Assembly: GCF_002754475.1 (NCBI RefSeq)
Contig: NZ_PEFL01000002.1
Coordinates: forward strand, 1 to 64,000
DNA from: Comamonas sp. 26
GTDB taxonomy: Bacteria > Pseudomonadota > Gammaproteobacteria > Burkholderiales > Burkholderiaceae_C
DNA length: 64,000 nt
Reading direction: 5' to 3'
Shown here: one piece after another, positions 1-64,000 of the stretch
Numbering within the stretch: the stretch's first letter is position 1
How the letters are laid out: each line of letters opens with the position of its first letter
Position numbers and translations under genes: made by a program
The notes under the pieces: model-generated
The model's input: the letters and a program-made list of their open reading frames with translations, nothing else
What the model was told of the DNA's origin: nothing
Databases searched by the model: none

Positions 1-2592
<2,592 letters not shown>

Positions 2593-2850
2593 CTATAACT
2601 TTGACGTCTCTTGCGAAACACAAAGCTCTAGATTTCAAAGACTGGTGAGGTCTTGCACCTCACGCGTTATGCCGTAATGTGAATATCTTTGGCTGTATCT
2701 TTCGATACAGCTTAGAGAATATTCGTCATTACTAAATATCTTTGCTTTCGCAAAATATTTGTTTTGACGCAATCAAAAAGTTGCTGATGGCACGGTGCAC
2801 AAACCTTGGTTTGCGCTTTCCACCAGCAACGCTGATTTCGACTCTATGAA

Positions 2851-2863
2851 TTTTTAAAGAACA
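2851..2863 (-). promoter_or_regulatory. boxA antitermination element of the 23S spacer
   Basis: The minus strand reads TGTTCTTTAAAAA, close to the boxA consensus TGCTCTTTAACA, and sits 260 bases upstream of the 23S 5' end, where a second boxA is expected in rrn operons. NusB/S10-dependent antitermination is the established role of such sites. Confidence 0.7.
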
Positions 2864-2880
2864 GCCTATTGATCAAAGAT

Positions 2881-2919
2881 CAATATAAAAGCAGTCTGCT
2901 TCAGACTGCTTTTATATTG
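2881..2919 (-). repeat. perfect 18-bp inverted repeat in the rrn spacer
   Basis: Arms 2881-2898 and 2902-2919 are exact reverse complements with a 3-base loop. The arm sequence begins CAATATAAAAGCAGTCTG. It lies between tRNA-Ala and the boxA, so the transcript would form a long uninterrupted stem, a plausible RNase III substrate. It has no U-tract, so a terminator is unlikely. Confidence 0.85.
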
Positions 2920-3010
2920 AATTTCTGTTTTCTTGCTTCTCAACCTCATGCCTTGCAACATCTGCTGAGCCAACGATTATAGCACCTTCAGGCGCTATCA
3001 TTTTTAAACT

Positions 3011-3086
3011 TGGTGGAGGATGACGGGATCGAACCGACGACCCCCTGCTTGCAAAGCAGGTGCTCTCCCAGCTGAGCTAATCCCCC
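3011..3086 (-). tRNA. tRNA-Ala (TGC)
   Basis: 76-nt cloverleaf on the minus strand: begins GGGGGATTAGCTCAG, anticodon stem CCTGC/GCAGG around loop TTTGCAA (anticodon TGC), T-arm GGTTCGATCC, and an encoded CCA at 3011-3013. Part of the rrn spacer. Confidence 0.98.
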
Positions 3087-3115
3087 AGGATCCTCTTGCA
3101 CTGGCATTGGAATCT

Positions 3116-3192
3116 TGGTGGGTCTAGTTGGGCTCGAACCAACGACCCCTGCGTTATCAACACAGTGCTCTAACCAGCTGAGCTACAGACCC
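3116..3192 (-). tRNA. tRNA-Ile (GAT)
   Basis: 77-nt cloverleaf on the minus strand: begins GGGTCTGTAGCTCAG, anticodon GAT in loop TTGATAA, T-arm GGTTCGAGCCC, encoded CCA at 3116-3118. First tRNA after 16S, the classical Ile-Ala spacer arrangement. Confidence 0.98.
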
Positions 3193-3290
3193 ATTCCTCA
3201 ACACAACAAGCAAGTTTCCTTGCCTATCAAGCTTTGGCTTGTTCCAACAACCGATAAGTGTGGACGTTCAATTTAAAGCAGCATTTTTCC

Positions 3291-4825
<1,535 letters not shown>

Positions 4826-4985
4826 GATCTTGAATTTAAAGTCTTTCGACTGCTCACTCACTTGACGGAATCAAGAAGAATAAATTCTTCAATAATTACT
4901 GTTTTTGTGAGCGCTTGATACTCCGAAGAGTTTTGTTCCGAAGAACTGGCTGCTTGCCATCAAACGCCCACGCTTATCGGCTGTA

Positions 4986-5000
4986 TTTTTTTAAGGAACC
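4986..5000 (-). promoter_or_regulatory. boxA-like element of the rrn leader
   Basis: The minus strand reads GGTTCCTTAAAAAAA, similar to the spacer copy TGTTCTTTAAAAA at 2851-2863, and is located about 160 bases upstream of the 16S gene, where the leader boxA is expected. Confidence 0.55.
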
Positions 5001-5065
5001 GAGAACTCAAAACCGGCAGAACCACTTTTGAATTTCGTTGCTTGCTGTGATCAGCGAAGCCTTAG

Positions 5066-5096
5066 ATTTTAGCACTGTTTTCAGCAATCAAATCAA
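5066..5096 (-). promoter_or_regulatory. candidate rrn promoter
   Basis: On the minus strand a TAAAAT -10-like box (5066-5071) is followed by TCTAAGG. Two TTGATT boxes lie upstream (5086-5091 and 5091-5096), giving spacings of 14 and 19, neither ideal. Placement between the tRNA-Ser terminator and the leader boxA supports a promoter here, but the exact boxes are uncertain. Confidence 0.35.
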
Positions 5097-5140
5097 AGAT
5101 TTTTGAAACTTTTTGTTAGCACCCGAAGGATCCTAACAAA

Positions 5141-5166
5141 AAGAAAAAGCCTTTCGGCTTTTTCTT
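5141..5166 (-). terminator. terminator of tRNA-Ser
   Basis: Arms 5141-5151 and 5156-5166 form an 11-bp stem (AAGAAAAAGCC / GGCTTTTTCTT) with a 4-base loop; on the minus strand the 3' arm is followed by TTTTTG. It lies 5 bases past the tRNA-Ser 3' end. Confidence 0.85.
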
Positions 5167-5171
5167 TGATT

Positions 5172-5264
5172 TGGCGGAAACGGAGGGATTCGAACCCTCG
5201 ATGAGGCTCTACACCCCATACTCCCTTAGCAGGGGAGCACCTTCGGCCACTCGGTCACGTTTCC
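5172..5264 (-). tRNA. tRNA-Ser (GCT)
   Basis: 93-nt class II tRNA on the minus strand: begins GGAAACGTGACCGAGTGG, anticodon loop CTGCTAA (anticodon GCT), long variable arm, T-arm GGTTCGAATCC, encoded CCA at 5172-5174. It sits 54 bases downstream of lysC with no terminator between them, so read-through from lysC is possible. Confidence 0.97.
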
Positions 5265-5318
5265 AGTATGTCGCTATTGTAAGCAGCTTTTTAAAGCGTT
5301 TTTGGAAAGTTGCGAAAA

Positions 5319-6584
5319 TTATTCGCTTTTATCCAAACCAAAGGCTGTGTGCAGGGAGCGCACGGCCAGTTCCAGGTACTTCTCGTCGATCACGACCGAG
5401 GTCTTGATTTCGGAAGTAGAGATCATCTGAATGTTCACACCTTCCTTGCTCAGAGTACGGAACATCGTGGAAGCAACACCCACGTGGCTGCGCATGCCGA
5501 TACCGACGATGCTGACCTTGGCGATGTTGGGATTACCCACCACTTCGGAGGCACCCAGCGAAGGAGCGACGGTTTCGCTCAGCAGTTCTAGTGCACGCTG
5601 GTAGTCGCCTTGGCTGACGGTGAAGCTGAAGTCAGTCTTGCCATCCTTGGAGATGTTCTGAATGATCACATCGACTTCAATGTTGGCATCAGCCACAGGA
5701 CCCAGGATGCCAGCAGCGATGCCGGGGGTGTCGGGCACGCCCAGCACAGAGATCTTGGCTTCACCGCGGTTAAACGCGATGCCGGATACGACAGCCTTTT
5801 CCATTTTCTCGTCTTCCTCAAAAGTAATCAGGGTGCCGGACTTGGCTTCTTCTTCCAGATCGATATCCCAGGGGGTGAAGCTGGAAAGCACGCGCATAGG
5901 CACTTTGTACTTACCAGCAAACTCCACCGAGCGGATCTGCAGCACCTTGGAGCCCAGGCTTGCCATTTCCAGCATTTCCTCAAAGCTCACGGTACCCAGG
6001 CGCTTGGCCGCAGACACCACACGGGGGTCGGTGGTGTAGACACCATCCACATCGGTGTAGATCAGCACTTCGGCTGCCTTCAGCGCCGCAGCCACAGCCA
6101 CAGCCGATGTATCAGAGCCGCCGCGTCCCAGTGTCGTGATGTTACCTTCGGGGTCAATACCCTGAAAGCCCGTCACGATCACGACTCGACCTGCATCCAG
6201 ATCAGCGCGCACACGCTTGTCATCAATGGATTCAATGCGAGCCTTGGTGAAGCTGCTATCCGTGCGCACAGGCACTTGCCAGCCAGCGTAGCTGACGGAC
6301 TCGACGCCTTCGCCCTGCAGAGCAATTGCCAGCAGCGCCGACGATGCCTGCTCGCCGGTGGAGGCCAGCATATCGAGCTCACGGTAGTACGAATTCTTAG
6401 CGTGACTGGGAGCCAGTTCGCTGGCCAGACCCAGCAAGCGATTGGTTTCGCCACTCATGGCGCTGGGCACAACCACCATCTGGTGGCCTGCCCGAGCCCA
6501 CTTGGCCACGCGCTTGGCGACATTACGGATGCGCTCTGTCGAGCCCATCGAGGTGCCGCCGTATTTATGAACGATCAGTGCCAT
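5319..6584 (-). CDS. lysC: aspartate kinase
   Basis: 421 aa. Phosphorylates aspartate, the first step of lysine, methionine, threonine and diaminopimelate synthesis, in the cytoplasm. The N-terminus has the kinase signature KYGGTSMG (residues 7-14) and a second nucleotide-binding stretch GRGGSDTSAVAVAAAL near 155; the last 150 residues contain two ACT domains, as in alpha/beta-type enzymes that are feedback-inhibited by lysine and threonine. Length is normal for the family. ATG start at 6584 with no strong Shine-Dalgarno, which suggests translation coupled to tilS upstream (93-base gap). Last gene of the cysS-accA-tilS-lysC row. Confidence 0.96.
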   Translation of the reverse strand: MALIVHKYGGTSMGSTERIRNVAKRVAKWARAGHQMVVVPSAMSGETNRLLGLASELAPSHAKNSYYRELDMLASTGEQASSALLAIALQGEGVESVSYAGWQVPVRTDSSFTKARIESIDDKRVRADLDAGRVVIVTGFQGIDPEGNITTLGRGGSDTSAVAVAAALKAAEVLIYTDVDGVYTTDPRVVSAAKRLGTVSFEEMLEMASLGSKVLQIRSVEFAGKYKVPMRVLSSFTPWDIDLEEEAKSGTLITFEEDEKMEKAVVSGIAFNRGEAKISVLGVPDTPGIAAGILGPVADANIEVDVIIQNISKDGKTDFSFTVSQGDYQRALELLSETVAPSLGASEVVGNPNIAKVSIVGIGMRSHVGVASTMFRTLSKEGVNIQMISTSEIKTSVVIDEKYLELAVRSLHTAFGLDKSE

Positions 6585-6677
6585 TGGATACTAAAGGGTG
6601 ACGAAACAGCTGCCACGGCGCAGGTCACAAAGGTTTTGGCGCGCCGGCGGTTTTCGTGCAAGTAGAAAGACCAAAAC

Positions 6678-7682
6678 CTAGGAATTGTACCAATCGAGAG
6701 TTAGCCCCCGGCGCTCGACAAAACCGCGTCCCACCTTGATATGGATGCGGTGCCCTCGCGTAGTACAAACACTGATCTGTTGCATGAGCTGTGAAAGCTG
6801 GGCTGCCGTAGGCGTTGTGCCATAAATAGAGCGCAGCCAGAAGCGCAGCACATTGCCCAGCCGCACCGTAGTTAAAGTCTGCAATGCCTTGATATGCGGC
6901 GGGGTGCCCACTATCTGCAAATCAACCGCTGCCTGCTCATCCAGCAATTCAGACGCCTGCGCACAATGGGCGCTACTGCGGGCAAAGGTGCTGCGAAATT
7001 GTGGAAAGACTTGCTCCAGCACCGGCAGCAACTGCGCCCGTATGCGATTGCGCGTGTAAGCCTGATCAGTATTAGTGGGATCCTCCACCCAGCTCACACC
7101 CCGCAGACGCAGCCAGTCTCTTAGCACCTGCCCGGGCACAGCCAGCAAAGGGCGAAACCATTCAAGCTGCGCCCGTTGCCAATGCGAAGGCATAGCCGCC
7201 AAACCAGCCACCCCGGCACCGCGTGACAGCGCCAGCAACAAAGTCTCGACCTGATCATCCGCATGCTGCGCCAAAGCCAGAGAGCGCACAGGCTCCAGCG
7301 CCACGGCATCGGCACTTGACCAGTCTTGCTCCGCAGCACCAATCAAGGCTTCGTACCGGCCTTGGCGAGCCGCATCTTCCGGGCTTTGACCTTGGGCATT
7401 TCGCGCATCAATAGCGCAGACTTTGAGCGCAATGCCGTGCCGCGCACACAGTTGCTCACAGTGCTTCTGAAAATCATCTGCCGCCGCCTGCAAGCCGTGA
7501 TGGACGTGAATCGCCCTCACCTGCCCCGGCCAGCGCGCATGGCAGGCCAGAAGCAAAGCGCACGAATCTGCTCCACCACTGAAAGCCACCGCCAGCGGCA
7601 AAGGTGGATTAAAAGCGGCCACGGCAGCATCTACCAACGCAGCCGAGGCATTCAGCAAGTCAGCATCGGACTTGGTTTGCAT
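6678..7682 (-). CDS. tilS: tRNA(Ile)-lysidine synthase
   Basis: 334 aa. Converts C34 of the CAU-anticodon tRNA-Ile to lysidine using ATP and lysine, so that the tRNA reads AUA codons; essential in most bacteria. The PP-loop motif AFSGGADSCALLL (about residues 33-45) and the HHGLQ and QHADDQVETLLL motifs are present, followed by a shortened C-terminal domain. Same strand and same order between accA and lysC as in other Burkholderiales. An AT-rich 165-base gap with the accA terminator and a dispersed repeat separates it from accA, so it probably has its own promoter. Confidence 0.94.
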   Translation of the reverse strand: MQTKSDADLLNASAALVDAAVAAFNPPLPLAVAFSGGADSCALLLACHARWPGQVRAIHVHHGLQAAADDFQKHCEQLCARHGIALKVCAIDARNAQGQSPEDAARQGRYEALIGAAEQDWSSADAVALEPVRSLALAQHADDQVETLLLALSRGAGVAGLAAMPSHWQRAQLEWFRPLLAVPGQVLRDWLRLRGVSWVEDPTNTDQAYTRNRIRAQLLPVLEQVFPQFRSTFARSSAHCAQASELLDEQAAVDLQIVGTPPHIKALQTLTTVRLGNVLRFWLRSIYGTTPTAAQLSQLMQQISVCTTRGHRIHIKVGRGFVERRGLTLDWYNS

Positions 7683-7713
7683 TGCAAATAGACTCCAGAT
7701 TCATACTTCAATC

Positions 7714-7755
7714 GCAGCTAGCGCTTTCTGTATAAGGGCTAGAGGCTTATTTCAC
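7714..7755 (+). repeat. dispersed AGCGCTT element, copy 1
   Basis: Between tilS and accA. Reads GCAGCTAGCGCTTTCTGTAT then AAGGGCTAGAGGCTTATTT; the AGCGCTT half-site and imperfect AAGGGCT partner match the other copies listed (14285, 23566, 37641, 41769). Confidence 0.6.
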
Positions 7756-7782
7756 TCAAAACCCTGCTTAGCCAGCCGCAAA

Positions 7783-7808
7783 AACAAATGGCTCCCGAAG
7801 GAGCCATT
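7783..7808 (-). terminator. terminator of accA
   Basis: Arms AATGGCTCC (7787-7795) and GGAGCCATT (7800-7808) with loop CGAA; on the minus strand followed by TGTTTTTG. It lies 40 bases past the accA stop. Confidence 0.85.
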
Positions 7809-7847
7809 GTGCGCAAGCGCCAGCCAAGCAGATGCTTTAGCGCTAGC

Positions 7848-8825
7848 TTAGCTGTTGTCCGCCTTGGTATCAGAGAACTTGCCGTAGCTCTGAATACGCT
7901 CGTAGCGGCGATCTTGCAGCTCCTTGGGCTTCAGATCCGACAGCTGACGCAGAGCATCGCCCAGCGCACGCTTGAGGAAAGCGCCCATTTGCTTGGTATC
8001 GCGGTGAGCGCCACCGACGGGTTCGTTGACGATCTTGTCAACCAGACCCAGCGCTTTCAGGCGATGGGCGGTGATGCCCATGGCGTCTGCCGCTTCTTGG
8101 GCCTTTTCACCCGTTTTCCACAGAATGGAAGCACAGCCTTCGGGACTGATCACAGAGTACACGGAGTACTGCAGCATCAGCACCTGATCAGCCACGGCAA
8201 TAGCCAGTGCACCGCCCGAGCCACCTTCACCAATGATGGTGGTGATGATGGGGGTTTGCAGCTGAGCCATCTCATAGATGTTGCGGCCAATGGCTTCGGA
8301 CTGACCACGCTCTTCAGCGTCGATACCAGGGAAGGCACCGGGCGTATCCACAAAAGTGAACACGGGCAGCTTGAACTTCTCTGCCGTCTTCATCAGGCGC
8401 AGAGACTTGCGATAGCCCTCAGGGCGCGTCATGCCAAAGTTGCGCAGAGTGCGCTCTTTGGTATCACGGCCTTTTTGATGACCAATCACCATGCAGGGCT
8501 GGCCGTTGAAACGGGCCAGACCACCGATGATGGACTGATCGTCCGCAAAATGGCGATCACCGTGCATTTCGACAAAGTCAGTAAAGCACTCACGCACATA
8601 GTCAAGCGTGTAGGGACGCTCGGTATGACGGGCAATCTTGGTGATCTGCCAAGGGGTCAGATCACTGTAGATATCCTTAGTCAGCTGCAGGCTTTTTTTG
8701 CTGAGCTGATCAATCTCTTCCGAGATATCGACTGCGCTTTCAGTCTGCACATAACGCAGTTCTTCGATTTTGGATTCGAGTTCTGCAATGGGCTGCTCAA
8801 AATCCAGAAAGTTCTTTTTCGCCAA
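7848..8825 (-). CDS. accA: acetyl-CoA carboxylase carboxyltransferase subunit alpha
   Basis: 325 aa from a TTG start at 8825. Alpha half of the carboxyltransferase that moves the carboxyl group from carboxybiotin to acetyl-CoA, the first step of fatty-acid synthesis. The protein begins [12 protein letters not shown], as family members do, and contains the crotonase-fold motifs [10 protein letters not shown] and [10 protein letters not shown] around residues 160-205. The TTG is chosen because AAGGAG lies 7 bases upstream and because upstream ATG codons would add a segment unlike the family. A weak start codon may keep AccA matched to AccD; that part is inference. Confidence 0.93.
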
Positions 8826-8884
8826 CGTATTTCTCCTTGTGCCAGCCTGTTGCAACTCTTGCAATCGGCCAGTGGTAGATGTCA

Positions 8885-9760
8885 TCAAGCCACAGGCTGC
8901 GCTTCGAGCGAGCGCCAAATATACCAAGTTGCAACCGTACACCACGGCTTCCAAGCCTCGGCGACCTCACGGGCGTCACTGCGACTGACAGGATCACCCG
9001 AAAAATAATTAAGTGAGATGCCCTGAATCAATCCGGCATCATCCAGCGCCAGCACATTGGGCCGCGCCAGGTAGTAAATCAGAAAATTCTCAGCCGTCCA
9101 GCGACTGAGACCGCGAATAGACATGAGCTCGGCAATGATTTCGTCATCACCCATCTCAGGCCACTCATCCATGCGCAGGCGGTTTTCCGTGAAGTGCAGC
9201 GCCAGATCGACCAGATAGTCCACCTTGCGTGCCGACAAGCCAGCCCCGCGCATATCGTCCACCTTGAGCTTGAGCACCTGCTCAGGCTGCATCTCAATGA
9301 GCAGCTTGGCAAACTTGTTCCACAGCGTCTTGGCAGATTTGGCAGAAATCTGCTGACCCACGATGGAGCGAGCCAGCGTGGCAAAAGCCTGATCTTGACC
9401 CTGCCCTTGCCCAAATCCCGAACCACTAGGCAGCAGCGCCTGGCTGCTGAGCTGCGGAATCAGGCGCTTGAGCACGCGATCACGGCGCATGAGCTGGCGG
9501 CAGGCGTCTTCCCAGTAGGCAGGCACACCTTCAGGCAAAGCCAGATTGATCTTAGGCGCAGGCGCTTTGGGACTGGGTGCAGCCTTGGGATATGCTTCCG
9601 TTTTGCTAGCTGACACCGCAGTCTCAGCAAGCGATGCAGCCCCAGCAGAGCCTAAAGGAGCCACAGGCAGCGGCGCTGCCGGACCCATGGGCACAGGCAG
9701 ATCAGCCACCAGAGGCAGCTGCTCAAAATCCATGGTGTCCAGATGCTTGACCGCACTCAT
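8885..9760 (-). CDS. DNA-3-methyladenine glycosylase family protein (HhH-GPD)
   Basis: 291 aa. Base-excision repair glycosylase of the AlkA/Mag1 type that removes alkylated purines. The helix-hairpin-helix is at [14 protein letters not shown] (about 215-228), and the catalytic aspartate is expected in LALDDAGL (about 238-245). The first 70 residues are rich in proline and alanine and are probably disordered; family members often lack this extension. Positioned between cysS and accA, an arrangement common in Burkholderiales, and separated from accA by 59 bases. Exact substrate range cannot be told from sequence. Confidence 0.88.
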
Positions 9761-9810
9761 GCACGGCCTTTCGCACTGCGCACAGTGTTATTGAAAATTT
9801 GCATGAAGCC

Positions 9811-11196
9811 TTAACCCTTAGCCGCAGCTTCCCAGGTCGTACCAGCGGCAGAGTCCTTAAGGACAATGCCCTGCCCCAGCAGTTCCTTGCGGATGCGATC
9901 GGCCTCGGCCCAGTTCTTGTCAGCCTTGGCGGCAGCACGGGCGGCAATCTGCGCCTCAATGGCAGCAGCATCCACGCCTTCAGCGCCAGCCTGCAAAAAC
10001 TTCTGAGGCTCGCCCTGCAGCAGACCCAGGCTTGCACCCAGCGCCTTGAGCAAGCCAGCCACTTCAGGCGACTTGTTGCGGTTGACTTCAGCAGCCAGCT
10101 CAAACAGCACGGCCACCGCCTCGGGCGTACCAAAGTCCTCATCCATCGCAGCCTTGAAGCGGGCGGCGTAAGGATTACTCCAGTCCACCTGCACGGCAGC
10201 GGCGGCTACCAAGTCCAGAGCAGTATAGAGGCGCTTGAGAGCCACACGCGCATCATCAAGGTGCACGTTGGAGTAGTTCAGCGGGCTGCGGTAATGGCTG
10301 CGCACGACGAAGAAACGAATGGTTTCAGCGTCGTACTCTTTGAGCACATCACGGATCGTGAAGAAGTTACCCAGCGACTTGGACATCTTTTCGTTGTCCA
10401 CGTTGATGAAGCCGTTGTGCATCCATGTCTGGGCAAACGGCTTGCCGGTAGCGCCTTCGCTCTGGGCAATTTCGTTTTCGTGATGGGGGAACTGCAGGTC
10501 AGCACCGCCGCCATGAATGTCAAAGCTCTCGCCCAGCAACTCGCAGCCCATGGCCGAGCACTCAATGTGCCAGCCGGGGCGACCTTCACCAAATTGGCTT
10601 TGCCATTTCACATCCGCAGGCTCATCGGCCTTGGCGGATTTCCACAGCACAAAGTCCAGCGGATCATGCTTGCCGTCAGCCACTGCCACGCGCTCACCCG
10701 CGTTCAATTCGTCCAGCGACTTGCCAGACAACTTGCCGTAGCCGGGGAACTTGCGCACGGCGTAGTTCACATCACCATTACCCGCCTGATAGGCCAGACC
10801 CTTGGTCTGCAGAGTGCCAATCATGCTCAGCATCTGCGGCACGTATTCGGTGGCGCGTGGCTCCAGCGTGGGGCGTTCAATGCCCAGCGCATCGGCATCC
10901 TGATGCAGCGCGTCGATCATGCGATCGGTCAGGCTGCGGATGGTTTCGCCGTTTTCCACCGCGCGCTTGATGATCTTGTCATCAATATCGGTGATGTTGC
11001 GCACATAGGTCACTTGGTAGCCGGTGGCACGTAGCCAGCGCTGCACCACGTCAAATGCCACCATGGAGCGCGCATGGCCCAGGTGGCAGAGGTCGTACAC
11101 CGTCATGCCGCAGACGTACATGCGCACATGGCCCGGCTCGATCGGCGAAAACGATTCCAATGCACGCGACAGCGTGTTGTAGATACGCAAACTCAT
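9811..11196 (-). CDS. cysS: cysteinyl-tRNA synthetase
   Basis: 461 aa, normal length. Class I aminoacyl-tRNA synthetase charging tRNA-Cys. The zinc-binding cysteine region YVCGMTVYD precedes the HIGH motif HLGHARS (residues 37-43); GWHIECSAM carries two more zinc ligands, and the KMSKS loop is KMSKSLGN near 270. ATG at 11196. First gene of the minus-strand row; divergent from the TPR gene across a 219-base intergenic region that should hold both promoters. Confidence 0.97.
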
Positions 11197-11415
11197 GAAT
11201 CTTGAATTAGGGAGAGAGGGTGGCGATCAGCGGACCGGCATGCTGCTTTGCATCAACCGTGCCTGCCATACCCTGAGACTGAAAAATGCGCACTAGCATC
11301 CAGACACATCCCTGCCTGGTCAGACGCCTAAGCGCTGCGCACCCCTCAGCTACAATTCCCGTCAGTATAAGCTCCCGCCGCAGGGCAGTTCTTGCGGCGC
11401 ACTGAAAGCACCTAC

Positions 11416-12000
11416 ATGCCTGTACGCAACTTGTTAAGTACCGCAGCGCGTATGGCCGTTGTGGCCGTCATGCTCACCGCCGGCAGCGCCTACGCCGATG
11501 ATTATTCGGATGTTGCCCAGTTGCTCAAGAGCGGCAAGACGCAACAGGCGCTGCAAAAAGCCGACACCTATCTAGCCAAGAATGCGCGTGACCCGCAGAT
11601 GCGTTTTTTGCGCGGCATTGCGCTGACCAATGATGGCAAGACCGAAGACGCCATCACCGCCTTCCGACTACTCACCGAGGACTACCCAGAACTGCCCGAG
11701 CCCTATAACAATTTGGCCGTGATCTATGCACGCCAGGGGGATCTGGATCGCGCCCGTTCCGCCCTTGAGGCCGCTGTGCGCAACAACCCAAATTACGCCG
11801 TGGCACATGAGAATCTGGGCGACATCTACGCCCGTCTCGCCTACCAGTCCTATGCGCAGTCTCTGGCCAAGGGCGGCCGCCCTGCAGCCTTGAACCCCAA
11901 GCTCAAGCAGCTCAAGGATATGTTGCAGCCTGCGGCGTCTGTCGCTGCACCAGCAGCTGGACCTGCAGCAGCCCAGCCCACGCAGCCGGCTCAACGCTAA
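11416..12000 (+). CDS. exported tetratricopeptide repeat protein
   Basis: 194 aa from ATG 11416. Signal peptide (about residues 1-27, basic start, hydrophobic core, cleavage after SAYA) then three to four TPR units from about 40 to 135 (e.g. [20 protein letters not shown]), and an Ala/Pro/Gln-rich tail. Likely a periplasmic or membrane-associated scaffold; no specific partner can be named. The TTG at 11392 would add 8 residues before the signal peptide and is less likely. Precedes two peptidyl-prolyl isomerases and lpxH on the same strand. Confidence 0.85.
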
Positions 12001-12140
12001 ACCGGGTCTTCATCAGCTCCCTCAAAAAGCGACCCGCCTCTTGTGAAGTGGGTCTGCGCCCTCAGCTCCCATACAGCCTGAACTCAGAGACCGCGACACA
12101 GCGGCTTGAGGCCAAGGCGTACTCACATCAGGAATATGAC

Positions 12141-12725
12141 ATGCTGAATTTTCGTCGAAAAAGCCTTAAAGCCCTTGCCTCTATTGCGCTGACAGCTACT
12201 GTTTTTGCAGCTCCCAGCTTCGCGCAAGCCCAGTCCAAGGTGCAGATTAAGACCAGCATGGGCGACATTGTGGTGGAACTGAACGATGCCAAAGCACCCA
12301 AGAGCGCGGCCAACTTTCTGCAATATGTGCGCGACAAGCACTACGACGGCACGGTGTTTCACCGCGTGATTGATGGCTTCATGATTCAGGGCGGCGGCAT
12401 GGACGCCAACCTGAGCGAAAAGCCCACCCGCGCCCCGATTCCACTGGAAGCCAGCAATGGCCTGAAAAACGACCGCGGCACCATCGCCATGGCGCGCACC
12501 GGCAACCCCAATTCAGCTACCTCCCAGTTCTTCATCAACCTGGTGAATAACGACATGCTCAACGCACCAAAGCCTGACGGCCACGGCTACACCGTGTTCG
12601 GTAAGGTCACCAAGGGCATGGAGGTAGTGGACAAAATCCGTGCCGTGGCTACGGGCAACCGCGGCATGCACCAGAATGTGCCCGTGACGGCGGTGACAAT
12701 CCTTTCGGCCACCGAAATCAAATAA
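12141..12725 (+). CDS. ppiA: periplasmic cyclophilin-type peptidyl-prolyl cis-trans isomerase
   Basis: 194 aa from ATG 12141, chosen because AGGAATATGAC precedes it and because the protein then begins with a clear signal peptide ([12 protein letters not shown].. to FAQA, about 25 residues). Cyclophilin core with [14 protein letters not shown] (about 72-85), TSQFFINL and [10 protein letters not shown]. Accelerates proline isomerisation of periplasmic and outer-membrane proteins. Followed 71 bases later by a cytoplasmic paralogue, so this is a tandem cyclophilin pair with different compartments. Confidence 0.93.
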
Positions 12726-12796
12726 GCCTGCAAGGGCTGCGCTGCATTCAGGTGCCAGCGCCAGCCTCTCCCTCTCAATCCTCAAGAAAGACAGAC

Positions 12797-13324
12797 ATGA
12801 GCAATCCTCAAGTTGAACTGCACATCACCATCAACGTGGCTGAAACCGCTACTCAAGGCGTGATCACCCTGGAACTGGACGCTGTGAACGCTCCCAAGTC
12901 CACCGAGAACTTCCTGGGTTACGTGAACAAGGGCTTCTACGACGGCACCGTGTTCCACCGCGTGATCAAGAACTTCATGATCCAAGGCGGCGGTTTCACT
13001 GCTGACATGAAGCAAAAGGACAGCGACGCTCCTATCGAGAACGAAGCCAAGAACGGCCTGAAGAACGACAAGTACACCATCGCCATGGCTCGCACCAGCG
13101 ACCCACACAGCGCCACTGCTCAGTTCTTCATCAACACCGTGGACAACGCTTTCCTGAACCACACCGCCCCCAACGGCCAAGGCTGGGGCTACGCTGTGTT
13201 CGGCAAGGTGGTCAAGGGTGAAGAAGTGGTTGAAGCCATCAAGAAGGTTCGCACTTCGCGCAAGGGCTTCCACGACGACGTGCCTTTTGACGCCGTGGTG
13301 ATCGACAAGGCTGTGGCGATCTAA
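12797..13324 (+). CDS. ppiB: cytoplasmic cyclophilin-type peptidyl-prolyl cis-trans isomerase
   Basis: 175 aa, no signal peptide. Same core motifs as its neighbour ([30 protein letters not shown]). Codon usage is strongly biased to C-ending and a few preferred codons, more so than ppiA, as in highly expressed genes. ATG 12797 is chosen over upstream codons because the family starts near VELHIT. Followed by a GC-rich palindromic repeat rather than a classical terminator. Confidence 0.93.
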
Positions 13325-13327
13325 TCG

Positions 13328-13436
13328 CTCCCCCTGAGGCGCTACCGCGCCTTCCCCCTCTCTCGCTACGCGGGAGGGGGACGACGGCCTCGCTGCGGGG
13401 CGGCCCTTGCTTGCCGTCTCTCGCACGAGGCCGTTA
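13328..13436. repeat. GC-rich palindromic intergenic repeat (REP-like)
   Basis: Fills the ppiB-lpxH gap. Central hairpin CCCCCTCTC (13354-13362) / GGGAGGGGG (13372-13380), followed by GACGACGGCCTCGCTGCGGG and a partly complementary GCACGAGGCCGTTAT end. The composition differs from both flanking genes. I recall related elements in other Comamonadaceae intergenic regions, but copy number here can only be tested on the whole genome. Confidence 0.6.
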
Positions 13437-13464
13437 TTGTTTTCAGGCTGCGTACCATCCTCTC

Positions 13465-14262
13465 ATGACTGACTCTTCAGATCCCCGCACGACTGCACCT
13501 CAGATGGCGCAACTGCAAGGCGCGCCCGAGTGGCGAGCTATCGACTTCATTTCCGATCTGCACCTACAGCCTTCCGAGCCGCAGACCGTGCAGGCCTGGC
13601 GCGACTATCTGGCGCACAGCTCGGCAGATGCCATCTTCATGCTGGGCGACCTGTTTGAAGTCTGGGTGGGCGACGATGCATTGGATGAGCCCGGTAGCTT
13701 TGAAGCCGAATGCGCGGAACTGCTGCGCGAGGCAGCGCAAAAACGCCCCTTATTCTTCTTGGTGGGCAACCGCGACTTTCTGGCGGGTGAAGAATTTATC
13801 AAGCGCAGTGGCATGACGGGCTTGACCGAGCCTACGGTGCTGCACTGGGCTGGCCCCAGCATCTTGCTCAGCCATGGCGATGCGCTGTGTCTGGATGATG
13901 TGGAGTACCAGCAGTTTCGCGCCGTATCGCGCAGGCCAGCCTGGCAGCAGCAGTTGCTGGCCCAGCCGCTGGCCGTGCGCCGTTCCATTGGCAAATCGGC
14001 CCGTACAGAGAGCGAGCAGCGCAAACAAAGCGGCGCACCTTATGCCGATGCCGACGCGCAAATGGTCGCCACCTGGATGCAGGCTGCGCAAGCGCCTTGG
14101 CTGATTCACGGTCACACCCATCAGCCCGCAGACCATGCACTAGGGCAAGATCAATGGCGAATTGTGCTGAGCGACTGGCACATTGATGCAACGCAGCATC
14201 GCGCCGAGGTACTGCGTGTAACGCCTGAAGGCTGGCAACGTATACCACCCGAGCTGGCTTGA
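13465..14262 (+). CDS. lpxH: UDP-2,3-diacylglucosamine diphosphatase
   Basis: 265 aa. Cleaves UDP-2,3-diacylglucosamine to lipid X in lipid A synthesis at the inner-membrane face. Calcineurin-like metallophosphatase motifs in order: DFISDLHL (about 28-35), GDLFEVWVGDD, GNRDF, SHGD and HGHTHQP (about 215). Residues 1-22 precede the usual family start, so Met14 (13504) is a possible alternative. Same strand as ppiB. A bidirectional terminator follows at 14412-14441. Confidence 0.92.
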   Translation: MTDSSDPRTTAPQMAQLQGAPEWRAIDFISDLHLQPSEPQTVQAWRDYLAHSSADAIFMLGDLFEVWVGDDALDEPGSFEAECAELLREAAQKRPLFFLVGNRDFLAGEEFIKRSGMTGLTEPTVLHWAGPSILLSHGDALCLDDVEYQQFRAVSRRPAWQQQLLAQPLAVRRSIGKSARTESEQRKQSGAPYADADAQMVATWMQAAQAPWLIHGHTHQPADHALGQDQWRIVLSDWHIDATQHRAEVLRVTPEGWQRIPPELA

Positions 14263-14284
14263 ATCGCTACTTTTATCGCTACTT

Positions 14285-14330
14285 TTTTGAGAGCTTGCAG
14301 CGCTTGATATTCATAGAGTTCAGGAATAAA
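14285..14330 (+). repeat. dispersed AGCGCTT element, copy 2
   Basis: Just past lpxH: GAGAGCTTGCAGCGCTTGAT then ATTCATAGAGTTCAGG. Divergent copy facing copy 3. Confidence 0.45.
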
Positions 14331-14382
14331 AAGATTGAAACTCTACAAATAAAAGGCGTAAGCAGCTATCAAATTTAAAAAG
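14325..14382 (-). repeat. dispersed ATAGCTGCT element, copy 3
   Basis: On the minus strand reads TTTAAATTTGATAGCTGCTT then ACGCCTTTTATTTGTAGAG. Shares the TTTGATAGCTGCT head with copies at 25744, 37641 and 58475. Confidence 0.5.
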
Positions 14383-14411
14383 CTTCTCTGAGTAAAAAAA
14401 GCCCAATGAAG

Positions 14412-14441
14412 AGCCCGATGCATTGCGCACCGGGCTTTTTT
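14412..14441 (+). terminator. terminator between lpxH and the acyl-CoA synthetase gene
   Basis: Stem AGCCCG (14412-14417) / CGGGCT (14431-14436) followed by TTTTTT; the upstream run of A and the GCCC at 14394-14404 allow a second stem, so it can also stop the minus-strand transcript. Confidence 0.75.
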
Positions 14442-14455
14442 CTGGCGTGTGTGGC

Positions 14456-16114
14456 TTAAATCGAGATCGCCGAAGCCGAACCCACCTGCTTGCGCAACTC
14501 AAACTTCTGAATCTTGCCGGTGCTGGTCTTGGGCAGCTCACCAAACACCACGGCACGCGGCACCTTGTAGCCGGCCAGATGCTTTTTGCAGTGGGCAACA
14601 ATATCTTCTGCCGTGGTTTCAGCGCCCGCCTTCAGCTCCACAAAGGCGCAAGGCGTCTCACCCCATTTCGGGTCTGGCTTAGCCACCACGGCAGCGGCCA
14701 GCACGGCGGGGTGACGGTACAGCACGTCTTCCACCTCAATCGACGAAATGTTCTCGCCACCCGAGATGATGATGTCCTTGCTACGGTCCTTAATCTGTAT
14801 ATAGCCATCAGGGTGCTGCACAGCCAAGTCGCCGCTATGGAACCAGCCGCCCCGGAAGGCTTCAGCCGTGGCCTGCGGGTTCTTCAAGTAACCCTTCATG
14901 GCGATATTGCCCTGGAACATGATCTCGCCCATGGTCTGGCCGTCATGCGGCACAGGCTGCATCGTTTCGGGGTCCAGCACGGCGGCAGAGCGCTGCAGGT
15001 GGTAACGCACGCCCTGGCGCGAGTTGAGGCGGGCGCGCTCGCCAATGTCCAGCACGTTCCAGCTCTCATGCTTGGCGCAGACGGTTGCAGGGCCATAGGT
15101 TTCGGTCAAGCCATAAACATGGGTGATATCAAAACCCATGGCCTCCATCCCCTCAATCATAGAGGCCGGTGGCGCAGCGCCCGCCACCATGGCCTTGATG
15201 CCCGCGGGCACGCCTTCTTTCATGGCAGCTGGCGCGTTGACCAGCAGGCCATGAACAATGGGTGCGCCGCAGTAATGGGTCACGCCATGGTTGCGAATGG
15301 CATCAAACACCGCCTGCGGTTCAACCCGGCGCAAGCAGACATTCACCGCCGCGCGTGCCGCCACCGTCCACGGAAAGCACCAGCCATTGCAGTGAAACAT
15401 GGGCAGCGTCCATAAATAGACGGCGTGCTTGGGCATATCCCACTCCAGCACATTGCTGATGGCATTGTTGTGCGCGCCGCGATGGTGGTAGACCACACCC
15501 TTGGGGTTGCCAGTAGTGCCGCTGGTGTAGTTCAACGCAATCGCATCCCACTCATCGCCGGGCATCTGCCAGTCAAAACCGGCATCGCCCTGGGCCACAA
15601 AACTTTCGTAATCGATGCTGCCCACTTGCTCTGCCGCATCGCCATACATAGCGTCGTCAACCTGAATTACATAAAGAGGCTCCGCACTCTTGCGCAGCTT
15701 CAGCGCCTTGGCAATCAGCCCGGTGAATTCAGGGTCAACAACCAACACCTTGGCTTCCCCGTGGTCAAGCATGAAGGCCAGCGTCTCGGCATCCAGCCGG
15801 GTGTTGAGCGTATTGAGCACGGCGCCAGACATGGGCACGCCAAAGTGGGCCTCCACCATCGGCGGAGTGTTGGGCAGCATGACGGCCACGGTGTCGTTCT
15901 TGCCTATGCCTATTTTTTGCAGACTGCTGGCCAGCTGCCTGCAGCGCGCATAGGTCTGGCCCCAGTTCTGGCGCAAATCACCATGAACAATGGCAAGGCG
16001 CTCGGGGTAGACCTCGGCCGTTCGAGCGATAAAGCTCAAAGGCGTCTGCGCGGCATAGTTAGCGCTTGTGGGGGCGAGGTTCAGGTCGTAATGACTGGTG
16101 ATATGGCTTGTCAT
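14456..16114 (-). CDS. acyl-CoA synthetase (AMP-forming)
   Basis: 552 aa. Activates a carboxylic acid to its CoA thioester through an acyl-adenylate. The P-loop-like motif YTSGTTGNPKGV is near 190-201, VYGLTETYGPA near 330, GWFHSGDLA near 422 and the C-terminal catalytic lysine region PKTSTGKIQK near 535. The overall pattern resembles medium-chain fatty-acyl-CoA ligases (AlkK type) and 3-methylmercaptopropionyl-CoA ligases (DmdB type); the sequence does not decide the substrate. AGGAG 8 bases before ATG 16114. Monocistronic, divergent from the dnaG region. Confidence 0.9.
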   Translation of the reverse strand: MTSHITSHYDLNLAPTSANYAAQTPLSFIARTAEVYPERLAIVHGDLRQNWGQTYARCRQLASSLQKIGIGKNDTVAVMLPNTPPMVEAHFGVPMSGAVLNTLNTRLDAETLAFMLDHGEAKVLVVDPEFTGLIAKALKLRKSAEPLYVIQVDDAMYGDAAEQVGSIDYESFVAQGDAGFDWQMPGDEWDAIALNYTSGTTGNPKGVVYHHRGAHNNAISNVLEWDMPKHAVYLWTLPMFHCNGWCFPWTVAARAAVNVCLRRVEPQAVFDAIRNHGVTHYCGAPIVHGLLVNAPAAMKEGVPAGIKAMVAGAAPPASMIEGMEAMGFDITHVYGLTETYGPATVCAKHESWNVLDIGERARLNSRQGVRYHLQRSAAVLDPETMQPVPHDGQTMGEIMFQGNIAMKGYLKNPQATAEAFRGGWFHSGDLAVQHPDGYIQIKDRSKDIIISGGENISSIEVEDVLYRHPAVLAAAVVAKPDPKWGETPCAFVELKAGAETTAEDIVAHCKKHLAGYKVPRAVVFGELPKTSTGKIQKFELRKQVGSASAISI

Positions 16115-16378
16115 GTTTTTGTCTCCTGAGCGTTTTGTACCCCAGCTAGCTCTGCACCCAGCTTACAACCCAGCGCGGCACTGGCCTGTTTTGAGCCGTA
16201 GCCAGCAGACCCGGACGCAAAATCTGCCAAGGCAGCCCCACCGTCGGCACAAAAAATCCTCAGAATTATCAAAGGTTATTAATTCAGACAGAAGTTTCAA
16301 CATCTTCTGAAATTCAATAAACACCTTAAAAATCAATGCACTAAAAATTTAATCAGCGATGCATTGCTGCCTGATTTT

Positions 16379-16406
16379 TTGACTCTCAGCATCAGTCATC
16401 TATAAG
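16379..16406 (+). promoter_or_regulatory. candidate sigma-70 promoter
   Basis: TTGACT (16379-16384), 16-base spacer, TATAAG (16401-16406). Expected transcription start near 16413, which would produce an RNA ending at the terminator at 16639. Confidence 0.55.
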
Positions 16407-16412
16407 ACATCA

Positions 16413-16639
16413 TTTATCTGACCCATCAAGCGCAAAGGCTTCAAATCGCTTTTAGAATTCGCGCATGTTTTGAGATGATGGCTGCCAGCACTGGCAGGCA
16501 AGACCGGAATTCCTTCCCCGCATGGAACCCGTTCTGGAGACTCAAAGCTGTGAGGCGGAGGAGACATTTAGAGGAGCGCCCGGCAATGACCGGGCATCTG
16601 GAGACCTGAGCCTGCACCTGTTGGTGCAGGCTTTTTTTT
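16413..16639 (+). ncRNA. candidate small RNA or terminated dnaG leader
   Basis: From the predicted start to the terminator, about 227 nt. Hairpins CTGCCAG/CTGGCAG (16482-16497), GCCCGG/CCGGGC (16578-16595) and the terminator stem. Seven GGA triplets between 16506 and 16602, four of them in GGAGAC- or GAGGAG-like settings, which is the pattern of CsrA/RsmA-titrating RNAs; this similarity is only compositional. It could instead be an attenuator controlling dnaG. No known RNA family was recognised. Confidence 0.4.
16609..16639 (+). terminator. strong intrinsic terminator upstream of dnaG
   Basis: Perfect 10-bp stem AGCCTGCACC (16609-16618) / GGTGCAGGCT (16623-16632), loop TGTT, followed by a run of eight T. 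Confidence 0.92.
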
Positions 16640-16707
16640 GCCCGCTCATCGCATGCTCTGCATTCCTCTTTCGCTCTCGGCGATTGCCGAAAAGGCAGAA
16701 TACGGGG

Positions 16708-18699
16708 GTGTCCATTCCCCAATCATTTATTCAAGAGTTGCTCTCCCGCGTCGACGTGGTCGATATCGTGGGCCGCTATGTGCAACTCAAAAAGGGCGGC
16801 GCCAATTTCATGGGCCTATGCCCGTTCCATGGAGAGAAGTCGCCCTCGTTCACCGTCAGCCCCAGCAAACAGTTTTTTCACTGCTTTGGCTGCGGCAAGA
16901 ACGGCAACGCCATAGGCTTCCTGATGGAACATGCCGGCATGGGCTTTGTGGAAGCCGTGCAGGAGCTTGCCAACCAGTGCGGCCTGCAAGTGCCGCAAGA
17001 CGACATCAGCCCCGCCGAGCGCCAGCGCCAAGCCCAGCAAAAGCAAAAGGCCGAGAGCCTGAGCGACCTGCTGGAAAAAGCGGGCGAGTCGTATTGCAAG
17101 CATCTCAGGGGCACGCCCAAGGCGATTGAGTATTTAAAGAAGCGCGGCGTGTCGGGTGAGGTCTCCAAACGCTTTGGTCTGGGCTACGCGCCAGCAGGCT
17201 GGCATGGGCTGGCCAGCGTTTTCCCCGAATATGACAGCCCGCAGCTTGAAGAAGCAGGTCTGGTCATCGTTAGCGAGGAAGACAACCGCCGCTATGACCG
17301 TTTTCGCGACCGGCTCATGTTCCCCATTCGCAATGTCAAAGGCGAATGCATAGGCTTTGGCGGGCGTGTGTTTGGCGACGAAAAGCCCAAATACCTGAAC
17401 TCCCCCGAAACACCGATCTTCCACAAAGGCCGCGAGCTGTATGGTCTGTTCGAAGCCCGCACCGCCCTACGCGACATGGGCTACGCCCTGGTCACCGAAG
17501 GCTATATGGACGTGGTGGCCCTGGCACAGCTGGGCTTTGCCAACGCCGTGGCCACGCTGGGCACCGCCTGCACGCCCGAGCATCTGCAAAAGCTGTTTCG
17601 GTTTACCGAGGCAGTGGTCTTCAGCTTCGACGGCGATGGTGCCGGCCGTCGCGCCGCCCGCAAGGCGCTGGATGCCGCCCTGCCGCTGGCCACAGACACA
17701 CGCTCCATCAAATTTTTGTTCTTGCCGTCCGAGCATGACCCGGACACCTTTATTCGCGAGTTCGGCACCGATGCGTTTGCCCGCTATGTGGGGGATGCGA
17801 CACCGCTAAGCCGCTTCCTTATTGAAGCTGCCAGTGAAGGCTGTGATCTCGGCCAGACCGAAGGCCGCGCACGTATGGCCAGCAACGCCAGACCGCTGTG
17901 GTCGCTGCTACCCGATGGCGCGCTCAAGCGTCAGCTGCTGTCTGAAATTGCAGCGCTGGCACAGCTGAATTCACAAGACCTCACCGACATCTGGGCCCAA
18001 GAAACGGCGCGTACCGCCCCTATTGCCCGCCGTGCGCCTGCCGCCCACCCGCATCAACAAGCCCCAGAATGGGATGCCCCGCCCAGCAACTGGGACAACG
18101 CCCCTGACTGGGCCGAGCCCAGCGCACCCGCTCAACACGCGTATCAGCAGCAAAGCAGCGGCGGCAACTGGGCTGGCCGTAAGGAGTTTGGCCGCCCACG
18201 CAAGCCCTGGGGCAAAAAAGGCGAGGACTGGAACCCGCCACAACTGGGGCCGCGCCCCACACCCGTCAGCCGTGAAGATCAGGCTGCGCGCCTGCTGATG
18301 TGCCATATGGAGTTCATGGAAGAAATGACCCATGAGGACTTCGATGCGCTGGCTCGCTGCAATGAAAGCCACGCTCAGCTATTTCGCTGGCTGGAGGCGC
18401 AGTTCACCGAATCCGGCCCACGCTCCTGGGCCTTGCTGCGCGAGCAATTGCAAGGCGCTGCGTGCGAGCCGCTGGCCAGCAAATTAATGAACGGTGCACA
18501 TGCCCAGCCCGAAGGCGAAGTCGATGAATTGCGCAAGGAGTTGCGCGGCACTTTGAACCTGATTTTGGTAGATCACCTCAAGCGCGAAGAAGGCAAAGCT
18601 CTCAAAGAGATAGCTACTGACCCAACCGCAGCAAGGCGATATATCGAATTTCAGGAGCGCCGAAAAAAATTATCTGTAATTATTAGCACTACCTCTTGA
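16708..18699 (+). CDS. dnaG: DNA primase
   Basis: 663 aa from GTG 16708. Makes RNA primers at the replication fork with the DnaB helicase. N-terminal zinc-binding CPFHGEKSPS..FHCFGCGKNG (about 40-65), RNA-polymerase core, TOPRIM motifs VTEGYMD (about 268) and FSFDGDGAGRRAA (about 308), then a low-complexity Pro/Gln/Trp linker (430-520) and a helicase-binding C-terminal domain. The GTG is chosen because it gives the family N-terminus (SIPQSFIQELLSRVD) and because longer versions would read through the terminator at 16609-16639. Followed 275 bases later by rpoD. Confidence 0.95.
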   Translation: MSIPQSFIQELLSRVDVVDIVGRYVQLKKGGANFMGLCPFHGEKSPSFTVSPSKQFFHCFGCGKNGNAIGFLMEHAGMGFVEAVQELANQCGLQVPQDDISPAERQRQAQQKQKAESLSDLLEKAGESYCKHLRGTPKAIEYLKKRGVSGEVSKRFGLGYAPAGWHGLASVFPEYDSPQLEEAGLVIVSEEDNRRYDRFRDRLMFPIRNVKGECIGFGGRVFGDEKPKYLNSPETPIFHKGRELYGLFEARTALRDMGYALVTEGYMDVVALAQLGFANAVATLGTACTPEHLQKLFRFTEAVVFSFDGDGAGRRAARKALDAALPLATDTRSIKFLFLPSEHDPDTFIREFGTDAFARYVGDATPLSRFLIEAASEGCDLGQTEGRARMASNARPLWSLLPDGALKRQLLSEIAALAQLNSQDLTDIWAQETARTAPIARRAPAAHPHQQAPEWDAPPSNWDNAPDWAEPSAPAQHAYQQQSSGGNWAGRKEFGRPRKPWGKKGEDWNPPQLGPRPTPVSREDQAARLLMCHMEFMEEMTHEDFDALARCNESHAQLFRWLEAQFTESGPRSWALLREQLQGAACEPLASKLMNGAHAQPEGEVDELRKELRGTLNLILVDHLKREEGKALKEIATDPTAARRYIEFQERRKKLSVIISTTS

Positions 18700-18720
18700 C
18701 ATCTGATTAAAAGGTATAAT
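18696..18720 (+). promoter_or_regulatory. possible rpoD promoter with odd spacing
   Basis: A perfect TATAAT (18715-18720) and a perfect TTGACA (18696-18701) lie here, but only 13 bases apart. The TTGACA overlaps the dnaG stop codon. The TATAAT may work with a weak -35; the pair as it stands is not a standard sigma-70 promoter. Confidence 0.35.
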
Positions 18721-18974
18721 CTAAATATCTATCGGCAAGAGCGACAGCAACACCTCCGACCCGGGCTCCGTGAAGAAATCACGAGATTGCAGCAACTGCA
18801 TGGCCCAATATTCGCAAGGATTGCATACCAAATGATCGCCCCAACATCTTGCCCGGGAGTCTTCGGCTTCCAGCGGATTGGTTAAACCAGTTCGTGCGCC
18901 AGCATGTGTGGCGCTTGTTTGCAAATTTCGTTTTCCTTTGTGTGTTTGTGTGTGTTCGTACCCGAGAGGTGTTC

Positions 18975-21419
<2,445 letters not shown>

Positions 21420-21460
21420 AGTCTGTGCATGGAACCGGCCTGCTGGTTCCTCACTGCTCA

Positions 21461-21492
21461 AAGCCCCGACCTGCCCTAGGTCGGGGCTTTTT
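21461..21492 (+). terminator. terminator of rpoD
   Basis: 12-bp stem AAGCCCCGACCT (21461-21472) / AGGTCGGGGCTT (21478-21489), loop GCCCT, then TTTTT. Confidence 0.93.
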
Positions 21493-21567
21493 CATTTGCG
21501 CTCAGGTCAGCAAGTCTTTGCTTGCGCGCAAAGCCCATGGACAAGCCAAAAATAACGGAGATACAAC

Positions 21568-22593
21568 ATGGCCAACACCACTTCAACCGCGCTCAGCAAA
21601 GCCACCAGCCACAGCATCACTCGCCGTGAATGGTTGCACTACAGCTCAGCATTGCTCGCCGGTACCGCTTTTGCCGCGCCTTTGTCGCAAGCCAGTCAGG
21701 CTCAGCGACTGGGCACCGAGCTGCGCATCGTCATTCCCGCCAATCCCGGCGGCGGCTGGGACCAGACCGGCCGTGCACTGGGCGCGGCGCTGACCAGCAG
21801 CGGTATGGTGGACAGGGTTGTCTATGAAAACATTGGCGGCAAGGGAGGCACCATAGGCCTTTCCGACTACACCAAGCGCTACGGCAGCGACCCCAACAGC
21901 CTGTTGATTGGCGGCATGGTCATGGTGGGCGCACTGGCGCTAAACAAGGCATCGGCCGAGTTGAATCAGGTCCAGACTCTGGCACGCATGACCAGCGACT
22001 ATCTGGTAGTGGCCGTGCCCGCCGATTCGCCCATCCGCAGCCCCAAGGATCTGGCCAAGGCCATGCGTGAAAACCTGCCCGCAGTGATGATTGCAGGAGG
22101 CTCCGCCGGTGGTGTGGACCATATGTATGCCGGCATGCTGGCCCGGGTCTCCAAAGCCAACGCCGAGCAGCTGCAGTACAAGCCCTTCGCTGGCGGCAAC
22201 GATGTGCTGCAGTCTCTGCTGCAAAAACAGGTGCAAGTAGGGATTTCGGGCTATAGCGAACTGCGCGAGGCACTGCAAAGCGGCAAGCTGCGCGCGCTGG
22301 GTGTCTCTTCGCGCCGCGCCATGTTCGGCATTCCTTCCATGCGCGATCAAGGCATGGATGCTGAGATGTCCAACTGGCGCACCGTGATGACAGGCAAGAA
22401 TGTGGTACCAGAGCGTGCCAAGCAAATGCTGGCTGCTATCGAATTTGCGAGCAACCATGACAGCTGGAAGCAGAGTCTGGCCAGCAACAACTGGAACGCC
22501 TCATGGATGACCGGCAAGGCCCTGCACGACTTCATGGAGATCGAGACCTCCACTGCGCAGCTGATGACCTACCTGCTCAAGCTCAAGAGCTAA
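21568..22593 (+). CDS. Bug-family tripartite tricarboxylate transport substrate-binding protein
   Basis: 341 aa. Periplasmic receptor of the TctC/Bug type that captures small carboxylates. The signal region contains ITRREWLHYSSALLAG, which fits a Tat signal (RR with W and L at the usual places), cleaved near AAPLSQA. Mature protein shows the family pattern RIVIPANPGGGWDQTGR (about 54-70) and a late VMTGKNVVPE segment. GGAGATACAAC precedes ATG 21568. No tctA/tctB membrane genes are adjacent, as is usual for orphan Bug receptors in Burkholderiales. Nine bases before the panE-like gene, so probably co-transcribed; ligand unknown. Confidence 0.9.
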   Translation: MANTTSTALSKATSHSITRREWLHYSSALLAGTAFAAPLSQASQAQRLGTELRIVIPANPGGGWDQTGRALGAALTSSGMVDRVVYENIGGKGGTIGLSDYTKRYGSDPNSLLIGGMVMVGALALNKASAELNQVQTLARMTSDYLVVAVPADSPIRSPKDLAKAMRENLPAVMIAGGSAGGVDHMYAGMLARVSKANAEQLQYKPFAGGNDVLQSLLQKQVQVGISGYSELREALQSGKLRALGVSSRRAMFGIPSMRDQGMDAEMSNWRTVMTGKNVVPERAKQMLAAIEFASNHDSWKQSLASNNWNASWMTGKALHDFMEIETSTAQLMTYLLKLKS

Positions 22594-22602
22594 GCCCCCG
22601 CT

Positions 22603-23556
22603 ATGCTTGAGCGTATGAACTCTTCTGAAAACCCTCGCTCTAGCCCCCTGTCCGTCGCCGTCATGGGCGCGGGCTCGGTGGGTTGCTACTTTGGCGCCCT
22701 GCTGGCGCGCGCAGGCCACTCCGTCACGCTGATTGGCCGTGCATCCCATATGCAGGCCATTAACGAGCACGGCCTGAGGCTGCAGACCGCCACGGAAGAC
22801 ATTCATGTGCCTTTGGCCACCAGCACATCGGCCGATGCCGTCTCAGAGGCTGATGTGGTGTTGTTCTGCGTCAAATCCACCGACACAGAAGCCGCAGCCG
22901 CGCAGATCAAACCCCACCTTGCCCGCCACACCCAGGTACTGAGCCTGCAAAACGGCGTGGACAACGACCAGCGCCTGCGCCAGGTGCTGGGCAACCAGCC
23001 CGTGGCCGCTGCCGTGGTCTATGTGGCAACCGCCATGGCCGGGCTGGGCCATGTGCGCCACTTCGGCAGAGGCGAACTGGTGATTGCGCCCTGCCCGCAA
23101 GGCGATGCCATTGCGCAGCAGTTCAGCGCCGCGCACATCCCCACCCAGGTTTCGGGCAGCGTGCTGGCTGCGCTGTGGCAAAAGCTCATCATCAACTGCG
23201 TGTACAACGCACTGTCCGCCCTCACCCAGCAGCCCTATGGCTGGCTGGTGGCGCAGGATGGCGTGCCTGCCGTCATGCAAGACATTGCCAGCGAATGCAA
23301 GGCCGTGGCTTTGGCAGATGGTGTACAGCTGTCGGCCGACATCGACGAGGCAGTCGCCGCGATTGCACGCACCATGCCGCAACAGCTGTCTTCCACCGCG
23401 CAAGATCTGGCACGCGCCAAGCCCACGGAGATCGACCATCTCAACGGCTATGTGGTGCGACGCGGGCAGGCGCTGGGCATTGCCACACCAGCCAATCGTC
23501 TGCTGCAAGTGCTGGTGCAGCTCAAGCAAACAGCTGCAAAAACCGAACAACTATGA
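22603..23556 (+). CDS. panE: 2-dehydropantoate 2-reductase family protein
   Basis: 317 aa. Ketopantoate reductase fold: NADPH reduces ketopantoate to pantoate in pantothenate synthesis. Rossmann motif VMGAGSVGCYFGALLARAG (about 20-38), CVKSTDTEAAAA, and the catalytic-lysine helix LWQKLIINCVYNALSALT (about 195). ATG 22603 or Met5 (22615) could start it. Because it follows a Bug receptor, it may be one of the PanE paralogues acting on another 2-keto acid; the pathway role is therefore less certain than the fold. Confidence 0.85.
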   Translation: MLERMNSSENPRSSPLSVAVMGAGSVGCYFGALLARAGHSVTLIGRASHMQAINEHGLRLQTATEDIHVPLATSTSADAVSEADVVLFCVKSTDTEAAAAQIKPHLARHTQVLSLQNGVDNDQRLRQVLGNQPVAAAVVYVATAMAGLGHVRHFGRGELVIAPCPQGDAIAQQFSAAHIPTQVSGSVLAALWQKLIINCVYNALSALTQQPYGWLVAQDGVPAVMQDIASECKAVALADGVQLSADIDEAVAAIARTMPQQLSSTAQDLARAKPTEIDHLNGYVVRRGQALGIATPANRLLQVLVQLKQTAAKTEQL

Positions 23557-23912
23557 TTTCCATAGCTGCCAGCGCTTATCAATAAAGGGCTTGAGTGCAT
23601 TTATGGATCCACGAATCAATAAGCCAGCGCTAACACAGCCTGCAAACCATGCCATATCTGCCTGAAGCCTGCCCCCGCTCTCCTTGTATTGCTATAAACC
23701 CTGAAGCAACAGGATTTAGGCTCTTGATTCGTGGCTGGCCTGCAACACTTGCGGCTAGTTTGTGACGTTATCGCCTCAAGGCGTTGCAGTTGCAGATTTG
23801 AAGCTACTAAACTTGTAGCAAAATAAATTAACCGCTATAGTCTTTAAGACTTGGCACTGTACGCACCAAGTGCGCCCAGCTCGACAACATCATTGCGCAA
23901 GGAGAAGCGTCC
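23557..23912. other. 356-base intergenic region between panE and the HxlR-type regulator
   Basis: No gene. Holds a dispersed element directly after the panE stop (copy 4) and an AT-rich stretch 23790-23850 that should contain the regulator promoter. CCTCAAGGCGTTGCAG and a GACTT/AAGAC-type short inverted repeat are seen near 23775 and 23842, with no assigned role. Confidence 0.6.
23566..23604 (+). repeat. dispersed AGCGCTT element, copy 4
   Basis: Starts 10 bases past the panE stop: CCATAGCTGCCAGCGCTTAT then CAATAAAGGGCTTGAGTGC. Same orientation and layout as copies at 7714 and 41769. Confidence 0.6.
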
Positions 23913-24218
23913 ATGAGCTCCAAAGAAAACGCCGCCATCAACCAGCTGTTCGAGAAGCTCGAATGCCGCTATGCGCTGCGCGTGCTGTGGGCTCTGCGGG
24001 ATGGACATCCCCAGACCTTCCGTCTGCTGCAAGACAGCGTCGGCGGCATCACCCCGAACACCCTGAACACCCGTATCAAGGAATTGCGAGAGTGCGGCCT
24101 GCTGGAGCACGGCAGCGACGGCTACACAGTGACCCTGACCGGTCAGGACCTGCTCAAGCGCCTGTCTGATGTGCAGGCCTTTGCCAACCGCTGGGTTGCA
24201 GCACGCGCCAAGAAGTAA
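23913..24218 (+). CDS. winged-helix transcriptional regulator, HxlR-like
   Basis: 101 aa. Small DNA-binding protein: FEKLECRYALRVLWALRDG (helix 1-2), TPNTLNTRIKELRECGLLE (recognition helix, about 50-68), then a wing HGSDGYTVTLTGQDLL. The arrangement is that of HxlR/MarR-type winged helices, but the HxlR N-terminal cysteine position is occupied by EC at residue 17-18 inside the first helix, so redox sensing cannot be ruled in or out. Strong AAGGAG 8 bases before the ATG. Terminated at 24277-24307, so it is transcribed separately from the FKBP gene. Confidence 0.8.
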   Translation: MSSKENAAINQLFEKLECRYALRVLWALRDGHPQTFRLLQDSVGGITPNTLNTRIKELRECGLLEHGSDGYTVTLTGQDLLKRLSDVQAFANRWVAARAKK

Positions 24219-24276
24219 AATTTGCCGCTAATGCGGCCGGGAGCAGGCTATTGCGGCCTGCTCTCATATCATTCGA

Positions 24277-24307
24277 GGGCCCCAAGCATGCTTGGCTGGC
24301 CCTTTTT
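24277..24307 (+). terminator. terminator of the winged-helix regulator gene
   Basis: Two-tier stem: GGGCC (24277-24281) / GGCCC (24298-24302) enclosing CCAAGC / GCTTGG (24282-24295), then TTTTT. A second hairpin GAGCAGG/CCTGCTC lies at 24241-24263. Confidence 0.85.
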
Positions 24308-24347
24308 CAATCGCCTTTTTCTGATTTGCGCTGAAAGGAAATCCATC

Positions 24348-25040
24348 ATGGCTTTCAACACTACCGCCTCTGGCCTGCAATACGAAGACACCGTGGTCGG
24401 CGAAGGCGCCGAAGCCACCAGCGGCGCTGACGTCAAAGTGCATTACACAGGCTGGTTGTACCAAGACGGCGTACAAGGCGCCAAGTTTGATTCCAGCAAA
24501 GACCGCCGCGAGCCTTTTGAATTCACACTGGACGATGGCATGGTCATCCGCGGCTGGGACGAAGGCGTACAGGGCATGAAGGTGGGCGGCAAGCGCACCT
24601 TGATCATTCCTGCAGCGCTTGGCTATGGTGCCCAAGGCGCAGGCGGCGCGATTCCTCCTAACGCCACGCTGATGTTTGACGTGGAACTGCTGGGCAGCAA
24701 GGCTGCGCCCGTGCTGCAAATCGAAGACACCGTCGTGGGCGACGGCGCTGAAGCCACACGCGGTGCACGCGTGACCGTGCACTACACCGGCTGGTTGTAC
24801 AAAGACGGCGTGCAAGGCGCCAAGTTTGATTCCAGCAAAGACCGCAATGACCCCTTCCAGTTCCAATTGGGTGCGGGCATGGTCATAAAGGGATGGGACC
24901 AGGGCGTGCAAGGCATGAAGGTGGGCGGTCAGCGCACCTTGATCATTCCTGCAGAGCTGGGCTACGGCGCTCGCGGGGCAGGCGGCGTGATTCCTCCCAA
25001 CGCGACTCTGAAGTTTGATGTGGAACTGCTGGCTGTCTAA
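24348..25040 (+). CDS. tandem-domain FKBP-type peptidyl-prolyl cis-trans isomerase
   Basis: 230 aa from ATG 24348 (GAAAGGAAATCC upstream). Two complete FKBP domains, residues about 8-114 and 123-230, about 75% identical: each has [20 protein letters not shown], a [18 protein letters not shown] segment and a LGYGAxGAGG loop. Most bacterial short FKBPs have one domain (about 115 aa), so this is an in-frame duplication. No signal peptide: cytoplasmic. The aromatic and aspartate residues that line the FKBP pocket (Y, FD, W, Y) are kept in both halves, so both are probably active. Confidence 0.92.
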
Positions 25041-25061
25041 GCTACAGACTCTGCAATGACA

Positions 25062-25085
25062 AAAGCGGCTTTCGAGCCGCTTTTT
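25062..25085 (+). terminator. terminator of the FKBP gene
   Basis: Stem AAAGCGGCT (25062-25070) / AGCCGCTTT (25075-25083), loop TTCG, followed by TTT. Confidence 0.88.
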
Positions 25086-25106
25086 CTTTAGGTAAATGCG
25101 GGATGC

Positions 25107-25613
25107 TTATTCCGCCTCGGCCCCAAACAAAGCCCTGTGCAGCGGCCCATAAGCCTTGTCGCCAGCCGCTTCGCGGATACGTGGGGCCAGCTCCACCAGT
25201 TGCTCATAGCCCATGGCCGCTTCCACCGCCAGATTGAGCCTGAAGCCCTTGAGCCCCAGCCCTCCGGTAATAGACACCGCCATGGGATAAGCCTGCTGAT
25301 AACGTCGCATGGTGCTGCCCGGCTCTACCTTGGCAGGCGCCAGAGACGGCAGCACAGCCTTAGCTGGCTGCGCTTCAACAGCCACAGTCGCTTCACCCGC
25401 CAGGGCTGGAGCCTCCCGCCTGGCAAGCCAGCCTTTGGTGACCAAGGCCAGAATATCGTCCTTGCTCACACCCGTGGCTGCCGTGGCGGTCAGCACCTGC
25501 GCCAGACTGCGACTGCCATCAAACAACAAAAAGGCCGAACGCAGCCGCTGGCTCAAATCAACGTGGCGCTCCTTGAAGGCCTGCTGCCCTTCGGGTGTTT
25601 TGACTAAGTACAT
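25107..25613 (-). CDS. hypothetical protein
   Basis: 168 aa, family not recognised. Residues 1-65 look like a small helical or winged-helix unit (HVDLSQRLRSAFLLFDG, then SKDDILALVTKGWLARR); 70-100 is an Ala/Pro-rich linker; the rest is helical (GFRLNLAVEAAMGYEQLVEL). No signal peptide or membrane segment. Good Shine-Dalgarno (AAAGGAGAGGCAAGG). A tail-to-tail neighbour of the FKBP gene; about 180 bases separate it from the symporter stop. Function unknown. Confidence 0.75.
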   Translation of the reverse strand: MYLVKTPEGQQAFKERHVDLSQRLRSAFLLFDGSRSLAQVLTATAATGVSKDDILALVTKGWLARREAPALAGEATVAVEAQPAKAVLPSLAPAKVEPGSTMRRYQQAYPMAVSITGGLGLKGFRLNLAVEAAMGYEQLVELAPRIREAAGDKAYGPLHRALFGAEAE

Positions 25614-25743
25614 CAGCCTTGCCTCTCCTTTACTTTTGTTCTTGAAAACAGGGTTCTTGGAAAAGCAGAGTGGCAGCTATGACAAAGGCTGCAAAGCGGG
25701 TTTACCTGCAAACTCAGGCCGGATGGATGAGCTGAAATTTCAT

Positions 25744-25797
25744 CTAAAAACAGCCTCCAGATCAATACATACAATTGCAAGCAGCTATCAAATTAAG
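25744..25797 (-). repeat. dispersed ATAGCTGCT element, copy 5
   Basis: Minus strand: CTTAATTTGATAGCTGCTTG then CAATTGTATGTATTGATC, GGAGGCTGTTTTT. It includes the TAA stop codon of the symporter (25793-25795). Confidence 0.6.
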
Positions 25798-27892
25798 TAT
25801 TAAAGCTGGCTTTAGAACGGCGCAGCTCCCACCAGCTGACCAGGAATGTCGTGGCAAAGCCCGCAGGCACACCAAACACACCTGCTGATATGGGCTGAAT
25901 GCCCCACCACAACCCCTCAACACGCAAAGCTGCTGGCAATACGCCTTGCAGGCCTTGTACATGGGTGAGCATGTAATACACGGTAACGGCCAGTCCCAGC
26001 AGCATGCCGGCCACCGCCCCGCGCCTGGTGGTGCCGCGCCAGAAGATGCCCATCACCATGGCAGGCACAAAGGCCGATGCAGCAAGCGAGAACGAGGCCG
26101 AGACCATGGGCAAAATGTCTGATGAGCGCCGCGCCGCCACAAAGGCTGCAGACAGCGCCACCAGCATCAGTGCAAATTTGGACAAAATCACGCGCTGCTC
26201 AGGCGAGATACGGCGTTTGCGAGCCGTATCCACACGCTGGCGCTCCTGAAAATACAGATCCCGCACCAGCGCGTTGCTGATGGTCAGCAGCAAACCATCC
26301 GCCGTGGATAGCGCTGCCGCAAGCCCGCCAGCCGCCACCAGGCCCGAGACCACATAGGGCATGCCACCCAGCTCGGGCGTGACCAGCATGATGAGGTCGG
26401 CCCCCATGCGAATCTCACCAAACTGCAAAATGCCATCGCCATTGATGTCTTCGACCGCTAACAGCGATCCATCGACCCGGGACCACTGGGCAATCCAGTT
26501 GGGCAAGGCATCAAAGTGCGTACCGACCAGGTTGTTCATCACCTCGTACTTGACCAGCACCGCCAGCGCAGGCGCGCACAGATACAGCAGGCCGATAAAG
26601 AACAGCGTCCACGCCACCGAGCTGCGCGCTGCCGACACCGTAGGCACCGTGTAATAGCGGGTGAGCAGATGCGGCAAGCCAGCCGTGCCTACCATCAGGC
26701 AGAACATCAGCGCCAGAAAGTTACGGCGACTGTGTTCATAGGTCTGCTGCTCCTCAGACGTGCCATGCGGGTCGCCCGCAAAAGGCTGGCTTTGCAGCGG
26801 CATGCCGCCCAGCGGCTTGGCCCTCTCATAGGCTTCGCGCAACTCACGCATCCAGCGCTCACGCGCGGCTGCTTCATCCTTGGGCATAGCAGCCAGTTCA
26901 CGGCTGGCGGCCATGATGGCACCGATATTGCCGCTGCTGGTACGCAGCTCGCGGATATGCTCGCTCAGCGCCTGGCGCTCTGCCGTCAGCACATTGGGCA
27001 CATCGCGCAGCTTGGCCTGCAGCACCTGAGCGCGGGTGCGATAGGCCTCCAGTACAGACTGCTCGGCCTCGGACGCCAGCAGTTGCTGCTCCAGCTGTGC
27101 AATTTTGCCCAGTTGCTGGGTATAGGCTGCTGGAGCCAAAGGGTTGCCCAATTGCTTATAAGCCAGCCATGACACCGGCAGCATGAATGCCAGCAAGATC
27201 ACCACGTATTGCGCCACCTGCGTCCAGGTAATGGCGCGCATACCTCCCAAGAACGAGCACAGCAATACACCGCCCAGCCCCAGCATGATGCCGATCTCGA
27301 ACTGCACGCCCGTCAGCCGTGCCGCAATCAGGCCCACACCGTAGATTTGCGCCACCACATAGGTAAACGAGCAGGTAATGGCCGCCAGCGCGGCAATGAT
27401 GCGCGGCCAGCGCCCGCCAAACCGGGCCTGAAAAAAGTCAGGCACGGTGTAGAGATTCATGGCCCGCAGATAGGGAGCAATCAGCATGCCGACGAGGCAG
27501 AAGCCCCCAGTCCAGCCCAGCACATAGGCTAGGCCGCCCGGCTGGGTGCCCGCCCCCGAAAAACCTTGCAGATACAGCGCGCCAGAGAGGCTGATGAACG
27601 ATGCAGCGCTCATCCAGTCCGCAGCCGCTGCCATGCCGTTGTAAAAAGCCGGTATACGCCGCCCGGCGACGAAATACTCTTCGGCATCACTGGTGCGTGT
27701 GTAGACACCGATGCCCGCATACACCATCACAGTGCAAAACAGAAAAATGGGCCCGATCCAGTGGCGCGACAGGCCGCGCCCTTCGGCCCAGAGCATGGTC
27801 AGCACAAAGCCTGCCACACCCAGCACATAGAGGAAAAGAATGCGATGCAGCCGCCAGTGATAGGCGCTGCTCGGTGCGGGCCGCTCAGGCAT
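25793..27892 (-). CDS. sodium:solute symporter with coiled-coil insert and EF-hand loop (VC_2705-like)
   Basis: 699 aa from ATG 27892, overlapping the DUF4212 gene by 8 bases. SSSF-type transporter: TM segments from about residue 18, conserved AAAADWMSAASFISLSGAL (about 90-108) and GGLAAALSTADGLLLTISNAL near 525. Between TM blocks a hydrophilic, heptad-rich insert (about 255-375) would form a coiled coil. Residues 482-493 read DINGDGILQFGE, a full EF-hand calcium loop. The family is generally annotated as acetate/monocarboxylate-like symporters; substrate is not shown by sequence. Longer start (27988) would overlap DUF4212 heavily and is rejected. Confidence 0.88.
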   Translation of the reverse strand: MPERPAPSSAYHWRLHRILFLYVLGVAGFVLTMLWAEGRGLSRHWIGPIFLFCTVMVYAGIGVYTRTSDAEEYFVAGRRIPAFYNGMAAAADWMSAASFISLSGALYLQGFSGAGTQPGGLAYVLGWTGGFCLVGMLIAPYLRAMNLYTVPDFFQARFGGRWPRIIAALAAITCSFTYVVAQIYGVGLIAARLTGVQFEIGIMLGLGGVLLCSFLGGMRAITWTQVAQYVVILLAFMLPVSWLAYKQLGNPLAPAAYTQQLGKIAQLEQQLLASEAEQSVLEAYRTRAQVLQAKLRDVPNVLTAERQALSEHIRELRTSSGNIGAIMAASRELAAMPKDEAAARERWMRELREAYERAKPLGGMPLQSQPFAGDPHGTSEEQQTYEHSRRNFLALMFCLMVGTAGLPHLLTRYYTVPTVSAARSSVAWTLFFIGLLYLCAPALAVLVKYEVMNNLVGTHFDALPNWIAQWSRVDGSLLAVEDINGDGILQFGEIRMGADLIMLVTPELGGMPYVVSGLVAAGGLAAALSTADGLLLTISNALVRDLYFQERQRVDTARKRRISPEQRVILSKFALMLVALSAAFVAARRSSDILPMVSASFSLAASAFVPAMVMGIFWRGTTRRGAVAGMLLGLAVTVYYMLTHVQGLQGVLPAALRVEGLWWGIQPISAGVFGVPAGFATTFLVSWWELRRSKASFNT

Positions 27893-28283
27893 GAAAATCA
27901 GTAGCGGAGGATGTTGCGTCGTGCTCTGAAGCCTCTTTGCGGGCCTCGTCACGCGCTTGCTGGCGCTCAAAATAATCCATGGCCACACAATAGACCACGA
28001 TGATGAGCAGGAACATCAGGACCGCCCCTTGGGCCGCCATCCAGTAAGCCGCAGACCAGCCCGGCATCAGCGCCTGCAGATCACGTGCGAAATAGCTGGT
28101 GCCAAATGAAAAAACCACCCAGACGGTCAGCAGCAAGGCCTTGAGTCTCAGGTGGTGTGTGTCGTGCAAGTCCGGCGGAAAAGTGACTTCTACCGGATTG
28201 CCCAATGCATCGAAAGCGTCGAATGCCCGCAAAGAGGCATCCGACACGGCATCGTCATGCGAAGGCGCGTGGTGCGTCTGCAT
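27885..28283 (-). CDS. DUF4212 small membrane protein, symporter partner
   Basis: 132 aa from ATG 28283. Two predicted TM helices (ALLLTVWVVFSFGTSYFA about 49-66, and MAAQGAVLMFLLIIVVYCVAM about 84-104) and a charged C-terminal tail. DUF4212 proteins are known to pair with VC_2705-type symporters and probably form a complex with them, as YedJ/ActP-type small subunits do. Stop overlaps the symporter start by 8 bases; only 14 bases separate it from the ppsA stop, so the three genes look like one operon. Confidence 0.87.
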   Translation of the reverse strand: MQTHHAPSHDDAVSDASLRAFDAFDALGNPVEVTFPPDLHDTHHLRLKALLLTVWVVFSFGTSYFARDLQALMPGWSAAYWMAAQGAVLMFLLIIVVYCVAMDYFERQQARDEARKEASEHDATSSATDFHA

Positions 28284-28297
28284 GGCGATGCTGGGGC

Positions 28298-30688
28298 TTA
28301 TTGAGCCAGACGCTGCCAAGTGGCAACAACGCTGTCGGGGTTCAGCGAGATCGACTTGATACCCTTTTCTGCCAACCACAGGGCGAAGTCAGGGTGATCC
28401 GAAGGGCCCTGACCGCAGATGCCCACGTACTTATCTTGCTTCAGGCAGGCGGTAATCGCCAGCTCCAGCATCTTCTTGACTGCAGGGTCGCGTTCGTCAA
28501 AGTCAGCAGCCAGCAGTTCCAGACCGGAGTCACGGTCCAAACCCAGGGTCAGCTGTGTCAGATCGTTGGAGCCGATGGAGAAGCCGTCGAAGTACTCGAG
28601 GAACTCGTCCGCCAGAATGGCGTTCGAAGGCACTTCGCACATCATGATGAACTTCAGGCCGTTCTCGCCGCGCTTCAGGCCATTTTCAGCCAGCAGCTCA
28701 GTCACGCGCTTGGCCTGACCCAGCGTACGCACGAAGGGGATCATGATCTGCACATTCGTCAGGCCCATGTCTTCACGCACGCGGTGCAGAGCTTCGCATT
28801 CCATCTTGAACGCTTCGCCGAATTCCTTGGAAATGTAGCGGGCTGCGCCACGGAAGCCCAACATGGGGTTCTCTTCCTCGGGTTCGTAGCGGCTGCCACC
28901 GATCAGCTTGCGGTACTCGTTGGACTTGAAGTCCGACATGCGCACGATGACGGGCTTGGGCCAGAATGCAGCGGCAATGGTAGCCACACCTTCAGCAACC
29001 TTGTCCACGTAGAAAGCGCGGGGCGATGCATGGCCACGGGCCACGGACTCCACGGCCTTCTTCAGGTCGGCATCCACAGCAGGGTAGTCCAGGATGGCCT
29101 TGGGGTGCACGCCGATGTTGTTGTTGATGATGAACTCAACACGGGCCAGACCCACGCCTTCATTGGGCAACTGAGCAAAGTCAAAAGCCAGCTGGGGGTT
29201 GCCCACATTCATCATGATCTTGGTCTTGATGGCAGGCATTTCACCGCGCTTGACCTCGGTCACTTCGGTATCCAGCACGCCGTCATAGATCTTGCCGGTG
29301 TCGCCTTCGGAGCAGGACACGGTCACCAGAGTGCCAGCCTTGAGCAGGTCGGTGGCGTTGCCGCAACCCACCACGGCGGGGATACCCAGTTCACGCGCAA
29401 TGATGGCAGCGTGGCAGGTACGGCCTCCGCGGTTGGTGACGATGGCCGAAGCCTTCTTCATGACGGGTTCCCAGTTGGGGTCGGTCATGTCGGTCACCAG
29501 TACATCGCCAGCTTGCACTTGATCCATCTGCGAGATGTCGGACACCAGACGCACAGGGCCGGTACCAATCTTCTGACCAATGGCACGGCCTTCGGCCAGC
29601 ACGGTGCCTGTGCTCTTGAGCTTGTAGCGCAGCTCGGCTTGGCCCTTGGACTGGCTCTTCACGGTTTCAGGGCGTGCCTGAAGGATGTAGAGCTGACCAT
29701 CGGTGCCGTCCTTGCCCCACTCGATGTCCATGGGACGACCGTAGTGTTCTTCGATCACCAGAGCGTAGCGCGCCAGCTGTTCGACATCAGCGTCGGTCAG
29801 CGAATAGCGGTTGCGCAGTTCGTGGGCCACATCGGTAGTCTTGACCAGCTTGCCGTCAGCAGCCTTCTCTTCAGCCGAAGAAAAGACCATCTGGATCAGC
29901 TTGGAGCCCAGATTACGGCGAATCAAAGCCTTGTTGCCAGCCTTGAGCATGGGCTTGTGCACGTAGAACTCGTCAGGGTTCACAGCGCCCTGCACCACGG
30001 TTTCACCCAGGCCATAGCTGGAAGTGATGAACACCACATCTTCAAAGCCAGACTCGGTGTCGATGGTGAACATCACGCCGGCAGCACCCAGATCGGAACG
30101 CACCATGCGCTGCACGCCAGCGGACAAGGCCACCACATCGTGCTCAAAGCCCTTGTGCACGCGGTAAGAGATAGCGCGGTCGTTGTATAGCGACGCGAAC
30201 ACTTCCTTCATCTTGTGCAGCACGTCTTCGATGCCCACCACGTTCAGGAAGGTTTCTTGCTGACCTGCGAACGATGCATCGGGCAAGTCTTCTGCTGTGG
30301 CGGAAGAGCGCACGGCGAACGAAGCGGCAGGGTTGCCCGCTTGCAGCGTGATGAAGTCAGCGCGGATGGCGGCTTCCAGATCGGCAGGGAAAGGCTGGCT
30401 TTCCACCATGGCGCGGATTTCAGCGCCCACAGCGGCCAGAGCGCGGACATCGTCCACATCCAGCGCAGCCAGCTTGGCGGAAATCTTGCCGGCCAGACCT
30501 TCAAAGGCCAGGAATTCGCGGAAGGCATGAGCCGTCGTCGCAAAGCCGGTAGGAACGCGCACGCCCTGGGGCAGTTGCGAGATCATTTCGCCCAGCGAGG
30601 CGTTTTTGCCGCCGACCGACTCAACGTCGGTCATTCTCAGTTTTTCAAACGGAACGACTAATGCGGTCGCTTCGAACAGTTGAGACAT
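28298..30688 (-). CDS. ppsA: phosphoenolpyruvate synthase
   Basis: 796 aa. Converts pyruvate + ATP to PEP + AMP + Pi, allowing growth on three-carbon acids. N-terminal ATP-grasp domain ([11 protein letters not shown], about 16-26), central swivelling phosphohistidine domain with [17 protein letters not shown] (about 417-433), C-terminal PEP-binding barrel ending in [17 protein letters not shown] with the catalytic cysteine. GGAG precedes ATG 30688. Divergent from ppsR, its regulator, and followed closely by the DUF4212/symporter pair. Confidence 0.97.
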
Positions 30689-30940
30689 GGGAAAACTCCA
30701 AAGGTAAAAAACCGGCACGCTTGCGAGGCCTGGGCTGAATGGCCAGGCGACGCGAACCCACGCTGCATCAAGGCAGTGCTTTGCTGTTCTGGATGTTGAC
30801 CGTCAACGAGCATGGGTGGAATTTGGGAATAATGGGCGCAATTGTAGGCCTAGCCATGACATCTCGCGTGGCACAAACCTGTTTCTCCGCTCAGGGAATG
30901 GCATTGCCAGCCCCGTCCCCACCTAATCACTGCGCGCACC

Positions 30941-31762
30941 ATGCATACCCATACGATTTTTGTCATTTCTGACGGCACAGGCATCACGGCTGAAACCTTT
31001 GGCACAGCCATCATGGCCCAGTTCGACAGCAAGCCGCGTCTGATTCGCATCCCTTTTGTGGACTCGATGGACAAGATTCATCAGGCCGTTCGCCAGATCA
31101 ATCATGTGGCGGATGTGGAAAACAAGAAGCCCATCATCTTCACCACGCTGGTCAATCAGGAGATGCTGGAATTTCTGGAAGCCAACAGCAAGGGCAAGCT
31201 GTTTGACATGTTCGGCACCTTTGTGCGCCCACTGGAGGTGGAGCTGGGCCAGAAATCGCTGCACCGCGTGGGCCGCTTTGCCGATATCAGCGAGAGCAAA
31301 GAATATCTGGAGCGCATGGAGGCCATCAATTACACACTGGCCCATGACGACGGCCAGACCCATACCGACCTGACCGGTGCAGACGTGATTCTGGTGGGCG
31401 TGAGCCGCTCAGGCAAGACGCCAACCAGCCTGTACCTGGCCATGCAGTTTGGCCTGAAGGTAGCTAACTACCCGCTGATCCCCGAAGACTTTGAACGCAA
31501 GCAGCTGCCGCCCGCGCTGGAGCCCTTCCGCAAAAAACTGTTTGGCCTGACGATTCAGCCCGAGCGCCTGTCCAGCATCCGCAACGAGCGCCGTCCTGAC
31601 TCCAAGTACGCCAGCCTGCAGAACTGCCGCTATGAAGTGGCCGAGGCCGAATCCATGATGCGCCGCAGTGGCATCGAGTGGCTCTCCAGCACCACCAAGT
31701 CGATTGAAGAAATCGCTACGACCATCCTGCAGGAAGTGCTGCCTCAACATCTGGGGCATTGA
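30941..31762 (+). CDS. ppsR: PEP synthase regulatory kinase/pyrophosphorylase
   Basis: 273 aa. Bifunctional DUF299 protein that inactivates PpsA by ADP-dependent phosphorylation of an active-site threonine and reactivates it by phosphorolysis. Signature P-loop [15 protein letters not shown] (about 153-167) and the N-terminal [14 protein letters not shown] (8-21). Divergently transcribed from ppsA across 252 bases, the classical ppsA-ppsR pairing, so the target is clear from context. Confidence 0.95.
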
Positions 31763-31795
31763 AACCTTGATGTAGAGCGCAGTGCTCAGTCGCTC

Positions 31796-32749
31796 TCAGT
31801 CGCTTCGGTCCGGCACGGGCCAGCGCAGCTTCGCCTGAGCGGGCAACTGTTCCAGCAGATAGTCCACCAGGGCGCGCACCTTGGCCGGCACATATTGCCG
31901 GTCTCTGAAACAGGCAAAAAAGTCCAGCGGCGCATGCTCGAACTGCAGTTGCCCCTTGCGCGCTGGCTTCAAGTCCAGCGGCTGCAGCCGGCCCTGGCGC
32001 ACCAACTCATGCACGATGAAGCTGCCAGCCCAGACAATGCCACCGCCAGCGGCCGCAAATTCCACCAGGGCATTGATGTCGTTGCCAATCACCGCAATGC
32101 GCTGCGGAGGATCGCTGCGCAGACCGTCACGCATAAAAGGCCAGCGCATCAGCCGGCCATCGCGCTCGCGCCGGTAGAGCAGACAGGCATGCTCGAGCAG
32201 CTCTTGCGCCGTCTGCGGGCTGCCATGCTGCTGCAGATACTGGGGTGAGGCGCACAGAATGCGCGGCACCGAAGCCAGCAACCGCACTGACATGCCGGGC
32301 TCCAGCACATCGCGGTAGCACAGGCTGATATCTACATCCTCCTTGAGCACGTCCACATAGCGGTCGGCAATCAACAGCTCGATCTCCAGCTGCGGGTGGC
32401 GAGCGGTAAAAGCCGGCAGCAGCGGTGCCAGCACATGGCGACCAAAAGCCGACATGCAGGCAATGCGCAGCCGGCCTTGCAGCTGACCGTGCAGAAGCGA
32501 CAGGTCGGACTGGGCTTTTTCCAGCGCCTCAAGCACCGGGGCCACGCTTGCCAGATAGCGCTCACCGGCTTCGGTCAGCGCCATGGACCTGGTGGTTCGC
32601 GTGATCAGCCGCGTGCCCAGATCACGCTCCAGTCGCGCAATATTCTGGCTGGCGGCGGCCGGCGAAATGCCCAGCTGGCGCGCGGCCGAAGCGATGGAGC
32701 CGCCCTCCAGCGCTTTGACAAAGGTTTCTATGGCTCGCAGATTCGGCAT
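31796..32749 (-). CDS. LysR-family transcriptional regulator
   Basis: 317 aa from ATG 32749. N-terminal winged HTH with GSIASAARQLGISPAAASQNIARLERDLGTRL (split here only by domain: helix 2-3 at about 18-40), followed by a LysR effector-binding domain (IACMSAFGRHVLAPLLPAF from about 92). Divergent from the DUF2798 gene across a 194-base region, the usual arrangement for a LysR regulator and its target; the inducer is unknown. The TTG at 32758 would add three residues and is not preferred. Confidence 0.88.
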   Translation of the reverse strand: MPNLRAIETFVKALEGGSIASAARQLGISPAAASQNIARLERDLGTRLITRTTRSMALTEAGERYLASVAPVLEALEKAQSDLSLLHGQLQGRLRIACMSAFGRHVLAPLLPAFTARHPQLEIELLIADRYVDVLKEDVDISLCYRDVLEPGMSVRLLASVPRILCASPQYLQQHGSPQTAQELLEHACLLYRRERDGRLMRWPFMRDGLRSDPPQRIAVIGNDINALVEFAAAGGGIVWAGSFIVHELVRQGRLQPLDLKPARKGQLQFEHAPLDFFACFRDRQYVPAKVRALVDYLLEQLPAQAKLRWPVPDRSD

Positions 32750-32943
32750 ATGCACCAATGTATCGCCAAAGTATTCTGAAGTTTGAATTACGAGTGCAGC
32801 AAGCTGGCACCCTCTACCGCCATTCAGGGGGCGGGCTTAGAGTCCGGGTACTTTGAAAACATAGACGCCCGGCAGTCGGCCCTTGCGCCGTCTTCTCCTG
32901 CAGTGATGCATGCGGGCGCAAAAACATTGCTATTACCAACACC

Positions 32944-33204
32944 ATGAGCTCTTCCCTCTCCAAGCCCGCGGGCCCTAAGCTGCACAAGCGCTACACCCCT
33001 TATGTCTTCGCCTTCTACATGGCGGGCATCATGGCTTTTCTGATGTCCTGCACCATCGTGGCGGCCAACAGCGGTCTGGGCAGCGGCTTTCTGCAGCGCG
33101 TGCTCAGCGCCTATGCCCTGGCCATGCCCGTGGCATTTTGCTGTGTGGTGCTGGTACGGCCCTTGGTGCTAAGGCTGGTAGCGCTCACCGTGCACAGTCA
33201 TTGA
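32944..33204 (+). CDS. DUF2798 two-helix membrane protein
   Basis: 86 aa. Two hydrophobic helices (YVFAFYMAGIMAFLMSCTIV about 19-38 and AYALAMPVAFCCVVLVRPLV about 57-76) match the DUF2798 pattern of small inner-membrane proteins of unknown function. Probably controlled by the divergent LysR regulator. No good Shine-Dalgarno is visible upstream of the ATG. Ends 79 bases before hmuV, tail to tail. Confidence 0.8.
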   Translation: MSSSLSKPAGPKLHKRYTPYVFAFYMAGIMAFLMSCTIVAANSGLGSGFLQRVLSAYALAMPVAFCCVVLVRPLVLRLVALTVHSH

Positions 33205-33283
33205 GGGACTAAAGAATCGCTATCGAATCTGAAGTGGCCTGCGCATGGCCAACCCCAGATTTCGATGAATTACCTTATGAAGC

Positions 33284-34111
33284 TCAGGCAGCCATTGCGC
33301 TACCCGCTACAAAAAGATATTGCAGCGCGCCGTCGCTGCTGCGCACCGGGTCGCATTGCATGTCCCACACGCGCTGAATCAGCTCAGGCTGCAGCACCTC
33401 TTGCGTTGCTCCCCAGCTCACGCCAGCAGCTCCGCCCAGCACTAGCACATCGTCGGCATAGCGCAGGGCCAGGTTCAAGTCGTGCAAGACCGCTACTACG
33501 CCCACACCGCGCTGGCTCGCCCAGTCGCGCAGCAGGCGCATGGCGTGGTGCTGGTGGGCTAGGTCAAGCGCAGCCGTGGGTTCATCCAGCAGTAGCCAGC
33601 GGGCAGCGCCATCGGCAGGTGCCTGCCAGATTTGCGCCAGTGCCCTTGCCAGATGGGCGCGGGCACGCTCGCCGCCAGACAATGTATTGATGCTGCGCTG
33701 GGCCAGATGGTCAACACCCGTTAGTACCATGGCCTCGGCCGGAATTTGTGCTTCTTCAGCACCGGGCTGGTTGCGGTGCGGGTAGCGCCCCAGCTCCACC
33801 ACTTCCTGCGCCGTAAAGTCAAACGCCACGCTGCAATCCTGAGGCATGACGGAGCGGCGACGGGCCAGCCTCTCAACCGGGTGGCTCGACAGCTCCACCC
33901 CATCCAGCAGCACCTGCCCGGCCTGCGGAGCGCGCTCGCCCACCAGCATGGACATCAGCGTGGATTTGCCCGCACCATTGGGGCCGAGGATGGCGGTAAA
34001 GCGCCCGGCCTGAATCTGCACATCGACCGTGGCCAGACGCGGACCTTTGGCCACGCCTACGCCCAGATTGCGGCATTCGATCTGTGAACCCATCTGTGAC
34101 GCGGCACTCAT
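33284..34111 (-). CDS. hmuV: heme ABC transporter ATP-binding protein
   Basis: 275 aa. Cytoplasmic ATPase of the inner-membrane heme importer. Walker A GPNGAGKSTL (about 39-48), signature LSGGERARAHLARAL (about 142-156), Walker B WLLLDEPTAALDLA (about 168-181). Start overlaps the hmuU stop by 4 bases (ATGA type), so the two are translationally coupled. Last gene of the heme operon. Confidence 0.94.
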   Translation of the reverse strand: MSAASQMGSQIECRNLGVGVAKGPRLATVDVQIQAGRFTAILGPNGAGKSTLMSMLVGERAPQAGQVLLDGVELSSHPVERLARRRSVMPQDCSVAFDFTAQEVVELGRYPHRNQPGAEEAQIPAEAMVLTGVDHLAQRSINTLSGGERARAHLARALAQIWQAPADGAARWLLLDEPTAALDLAHQHHAMRLLRDWASQRGVGVVAVLHDLNLALRYADDVLVLGGAAGVSWGATQEVLQPELIQRVWDMQCDPVRSSDGALQYLFVAGSAMAA

Positions 34112-35238
34112 ACCTTGCTCCTGAACTGGCGCAGCATGGCCAGAAATAGCGGCACGCCAATAAAGGCTGTCAGCACGCCCAGCGGCAGCTCCGCCGGTTT
34201 GACGATGGTGCGCGCCACGGCGTCGGCGCTGACCACTAGCGCCGCCCCCAGCAGGGCCGAGCCCGGCAGCACCACCCGGTGATCTGGCCCGGCAATCAGC
34301 CGCACCCAGTGCGGCGCGACGAGGCCGATAAAGCCGATGATGCCGGTGGTCGCCGTCACCGCGCCCACGGCCAGCGCCGCCACCAGCACGGTGCGGCGTT
34401 TGGTTTTTTCAACCGCCACGCCCAGCAGATTGGCCTGAGCCTCACCCAGCGCAATCGCATTCAAAGGCCTTGCCAACGCCAGCGCGGCCAGCGTGTTTAA
34501 AGCGACAGCAGACCCCACCAGACCCACCGCACTCCAGCGCGATGCGCCCAGGCTGCCCAGCAACCACATCTGCAGGTTGCGCAGCTGTTCGTCGGTCGAG
34601 ATAAAGCTCAAAAAGCCCAGACCGGCACCGGCCAGCGCATTAATCGCAATGCCAGCCAGCAGCATCAGGCCGATGCGGGTGGTGCCCTGAACCTGGCCCA
34701 GCACATAGACCACGGCCGTGACGGCCAAACCGCCGCCAAACGCCATGACCACCAGTGCCCAGCTGCCCAGATGGCGCGGCAGCCACGGCAGGTACATGCC
34801 GCCCAGAACAATGGTGATGCCCGCCGCCAGCGCAGCGCCGCTGCTCACACCAATCAGGCCGGGGTCTGCCAGTGGGTTGCGAAACAGGCCCTGCATCAGT
34901 GCACCGGCCAGCCCCAGACCTGCGCCAGCAGCCACGCCCATCAGCAGGCGTGGCAGTCGAATATTGAGAAAGACCAGATGCTCTGGCCCCTGCTGCACCG
35001 CACCGCCCAGCAGGCCGCGCAGACCATCCCAGACAATGCCCGGCAACTGCGCGGGCGCAATCGCATAGGCACCGCTGGCTGCCCCCCAGACCATGGCCAG
35101 CAGCACCAGCACCGCGCCCAGCAGCAGCGCGGCGCTGCGGCTGAGCCGCCCGGCTGGCGTGCGCCAGCGCGATGCAGCCATGGGCGCGCGAAGCACCGGA
35201 GTGACCGGCTTACCCGATTTGGCGAGCACGGCACTCAT
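34108..35238 (-). CDS. hmuU: heme ABC transporter permease (FecCD family)
   Basis: 376 aa from ATG 35238, 1 base after the hmuT stop. Membrane permease of the BtuC/FecCD type with about nine to ten TM helices; conserved GAALAAGITIVLGG and the coupling segment ATTGIIGFIGLVAPH (about 290) are seen. Pairs with HmuV as a dimer. The longer reading frame from 35304 overlaps hmuT and lacks support. Confidence 0.93.
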   Translation of the reverse strand: MSAVLAKSGKPVTPVLRAPMAASRWRTPAGRLSRSAALLLGAVLVLLAMVWGAASGAYAIAPAQLPGIVWDGLRGLLGGAVQQGPEHLVFLNIRLPRLLMGVAAGAGLGLAGALMQGLFRNPLADPGLIGVSSGAALAAGITIVLGGMYLPWLPRHLGSWALVVMAFGGGLAVTAVVYVLGQVQGTTRIGLMLLAGIAINALAGAGLGFLSFISTDEQLRNLQMWLLGSLGASRWSAVGLVGSAVALNTLAALALARPLNAIALGEAQANLLGVAVEKTKRRTVLVAALAVGAVTATTGIIGFIGLVAPHWVRLIAGPDHRVVLPGSALLGAALVVSADAVARTIVKPAELPLGVLTAFIGVPLFLAMLRQFRSKV

Positions 35239-35239
35239 C

Positions 35240-36127
35240 TCACGCCACCCACTGCAGACTGCGCATATGCAGCGCCTGCACCGCCGTAGGCAGGCGCGGG
35301 CCAAAGCCCAGCAGGTGGCTGGCCTCCAGCGTTACCAGCGCTTTCTTGGCAAAAGCCGGGGTCAGGGCCAGCTCGGGCCGCTTCCAGAAGGCCTGCTCAC
35401 CACCCAGCGCTTCAATGCCCTGGGTGGTGTTGATGATGACTTCTGGTGCGGCGCTGGCCATGGCCTCTGCCGTCAGCGGCTTGTAGCCATCAAACTGGTC
35501 GATGGCGTTGACACAGCCTGCGTACTGAATCAGCGCATTGGCCGCCGTGCCCCGCCCTGCCACCTGCGGGCTGCCGCTGTGCGCCAGCACAAACAGCACG
35601 CGCGGCTTGCGCTGGGCCTTGGCGACCTGGGCCTGCACCGAGCTCCACTGCGTATCGAGCTGGGCCAGCAGCTTTTCGGCATCGGCAACACGGCCTGTTT
35701 CACGGCCCACGACCTTGACCTTTTCCTGCACCTCAGCCCAGTTGTGCTCAGCCTTGACCAGAGCCACACGCACACCGGCCTGTCGAATCTGATCGAGCAC
35801 CACGGGCGGCCCGGCATCGCTGGTGCCAACCACCGCATCGGGCTTGAGCGACAGCAGGCCTTCGGCCGAGAGCTGGCGCACATAACCGACCTTGGTCGTT
35901 TTCTGCGCAGCTTCAGGGAACAGGCTGGTGGTGTCCGTACCCACCAGCAGGCTCTGCGCGTTCAGCAGATAGACCACTTCGGTCAACGCGCCGCTGAGCG
36001 AGACCAGGCGGCGTGCGGGAGCAGCCACCTGCGCAGAATTTTGTGCAAATGCGGGCATGGCTGAAGCCATTGCCGCACCGCCCAGCCACTGCAGACTGAC
36101 GCGCCGTGACAGCAATATGTCGCTCAT
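35240..36127 (-). CDS. hmuT: heme ABC transporter periplasmic substrate-binding protein
   Basis: 295 aa. Periplasmic heme carrier of the HmuT/PhuT class. Signal region SRRVSLQWLGGAAMASAMPAFAQ (residues 7-29), with a twin arginine that could make it a Tat substrate. Mature domain starts RRLVSLSGALTEVVYLL; the Tyr/His heme ligand expected near the start of the family is probably Y53 or Y78, not certain. Overlaps hmuS by 4 bases. Confidence 0.92.
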   Translation of the reverse strand: MSDILLSRRVSLQWLGGAAMASAMPAFAQNSAQVAAPARRLVSLSGALTEVVYLLNAQSLLVGTDTTSLFPEAAQKTTKVGYVRQLSAEGLLSLKPDAVVGTSDAGPPVVLDQIRQAGVRVALVKAEHNWAEVQEKVKVVGRETGRVADAEKLLAQLDTQWSSVQAQVAKAQRKPRVLFVLAHSGSPQVAGRGTAANALIQYAGCVNAIDQFDGYKPLTAEAMASAAPEVIINTTQGIEALGGEQAFWKRPELALTPAFAKKALVTLEASHLLGFGPRLPTAVQALHMRSLQWVA

Positions 36128-37236
36128 GCAGCCTCCGCCACCGCCGCATGGCGCTGCAGGCCAGCCACCAGATCACGCCAGCTTTGCAGCTCGGGCTGGC
36201 CGGGCTTGCGCTCGCCAAAGAACATGGCCATGTTGTTGCCTTCGGCATCAAAGACTTCCACCGATGTCACCACGCCATCGCTGGTGGGCTTTTGCACCAC
36301 CCACACATTGGCAATCATGTCGGTGCGCAGGTGCAAGTTGAAGCCCTTGTCCAGCACATTGATCCAGCGCACGCCATCCTTGCCATCCATGGGCTGAATA
36401 TTGCTGACCGGGCCGGTGTGAATCTGAATGCAGCCGCTGCTGCCCACAAACACCATGATGGAAACACCATCCACCGCGGCATTGCCCAGCAGCTGGGTGA
36501 CGGCATAGGCGCTCAAACGCTCGCAATACTGAGGCACCAGACGGAAGGCCTGCTGGCGCTCAACGCCAAACTTGCGCAGCATCTCAAAGAATTCGTGCGT
36601 GTCCTTCAGCGCGGTCCATGCCTGGGTCAGCCCTGGCACGTCAATCTCGGCATCGGCCTTGACGGCGGGCTTGGCTGCGGGTTCACGGAATACATAGCCA
36701 GCGGATGGCTCGGCAAAACGCTCCACCAGCGCATTCCATGCGGCCATATCGGTCGCTTCACGCGCAAACACCTTGTGCACGGCGCGCCCCGCTGCGTCAT
36801 AGAACTGCAGGCTGTGCATCGCCGGGCGATTGCCATTGGCCGCCGCTTCCGTCACTGCAAAACCGGCATGCCAGTGCATAAAGAACAGGCGCAGATCAAT
36901 CTCGCGGCTCAGCGCCAGACCGACGGGACCTTGGGCCGATACGTTCTGGTAGATGCCGTCTTTTTCATGCACGGTAGATTCGTTGCGCGTCAGCGCCATC
37001 ACCGTGCCGCAGGCCTCAAGGCCTTTGAGAATGTCCAGCCACTCAGCGCGCAGCGGCACGGCTTTCAAGCTGCGCTCATGCTCGCCGCCGTGGGCGGCAA
37101 TTACCGCACCTTCGCTCAGTTGCAGCGCCTCGGCGGCGTCTTTGGCACGCAGACCCTGCTGGCGCTTCTGCGCAAATTCTTCGCGAATCTGTACCGCTGT
37201 CATGGTGTTCATTTCGGGGGATGTGATGGCGTTCAT
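36124..37236 (-). CDS. hmuS: hemin-degrading factor HmuS/ChuX-type
   Basis: 370 aa, the usual length for HmuS/HemS. Cytoplasmic heme-handling protein with two tandem HemS domains (about 20-180 and 190-360); it carries or breaks down imported heme to release iron. Segments ALTRNESTVHEKDG and SGCIQIHTGPVSNIQPMDG are characteristic. Overlaps both neighbours by 4 bases (37233-37236 and 36124-36127), so translation is coupled through the operon. Confidence 0.93.
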   Translation of the reverse strand: MNAITSPEMNTMTAVQIREEFAQKRQQGLRAKDAAEALQLSEGAVIAAHGGEHERSLKAVPLRAEWLDILKGLEACGTVMALTRNESTVHEKDGIYQNVSAQGPVGLALSREIDLRLFFMHWHAGFAVTEAAANGNRPAMHSLQFYDAAGRAVHKVFAREATDMAAWNALVERFAEPSAGYVFREPAAKPAVKADAEIDVPGLTQAWTALKDTHEFFEMLRKFGVERQQAFRLVPQYCERLSAYAVTQLLGNAAVDGVSIMVFVGSSGCIQIHTGPVSNIQPMDGKDGVRWINVLDKGFNLHLRTDMIANVWVVQKPTSDGVVTSVEVFDAEGNNMAMFFGERKPGQPELQSWRDLVAGLQRHAAVAEAA

Positions 37237-37616
37237 TGCAGGGTCTCCGGGCTGTGGTGCCAGTGCGTTTGTGGTTGGTTAAATTCGTCGTCGAAACTGG
37301 GCTCAGCGGTTTGCTGATCCGGCTCGGGCTGGGCCAGCACCTGAGCCACCGTGGACCAGCGCTGCCCCAGCTTTTGCAGAAAATGGCGCATGTCGTCAGA
37401 GCGGGCGTGGCCATCCAGTCCATCGGCCATGCGCGCCAGCTGGTCCGACACACGCTGCGCCATGGGCGCGCGGTGCGCCGCACAGCAGCCTTGGCTAAAG
37501 CCGGTCATCAGCGCCAGCACGGTGGCCAGCTGGGCTTCGCCTTCGGTCAGCAGATATTCCTCATCGCGGCTGCCAGATTCACTCTGGGCATTCGCGGTGC
37601 TCTCATAAACAGACAT
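37233..37616 (-). CDS. small protein of the heme operon, function unknown
   Basis: 127 aa from ATG 37616 (CTGCAGGAGTGTGCC upstream); a 37643 start would add 9 residues. No signal peptide or membrane helix. Contains two adjacent cysteines (GFSQGCCAAHRAP, about 43-55) and a histidine-rich end (THWHHSPE). It is placed between hmuR and hmuS with a 4-base overlap, so a role in heme or iron handling is likely from context only. I do not recognise a named family. Confidence 0.75.
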   Translation of the reverse strand: MSVYESTANAQSESGSRDEEYLLTEGEAQLATVLALMTGFSQGCCAAHRAPMAQRVSDQLARMADGLDGHARSDDMRHFLQKLGQRWSTVAQVLAQPEPDQQTAEPSFDDEFNQPQTHWHHSPETLQ

Positions 37617-37640
37617 GGCACACTCCTGCAGTTTTTGAGT

Positions 37641-37694
37641 CAAAAAAGCATCTAGCGCTTGCTAATCAAGCGCTATCAGCTATCAAATCAGAAG
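37641..37694 (-). repeat. dispersed AGCGCTT element, copy 6 (best-preserved palindrome)
   Basis: TAGCGCTTG (37653-37661) and CAAGCGCTA (37667-37675) are perfect 9-bp inverted repeats with a 5-base loop; on the minus strand the head reads TTTGATAGCTGATAGCGCTT. It overlaps the hmuR stop codon at 37688-37690. Confidence 0.7.
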
Positions 37695-39940
37695 TCCTGA
37701 ACCAGGGACACGCGCACATTGCGGCCCGGCTGGGTAAAGGCATCGGCAATTTGCGTGACATTGGTTAGGCTGCGCACATCGGCCCAACGCCATTGCTTTT
37801 TGTCGGTCAAGTTGTAAATGCCCACGTTCAGGCGTGTACCGGGGCGGATACGCCACTGCGCGCTCAGATCCAGCACCGTGGCGCTGGGGCTGAGCCAGGC
37901 GTTGGCCACCGAGACATCCTTGGCCTTTTTGCCCGCCCAGTGCGATGCGCTGAGCTGCACGCCCACGTTCGAGGTGTCATAGCGCACACCCAGCACCAGT
38001 TGCTGGGGCGAGATGGTGTCTACCCCTTTGCCGGTGTTTCTATCCTTGCCCTCGGTGTAGCCGTAGGCCGCATTGGTGCGCCAGTTGCCGCCGGCGAACT
38101 TGCCCCAGTCGTAATCGGCCTTGAGTTCAAAGCCGCTGATGCGCACCCGGTCCATATTCACAGACTGGAAGGTGGCGGGGTTGGCGCGGTTACCGTACTG
38201 GCCCGAGACCAGTACCTGGTCCTGGATGAAGTCCTTGTAATTGCCGGTAAAGGCCGCAGCATCCAGTCGCAACGCGTTCATGCGTGCGCGCAAGCCCAGC
38301 TCGAAGGTATTGCTCTTTTCGGGCTTGAGGTTGGGGTTGGGAATGCTGCGATAAGACGCCAGCGGATTCTCAAAGAATGCGTTGACCTGACCCGCATTGG
38401 GCGCACGGAAGCCAGCGGCGTAATTGCCATAGACCGACCATGCGTCATTCATCTGGAACATGGCACCCAGCTTGGGCGAGACCGCCGAGTCAGAGTTGCT
38501 AACCACAGGGCTGGCAAAACCCTGCTGCTTGGGCTTGAGGCTGTAGTGCTCGGCACGCACGCCGGGCGTCAGGCTGAAAGCGCCATAGTGCAGCTCGGCC
38601 TGTGCAAACAGCGCCGATGAGGTTTCCGTGGTGTCAGGGAAGCGCTTGAGCGGGAAGCTCTCGCCCGCTGGCGGCGTAATGCCGTTTTGCTCATTGACCA
38701 CCTTGCCACGTGTGTAATCCACGCCGTAGGTGAATTTGCCGCTGACGCCATTGCTCCAGCGCAATGTCTTGCCAGCCTGTGCATGCAGTTGCAGTGTGTC
38801 CTCGTCATAAGTCACATCGCGTTCGCGATACGGCAGGCCGATGCGAGTTTCGGTCACAAATTCGCGCGAATCTGCACGTTGATAGCTAGCCATCAGCTTG
38901 AGCTCATCGGCCAGTGCCGTATCCAGCTGCTGCCACTGACCTTGCCAAGTAGCGCGCCAGCGCTTCATGGTGGTCTCGGCCTGTGAATCGCTGACAGTGG
39001 CGCTGCGAGCACTCAGCAGGTCGTAGCTGGCGCGCTTGTCCACGTTCTCCAGCGTGAAGACATGCTTTTGCACGGCCGATGGCGTGTAGACCAGCTTGCC
39101 GAACAGCGAATGGCTCTTGTCTTTTTCAGGGTTGGGCGTGGTGCGATTGGCTCCCACCACATCGTTGGTGCCCATGTTTTCCAGAGCACTGGAGCGACCA
39201 ATGCCGGCGGAGAGCAACCAGCTCCACTCGGGGTTGACGCGCCCGGCAATCGTCGCACCCACGCGCTTGCCGTTGTCCGCACCGTCATAGCTGATCGAAG
39301 CACGGCCCGCAATGGTTTTGCCGTCCTTGAGCAAATCATCGGGCTGCATGGTGATGAAATTGACCAGACCGCCCATGCCGTCCGAGCCATAGAGCGCGGG
39401 CACGGCACCGCGCAGAATTTCCACGCGCTGCACCAGGCCCAGATCCAAAGAGTCACGGCCAAAGGCATTGGCACTGAAGACATAGCTGCGCGGCAAACGC
39501 ACACCATCGACCAGCATCAGTACGCGATTACCATCCAGCCCGCGAATATTGAAGCCGCTGTTCTGGTCACGCCCCGTGGGCGCTCCTGCCAGCGAAAAAC
39601 GCGCTGGACTGCGCGGCACGTCCACATTGGGCAGCTTGGCGGCAAGCTCGCGGATATCTCCGATCTGCTCCTCTTCCATCTGCTTGGCGTCGATGACGTC
39701 GACGGTCATAGGCAGGCTGTCGGCATCCTGCTCGTCGCGCGAGGCACTGATGACCACATCGCGCAGCACGGGCGTGGAACGGTCGGCGCGTGCCGCTGCG
39801 ACTTGAACCGTTTCAGAAGACTGCTGCTGAGCCTGAGCAGAAATGGCAGCGCATGCCAGAGCACAGGCCAGAACCAGGGGACGAATGTCGGAGCGCGGCG
39901 CCAACGCGGCGTGAGCGTGCGAAACAGTGGCGGAAGCCAT
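37688..39940 (-). CDS. hmuR: TonB-dependent outer-membrane heme receptor
   Basis: 750 aa. Imports heme or hemoproteins across the outer membrane with TonB energy. Signal peptide about 1-38 (LVLACALACAAISAQAQ), then a TonB box-like DVVISASRDEQ (about 61-71), plug domain with FNIRGLDGNRVLMLVDGVRL, and a 22-strand barrel. The GFRAPNAGQVNAFFEN motif (about 517-532) followed by NPNLKPEKSNTFELG is the FRAP/NPNL pattern of heme receptors; final residue Phe. First gene of the hmu operon, under a Fur box. Confidence 0.94.
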   Translation of the reverse strand: MASATVSHAHAALAPRSDIRPLVLACALACAAISAQAQQQSSETVQVAAARADRSTPVLRDVVISASRDEQDADSLPMTVDVIDAKQMEEEQIGDIRELAAKLPNVDVPRSPARFSLAGAPTGRDQNSGFNIRGLDGNRVLMLVDGVRLPRSYVFSANAFGRDSLDLGLVQRVEILRGAVPALYGSDGMGGLVNFITMQPDDLLKDGKTIAGRASISYDGADNGKRVGATIAGRVNPEWSWLLSAGIGRSSALENMGTNDVVGANRTTPNPEKDKSHSLFGKLVYTPSAVQKHVFTLENVDKRASYDLLSARSATVSDSQAETTMKRWRATWQGQWQQLDTALADELKLMASYQRADSREFVTETRIGLPYRERDVTYDEDTLQLHAQAGKTLRWSNGVSGKFTYGVDYTRGKVVNEQNGITPPAGESFPLKRFPDTTETSSALFAQAELHYGAFSLTPGVRAEHYSLKPKQQGFASPVVSNSDSAVSPKLGAMFQMNDAWSVYGNYAAGFRAPNAGQVNAFFENPLASYRSIPNPNLKPEKSNTFELGLRARMNALRLDAAAFTGNYKDFIQDQVLVSGQYGNRANPATFQSVNMDRVRISGFELKADYDWGKFAGGNWRTNAAYGYTEGKDRNTGKGVDTISPQQLVLGVRYDTSNVGVQLSASHWAGKKAKDVSVANAWLSPSATVLDLSAQWRIRPGTRLNVGIYNLTDKKQWRWADVRSLTNVTQIADAFTQPGRNVRVSLVQDF

Positions 39941-40071
39941 ACCAGAAACCCTCTTTATTCATTGAAATGGACAAGAGCTGGCTTCTGATAGGTGCACTGA
40001 CCGCCACAGGTTGAAACGATTGAAGTTTTATGACCTGTAGCTGGCACTCATTTGCTGGCTGAACGGAATGC

Positions 40072-40100
40072 AGTATATGCGAATAATTCTCAATAGCAAA
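40072..40100 (-). promoter_or_regulatory. hmuR promoter overlapping a Fur box
   Basis: ATGCGAATAATTCTCAAT (40077-40094) is close to the Fur consensus GATAATGATAATCATTATC. On the minus strand a TATACT -10 lies at 40072-40077 and TTGCTA/TTTGCT at 40094-40100 can act as -35, so the box lies between and over the promoter elements. Iron-dependent repression of heme uptake is the expected outcome. Confidence 0.75.
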
Positions 40101-40271
40101 AATAAGCGTTACAAAAAGAGGAAAAACAGCTTGAACAAGCGCTTGTCATTCACTGACTCCAGGTTCATGATCCGCCCTGTTTTCACCGCTATTTCTTTAC
40201 GACCATGAACCCTGACCGAAGTCACGGGTCCATCTCACCCCAGCGCTGAAGTCATGGCCGCAGGCCTTGCA

Positions 40272-40317
40272 GCAGAGTCCGGGAGAGAGGGGCCCATCCT
40301 CCACCCGGAGAGTCTGC
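40272..40317 (+). promoter_or_regulatory. structured leader hairpin upstream of the Nramp-like gene
   Basis: GCAGA (40272-40276) pairs with TCTGC (40313-40317) and TCCGGG (40278-40283) with CCCGGA (40304-40309), with an asymmetric GAG bulge. The GC-rich leader extends to 40390. A metal-responsive leader is possible but no known riboswitch consensus was matched. Confidence 0.4.
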
Positions 40318-40395
40318 TGCGCAACCAAGGCGCATGCCGCTCCCCGCCCGCCACTGCTGCGGCCATGCCTTGCGCATGGCTTCCGGGAGCCGCCC

Positions 40396-41709
40396 ATGAA
40401 ACACTTCTTCGCCCGGAAATTCCCTCACGGATTTCTGCTCATCCCTCGCAGCATGGCTGCTGCCCGCCGCCTGGGTCCAGGCCTGATTACCGGCGCTGCC
40501 GACGACGATCCAAGTGGCATTGCCACCTACTCGCAAGCTGGCGCTCAATGGCGCTTTGGTCTGGTGTGGATGCTGTTGCTGACCACGCCGCTGATGATTG
40601 GCATTCAGATGCTGTCTGCCCGCATCGGCTGGGCCACCGGCCGTGGGCTGGCTGCCAATATGGTGACGCTGTGTCCGCGCTGGCTCACGCGCAGCCTGAT
40701 TGCGCTGCTGGTGGTTGCCAACACCATCAATATTGCGGCCGACATTGGCGCCATGGCCGAGGCCGCACGCCTGATCGTCGGGGGCTCGCCGGTGTTGTTC
40801 AGCCTGCTGTTTGGCGCAGTGTGCCTGCTGGCTCAGGTGTTTTTCTCGTACGAGCGCTCGGTGCGGCTTCTCAAATGGCTGACGCTGTCGCTGCTCGCCT
40901 ATTTCGCCGTGGTGATGGTGGTGCATGTGCCGCTCAAGCAAATGACGATTGAGTCACTGCAGCCCTGGCACTTCATGCCAGCTCACGCTTCGCTGAGCGA
41001 CTATGCCGCCATGATGGTGGCCGTGCTGGGCACCACCATCAGCCCCTATCTTTTCTTCTGGCAAGCCTCGCAGGAGGTGGAAGACCAGCGCCTGCGCCCC
41101 GACACCGCTGCGCTGCGCAAGTTCCCCACCTATGTGCAAGAGCATCTGGCCCGTATCCGGCTGGACACGACTGTGGGCATGCTGCTGTCCAACGGCGTGG
41201 CGCTGAGCATTGTGGTGGCCACCGCCGTCACGCTGAATCTGAATGGCATCACCGAAATTCAGACCTCCGCACAGGCTGCCGAGGCACTGCGCCCCGTCGC
41301 GGGCGACCTGGCTTTTACGGTGTTTGCGCTGGGCATCATCGGCACAGGGCTGCTGGCCGTACCAGTGCTGGCGGGCTCGGCCGCCTATGCGGTGAGCGAG
41401 GTTCTGGGCTGGAAGGCCAGTCTCTCGCACGGCTTTCATGAAGCACGCGGTTTTTACGGGCTGATCATTGCCGCCACAGGTCTTGGCACGGTTCTGGGCA
41501 TGCTGGAGGTCGACCCCATCAAAGCGCTGGTCTGGAGCGCCGTGGTCAACGGCGTGATCTCGGTGCCCATCATGGCCGTGATGCTGTGGCTGGGCCAATC
41601 GCCACGCATCATGGGCGAGCTGACTATCTCGCTGCGCCACCGCCTGCTGGGCTGGGGCGCTACGCTGCTGATGGGCGTAGCCGTTGTGGTGATGCTGGTG
41701 ACGCTGTAG
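40396..41709 (+). CDS. Nramp-family divalent metal transporter, non-canonical
   Basis: 437 aa from ATG 40396 (GGGAG upstream). About 11 TM helices with the Nramp fold. The TM1 motif reads DDDPSG (residues 36-41) instead of DPGN, and the TM6 motif is TTISPYLFFWQ instead of a methionine-containing MPHNLYLH. In canonical Nramp transporters these residues bind Mn2+/Fe2+ and the methionine selects against Ca/Mg; here the methionine is missing. The protein is therefore a member of the Nramp-related branch, whose substrate may be different (Mg2+ has been shown for related proteins). Monocistronic. Confidence 0.85.
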   Translation: MKHFFARKFPHGFLLIPRSMAAARRLGPGLITGAADDDPSGIATYSQAGAQWRFGLVWMLLLTTPLMIGIQMLSARIGWATGRGLAANMVTLCPRWLTRSLIALLVVANTINIAADIGAMAEAARLIVGGSPVLFSLLFGAVCLLAQVFFSYERSVRLLKWLTLSLLAYFAVVMVVHVPLKQMTIESLQPWHFMPAHASLSDYAAMMVAVLGTTISPYLFFWQASQEVEDQRLRPDTAALRKFPTYVQEHLARIRLDTTVGMLLSNGVALSIVVATAVTLNLNGITEIQTSAQAAEALRPVAGDLAFTVFALGIIGTGLLAVPVLAGSAAYAVSEVLGWKASLSHGFHEARGFYGLIIAATGLGTVLGMLEVDPIKALVWSAVVNGVISVPIMAVMLWLGQSPRIMGELTISLRHRLLGWGATLLMGVAVVVMLVTL

Positions 41710-41732
41710 AGCCTCTACCTGTCAGTGAATAC

Positions 41733-41769
41733 AAAAAAGGACTGCAGATTTATTCCACAGTCCTTTTTT
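41733..41769. terminator. bidirectional terminator after the Nramp-like gene
   Basis: AAAAAAGGACTG (41733-41744) / CAGTCC then TTTTTT (41758-41769): stem with A-tract and T-tract on opposite sides, functional in both directions. It probably once also terminated ahpF, whose remnant follows at 41811. Confidence 0.88.
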
Positions 41770-41815
41770 CATAGCTGCAAGCGCTTAATCCATAAGCGCT
41801 ACAGCCATTTTTAGT
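41769..41815 (+). repeat. dispersed AGCGCTT element, copy 7
   Basis: TCATAGCTGCAAGCGCTTAA then TCCATAAGCGCTACAGCC. Perfect 8-bp arms AGCGCTTA (41780-41787) / TAAGCGCT (41793-41800). It touches the TAA of the ahpF remnant. Confidence 0.7.
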
Positions 41816-41885
41816 TGCGAATCAGGTGATCAAAGGCCTACAGGGCTGCCATGGCAGCCGCGCCCGCCGCAATCACGATTTGCTT
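41811..41885 (-). pseudogene. remnant of the ahpF 3' end
   Basis: Read on the minus strand, codons encode [15 protein letters not shown], a TAG stop, then AFDHLIRN and TAA. The intact ahpF ends [24 protein letters not shown] (47154-47228); nucleotide match is 63 of 75 bases and stops abruptly at 41885. The remnant thus has an in-frame stop where ahpF has a serine. It overlaps the last 13 bases of msrA. Confidence 0.9.
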
Positions 41886-42580
41886 GCCTTAGCCGCGTGA
41901 ACCAGCGCTGGCGCAACCGTATAACTCTCGGGGAACAGCTTTCTCAGCTCGTCGAGCTTCGGCAGATCGTTGATCGCGATATAGGGCTGATTCGGATGCA
42001 GTGTCAGATAGTCTTGGTGATAGTCCTCGGCGACGTAAAAAGGCTTGGACAGTTCAACCGTCGTGGCCAGCGGCTTGCCGTAGGTTTTGGTCTGGTTGAG
42101 TTGGGCGATGTAGTCCTTCGCGATGCGCGCCTGCTCGGCATTTTCCGCAAACACGGTCGAGCGGTATTGCGTGCCGGTATCGGGCCCCTGGCGGTTCAGC
42201 TCGGTCGGGTCGTGCGCCACCGAGAAATAGATTTGCAGCAACTTGCCGTAGCTGACTTGCTGAGGGTCGTAGGTGATACGCACCGCTTCGGCATGGCCAG
42301 TACGGCCCGTGCCTACATCCTCGTAGCGCGCCATCTTGGCAGCGCCTCCGGCATAGCCAGAAAGGGCATTGCTTACGCCCTTGACATGTTGGAACACGCC
42401 TTGGACGCCCCAGAAGCAGCCACCGGCGAAGACTGCACTTTCGGTCTTTGCTGTGGGTGCCGCAATCAGGTCGACCGTGGGAGACGGTACGCGGCGGGAC
42501 GCTTCCGCGAAGCTGGGCACGGCATACCCAAGCAGCGCTGCAGCGGCCAAGCTGCCGGCGGTCAGTGCGAAGGACTTCAT
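41873..42580 (-). CDS. msrA: exported peptide-methionine (S)-S-oxide reductase
   Basis: 235 aa from ATG 42580 (GGAAGAAATCTC upstream; an in-frame ATG at 42604 is less likely). Reduces methionine-S-sulfoxide. Residues 1-30 form a signal peptide (MKSFALTAGSLAAAALLGYA.. FAEA), so the enzyme acts in the periplasm, unlike the usual cytosolic MsrA. Catalytic GCFWG at about 54-58; no cysteine is present in the C-terminal tail, so recycling must use another route. The last SKS and stop are encoded by the ahpF remnant, meaning the original C-terminus was replaced. Downstream of the Met-rich repeat gene. Confidence 0.92.
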   Translation of the reverse strand: MKSFALTAGSLAAAALLGYAVPSFAEASRRVPSPTVDLIAAPTAKTESAVFAGGCFWGVQGVFQHVKGVSNALSGYAGGAAKMARYEDVGTGRTGHAEAVRITYDPQQVSYGKLLQIYFSVAHDPTELNRQGPDTGTQYRSTVFAENAEQARIAKDYIAQLNQTKTYGKPLATTVELSKPFYVAEDYHQDYLTLHPNQPYIAINDLPKLDELRKLFPESYTVAPALVHAAKASKS

Positions 42581-42629
42581 GAGATTTCTTCCAGTAGGTT
42601 TCAACGCCAGAGTCGAGGTGATGGGCTCA

Positions 42630-42651
42630 ATCCGTCATTCACGTGACGGAT
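42630..42651 (-). terminator. hairpin between the repeat protein gene and msrA
   Basis: ATCCGTCA (42630-42637) / TGACGGAT (42644-42651), extendable to 11 bp with a G-U pair; no T-tract. May act as a partial terminator or RNA stabiliser so that the repeat protein is made in excess over MsrA. Confidence 0.45.
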
Positions 42652-42674
42652 CGAGCAAATCGAGCAGACCGAAT

Positions 42675-42959
42675 TCAGTACTTGGACATCGAGTCCTTGG
42701 ACATGTCGTCCTTGCCCATGCCATCCTTTTTCATCCCATCCTTGGACATTGAATCCTTCTTCATACCGTCCTTTTTCATGCTGTCTTTCTTCATGCTGTC
42801 CTTGCCCATGGAGTCTTTCTTCATGCCGTCCTTGGACATGGAGTCCTTCGCCATCGAATCCTTGGCCATGCTGTCCTTGGACATGTCATCGGCGGCAAAG
42901 GCCGAGGCGCCAGCGACGGCGAGACAAGTGGCAAGCAGGGTTGTGGTGAGCTTGTTCAT
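42675..42959 (-). CDS. mrpX: methionine-rich MxKDx pentapeptide-repeat exported protein (MrpX-like)
   Basis: 94 aa. Signal peptide 1-22 (MNKLTTTLLATCLAVAGASA, cleaved after AFA), then 13 pentapeptides MxKD[S/G/D] plus a final MSKY; the mature chain has a Met every five residues and alternating Lys/Asp. Matches the pentapeptide MXKDX repeat proteins; MrpX of Azospira suillum, a hypochlorite scavenger, has this nature. Proposed role: sacrificial methionines in the periplasm, oxidised by HOCl or similar and re-reduced by MsrP and MsrA next to it. AAGGAA before ATG. The 15-base repeat unit can gain or lose copies. Confidence 0.9.
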   Translation of the reverse strand: MNKLTTTLLATCLAVAGASAFAADDMSKDSMAKDSMAKDSMSKDGMKKDSMGKDSMKKDSMKKDGMKKDSMSKDGMKKDGMGKDDMSKDSMSKY

Positions 42960-43061
42960 TTGGATTCCTTCAGTTTGGGTGTCATCTTCAAAAGATGGGC
43001 TTACGTTCCAGAGAACTCGGCCTCGCGCTTTCTTCGGCAGTCGAGTGGTTGCAACAACCCC

Positions 43062-43853
43062 TCAGCTCCCTCCGAACCAGTTGTAGCCCTGGTCTTCCCA
43101 GTAGCCACCGGAATAGGTGTTGGTAACGAACATCGCCTGGATGTACTTGGGGTTCTTGTAGCCAAGCTTTGTAGGCATGCGCAGCTTCATCGGAAAGCCA
43201 TATTTGGGCGGCAGCGGCTGCCCGTCATAGCTCAGAGTAAGCAACGTCTGCGGATGCAAGGCGGTAGGCATGTCGATACTGGTGTAGTAGTCGTCCACGC
43301 ATTTGAAGCCCACGTATTTGGCGCTGGTGTCGGCTCCGATACGACGCAGAAAATCGGAAAAACGCACACCACCCCACCTGCCGATAGCGCTCCAGCCTTC
43401 CACGCAAATGTGGCGGGTAATCTGCTCCTCCTGCTGCATGGCACGCAGCTCGGCCAGGCTCCAGGCATGCTTGTCGGCGACCATGCCGGTCACTTCGAGT
43501 CGATAGCTGGCCTCGTCCACCTCGCGGATTTCGTCCTCACCGTAGTAGGCGTTGAAGGGAAAGGGCCGCGTGATCTCAGCTTCGGTATAGGTAGGAGCCA
43601 GCTGCGACGGACTAAAAATCAGGCCCTGTATCTTGTCGTTGAAGCGTGAAATTTTGCTGAGCGCGGCTTCGACATGTTTGTCATCGCTGATGCTGCAACC
43701 GGTCAGCAGCGACAGGCCGCCGAGCGTAAGCGTGCGTTGCAAAAAAATGCGGCGTGCGGGCTGATCGAGCTGCTTGGCAATCTGCGTGCGGGCTTCACCC
43801 AACACGGCGTCAGCGTCGATATCGAGCAAGGTGTGGGGCTTGAAGATTTTCAT
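43062..43853 (-). CDS. Tat-exported molybdopterin oxidoreductase, MsrP/YedY1-like
   Basis: 263 aa from ATG 43853, overlapping the cytochrome gene by 4 bases. Sulfite-oxidase-fold enzyme; the molybdenum-ligand cysteine is C150 in RHICVEGWSAIGRWGG. The N-terminus has a twin-arginine RRIFLQR (34-40) within a long n-region, and the h-region ends LLTGC (C53), which fits a lipobox, so it may be a Tat-exported lipoprotein. The likely reaction is reduction of methionine sulfoxide in periplasmic proteins with electrons from the adjacent cytochrome. It is shorter than E. coli MsrP and is closer to the YedY1 type of chlorite-response loci. Confidence 0.87.
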   Translation of the reverse strand: MKIFKPHTLLDIDADAVLGEARTQIAKQLDQPARRIFLQRTLTLGGLSLLTGCSISDDKHVEAALSKISRFNDKIQGLIFSPSQLAPTYTEAEITRPFPFNAYYGEDEIREVDEASYRLEVTGMVADKHAWSLAELRAMQQEEQITRHICVEGWSAIGRWGGVRFSDFLRRIGADTSAKYVGFKCVDDYYTSIDMPTALHPQTLLTLSYDGQPLPPKYGFPMKLRMPTKLGYKNPKYIQAMFVTNTYSGGYWEDQGYNWFGGS

Positions 43854-44515
43854 GATGTTTTGGGCACGCGGCCTCGGATCATCGTGAGCAAGGTGCGGGG
43901 CACCAGGGCCACCATCACCAGATGCACGACAAGAAATGCAACGATGGCTGCCATGGCGAAGAAGTGGATACGGCGCGCAAACTCGTAGCCCCCCAGCAAT
44001 TCGCGCAGCACAGGGAATTGCACCGACTTCCACAGCACCAAGCCCGACAGAACGATCACGATCAGATCGAGCATCACGAACAGATAGGCCAGCTTTTGCA
44101 CGTTGTTGTATTGACGCGGGTCGCCATGCGAAAGCTTGCCTTTAAGCGCCTCCAGCAAGTCGTGCAGCACGCCATGCGGCGTGAGGGGAAAGAACTTGCG
44201 GGCGAGCCGACCGCTGGCGATGTTGAGCGTCAAGTACAAAAGACCGTTGAATACCAGCAACCACATGGCCGCGAAATGCCACTGCAGCGCACCACCCAGC
44301 CAGCCACCGAGAGTGATGACGGCTGGTATGGAGAAGGGAAAAATCGGCGATGCGTCATAGATACGCCAGCCGCTCATCACCATGATCACCACGGCCAAGG
44401 CATTGAGCCAGTGCGTGATGCGCATCCACAGTGGATGAATGGGCCGAGCGGCCAGATCCACCGGGCCTGCCTGGACATTTTTTGGGGCGATGATGGTGCG
44501 GGTCATGGGGCACAT
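43850..44515 (-). CDS. b561-type cytochrome b, electron donor to the molybdoenzyme
   Basis: 221 aa (alternative ATG at 44506 gives 218). Inner-membrane di-heme cytochrome of the Ni/Fe-hydrogenase/b561 type with four to five TM helices; candidate heme histidines are in RITHWLNAL (about 34), ALQWHFAAMW (about 79), RIHFFAM and VHLVMV (about 182-200). Passes quinol electrons to the periplasmic molybdoenzyme, taking the role of MsrQ but with a different fold signature (YedZ1 type). First gene of the minus-strand module; no clear Shine-Dalgarno at either ATG. Confidence 0.85.
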   Translation of the reverse strand: MCPMTRTIIAPKNVQAGPVDLAARPIHPLWMRITHWLNALAVVIMVMSGWRIYDASPIFPFSIPAVITLGGWLGGALQWHFAAMWLLVFNGLLYLTLNIASGRLARKFFPLTPHGVLHDLLEALKGKLSHGDPRQYNNVQKLAYLFVMLDLIVIVLSGLVLWKSVQFPVLRELLGGYEFARRIHFFAMAAIVAFLVVHLVMVALVPRTLLTMIRGRVPKTS

Positions 44516-44540
44516 TGTTGGACTGGCCCCATGGCGGATG

Positions 44541-44569
44541 TATCACGCAAAGTTCAATTAATTGTGATA
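44541..44569. promoter_or_regulatory. candidate operator between the redox operon and the two-component system
   Basis: Inverted repeat TATCAC (44541-44546) / GTGATA (44564-44569), with a 10-bp palindrome CAATTAATTG (44555-44564) inside. Located in the 89-base divergent promoter region, so a site for the neighbouring OmpR-type regulator is plausible; not demonstrated. Confidence 0.4.
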
Positions 44570-44604
44570 ACTAAAAAACGCCTATCGCGAGAGAATGGCT
44601 CTCT

Positions 44605-45330
44605 ATGGACTCCCCTAAACGCGTACTGATCGTCGAAGACGACCTCCACATTGCGGAACTTTTGCGCATGCATCTTCGCGATGAAGGCTATGTCGTTGAG
44701 CATGCCGCTGACGGCGATACAGGCCTGCGCGAATTGGAGCGCAGTCACTGGGATGCACTGGTGCTTGACCTGATGTTGCCGGGCATCGACGGATTGGAAA
44801 TATGCCGTCGAGCCCGTACCATGGCCAGGTACACCCCCATCATCATCATCAGCGCCCGCTCCAGCGAGGTACACCGCATCCTCGGCTTGGAACTCGGCGC
44901 AGACGACTACCTGGCCAAGCCTTTTTCGGTGCTGGAACTGGTCGCCCGCGTCAAGGCACTGCTGCGGCGCACCGATGCACTCGCTCGCAATGCCCGCATG
45001 GATTCGGGCAGTCTCTCGATTGGCGAGTTGGATATCGAGCCACTGGCGCGTGAAGTGCGCATCGATGGCAAGCTCATAGAACTCACTCCGCGCGAGTTTG
45101 ACCTGCTGCACTTCTTTGCCCTCAGCCCCGGAAAAGTGTTCTCGCGGCTGGACCTGCTCAACCACGTCTGGGGCTATCACCACGATGGCTACGAGCACAC
45201 CGTCAACACGCATATCAACCGGCTACGCATAAAAATCGAAATCGACCCCGCCCAGCCGCGCCGCATTCTCACGGTGTGGGGGCACGGCTACAAGCTGTCG
45301 ACCTCTGCCAACGGGGAGACCGCATCATGA
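44605..45330 (+). CDS. OmpR-family response regulator
   Basis: 241 aa. Receiver domain with acidic pocket EDD (11-13), phosphoacceptor D55 (VLDLMLPG), T/S and K106-region (LAKPFS), followed by an OmpR/PhoB winged helix (LTPREFDLLHFFA about 155, HTVNTHINRLRIKIE about 200). Activates transcription after phosphorylation by the next gene's kinase. Divergent from the cytochrome/molybdoenzyme operon across 89 bases, so that operon is the most likely target. Overlaps the kinase gene by 4 bases. Confidence 0.94.
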   Translation: MDSPKRVLIVEDDLHIAELLRMHLRDEGYVVEHAADGDTGLRELERSHWDALVLDLMLPGIDGLEICRRARTMARYTPIIIISARSSEVHRILGLELGADDYLAKPFSVLELVARVKALLRRTDALARNARMDSGSLSIGELDIEPLAREVRIDGKLIELTPREFDLLHFFALSPGKVFSRLDLLNHVWGYHHDGYEHTVNTHINRLRIKIEIDPAQPRRILTVWGHGYKLSTSANGETAS

Positions 45331-46808
45331 TGACTTTGTCGAGGCGGCTGTCGGTCGTATTCGCGGTGTTGCTGCTGGTCTGCTGCGGTGCCTCGGTCTG
45401 GCTGCAGATTCGCGCCACCAGCAAGCACGAGCAAGAAGTCATTCAGCGTTTGTCGAGTGGCTTGGCGGCACACATTGCCGAGAACGCGGAGTTGATGAAG
45501 CCCGGCGGCCTGAACCAGGATGCGGTGAAAGATCTGTTTGACAAGCTCATGGCGGTCAACCCCAGCGCAGAACTCTATCTCTTGGGTCTGGACGGCCGCA
45601 TCGAAGCACAGGCCGCACCGCAGGGTCACCTCAAGCGCGACAAGGTCAACTTAAAGCCTGTCCATGAATTACTCGCTGGCGGAGCCCTGCCCATTGTGGG
45701 CGACGACCCGCGCAGCCCTGATGCCTCCAAGGTGTTCAGCGTCGCCCCGCTGCGCGTGGCTGGGCACGATGCCGGCTATGTTTATGTCGTGCTGCAGGGT
45801 GAAGATCACGATGCCTTGGTCGCCAACACGGCAGCCGACAATGTGCTGCACACTACTCTGTGGTTGATGGGCGTGGTTGCGCTATTGGTCCTGCTCGCCG
45901 GCCTTGCCGCATTTCGCCTCATCACCCGCCCACTGCGCGAGCTGACCGAAGTGGTGCAGCGTTTCGATACCGAGGGCATAGCATCGCTGGAAAATGAGGC
46001 ACCCAAGCTAGCACGCCTGTCACAAGGCAACGATGAAATTTCGCATTTAGGCCAGGCTTTCACGCAAATGGCCCACCGCATCGCCGAGCAATGGCGCGAG
46101 CTGACGCTGCAAGATCAGCAACGCCGCGAACTATTTGCCAATATTTCACACGACCTGCGCACGCCTCTTACATCACTGCATGGCTATCTGGAAACCTTGA
46201 TGCTCAAGGCCGACTCGCTCGACGAGACGGATCGACGACGCTACCTGGAAATCGCTCTGGGCCAGAGCCGCAAGGTCGGACGTCTTGCGCAAGAAGTGTT
46301 CGAATTGGCACGACTCGAATACGGCGTGGTCAAGCCCGAGAAGGAAAGCTTTGCTCTGGCGGATCTTGTGCAAGACGTATTCCAGAAATTTGAACTGGCT
46401 GCCGAGGCACGTCATCAACGTCTCACGCCCGACATTGCACCGGGCCTGCCCGTGGTGTCAGCCGACCTGGGCATGATTGAGCGTGTTTTGACAAATTTGC
46501 TCGACAATGCCATCCGCCACACCCCAATGGGTGGGGAGATCGTAGTGCAGTTACGTGCTCACAATGCCGGCGTGTCAGTCCAGGTCAGCGATACGGGAGG
46601 TGGTATTCCGAGCGAGCTTCAGAAGTCGCTATTCATGCGACCAGTATTCATGAGTGGCTCGCGCACCGAAAGCTCCGGCAGCGGCGGGTTGGGCCTGGTG
46701 ATCGTAAAACGCATACTGCAACTACACGGCAGCGACATTCAACTGGTGCCGCTCCCAGAGAAAGGAGCGGTATTCCGTTTTCAACTCAGCAGTATCGATC
46801 GCCTTTGA
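45327..46808 (+). CDS. membrane sensor histidine kinase
   Basis: 493 aa from ATG 45327 (overlap ATGA with the regulator). TM1 about 8-28, periplasmic sensor loop about 29-170, TM2 about 172-195, HAMP, dimerisation domain with H275 (ANISHDLRTPLTSLHGYL), and a catalytic domain with N box NLLDNAIRHTP (about 395), DTGGGIP and GSGGLGL. The periplasmic loop has no cysteine; in an oxidative-stress module methionine oxidation could be the cue (it includes ENAELMKPGG and DKLMAVNPSA), which is speculative. Confidence 0.92.
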   Translation: MMTLSRRLSVVFAVLLLVCCGASVWLQIRATSKHEQEVIQRLSSGLAAHIAENAELMKPGGLNQDAVKDLFDKLMAVNPSAELYLLGLDGRIEAQAAPQGHLKRDKVNLKPVHELLAGGALPIVGDDPRSPDASKVFSVAPLRVAGHDAGYVYVVLQGEDHDALVANTAADNVLHTTLWLMGVVALLVLLAGLAAFRLITRPLRELTEVVQRFDTEGIASLENEAPKLARLSQGNDEISHLGQAFTQMAHRIAEQWRELTLQDQQRRELFANISHDLRTPLTSLHGYLETLMLKADSLDETDRRRYLEIALGQSRKVGRLAQEVFELARLEYGVVKPEKESFALADLVQDVFQKFELAAEARHQRLTPDIAPGLPVVSADLGMIERVLTNLLDNAIRHTPMGGEIVVQLRAHNAGVSVQVSDTGGGIPSELQKSLFMRPVFMSGSRTESSGSGGLGLVIVKRILQLHGSDIQLVPLPEKGAVFRFQLSSIDRL

Positions 46809-47153
46809 AAAGCTTGTGCCATAAACCTGCTGAAAATCTCACATCCCCTGAGTTGTACAAACGGGTACAGCATAAGAAATGCGCCAACGATATAGGTCGC
46901 CTAAATCAGATCCGATCTACGCCATGAGTGCCACGTGGTCTCGGGCAACAAAAACTGCCGTATTTCACCGTCCACATCATTTGACAGAGTCGAGCGTTGC
47001 ACGAATTAAAGGGAGAGACTCGATAGTCGAGTCTCGCTCTGTATGCCTTGGAAAGAAACGAAGGCGATGGAAGAACTACCTGTATGCAGTTCATTCACAT
47101 CGCCTTTATGGATCTCCTCTACGGAGATCGCAATCACGGTTTCAGACCCGGAT
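46809..47153. other. 345-base region at the right end of the module, with three inverted repeats
   Basis: No gene. From left: GAGACTCGA (47015-47023) / TCGAGTCTC (47027-47035); AAGGCGATG (47061-47069) / CATCGCCTT (47098-47106); GATCTCC (47111-47117) / GGAGATC (47123-47129). There is no T-tract typical of a terminator for the kinase or for ahpF. These may be terminal repeats of a degraded element or structured RNA. Confidence 0.6.
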
Positions 47154-48710
47154 TTAGTTTCGGATCAGGTGATCAAAAGCCGACAGTGCAGCCGTAGCAC
47201 CCGCACCCGCCGCAATCACAATCTGCTTGTACGGCACCGTGGTGCAGTCACCGGCGGCGAACACGCCAGGCAGGTTGGTCTGGCCCTTGGCATCCACAAT
47301 GATTTCGCCAAACTTGCTCAGCTCCACCGTGCCCTTGAGCCATTCGGTGTTGGGCACCAGACCGATCTGGACAAACACACCTTCCAGTTCGACATGGTGT
47401 TCCTCGCCGGTCACACGGTCCTTGTAGCGCAGGCCATTGACCTTGCCATTGGCACCGGTGATTTCGGTGGTCTGTGCATTGGTATGCACCGTCACATTGG
47501 GCAGGCTGTCCAACTTCTTGACCAGCACGGCATCGGCCTTGAGCTGCTCCGCAAACTCCACCACCGTGACATGGGCCACCAGACCCGCTAGGTCGATGGC
47601 TGCCTCGATACCCGAGTTGCCACCACCGATGACCGCGACGCGCTTGCCCTTGAACAGGGGACCGTCGCAATGCGGGCAGTAGGCCACGCCCTTGTTCTTG
47701 TACTCGGCTTCGCCGGGCACATTCACATTGCGCCAGCGGGCACCGGTCGACAAAATCACGGTCTTGGCTTTGAGCGCTCCACCATTGGCCAGTTGCACTT
47801 CAACCAGACCACCAGGCTGCGCAGCGGGAATCAGCTTCTCGGCGCGCTGCAGGTTCATGATGTCCACATCGTAAGCACGGGTGTGGGCTTCCAGTGCGGC
47901 AGCAAACTTAGGACCGTCGGTTTCCAGCACAGAGATGTAGTTCTCAATCGCCAGCGTGTCGTTGACCTGACCGCCAAAGCGCTCAGCAGCTACACCAGTG
48001 CGAATGCCTTTGCGAGCGGCGTACACAGCCGCCGCCGCACCTGCAGGGCCGCCACCGATCACCAGCACATCAAACGCATCCTTGGCCGACAGCTTGGCCG
48101 CTTCACGCGAGGCTGCGCCGGTATCGAGCTTGGCCACGATTTCTTCGATGGTCATACGGCCGGAGCCAAAGACGCTGCCATTCATGAACACCATGGGCAC
48201 AGCCATGATTTCGCGGTCGTTCACTTCCTGCTGGAAAGCACCGCCTTCGATCACAGTCGTCTTGATCTTGGGGTTCAGGATGGCCATGAGCGACAGCGCC
48301 TGCACCACGTCCGGGCAGTTGTGGCAGGTCAGGCTCATGTAGGCGTCGAAGTTGTAATCGCCGTCCAGAGACTTGATCTGCTCGATCAGATCCTGCTCCA
48401 CCTTGGGTGGATGACCGCCCGTCCACAGCAGAGCCAGCACCAGTGAGGTGAACTCGTGGCCCAGTGGCAGACCGGCAAAGCGCAGCTGGGTGTCAGTGCC
48501 CTTGCGCTGCAGCAGGAACGAGGGCTTGCGGGCGTCGTTGCCATCGGTGCGCAGCGTGATCTTGTCACTGCGCAGGGACTGGATGGTTTGCAGCAGATCG
48601 CGCATCTGGGCGCTGGTCTCGCTGTCATCCAGAGAAGCCACCAGCTCAAACGGCTGCTGCACACGTTCCAGGTAGGCGGCGAGTTGGGCTTTGAGTTGAT
48701 TGTCAAGCAT
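47154..48710 (-). CDS. ahpF: alkyl hydroperoxide reductase subunit F
   Basis: 518 aa. FAD/NADH protein that re-reduces AhpC. N-terminal thioredoxin-like double domain with CHNC (about 128-131), FAD-binding [17 protein letters not shown] (about 219), NADH motif [15 protein letters not shown] (about 362) and active-site CPHC (about 344). Normal length. Its 3' 75 bases are duplicated at 41811-41885. ahpC lies 175 bases upstream with a terminator between, so ahpF is probably expressed partly by read-through. Confidence 0.96.
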
Positions 48711-48806
48711 GGTGGATTCCTTTGAATTTTGAGTTGTTGATGCAGTGCAGCAAGGTGGTTTCTAGCCACTTGCCCGCCCATAAAAGCAAAAACTGGGCGA
48801 AAAAAA

Positions 48807-48846
48807 GCCGGACGAACGGACACCGGGTGCCTGAGCGTCGTCCGGC
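48807..48846 (-). terminator. terminator between ahpC and ahpF
   Basis: GCCGGACGA (48807-48815) / TCGTCCGGC (48838-48846); on the minus strand the 3' arm is followed by TTTTTTT (48800-48806 complement). Would lower ahpF relative to ahpC, the usual stoichiometry. Confidence 0.85.
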
Positions 48847-48885
48847 CTTCAGAGCGCCTGCGCGCTCAGCCGATAACAATCAGGC

Positions 48886-49461
48886 TTAGATCTTGCCGAC
48901 CAGATCCAGCGAAGGAGTGATCGTGTTAGCGCCTTCCTTCCACTTGGCAGGGCACACTTGGCCGGGGTGAGCGGCAGTGAACTGAGCAGCCTTCAGCTTG
49001 CGCAGAGTTTCCGACACGTCACGAGCGATTTCGTTGGAGTGCACTTCCATGGTCTTGATCACGCCATCGGGGTTGATCACGAAAGTACCGCGCAGAGCCA
49101 GACCTTCTTCAGGGATGTGCACGCCGAAAGCGTTGGTCAGTTGGTGCGTAGGATCGCCAACCAGAGGGAACTTGGCCTTGCCCACAGCGTCGGAAGTTTC
49201 GTGCCACACCTTGTGCGAGAAGTGGGTGTCGGTTGTCACGATGTAGACCTCAGCGCCAGCCTTCTGGAACTCAGCGTAGTTGTCCGCTGCGTCTTCGATT
49301 TCGGTGGGGCAGTTGAAGGTAAAGGCTGCGGGCATGAAAATCAGAACCGACCACTTACCCTTCAGGCTCTCTTCGGTCACGGTGATGAATTCACCCTTGC
49401 CGTTGCGGTTCACATAAGCTTCGGTCTTGAACGGTTGGACTTGTGTATTGATCAGAGACAT
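48886..49461 (-). CDS. ahpC: alkyl hydroperoxide reductase subunit C (2-Cys peroxiredoxin)
   Basis: 191 aa. Reduces H2O2, organic peroxides and peroxynitrite. Peroxidatic C51 in AAFTFNCPTEIED, resolving C170 in HPGQVCPAKW. Length and motifs match the E. coli AhpC group that partners AhpF. Codon use is highly biased, consistent with strong expression. Confidence 0.97.
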   Translation of the reverse strand: MSLINTQVQPFKTEAYVNRNGKGEFITVTEESLKGKWSVLIFMPAAFTFNCPTEIEDAADNYAEFQKAGAEVYIVTTDTHFSHKVWHETSDAVGKAKFPLVGDPTHQLTNAFGVHIPEEGLALRGTFVINPDGVIKTMEVHSNEIARDVSETLRKLKAAQFTAAHPGQVCPAKWKEGANTITPSLDLVGKI

Positions 49462-49856
49462 TTGATGTTTCCTTGTGGTTGGTGTTGATGACAGGATGAA
49501 GTTTAGAGAGACTCAATCAATTAATCTAATCGATTGATTTCATTGAATTGATTGAATAAAACTATCAAATACAACTCTCAGTCATTCTGGACTCAAGCCG
49601 CAGCGCTTTGCAGCTCAGTTTTCTATTGTGGGCCGGTTTCGCTCACTTCAAGCCAATAGTCCTTCAATCACGCTCATAGCTTTTGTTGTCATCACAGTGT
49701 CAGTCCCTGTGCAAGACCGCGAGCAGCCAGTCCGTAAACTAAACGAGAACGCGCATCAGATGCAGCCAATTCGCGAAAGCATGGGCTTTGTTTGATTTGC
49801 CTCACAAAGCATGGACAATCCAGATCGAACAACAACTGACCGAGAAGGAGTCCCCC
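49462..49856. other. ahpC / bacterioferritin divergent region
   Basis: 395 bases without a gene. Contains the inverted repeat at 49513-49555 close to ahpC; the half near the bfr gene shows no motif I can name. Confidence 0.6.
49513..49555 (-). promoter_or_regulatory. large inverted repeat upstream of ahpC
   Basis: TCAATCAATT (49513-49522) and AATTGATTGA (49546-49555) are exact 10-bp inverted repeats 23 bases apart, with ATCGATTGAT between them, 52 to 94 bases upstream of the ahpC start. Likely a regulator binding region; no match to the classic OxyR ATAG spacing could be shown. Confidence 0.5.
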
Positions 49857-50333
49857 ATGAAAGGTGATGCACAAGTCATTTCCTGGCTGCAAGCTCAGCT
49901 CAAGAACGAACTGACCGCCATCAACCAGTACTTTTTGCACTACCGCATGTACAAGCACTGGGGCTTCGACAAGCTGGCCAAGAAGGAATATGAAGAATCC
50001 ATCGGCGAGATGAAGCACGCCGACTGGCTGATGGACCGCATCTTCACGCTAGACGGCCTGCCTAATCTGCAGGATCTGGGCAAGCTGCAAATCGGTGAAG
50101 ACGTGCCTGAAGCGCTGGCCTGCGACCTGCGTCTTGAGCAAGCAGCTCAGCAGACCATCAAGGATGGCATTGCACACTGCGAATCCGTGCGTGACTATGT
50201 CTCGCGCGATCTGCTACAAAAGATTCTGGACGACACCGAAGAGCACATCGACTTCCTCGAAACCCAGCTCGACCTGATCGACAAGGTCGGCACGCAGAAC
50301 TATCTGCAGTCGCTGATGGGCGAGATCGAGTAA
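49857..50333 (+). CDS. bfr: bacterioferritin
   Basis: 158 aa from ATG 49857 (AAGGAG upstream). Iron-storing 24-mer shell. Ferroxidase residues E18, E51, H54 and the EEHIDFLE helix are visible, and Met52, the axial ligand to the intersubunit heme, is present, so this is a heme-binding BFR. Followed by a strong terminator. Near ahpC/ahpF, i.e. iron sequestration next to peroxide defence. Confidence 0.96.
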
Positions 50334-50352
50334 AGCTAGCGCATAGAGTGCA

Positions 50353-50378
50353 AAAAAACGGGCCTTGGCCCGTTTTTT
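50353..50378. terminator. bidirectional terminator after bfr
   Basis: Perfect stem AAAAAACGGGCC / GGCCCGTTTTTT with a TT loop; serves bfr on the plus strand and the FadR-type gene on the minus strand. Confidence 0.93.
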
Positions 50379-50383
50379 ATTTT

Positions 50384-51088
50384 TCAAAGCCCCGTCGGGA
50401 AGTGCACGCCCGCGCGTTGCGCCGCCTGCACGATATGCATGGCCATCGCCTGCTGGGCCAGCTCGGGGCGGCCCTGGGACAGGGCATCAATGATGGCCGC
50501 ATGTTCCTCGCAAGTGGCGTGGCGCGCGCCGCGTCGGTAAAACGGCAGGCGCTGGCTTTCCTGCATGACTTCGCCGCTGCCGCGCAACACATCGGCGATG
50601 GCATGGTTGCCCGAAATAGTGGCGATCTGCAGGTGAAAGTCAAAGTCCAGCCTGCTAGCCTGCGCAAAATCCGCCAGCTCAATACTCTGCTGCATGGCCT
50701 GCAGGTTAGCCTTCATGGCCGAAACATCCTCGGGCTGTATCACCAGAGCGGCCAAACGGGATGCAAAGCCTTCCAGCGCATAACGCAGCTGGTAAACATC
50801 GTTGAGCGCATGAGAATCCGCAAAGCGCCAGACCGCGCCGGAAGGCTGAGCCTCCGGCGCTTCGGTCACATACATGCCCTTGCCTGGACGCGCCACCACC
50901 AAGCCCAGGCCTTGCAAGGTAGACAGTGCCTCGCGTAGCGAGGTCCGGCTGATCCCCAGCTGTTCCGATAAATCACGCTGCGAAGGCAGCAGCGAGCCCA
51001 CCGGATAGACGCCATCGTCTATCCATTCCCGAATCACGCGGGCGGCGTGGCTGGCAACGGCAAGGCTTGTGGCGCTGGTGGATTCCAT
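50384..51088 (-). CDS. FadR-subfamily GntR transcriptional regulator
   Basis: 234 aa. N-terminal winged HTH (LLPSQRDLSEQLGISRTSLREAL about 33-55, GLVVARPGKGMYV) and a helical FCD effector domain (about 95-225) with the metal-site style histidines DFHLQIA and EEHAAIIDAL. A repressor responding to a carboxylic acid or related small molecule. The MFS transporter gene is 88 bases upstream on the same strand; two TNGTNNNACNA-type operators lie in the MFS/ureidoglycolate lyase divergent region, so this protein most likely binds them. Confidence 0.92.
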   Translation of the reverse strand: MESTSATSLAVASHAARVIREWIDDGVYPVGSLLPSQRDLSEQLGISRTSLREALSTLQGLGLVVARPGKGMYVTEAPEAQPSGAVWRFADSHALNDVYQLRYALEGFASRLAALVIQPEDVSAMKANLQAMQQSIELADFAQASRLDFDFHLQIATISGNHAIADVLRGSGEVMQESQRLPFYRRGARHATCEEHAAIIDALSQGRPELAQQAMAMHIVQAAQRAGVHFPTGL

Positions 51089-51176
51089 ACAGTAGGGTCA
51101 GTCATCAAAAACAAAGGGGGTGCGCCCGATCTTAGCGACTGTCCCCTTGCATTTGCGCTATTCCCGCCCTCTTGCC

Positions 51177-52511
51177 TTATTTGTTGACCAGCTTGGCTGG
51201 TACGGTATAGGTCAGAAATGCCCCGAGCAGCAGCACACCAGCCAGCACGAACATGGCCGCATTGGTGCTTTGCGTTGCATCCTTGATCAGACCGATCATG
51301 TAAGGACTGATGAAACCCGCTAGGTTGGCAAAGGAGTTAATCAAAGCAATCCCGGCTGCCGCACCCGCGCTGGACAAAATGGCGGTGGGCAAGCTCCAGA
51401 ACAAAGGTGAGGTTGCAAGGCTTCCTCCTGCGGCCAGCGCCAGTGCAGCCAGCGACAGATACACATTGCCGCTGAAGATGGCCGACAGCATCAGGCCCAG
51501 AGCGCCCACGCAAAATGGCACGATCAAATGCCAGCGGCGCTCACGCATGCGGTCCGAACTGCGGCTGACCAGATTCATGGACACCACGGCCACCGCAAAA
51601 GGAATTGCCGTGAGCAAGCCAATATGGAAAGCACCCTCCACCCCCGATTGACGAATCAGGCTGGGCAACCAGAAGGTCAGTCCATACTGGCCCATGACGG
51701 TGCAAAAGCAAATCATGGCCATCTTGATGATGCGCGGATCGGAAAACAGCGCACGCAGTGTCATGTGACTGTCGCTCTTGCTGGCATTCTCACGGGCAAT
51801 ATTGCGCTCCAGCAGGACTTTCTCGGCCTCTGTCAGCCAGCGGGCGCTGCGGATGTTGTTGTCCAGATACCAGAGCACGGAAATACCCAGGATCAAGGAA
51901 GGAATGGCCTCAAGCAAAAACAACCACTGCCAGCCATGCAGGCCGGATACGCCTTGCATCAGCTCCATGATGCCGCCAGACAAGGGGCCGCCAATGATGC
52001 CCGAGACCGGAATCGCGCACATGAACAGCGCCACCATGCGGGCGCGCCGGTACGAGGGGAACCAGTAGGTCATGTAAAGAATCATGCCGGGGTAAAAGCC
52101 CGCCTCAGCCGCACCCAGCAAAAAGCGCAGCACATAAAACTGGGTCGGTGTACTCACGAACATCATGGCCGCCGAGATCAGGCTCCACATGATCATGATG
52201 CGCGAGATGGTGGCCTTGGCACCTATGCGATGCATCAGCATATTGCTGGGCACTTCGAAGAAGAAATAGCCGATGAAGAACAGCCCCGCACCCAGGCCGT
52301 ACATGGCCTCGCTGAACTGCAGATCGGCCAGCATGTTCAGCTTGGCAAAGCCCACATTCACGCGATCCAGATAGGCGGCCACATAGCAGGCCATGATGAA
52401 AGGCAGCAGGCGCCAGGCCACCTTGCGATAGACGGCGACCTCGGCAGGCGTTTCGCTGGCCAGTGCCGGGGCCGCGCCCGCGAGCTCGGCAGATGCAGGA
52501 AGAGATGACAT
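51177..52511 (-). CDS. MFS transporter, anion:cation symporter family
   Basis: 444 aa, 12 TM helices. ACS-type features: LDRVNVGFAKLNM after TM1 (about 49-61), GAGLFFIGYFFFEVPSNMLM (about 73-92), and RFLLGAAEAGFYPGM (about 130). Family members import small organic anions. The divergent ureidoglycolate-lyase-like gene and shared operator suggest a ureide or related anion as substrate; inference only. Confidence 0.9.
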   Translation of the reverse strand: MSSLPASAELAGAAPALASETPAEVAVYRKVAWRLLPFIMACYVAAYLDRVNVGFAKLNMLADLQFSEAMYGLGAGLFFIGYFFFEVPSNMLMHRIGAKATISRIMIMWSLISAAMMFVSTPTQFYVLRFLLGAAEAGFYPGMILYMTYWFPSYRRARMVALFMCAIPVSGIIGGPLSGGIMELMQGVSGLHGWQWLFLLEAIPSLILGISVLWYLDNNIRSARWLTEAEKVLLERNIARENASKSDSHMTLRALFSDPRIIKMAMICFCTVMGQYGLTFWLPSLIRQSGVEGAFHIGLLTAIPFAVAVVSMNLVSRSSDRMRERRWHLIVPFCVGALGLMLSAIFSGNVYLSLAALALAAGGSLATSPLFWSLPTAILSSAGAAAGIALINSFANLAGFISPYMIGLIKDATQSTNAAMFVLAGVLLLGAFLTYTVPAKLVNK

Positions 52512-52542
52512 CAGAGAGTCCTTGGTTGAGTGGTTTTAATCA

Positions 52543-52557
52543 ACTGGTATTACCGGT
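52543..52557. promoter_or_regulatory. FadR-type operator upstream of the MFS gene
   Basis: ACTGGTATTACCGGT, one mismatch from a perfect 7-1-7 palindrome; contains TGGTATTACCG, close to TNGTNNNACNA. 32 bases from the MFS start. Confidence 0.75.
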
Positions 52558-52677
52558 CTTAAATTACGAAACGAACGGTACCCTCTGCCCAGTGATGTGC
52601 GCACTCGCATTTACCCCTATTAACGACATCTATTCTTTCTACCTTCTGCGTTTGACATTTTTTTGATTCACTTGCAA

Positions 52678-52692
52678 ACTGGTATTACCAGT
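52678..52692. promoter_or_regulatory. FadR-type operator upstream of the allA-like gene
   Basis: Perfect palindrome ACTGGTATTACCAGT, matching TNGTNNNACNA (TGGTATTACCA), 24 bases before the GTG start. Same core as 52543-52557. Confidence 0.82.
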
Positions 52693-52715
52693 ATGGAAAC
52701 AAGAGGCAAAATTTC

Positions 52716-53258
52716 GTGAATCCCTCATTAGAGCTCCGTCCCGCCAGTCTTCGTCTAAGAATCCAGCCACTCACCGCCGAGGCCTTCGCCGAGTTCGGAG
52801 AGGTCATATCCAGCACGGGTCACACCCCGCTGTTGATCAACGACGGCATGACCGAACGCTTCCACGCCCTGGCCCGTGTGGACACCGGAGGCGACGAAGG
52901 TCATGCGCTGATCAATCTGTTTCACGCCTTGCCCTATGCGCTCCCCATGACGCTGTCGAGCATGGAACGCCATCCGCTTGGCAGCCAGGCCTTTATGCCG
53001 CTGGATGCACAGCCTTTTATCGTGGTAGTCGCCCCTGTCGGCGAGCGCGTGGAGCCTACCGCTTTGCGCGCCTTCATCACCGATGGCCGCCAGGGTGTGA
53101 ACTATCGACGCGGCGTATGGCACCACTCGCTAATCGCCTTGCATGCACCCGCACGCTTCATGGTGGTTGACCGCGGAGGTGTGGGCGACAACTGTGATGT
53201 GATGCCTATAGGCGATGGAGCCGAGGTCACGCTAGAGATGGACGAAACCCAGACTTGA
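52716..53258 (+). CDS. allA: ureidoglycolate lyase-like protein
   Basis: 180 aa from GTG 52716 (AAGAGGC upstream). AllA fold: splits ureidoglycolate to glyoxylate and urea in purine/allantoin use. Cupin-like segments HALPYALPMTLSSMERHPLGSQAF and NYRRGVWHHSLIAL (histidine pair) match the family. No other allantoin genes (allB, allC, allantoinase) are in the window, so it may act on a related ureido acid. Under two FadR-type operators with the MFS transporter. Confidence 0.87.
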   Translation: MNPSLELRPASLRLRIQPLTAEAFAEFGEVISSTGHTPLLINDGMTERFHALARVDTGGDEGHALINLFHALPYALPMTLSSMERHPLGSQAFMPLDAQPFIVVVAPVGERVEPTALRAFITDGRQGVNYRRGVWHHSLIALHAPARFMVVDRGGVGDNCDVMPIGDGAEVTLEMDETQT

Positions 53259-53276
53259 AACAAGTCGCTGATGCAC

Positions 53277-53308
53277 ACAACAAAGCCGCCCAAAGGCGGC
53301 TTTGTTGT
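53277..53308. terminator. bidirectional terminator
   Basis: Perfect 14-bp stem ACAACAAAGCCGCC (53277-53290) / GGCGGCTTTGTTGT (53295-53308), loop CAAA, between the convergent allA-like and alpha-E genes. Confidence 0.92.
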
Positions 53309-53332
53309 CTACAGTTATCGCATTTATGCGCT

Positions 53333-54289
53333 TCAACTCGGCAACAAGAAGTCGCGACTGATGCCTGAGCCCAGATCATTAACCCGGTCCAGAAACTGCG
53401 TCAGATAGGCGTGCAGGCCAGTGGTCAGAATTTCGTCGATACGACCATATTGCAGATCTGCCAACAGACGACCAGCCTTGCGCTGGGTTTCCTGCGAGTG
53501 GTCGTTGCTGACGCGCTCAAGGTTCTTCACCACCTCATGCATGCTGGCCAGCAATGATCGCGGCATGTCGGCGCGCAGCATCAGCAGCTCGGCCACACGT
53601 TCGGGCGTAATCACATCGCGGTAGACCTTGCGGTAAACCTCGAAGGCCGAGACGCTGCGCAGCAAGGCGCTCCAGTGGTAGAAATCAAAATTCATCAGCG
53701 CACGGCCACGCGGCATGCCGTGGTAGTCGCGCTCGATAGAGTGGAACTTCACATCCAGCAGCCGCGCCGTGTTGTCGGCCCGTTCTACAAACGTGCCCAG
53801 CCGCACAAAGTGCAGGGCTTCATCCTTGAGCATGGTGCCAAGCGACACGCCGCGCCACAGGTGCGAGCGGTACTTGACCCACTCGAAAAACTGCGCAGGG
53901 TCCTTCTGCCAGGCATCTTGCGAGTAGTTGCGCTGCAGCGCCAGCCAGGTCTGGTTTTGCGTCTCCCACGACTCAGTCGTCAGCGCACCGCGCACGGCAC
54001 GCGCGTTCTCTCTCGCTGCTTTCAGGCAGGCGAAGATGGAAGACGGATTGGCCTCATCCGTCACCATGAACTGCAGCACGGATTCACGATCCACCACCGG
54101 ATACTGGGCCTTGAAAGCCGGTATCAATTCGCTGATGGACAACACGCTTTGCCAGCCGCGATGCGCATCATGAATGGCCTGCGGCAGCATGGCAGTTTCA
54201 TAGGCCACGCTGAGCATGCGCGCGGTGTTCTCGGCCCGCTCGGTGTAGCGGGACATCCAGTACAAATGGTCTGCGGTACGTGACAGCAT
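53333..54289 (-). CDS. alpha-E domain protein (DUF403)
   Basis: 318 aa, all-helical protein starting MLSRTADHLYWMSRYTERAEN, the alpha-E signature. Found next to circularly permuted ATP-grasp proteins in many bacteria; proposed to act with them in making or attaching a peptide, but the product is not known. Start overlaps the ATP-grasp stop by one base (TGATG), so they are coupled. No transglutaminase-like third gene follows, unlike in many such clusters. Confidence 0.9.
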   Translation of the reverse strand: MLSRTADHLYWMSRYTERAENTARMLSVAYETAMLPQAIHDAHRGWQSVLSISELIPAFKAQYPVVDRESVLQFMVTDEANPSSIFACLKAARENARAVRGALTTESWETQNQTWLALQRNYSQDAWQKDPAQFFEWVKYRSHLWRGVSLGTMLKDEALHFVRLGTFVERADNTARLLDVKFHSIERDYHGMPRGRALMNFDFYHWSALLRSVSAFEVYRKVYRDVITPERVAELLMLRADMPRSLLASMHEVVKNLERVSNDHSQETQRKAGRLLADLQYGRIDEILTTGLHAYLTQFLDRVNDLGSGISRDFLLPS

Positions 54290-55758
54290 CAGCGACCTCC
54301 CTTTGGATCGTCTTGATTTTCCAGCACCCAGGTGTCTTTGGTTCCACCGCCTTGAGAGGAGTTCACCACCAGCGAGCCTTCCTTGAGCGCCACCCGCGTG
54401 AGGCCGCCCGCCACCATGTTGACCTCAGTGCCCGTCAGCACAAAAGGCCGCAGGTCGATATGGCGCGGTGCCATGCCTTTATTCACCATGGTCGGGCAGG
54501 TAGACAGGCTCAACGTGGGCTGAGCAATGTAGTTGCTGGGGTTGCCCACCAGCACGCGGCGGAAGGCTTCAATCTCGGCGGTTGTGGCCGTCGGGCCAAT
54601 CAACATGCCGTAGCCGCCAGCGCCGTGCACCTCCTTGACCACCAGCTCATGCAGGTGGTCAAGCACGTACTTCAGATCTTCCTGCTTGCGGCACAGCCAG
54701 GTGGGCACGTTCTGCAGAATCGGCTCTTCCTTCAGATAAAAGCGAATCATCTCAGGCACATAGGGGTAGACCGATTTATCGTCGGCCAGCCCCGTGCCCA
54801 CGGCGTTGCAGATATTGACGTTGCCCGCACGGTAAGCGCGCATCAGGCCCTTGCAGCCCAGCGTGGATGTGGGGCGGAAGACTTCGGGGTCCAGAAAATC
54901 ATCATCCACACGACGGTAGATCACATCAACCCGCTGCAGGCCTTGCGTGGTGCGCATATAGACAATGTCTTTTTCCACCACCAAGTCTTGCCCCTCAACC
55001 AGCTCCACACCCATTTGCTGGGCCAGAAAAGCGTGTTCAAAGTAAGCGCTGTTGTGCATGCCGGGCGTCAGCACCACCACCGTGGGCTCCAAAGCGCCAG
55101 ACGGCGCGCTGGCGCGCAAGGTGTCCAGCAGCATGTCGGGGTAATGGGCCACCGGTGCTACAGAATGCTTGCTGAACAGATCGGGGAACAGACGCATGGT
55201 CATGCGGCGGTTTTCCAGCATGTAAGAGACGCCTGAGGGCACACGCAGATTGTCTTCCAGCACGTAATAGACGCCGTTGCCGTCTGCATCAGGCGCACGC
55301 ACGATGTCGATGCCAGCAATATTGGCGTAGACATCGTTGGGGACCTGAATGCCTTCCATCTCAGGCCGGTACTGGCTGTTGCCGCCCACCAGCTCATGCG
55401 GAATGAGGCCTGCCTTGACCATCTCTTGCCCGTGATAGGCATCGCGGATAAAGCAGTTCAGCGCCTTGACGCGCTGCGCCAGCCCCGCCTGCATGCTCTC
55501 CCACTCATGAGCGGGAATGATGCGGGGAATCAGGTCAAAGGGAATCAGGCGCTCCGTGCCTGCGCCGCTTTCGTCCTTGTCGCCATAGACCGCAAAGGTT
55601 ATGCCCACGCGGCGGAACACGATTTCGGCCTCGGCACTGCGGGCGCGCAGATACTCCTGCGATTGCTTGCCCAGCCACTGCGCATAGTCCAGATAGTGGT
55701 CTCGCACGGCGCCACCTTCGGCGGGCGAGTTCAGATACATCTCATCGAATGTGCGCAT
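54289..55758 (-). CDS. circularly permuted ATP-grasp family protein (DUF404/DUF407)
   Basis: 489 aa from ATG 55758 (GAGAGGACAGA upstream). ATP-grasp ligase fold with changed order of domains. Segments YYVLEDNLRVPSGVSYMLENR (about 158-178 in full), VVVLTPGMHNSAYFEHAFLA and KEVHGAGGYGMLIGP are typical. Predicted to ligate a carboxylate to an amine with ATP; substrate unknown. Partner of the alpha-E protein. Confidence 0.9.
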   Translation of the reverse strand: MRTFDEMYLNSPAEGGAVRDHYLDYAQWLGKQSQEYLRARSAEAEIVFRRVGITFAVYGDKDESGAGTERLIPFDLIPRIIPAHEWESMQAGLAQRVKALNCFIRDAYHGQEMVKAGLIPHELVGGNSQYRPEMEGIQVPNDVYANIAGIDIVRAPDADGNGVYYVLEDNLRVPSGVSYMLENRRMTMRLFPDLFSKHSVAPVAHYPDMLLDTLRASAPSGALEPTVVVLTPGMHNSAYFEHAFLAQQMGVELVEGQDLVVEKDIVYMRTTQGLQRVDVIYRRVDDDFLDPEVFRPTSTLGCKGLMRAYRAGNVNICNAVGTGLADDKSVYPYVPEMIRFYLKEEPILQNVPTWLCRKQEDLKYVLDHLHELVVKEVHGAGGYGMLIGPTATTAEIEAFRRVLVGNPSNYIAQPTLSLSTCPTMVNKGMAPRHIDLRPFVLTGTEVNMVAGGLTRVALKEGSLVVNSSQGGGTKDTWVLENQDDPKGGR

Positions 55759-55927
55759 TCTGTCCTCTCTATTTCTGGCACGGCTCACGCATGCGAGCCG
55801 CTTGTTTCAGTTTAGCCACCCTGCGCCCACCCAAAAACTGGCGAAGACCAGCAGATTCCGCATACCTGCATCCACCTACAGAGTGACATTGCAGCCATGC
55901 AAGCCTCATGCCAGTTTCAGCGCTGCC

Positions 55928-58408
55928 TCAAGGTGGCGGGTAATGCACATCCCAATAATGCGCCCGGACCTGCCGCTCGCATTGCAAATCAGCAGGACGA
56001 TCAGACTGCCAAAGTGCGGCGCCGCAGCGGTCCTGCAACACCAGCTGGCTACCCGCTGTCTCGTAGCGCTCCACCACTGCCGCCACCGGGTGACCAAAGC
56101 GATTCAGATAGCCTGCCTGTACCACGCCCCAATGCGGGTGCAGTGCCTTGACCCACGCCTCGGTCGAGGAAGTCTTGCTGCCATGGTGCGGCACCAGCAG
56201 CCAGTCCACGGGGTCCATCACACGGGTCTGCAAAAGCAATTGCTCCTGCGCCGCCTCAATATCGCCAGCCAGCAAAGCCACACGGCCGCTGGCCGAGCGT
56301 ATGCGCAGCACGCAGCTGCCAAAGTTGGGCTGAGGCTTACGCCCGTTCAACAATGCATCGCCTTCGGGCGGGTGCAGCACTTCAAACGTCACACCATCCC
56401 ACTGCCAGTGCTGGCCTTGGGTGCAGCGCTGCACAGGGGCCAGGGCTGCCAGCAGCGGGTCGTTAATCACCGAGTCCGATCCCCAGATTTGCACCTGCGG
56501 CTGTGCGGCTTTAACAGCCAGTGCGCCGCCCGTGTGGTCGCTGTCGCGGTGGCTGAGCATCATCACGTCCAGGTGCATTCCCTGCGCAGCCAGTAAAGGA
56601 GCAATTACGCGCTCGCCTGCATCGCTTTGGCGGCTGTATTGCGGCCCGGCGTCATACAGAAGTCTATGCCTTGCCGTACTGACGATGACCGCATTGCCCT
56701 GCCCTATATCCACGGCCTGCAGCTCAAATTCACCCACATTCGGCCAAGCCTGTGGCCAGAGCAATGCAGGCAGTGCGAACAAGGTCGCCACCAGCCGAAG
56801 CCGCGCAGGCAAAGGCGCGATGAGCAACAAGCCCGCTGCAATCGCCAGCACACTGGCCCACCATGCCGGCTGGGGCAAGGCCCATACGGCCCAGGGCAGC
56901 TCGGCCAGCCATTGCAGTAAACGCATCAAAGGCAGCATGGCCAGCGCAGCGCCAGCCGCCGCCACAGGCACCAAAGCCGCCAGCAAAGCCAGCGGCGTGA
57001 CCACCAGAGTCACCCATGGAATGGCAATCAGATTGGCCAGCAAGCCAACGATGGAGACCTGCCCGAACAGCAGCAACCCCAGCGGTGCCAGTGCCAGAGA
57101 GATCAGCCACTGCTCACGCCACAGGGCATAAAATTTTGAGAGAAATCGGCCTGTAGCGCTTTCACCATAAGCGCCAGCAGCTATTGAATTAGAAGCAAGC
57201 AGCACACCCACCGCCACAAAGCTCAGCCAAAATCCTGCTTGCCAAAGCGCCCACGGATCCAGCACCACCACGACGGCCAGCGCCAGCAGCCACACGCAGG
57301 GCCAAGGCCAGCGCGCACCCAGCATCTGCAGCAGCGCCACCACCGCCAGCATGCAGACCGTGCGCTGCGCGGGCAGCCCCCAGCCACTGAACAATGCATA
57401 GGCTGTCGCCAGCGCTACACCCGCCAGCAAAGCCACATGCGGAGCCGGAAAAATGCGGCAAGTCCATGCGCTGCAGCGCCACAAGCGCCCCACCACCAAG
57501 GCCGCCAGCCACGCAAACATGGTGATGTGCAGGCCCGAGATGCTCATCAAATGAGAGACCCCTGTCTGGCGGAACATCGCCCAGTCCTTGCGGTCAATCG
57601 CCTGCTGGTCGCCCACCGCCAGCGCCGCCGCCACGCCCAGAGCCGCTAGCTGGCGCTCTGGTGCTACACCCGAAAGCCATGTCTGCAAGCGCGGCGACTG
57701 GGCCTGAATACGATCGCGCAGCCACTGGCGACAGCGCTGCAGCGGGTATTGCCCTGTCACCGCCAGCAATTGCTGCTGCGCTTGCTCACGCACATAGCCT
57801 GTGGCCTGAACGCCCTGCTCCCACGCTTGCAGCTCATAGTCAAAACCATGGGGGTTGCGTGCTCCGTGCGGGCGTTTGATGCGAACCGTCAGCCGCCAGC
57901 GCTGGCCGGGGTTCAACGCTACGCCCTGCGCCCATGGGGGAATCAGGGGCTGGCTGCTGTCCAGCTCTTTTCCGTAAGGGCCATACCAGGCCAGCTCTAT
58001 CAAAGGCGGCACACCGGGCGGAGCGGCATCCACGGCAAAACGCCAGCGCTGCCCGTTGCTAGTGGTTTGCAGCATGGATGCAATCGTGCCCTCCACCTGC
58101 AAATCAACCGCCTCCAGCGGCTTGGGCAAGGTCTGCGCCAGATAAGCATGGGCACGCCATCCTGTGACCCCGGCCACGCAGCAGGCTGCAGCCCACATCA
58201 GCAGCAACCAGCACAGCAGCGGCCTGCGCCGCAATGGCTTGGCCATCAACAATATCAGCAAGCCCAGCACCAGCAAGCCTTGATAGACCCACAAGCCCCA
58301 CAGCTGCGCCTGCGTGACCTGCCACGCAGCACCCAGCACGCAGCCCCATAGCGGCGCAAGCCATGAAAGGCGCGAACGCTGAATGGGCGGTGGGGATTTT
58401 GGCTGCAC
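55928..58408 (-). CDS. comEC: DNA internalization channel ComEC
   Basis: 826 aa. Inner-membrane channel that takes up one DNA strand in natural transformation. N-terminal DUF4131/OB-like region, competence domain with HLMSISGLHITMFAWLAA (about 287-304), about ten TM helices, then a C-terminal metallo-beta-lactamase-like domain with LLYDAG and SHRDSDHTGG (about 617-626) that may degrade the other strand. A dispersed repeat (57145-57196) lies in the coding sequence and encodes about 16 residues (SNSIAAGAYGESATGR, around 405-420) in a loop between TM helices. Confidence 0.93.
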   Translation of the reverse strand: MQPKSPPPIQRSRLSWLAPLWGCVLGAAWQVTQAQLWGLWVYQGLLVLGLLILLMAKPLRRRPLLCWLLLMWAAACCVAGVTGWRAHAYLAQTLPKPLEAVDLQVEGTIASMLQTTSNGQRWRFAVDAAPPGVPPLIELAWYGPYGKELDSSQPLIPPWAQGVALNPGQRWRLTVRIKRPHGARNPHGFDYELQAWEQGVQATGYVREQAQQQLLAVTGQYPLQRCRQWLRDRIQAQSPRLQTWLSGVAPERQLAALGVAAALAVGDQQAIDRKDWAMFRQTGVSHLMSISGLHITMFAWLAALVVGRLWRCSAWTCRIFPAPHVALLAGVALATAYALFSGWGLPAQRTVCMLAVVALLQMLGARWPWPCVWLLALAVVVVLDPWALWQAGFWLSFVAVGVLLASNSIAAGAYGESATGRFLSKFYALWREQWLISLALAPLGLLLFGQVSIVGLLANLIAIPWVTLVVTPLALLAALVPVAAAGAALAMLPLMRLLQWLAELPWAVWALPQPAWWASVLAIAAGLLLIAPLPARLRLVATLFALPALLWPQAWPNVGEFELQAVDIGQGNAVIVSTARHRLLYDAGPQYSRQSDAGERVIAPLLAAQGMHLDVMMLSHRDSDHTGGALAVKAAQPQVQIWGSDSVINDPLLAALAPVQRCTQGQHWQWDGVTFEVLHPPEGDALLNGRKPQPNFGSCVLRIRSASGRVALLAGDIEAAQEQLLLQTRVMDPVDWLLVPHHGSKTSSTEAWVKALHPHWGVVQAGYLNRFGHPVAAVVERYETAGSQLVLQDRCGAALWQSDRPADLQCERQVRAHYWDVHYPPP
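57145..57196 (-). repeat. dispersed AGCGCTT element, copy 8, inside comEC
   Basis: Minus strand: TTCTAATTCAATAGCTGCTG then GCGCTTATGGTGAAAGCGCT, ACAGGCCGATTTC. It keeps the comEC reading frame open. Confidence 0.7.
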
Positions 58409-58474
58409 CTTGCCATGCTAGGGGCGGCGCACACTTGCCAGAACTGCGGCAATCCCTGCCCTGTGTTCAGCATT

Positions 58475-58530
58475 AAAACCGGCTCAAACGCCCATCTGTA
58501 TTGCGATAGCAGCTATCAATTCAAAAGATC
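58475..58530 (-). repeat. dispersed ATAGCTGCT element, copy 9
   Basis: Minus strand: CTTTTGAATTGATAGCTGCT then ATCGCAATACAGATGGGCG, TTTGAGCCGGTTTTAA. Upstream of the RidA-family gene. Confidence 0.5.
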
Positions 58531-58604
58531 GTCGGGGTGCAATCGCTGTGTCAAACTCATCAGTCTTTCATTCCCGCACTATTGCCTCACTTCTGGAGTC
58601 CGTC

Positions 58605-59066
58605 ATGAGCATCAACGACACACTCAAAGCCCTGAACATCACCCTGCCCGAAGTGGCCATCCCCGCCGCCGCTTACCTGCCCTATATGAAGTCCGGCAAT
58701 CTGGTCTTCCTCAGCGGTCATATCGCCAAGCAAAACGGTCAGCCCTGGGTAGGCAAGCTGGGCGAGAACATCACAACCGAAGAAGGCAAGCTGGCCGCCC
58801 GCGCCGTGGCTATCGATCTGCTGGGTACGCTGCAACACGCCTGCGATGGCGACCTGAGCCGCGTCAAGCGCATCGTCAAGGTCATGAGCCTGGTCAACTC
58901 CACCACCAGCTACACCGACCAGCATCTGGTCACCAATGGCTGCAGCGAGCTGCTGGCTCAAGTCTTTGGCGAAGCAGGCAAGCACGCCCGCAGCGCCTTC
59001 GGCGTGGCACAGATCCCCATGGGCTGCTGCGTTGAAATCGAATTGATCGCCGAACTCGCTGACTAA
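58605..59066 (+). CDS. RidA (YjgF/YER057c/UK114) family protein
   Basis: 153 aa from ATG 58605 (TGGAGTC upstream). Trimeric deaminase family that clears reactive enamine/imine intermediates. SGHIAKQNGQPWVGKLG (about 38-54) and the C-terminal RSAFGVAQIPMGCCVEIELIA (about 126-146) are characteristic; the RidA arginine is R126. This is the longer type often called RidA-like (Rid2-7), so the exact subgroup is not settled. Followed 41 bases later by pdxY. Confidence 0.9.
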   Translation: MSINDTLKALNITLPEVAIPAAAYLPYMKSGNLVFLSGHIAKQNGQPWVGKLGENITTEEGKLAARAVAIDLLGTLQHACDGDLSRVKRIVKVMSLVNSTTSYTDQHLVTNGCSELLAQVFGEAGKHARSAFGVAQIPMGCCVEIELIAELAD

Positions 59067-59107
59067 ATAGTTCCCCCCACCGCCACTGCGCCTGACCTCT
59101 GACCTAT

Positions 59108-59992
59108 ATGACTACGCCCCCTCTGGTTCTGAGCATTCAATCCCACGTCGCCTACGGCCATGTGGGCAATGACGCGGCCATGCTGCCGCTGCAGCTGCTG
59201 GGCATAGAGCCCGTGGCCGTGCACACCGTGCAGTTCTCCAACCACACGGGTTATGGCGAATTCAAAGGTCAGGTCTTCACTCCCGCCCATGTGCAGGACG
59301 TGCTGGACGGTCTGCGCGCACGTGGCGTGCTGGAGCGCTGCACCGCCGTGCTTTCCGGCTATCTGGGCGATGCCGGTGTGGGCGAAGCGATTTTGGCCGC
59401 CGTGCAGGAAGTGCGGGCCTCGCAGCCCAAGGCCCATTACCTGTGCGACCCGGTCATGGGCGATGTGGGGCGCGGCGTCTTCGTGCGCCCCGGCATCCCC
59501 GAATTCTTGCGCAAGCGCGCGCTGTCGCAAGCCAGCGTCATCACACCCAATCATTACGAGTTTGAACTGCTCTGCGGCGGTCCTCTGACCACCGTGCAGG
59601 CTGCCACACAGGCTGCACGCAGCATGCTCAGGCAAATGCATGACAGCCAGTCCGCATTGATTGTCATCACCAGCCTGCGCACCGACGGCCTGCCCACCGA
59701 TCAACTGGCCACACTCGCCGTGACCGCTGACAAGGCCTGGCTGGTGCAAACGCCCTATGTCGACCTGCACCCTCTGCCCAATGGCATGGGCGATGTGTTT
59801 GCCGCAGTGCTGCTGGGCCACCTGATTCAGGACAAGCCCATCCCCGACGCCGTCTCGCGCGCGGTCAGCAGCCTCTACGCCCTGGTCTCTCGCACCGAGG
59901 CGGGGCAACGGGATTTGCCTCTGGTCGCCTGTCGCGAGCAGATTACTAAGCCTGTGGAGATATTTGCTGCAGTGGCTGTGGCTGAGGCGTAA
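59108..59992 (+). CDS. pdxY: pyridoxal kinase
   Basis: 294 aa. Phosphorylates pyridoxal to PLP in B6 salvage. Starts LVLSIQSHVAYGHVGNDAA (7-25), the pyridoxal kinase N-terminus; anion hole and catalytic aspartate at PLPNGMGDVFAAVLLGHL (about 222-239, D229). Neighbouring a RidA-family gene is meaningful: PLP enzymes release the enamines that RidA removes. No Shine-Dalgarno of note. Confidence 0.94.
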   Translation: MTTPPLVLSIQSHVAYGHVGNDAAMLPLQLLGIEPVAVHTVQFSNHTGYGEFKGQVFTPAHVQDVLDGLRARGVLERCTAVLSGYLGDAGVGEAILAAVQEVRASQPKAHYLCDPVMGDVGRGVFVRPGIPEFLRKRALSQASVITPNHYEFELLCGGPLTTVQAATQAARSMLRQMHDSQSALIVITSLRTDGLPTDQLATLAVTADKAWLVQTPYVDLHPLPNGMGDVFAAVLLGHLIQDKPIPDAVSRAVSSLYALVSRTEAGQRDLPLVACREQITKPVEIFAAVAVAEA

Positions 59993-60061
59993 ATTTAGGC
60001 AAGGTGAAAGACTGAGTTCGGCTGTCGACCTCAGCCCCTACCCAAACCCACCCCTAAAACA

Positions 60062-60102
60062 AAAAGCCGCACCAGTTAAATCTGATGCGGCTTTGGTTTT
60101 TG
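60062..60102. terminator. bidirectional terminator between pdxY and parC
   Basis: AAAGCCGCACCAG (60063-60075) / CTGATGCGGCTTT (60082-60094, one mismatch), followed by GGTTTTT on the plus strand and TTTTTGT on the minus strand. Confidence 0.87.
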
Positions 60103-60117
60103 TACGCTTAACGCAGC

Positions 60118-62508
60118 TTATTCCACGCGCGTCACGCTCTGCGGCTTGAAGCCCAGGTCTGCTGCCTTGCCCTTGCGGCCACGGTTGCCACGGGCGTTAT
60201 TGAGGCTGCGAATTTCCAGCGTCTCGGTACGCGCCTTGCCACCACGACCAATGCCATCCAGGCGAATGCTGCGCGTGTAGGCTGCAGCTCCGGCCAGGGT
60301 GTCCTTATCTTCCAGACTGATAAGCATGAGGCCGCGACCACCCTTTGGCATGGCTTTGATCTCGCCAATCTCGAACGTCAGAATGCGCCCGCCTACCGAT
60401 GCGCAAATCACATGCGTGGCGGGGTTAAGCAGACCAGCGGCCTGCTCGCCACCTTCTTCATATTCAGCTCGTGCATTCATGGGCACGCCGTGCACGACGG
60501 ATGGAGCGCACAAAGTCTCGCCTTCGCCCAGCGTGACAAAGGCCTTGCCCGCTTTCTGACGTGAGAGCATGTCGCCCACTGCAGCCATAAAGCCGTAAGC
60601 GCCCGAGCCCGACAGCAGCAGCTGCGTGCTTTCAGCACCCGCAAAGTAGTAGAGCAGCTGAGTGCCTGCTTCCAGCTCGATCAGCGTGGTGACAGGCTGA
60701 CCATCACCGCGCCCGCCCGGCAGGGCCGACACCGGCACCGAGTACACACGGCCGTTGCTGCCAAAGGCCAGCAGTTGATCGACCGTGCGGCATTCAAATG
60801 TGCCGAGCAGGCTGTCGCCCGCTTTGAAGCTGAGAGTGGCGGCATCCACGCCGTGGCCTTGACGCGTGCGCACCCAGCCCTTGTCGGAAATGATGACCGT
60901 GGTGGGTTCATCCACCACCTTGACCTCGGCCACGACCTTCTTTTCCTCGTGAATCAGCGTTCGGCGTGCATCGCCAAAGGTTTTGGAATCGGTCTCGATT
61001 TCCTTGCAGATCAGGCGGCGCATGGTGGCTTCGCTGCCCAGGATATCATCCAGCTTGCCCTGCTCGGTGCGCAGCTCTTTGAGCTCTTGCTCGATCTTGA
61101 TCGCCTCAAGGCGCGCCAATTGGCGCAGGCGAATTTCAAGAATGTCCTCGGCCTGACGATCGGAGAGTTTGAACTCTTCAATCAGCGCCTGCTTGGGCTC
61201 ATCGCTGGCGCGAATGATGGCGATGACCTGATCAATATTGAGCAGAACGGCCTGACGGCCTTCCAGAATATGGATGCGGTCCAGTACCTTGGCCAGACGG
61301 TGCTGGCTGCGGCGCGTAACCGTCTGGAAGCGGAAGGCAATCCACTCCTCCAGCATCTGGCGCAGCGACTTCTGCACGGGGCGACCATCCAGACCAATGC
61401 TGGTCAGGTTGATGGAGCTCGATGATTCGAGGCTGGTGTGGGCCAGCAGCGCCGTAATCAGCTCGGATTGCGGAACCTTGCCGGTCTTGGGCTCGAACAC
61501 GATGCGCACTGGCGCATCCTTGCTCGACTCGTCGCGCACACAGTCGAGCACGGCCAGCATGCTGGCCTTGAGCTGGGTCTGTTCCTGCGTCAGCGTCTTC
61601 TTGCCGGTCTTGACCTTGGGGTTGGTGATGTCCTCGATCTCTTCGAGCACCTTCTGGGTCGAAACGCCAGGGGGCAGCTCTGTCACCACCAGTTGCCACT
61701 GGCCGCGTGCCAGCTCTTCAATCTTCCAGCGCGCGCGCACCTTGAGGCTGCCGCGACCGGTGCGGTAGGCATCGGCAATATCGCTGCTGGAAGAAATGAT
61801 CTGGCCACCGCCCGGATAGTCGGGGCCGGGAATCATCGCCAGCAACTCTTCTTCGCTGAGGTTGGGCTTTTTGATCAGGCTCACGCAGGCCGCAGCCACT
61901 TCCACCAAGTTGTGGCTGGGGATTTCAGTGGCCAAGCCCACGGCAATGCCGCTGGCGCCATTGAGCAGCGAAAACGGCAGGCGAGCTGGCAACTGCCTTG
62001 GCTCTTGCGTGCTGCCGTCATAGTTGGGCACAAAGTCCACCGTGCCCATGTCGATTTCGTCGAGCAGCAGGCTGGTAATTTTGGACAGTCGCGCTTCGGT
62101 GTAACGCATGGCGGCTGCGCCGTCACCGTCGCGGCTGCCGAAGTTGCCTTGGCCGTCGACCAGCGGGTAGCGCTGGTTGAAGTCCTGCGCCATGCGCACC
62201 AGTGCATCGTAGGCAGACTGGTCGCCGTGCGGATGAAAACGGCCCAGCACATCGCCCACCACGCGGGCGCTTTTGACGGGCTTGGCCGCCGTGTTGCCGT
62301 TGTTGCCGCTATAGCTCAGGCCCATGCGATCCATCGCATAGAGAATGCGGCGCTGCACGGGTTTCAGGCCGTCGCAGACATCGGGCAAGGCACGGCCTTT
62401 GACGACCGACAAAGCGTATTCAAGATAGGCGCGCTGTGCGTATTGACCCAGGTCCAGGACATCGCCAGCGGCTTGAAGAGACAAATCCGGTGTGGTTTGA
62501 TCGCTCAT
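60118..62508 (-). CDS. parC: DNA topoisomerase IV subunit A
   Basis: 796 aa. DNA-breaking subunit of topo IV, which decatenates daughter chromosomes. Catalytic tyrosine in [11 protein letters not shown] (about 133-143). The quinolone-determining stretch reads [18 protein letters not shown] with Gln97 at the position of E. coli Ser80 and Asp101 at Glu84. C-terminal beta-pinwheel follows. Last gene of the parE / transglycosylase / parC row. Confidence 0.95.
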
Positions 62509-62548
62509 GAATTCTCAGTAATTTTCCAAATATCGCCTGTGCGGCGAA

Positions 62549-63436
62549 TCACGGTATGCGTACGTCCGGGGCTGAAACAGCCCCCGGCAAAGTCATGCGA
62601 ATGCGCGAGCTGCCAGAGCCTGCCGATGCGGAGACTCCAGTGCGAGCAGTTGTCACAGGTGACGCTCGGCCGCTCAGCGGCTTGCCCGCCTGCAACTGCT
62701 CATAGATGCCCGTGACCGCCTTGACGTAATTCATCGTTTCTTTATAGGGCGGAATGGCCTTGCCAAACTTCTGCACCGCACCTTCACCTGCGTTATAGGC
62801 AGCCAGCACCAGATCGAGTCGTTCAGGGAACAACTTCATCAGGTAGCTAAGGTAGCGGGCGCCTGCGGGGATATTCACGGCAGGGTCGGCCAGCTGCTCC
62901 TGCATGCTGCGGCTTTTGCTGGCGGCCACGCCAAAGCGTTCGGCCGTGGCGGGCATCAACTGCATCAGGCCTACCGCCCCCTTGGGCGAGATGGCGCCGG
63001 GGTCAAAGCCAGACTCCACCGCAATCACGGCCTTCAGCAACTCATATTCCACGCCCGTTCTTTCTGCGGCTTTTTGCAGGTGCGGCCTGACGCTTTTGTA
63101 GCGCGGCGACACTTCAAAAAAGCTCTGCATACGGGTGCGGGCGGTCAGGCCCTGCGCAGCGGTATCGGGGCGCAGGCCAGGCTGAGTGCTGTCATAGCGC
63201 TCACCCTTGAAAAACAACTTGTAGCGTTCATCCAGCGCTTCGGCTGCAAAGTGGGTGATACCAAACTCATCCACATACGCCCACAGATCGGCATGCGCCG
63301 CCGGTGCAAACGCCAGCCAGCCAGCGCCAGCCAGTAACAACTGCGCACCGGCCAGACGAACACCAGTGCGCAAACGCACCAGCCTGCCGCTTTTCTGCGA
63401 AGGCTGTTGCTGAGTACAGAACAGGAAATTTGACAT
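62549..63436 (-). CDS. lytic transglycosylase
   Basis: 295 aa. Periplasmic murein-cleaving enzyme (SLT family). N-terminal basic stretch then a hydrophobic signal segment (LAGAQLLLAGAGWLAFAPAAHA, about 28-49). A DUF4124-like piece (DLWAYVDEFGITHFA), then the SLT domain with catalytic glutamate in IAVESGFDPGAISPKGAVGL (about 136) and LAAYNAGEGAV. Lies between parE and parC, 40 bases from each, which links wall and DNA decatenation genes in one row; common gene order is inferred, not checked. Confidence 0.9.
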   Translation of the reverse strand: MSNFLFCTQQQPSQKSGRLVRLRTGVRLAGAQLLLAGAGWLAFAPAAHADLWAYVDEFGITHFAAEALDERYKLFFKGERYDSTQPGLRPDTAAQGLTARTRMQSFFEVSPRYKSVRPHLQKAAERTGVEYELLKAVIAVESGFDPGAISPKGAVGLMQLMPATAERFGVAASKSRSMQEQLADPAVNIPAGARYLSYLMKLFPERLDLVLAAYNAGEGAVQKFGKAIPPYKETMNYVKAVTGIYEQLQAGKPLSGRASPVTTARTGVSASAGSGSSRIRMTLPGAVSAPDVRIP

Positions 63437-63483
63437 GACTTAATCCAGTGACCGCAGAAGACTGGGCGTGACGCCTGCCTTGC

Positions 63484-64000
63484 TCAGATGTCGATCTCCA
63501 CGGCGTCGCCGTGCAGTTCCATCAACTCGCGGCGGGCGGCGGCTTCGCCCTTGCCCATGAGCTTGGTGACGACGGCTGCAGCCTCGGCAAAGTCCAGGTG
63601 CATGAACTGCACTGCGGGCATGCGGCGTGTGTCGGGATTGAGCGTGGTTTCCCACAGCTGCTCGGCATTCATCTCGCCCAGCCCCTTAAAGCGGCTGACC
63701 TGGCATTTCTCGCGGGGCACGCCATCTTTGGCGCACTTTTCGATAATAGCTTCCAGCTCGCCTGCATCCAGCGCATAGACCTTGATGGCGGGCTTTTTGC
63801 CACGCGCAGGCACATCCACACGGAACAGCGGAGGCAGGGCCACATGAATGTGACCGGCTTCGATGAGCTTGGGGAAATGTTTGAAGAACAGCGTGAGCAG
63901 CAGCACCTGAATATGAGAGCCGTCCACGTCCGCATCACTCAAGATGCAAATCTTGCCGTAGCGCAGGCCAGTCAGGTCGGGCTCGTCATTGGGGCCATGC
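63484..64000 (-). CDS. parE: DNA topoisomerase IV subunit B, C-terminal part
   Basis: Partial: 171 residues plus stop; the 5' part lies outside the window. TOPRIM metal-binding motif ICILSDADVDGSHIQ and the segment VSRFKGLGEMNAEQLWETT are conserved GyrB/ParE features. Pairing with the downstream parC and the short C-terminus identify it as ParE rather than GyrB. Confidence 0.93.
   Translation of the reverse strand, partial: HGPNDEPDLTGLRYGKICILSDADVDGSHIQVLLLTLFFKHFPKLIEAGHIHVALPPLFRVDVPARGKKPAIKVYALDAGELEAIIEKCAKDGVPREKCQVSRFKGLGEMNAEQLWETTLNPDTRRMPAVQFMHLDFAEAAAVVTKLMGKGEAAARRELMELHGDAVEIDI

Follow-up and report, generated by a model that had tools for sequence, protein, structure and literature searches.

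The window, the whole 64,000-nucleotide stretch of Comamonas sp. 26 DNA analyzed here, contains a gene cluster that quite likely specifies a periplasmic methionine redox cycle run by a two-component system, in other words an MrpX/YedY1 system in an Orh-type version. Its probable role is to absorb oxidant damage outside the cell membrane and to mend it. The case for this reading is built from sequence, namely gene content, export signals, operon order, a candidate control element, the co-occurrence of that element with the kinase across genomes, and its placement before both repair branches in relatives. The identity of the oxidant, the electron flow, and the substrate are those that we infer for the module. 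An earlier note on this DNA had proposed an MrpX-like Met-rich protein with periplasmic methionine sulfoxide reductases in a likely hypochlorite scavenging cycle; the features described below lend support to an MrpX-like periplasmic Met sink with a dedicated, quinol-linked molybdo-reductase.

Organization of the locus

Four minus-strand genes are arranged in the order cytochrome b (43850-44515), molybdoenzyme (43062-43853), MxKDx protein (42675-42959), and exported methionine sulfoxide reductase MsrA (41873-42580), the first two overlapping by 4 bases. Divergent from them, on the plus strand, are genes for an OmpR-type, OrhR-like response regulator (44605-45330; PF00072 and PF00486) and an OrhK-like sensor histidine kinase (45330-46808; HisKA/HATPase) with a predicted periplasmic PAS/Cache-like sensor. 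The MsrA gene runs in the direction of the operon and its product has a hydrophobic N-terminal signal, as had been claimed, but it lies outside the interval 42675-44515 to which it had been assigned. Scans for sigma-70 promoters and terminators across 41750-44700 returned nothing beyond chance.

The Met-rich MxKDx protein

The product of 42675-42959 comprises 94 amino acids, with 13 exact MxKDx units behind a Sec-type signal peptide (about 42894-42959, judged by eye), and scores 106.5 bits against NCBIfam penta_MxKDx (TIGR02953; cut-off 41), bearing out the expectation of an exported, MrpX/BcrX-like repeat protein. Its inferred mature form has 14 Met among 72 residues. In the DNA, the units are 13 distinct 15-mers in which Met, Lys, and Asp are preserved via synonymous codons, which argues for selection on the protein rather than a DNA repeat artefact.

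An MxKDx ORF lies directly 3′ of the molybdoenzyme gene in 77 of 80 related loci, a linkage that speaks against the most serious alternative, in which the regulon mainly repairs many envelope proteins, leaving MxKDx as a dispensable extra or a decoy of minor importance. Such a primacy of repair over the sink is a tentative but sizeable possibility: the remaining three loci retain cytochrome b and molybdoenzyme without an MxKDx gene, canonical MsrP/MsrPQ is described as repairing SurA and Pal (PMC7759655), and peroxide phenotypes are reported for deletions of c3564-c3567 in UPEC (PMC8550376). It fits less well with a Pseudomonas locus (L047) that is without MxKDx and is also without the control element described below at its molybdo-operon, whereas the kinase-MsrB operon there retains one.

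The abundance of Met in the exported protein, together with a His beyond the first repeat in 29 of 77 related MxKDx ORFs, could also suit a metal response, in which the protein would be a Cu(I)/Ag(I) binder and copper or silver the signal read by the two-component system. Copper is reported to induce E. coli msrPQ as well, via CusSR (PMC9302797), and the model of the kinase sensor has a weak match to CusS. This explanation is nonetheless improbable, given that the mature window protein has neither His nor Cys, that regulator and kinase fall far under the cut-offs for heavy-metal regulators and kinases (170.7 versus 279.2 and 159.9 versus 292.6), and that the accessory genes recognized are those of Msr and thiol transfer, in a search that had metal-efflux genes outside its scope.

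The molybdoenzyme and its cytochrome b partner

The SUOX-fold molybdoenzyme (PF00174, 109 bits) contains a lipobox shortly after an RRxFL motif and is therefore a probable Tat lipoprotein; residues R34, R35, G52, C53, and C150 are invariant in 35 of 35 sequences. Its partner is a b561/Ni_hydr_CYTB-type cytochrome b (PF01292, 87 bits) with His 35, 80, 130, 184, and 198 invariant in all 81 aligned sequences and, by analogy, is the probable donor of electrons from quinol to the molybdoenzyme. The pairing of a Tat-exported molybdoenzyme with a cytochrome b, recognized in the earlier note, is thus recovered, with the export a prediction. MsrQ is a ferric-reductase-like membrane heme protein. The window's molybdoenzyme was not accepted as an MsrP equivalog, since it scores 76.8 bits against the MsrP model (cut-off 207), carries a lipobox, and is partnered by the PF01292 cytochrome b rather than by MsrQ. 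A separate canonical MsrP-MsrQ pair, recognized by eye, resides elsewhere in the genome, and its MsrP is 30% identical to the window enzyme.

The missed MsrP cut-off and the fact that sulfite oxidases are matched too would accommodate a sulfite dehydrogenase-like or other oxidoreductase to which the Met-rich protein is unrelated. However, the SorA and SoxC models give lower scores than MsrP (52.4 and 38.4 bits), the best solved relative is MsrP/YedY by sequence and by fold (on a poor AlphaFold model, pLDDT 63.7, for which the Foldseek ranking simply concurs with the sequence search), and the gene is strictly linked to MxKDx and Msr genes, so that this identity appears very unlikely. A review holds, moreover, that group 1 YedY-like enzymes are probably all reductases, and its account of group 1B of the YedY-like sulfite oxidase family, with a Mo subunit of ~30 kDa and a different cytochrome partner, is matched at the level of description by the 263-amino-acid enzyme and its b561-type partner (PMC7759655). 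The molybdoenzyme is probably a YedY-like methionine sulfoxide reductase.

The exported MsrA

The MsrA (TIGR00401, 172.6 bits; cut-off 108.1) contains the catalytic motif GGCFWG and only one Cys in 235 amino acids, that is, a catalytic Cys without a resolving Cys, and a single body Cys is found in 42 of 43 related MsrA ORFs. The genome's own cytosolic MsrA frame has 4 Cys. A DipZ orthologue was not found in the genome, where the best match reached 49 bits; in some relatives, the thiol branch is extended by an exported MsrB and by a thiol transporter resembling DipZ.

It had been argued that MsrA might allow both sulfoxide stereo-forms to be repaired in the periplasm. The case for this is weak: a published account has MsrP as non-stereospecific (PMC7402097), so MsrA may be unnecessary for covering both forms and a need for it on that ground was dropped, and the sole MsrB found in the genome has no evident signal peptide.

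That MsrA is a chance neighbor outside the regulon is highly doubtful. Of the kinase-linked loci, 33 extend more than 2.2 kb downstream, and the available sequence of 8 of these has no MsrA (5 without any sought accessory gene, 3 with DipZ only), as a chance neighbor might lead one to expect. Against this, the gene is present in the other 25, it lies inside the operon divergent from the kinase in 4 of 4 Pseudomonas stretches examined and immediately behind the element in locus L159, and it occurs in 5 of 10 sigma-linked loci (four downstream, one, L060, upstream).

The two-component system and a candidate operator

The response regulator and kinase are divergent, full-length homologues of OrhR and OrhK, the reference being the E. 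coli ATCC 25922 homologues rather than CFT073 itself. The regulator is 58% identical to the one in ATCC 25922; a copy on an E. coli plasmid is closer (66%) and that of Rahnella closer still (73%). The kinase is 43% identical to the ATCC 25922 kinase over 487 amino acids. Met56, Met74, and Cys18 of the first transmembrane helix are conserved in the kinase, with Met56 replaced by Leu in both E. coli copies and in Rahnella, and the sensor model (pLDDT 77) has weak PAS/PDC-like matches. Membership in HprR was rejected (157.7 bits versus a cut-off of 353), as was ECF control of the SigF/NrsF type, the window locus containing neither a sigF/nrsF homologue nor TGTAAC.

Between the divergent regulator and cytochrome b genes lies a 30-bp element, AGTTATCACAATTAATTGAACTTTGCGTGA (44543-44572, minus strand), that is conserved across related loci. 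Its core, TCACA-N15-CGTGA, is nearly identical to the site TCACA-N15-TGTGA proposed for OrhR, which binds the c3566 promoter of UPEC (PMC8550376), with an equal 15-base spacer. The latter site is present in the ATCC 25922 homologue, and the UTI89 spacer is one base shorter. Conservation of the element and the shared geometry of the OrhR-bound promoter suggest that the response regulator binds at 44543-44572, which is the only such site in its own genome. All 38 kinase-linked loci contain the element (25 without mismatch, 13 with 1-4 mismatches), a count that is partly circular because the 80 related loci were also the source from which the element had been defined. None of the 11 sigma-linked loci has it; TGTAAC occurs upstream in 8 of these 11 versus 0 of the 38 kinase-linked loci. 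Among 25 loci that have no linked regulator, 14 are without the element too, which means that other modes of control exist for the module, and no site was found genome-wide at 2 mismatches in an Achromobacter with a linked two-component system.

Distribution across genomes

A sample of 300 Burkholderiales genomes, not chosen for the module and independent apart from the window's own genome, provides a separate view of the element. It occurs at no more than 1 mismatch in 5 genomes (a reversed-pattern control gave 1 match) and a kinase orthologue of at least 58% identity in 10, and all 5 fall among those 10 (hypergeometric 1.3e-8; 3.9e-7 without the window's genome). Of the 6 sites, 3 precede the cytochrome-molybdoenzyme genes, including the window's, 2 precede MsrB-DipZ, and 1 precedes MsrA. 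Three of the 10 kinase orthologues (G115, G302, G075) have neither element nor Msr homologues in the searched flanks; service to this regulon in its neighborhood is thus not a constant feature of the kinase.

In all 7 Pseudomonas genomes tested, the molybdo-operon is without a linked kinase and the orthologue is encoded elsewhere (570-579 bits; next best 106). There it adjoins an exported MsrB, as the kinase also does in one relative of the window's genus, and in these genomes the element precedes both the kinase-MsrB operon and the molybdo-operon, a placement by which the regulon would join a quinol-fed molybdenum branch to a thiol-fed Msr branch. A wider proposal, for which the chances seem evenly balanced, is that the Orh-type regulator governs a compact Beta- and Gammaproteobacteria regulon in which two electron supplies serve one periplasmic Met pool, quinol by way of a b561-type cytochrome and a lipid-anchored molybdoenzyme, and cytosolic thiols by way of a DipZ-like transporter and the exported one-Cys MsrA and MsrB, the MxKDx protein acts as a shared rechargeable sink, and the diagnostic 30-bp operator predicts scattered members. 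Among the matches listed, taken at title and abstract with most subscription papers outside, a regulon with the Pseudomonas kinase, MsrB, and DipZ is undescribed, the papers cited here apart.

Relation to known systems

The SigF/NrsF-MrpX-YedY1 system of Azospira suillum was reportedly described by Melnyk in 2015, and this sigma-factor version is said to have been shown to respond to HOCl. By published description, it shares with the window an exported Met-rich scavenger, a molybdo Met sulfoxide reductase, and a cytochrome (PMC4623255), and differs in its ECF sigma/anti-sigma control. The Brucella BcrS/AbcS-bcrXQP system, which is induced by HOCl, is similar at the same level of description in its MXKDX protein, molybdo-reductase, and cytochrome, but has ECF control and the TGTAAC promoters that are absent upstream of the kinase-linked loci (PMC8315932).

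The closest likeness is to UPEC OrhK/OrhR with c3566-c3567-c3568, where a divergent kinase and regulator, cytochrome b, molybdoenzyme, Met-rich peptide, and N15 site are reported (PMC8550376). The window molybdoenzyme is 58% identical to that of ATCC 25922 and the cytochrome b 57% to that of UTI89. Unlike the UPEC locus as described, the window adds the exported one-Cys MsrA and has a far more regular MxKDx repeat; in UPEC a hemolysin operon is reported to follow downstream, and nothing comparable is among the window genes named (PMC8550376). A 2026 RTX-toxin review apparently also treats the OrhK/OrhR system. E. coli HprSR-MsrPQ likewise combines a two-component system with a periplasmic quinol-linked Met sulfoxide reductase and Met-based sensing, but its box is CATTACAAAATTGTAATG, its MsrQ is not of b561 type, and a Met-rich protein goes unmentioned in the portions consulted (PMC9302797, PMC10151825).

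Two features had been put forward as new in the earlier note. A two-component system is indeed present, but control of a homologous operon by such a system has its precedent in UPEC OrhK/OrhR, which with c3566/c3567 is reported to confer peroxide protection (PMC8550376). The dedicated MsrA is present and exported, yet exported MsrA/MsrB are described beside mrpX and yedYZ in the P. militaris MP and D. hydrogenophilus LT-1 perchlorate islands, where the regulators named are sigF/nrsF (PMC4623255). As far as these sources reach, what is added here is the 30-bp element that would tie the regulon together.

Model and implications

An envelope oxidant would activate the kinase, perhaps via Met74/Met56 of the sensor and Cys18 of the first helix, by analogy with HprS. 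Hypochlorite is a plausible signal for an OrhK/OrhR-type regulator; the published signals are H2O2 and tert-butyl hydroperoxide (PMC8550376). The response regulator would then bind its predicted element and turn on the operon, and the secreted MxKDx protein, if it behaves like MrpX/BcrX, would take up oxidant on its 14 Met. As expected from their families, cytochrome b would transfer electrons from quinol to the molybdoenzyme anchored in the membrane, and the latter would reduce Met sulfoxide in MxKDx and other envelope proteins, with the one-Cys MsrA possibly forming a second, thiol-fed branch for Met-S-sulfoxide.

If this model is correct, one kinase and one short DNA element would unite two routes of Met sulfoxide repair, each normally a subject of its own, and the MxKDx module would be under sigma factors in some bacteria and under a two-component system in others, with the control site marking which repair genes group together. 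Variovorax and the Pseudomonas fluorescens group, which are harmless soil bacteria, would then be open to tests of the oxidant sensed, of whether the Met-rich protein acts as a rechargeable sink, and of the reductant of the one-Cys MsrA.

Organization and conservation of the module

The module in the window comprises minus-strand genes for a membrane cytochrome b of family PF01292 (43850-44515, first in transcription order), a molybdopterin enzyme (43062-43853), whose gene overlaps the former by 4 bases, and an exported 94-residue protein with 13 MxKDx units (42675-42959). An exported MsrA (41873-42580) is fourth, and a response regulator and histidine kinase (44605-46808, plus strand) are divergent from all four. 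Export signals were assigned from sequence and hydropathy by inspection, not by a predictor. The repeat protein and the twin-arginine molybdoenzyme with its cytochrome b partner are as the earlier note described them, the former scoring 106.5 bits against a cut-off of 41 for the NCBIfam MXKDX family; the MsrA is exported and runs in the shared direction that the note gives, but lies outside the quoted interval (42675-44515). Each of the 13 repeat units is distinct in DNA, with Met-x-Lys-Asp retained via synonymous codons. A TonB-dependent receptor (37688-39940) and an apparent Nramp-type transporter (40267-41709), both recognized by eye, adjoin the module, and AhpF and AhpC genes (47154-49461) lie a few hundred bases past the kinase gene.

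Relatives were taken as the best 80 of at least 584 stretches confirmed in a scan of genome contigs. The MxKDx ORF lies directly behind the molybdoenzyme in 77 of these 80 loci and is absent in L047, L063 and L084. When the window is added, a linked kinase/regulator is found in 38 of 81 loci and sigF/nrsF-like genes in 11, while 25 have neither despite at least 1.2 kb of available upstream sequence and 7 are too short upstream to class. Loci that extend over more than 2.2 kb downstream comprise 33 kinase-linked ones, of which 25 have an MsrA, and 10 sigma-linked ones, of which 5 do (in one of the five, upstream of the module); some such loci carry MsrB and others a DipZ-like gene.

Individual copies vary in setting. 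Bordetella genomosp. 2 (L032) has the molybdoenzyme-MxKDx unit twice within one 9-kb stretch (2253-3041 and 7066-7878), which looks like a tandem duplication. In E. coli ATCC 25922 (L155 1125-1723) the cytochrome b gene is annotated as frameshifted, the kinase, regulator and molybdoenzyme being unflagged. E. coli plasmid pKMi006_1 (L152 4200-8173) carries the complete module, with kinase and regulator, beside IS66, and a TonB-dependent receptor is again nearby. A search with the regulator gene gave 71 plasmid and 287 chromosomal matches in E. coli, the neighborhood being read for pKMi006_1 only; because of the copy near IS66 and the plasmid matches, the module may be mobile.

An operator-like element

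Between the regulator and cytochrome b genes of the window resides a 30-bp element with an inverted repeat (44543-44572), and this element, AGTTATCACNNNTNNTTNAANNNNNCGTGA, lies upstream of the cytochrome gene in all 38 kinase-linked loci, 25 having no mismatch, 11 having one or two, and two (L046 and L059) having three or four. It occurs in none of the 11 sigma-linked loci of this set, and a Caballeronia sigma-type locus lacks it even at up to 6 mismatches. The inverse distribution is displayed by TGTAAC (8 of 11 sigma-linked versus 0 of 38 kinase-linked loci), which belongs to the ECF promoter described for BcrS of Brucella (PMC8315932). Among the 25 loci with neither regulator, the element is present in 11, all Pseudomonas, and missing from 14, two of which (L047 and L058) contain TGTAAC. 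No copy is seen near AhpF/AhpC at 3 mismatches.

The window element reads TCACA-15 bases-CGTGA. The site proposed for UPEC OrhR is TCACA-N15-TGTGA, and the promoter fragment was bound in EMSA (PMC8550376); E. coli ATCC 25922 has that site in its homologous locus, whereas in UTI89 the spacer is one base shorter. Elements without mismatch are found on an E. coli river-water plasmid and a Rahnella plasmid.

A split arrangement with an unlinked kinase

Of the Pseudomonas genomes lacking a kinase beside the molybdo-operon, seven were tested, and all seven encode an orthologue of the window kinase elsewhere (58-60% identity over approximately 487 residues; 570-579 bits, the next best kinase scoring 106). 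In every case the kinase gene diverges from the gene of an MsrB whose N-terminus is Tat-like, with the element in between, and a second element lies upstream of the molybdo-operon; a DipZ-like gene follows the MsrB in 6 of 7. Four stretches read further show the order MsrB, a 591-592-residue DipZ-like protein and exported MsrA (L125, L127, L128) or MsrA directly behind MsrB (L126). Counted genome-wide in 18 genomes at up to 2 mismatches, the element has two sites in six of the seven Pseudomonas, and the seventh has two extra, overlapping sites with none of the sought genes nearby. A Pseudomonas whose molybdo-operon lacks MxKDx has one site, on the kinase/MsrB side only; nine of ten Burkholderiales have one and the tenth none, and the reversed control pattern gave one match.

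Since the element was derived from module loci, 300 evenly drawn Burkholderiales genomes were scanned as an independent test. At up to 1 mismatch it occurs in 5 genomes (6 sites), with one match to the reversed control, and all 5 belong to the 10 genomes with a kinase orthologue of at least 58% identity, the next match being 43% (hypergeometric 1.3e-8 with the window's genome, 3.9e-7 without). The five non-window sites precede cytochrome-molybdoenzyme genes (two), MsrB-DipZ (two) and MsrA (one). G150, a genome of the window's own genus, displays the split arrangement: one element is upstream of an unlinked cytochrome-molybdoenzyme operon, and another separates the kinase/regulator genes from a Tat-like MsrB that has DipZ behind it. 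With up to 2 mismatches allowed, the element adjoins the kinase in 6 of the 10 kinase genomes, and in G175 a 4-mismatch copy sits beside MsrB. The flanks searched in G115, G302 and G075 (L167, L168 and L169) contain neither element nor Msr homologue; their orthologues are 58-61% identical, and the kinase family possibly serves a different target there. Judged from these sites, the quinol-fed and thiol-fed branches appear to form one small regulon tied by a predicted operator.

Identity of the molybdoenzyme

Canonical MsrP is ruled out as the identity of the molybdoenzyme (76.8 bits against a cut-off of 207); the enzyme is 30% identical to its own genome's MsrP, and its partner is a PF01292 cytochrome b, not MsrQ. 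The enzyme has a twin-arginine motif and, behind it, a lipobox; among 96 ORFs, overlapping loci included, 95 fit a strict pattern for the two, and the remaining ORF has LGGC at the lipobox. All 35 aligned sequences share Arg34, Arg35, Gly52, Cys53 and Cys150, the last of these aligning with an MsrP cysteine that we take to be the Mo ligand. E. coli YedY/MsrP is the nearest solved relative by sequence, and a low-confidence structure model also points to it. In the same genome a separate canonical MsrP-MsrQ pair exists (C2:598826-599605, L002), giving the genome two molybdo systems for periplasmic Met sulfoxide reduction, as with YedY1 and YedY2 of Azospira. Size and cytochrome type of the module's enzyme agree with the description of the YedY-like group 1B (PMC7759655). 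MsrP is reported to be non-stereospecific (PMC7402097), and a review describes yedY/yedYZ as up in P. fluorescens biofilms with NaClO, which may concern an enzyme other than this one (PMC7464077).

Sensing, proposed function and precedents

A model of the kinase sensor (pLDDT 77) matches PAS/Cache-like domains weakly. Across 44 kinases Met74 is invariant, Met56 is conserved in 42, and Cys18, which lies in the first membrane helix, in 41; in the two E. coli copies and in Rahnella, however, position 56 is Leu. HprS is described in a review as sensing HOCl by two periplasmic Met, with a membrane Cys required (PMC10151825), and sensing here could conceivably work in a similar way. The Met-rich MxKDx protein would act as a sink for oxidant and the quinol-fed molybdoenzyme as its reductase, with a thiol branch as second output; electron flow and substrate are those suggested by the protein families. 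The window's exported MsrA has a single Cys, as does the body of 42 of 43 related MsrA ORFs (some being the same gene twice; L034 has two), and therefore probably needs an outside thiol. The DipZ-like protein of relatives is a possible source, although no DipZ orthologue was found in the window's own genome (best match 49 bits).

The earlier note's observation thus stands, and its interpretation is right in part. Two-component control in place of a sigma factor is present, but UPEC OrhK/OrhR with c3566-c3568 is a direct precedent, its reported signal being H2O2/tert-butyl hydroperoxide (PMC8550376); Brucella bcrXQP is HOCl-induced under an ECF factor (PMC8315932). Likewise, the MsrA beside the module is real but not new, as two perchlorate islands reportedly carry exported MsrA and MsrB next to mrpX (PMC4623255). 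Among the matches listed, titles and abstract openings of open-licence papers report no shared operator, split regulon or one-Cys exported MsrA in such a setting. The main value of the finding is that the operator-like element would link quinol-fed and thiol-fed branches in one small, testable regulon.
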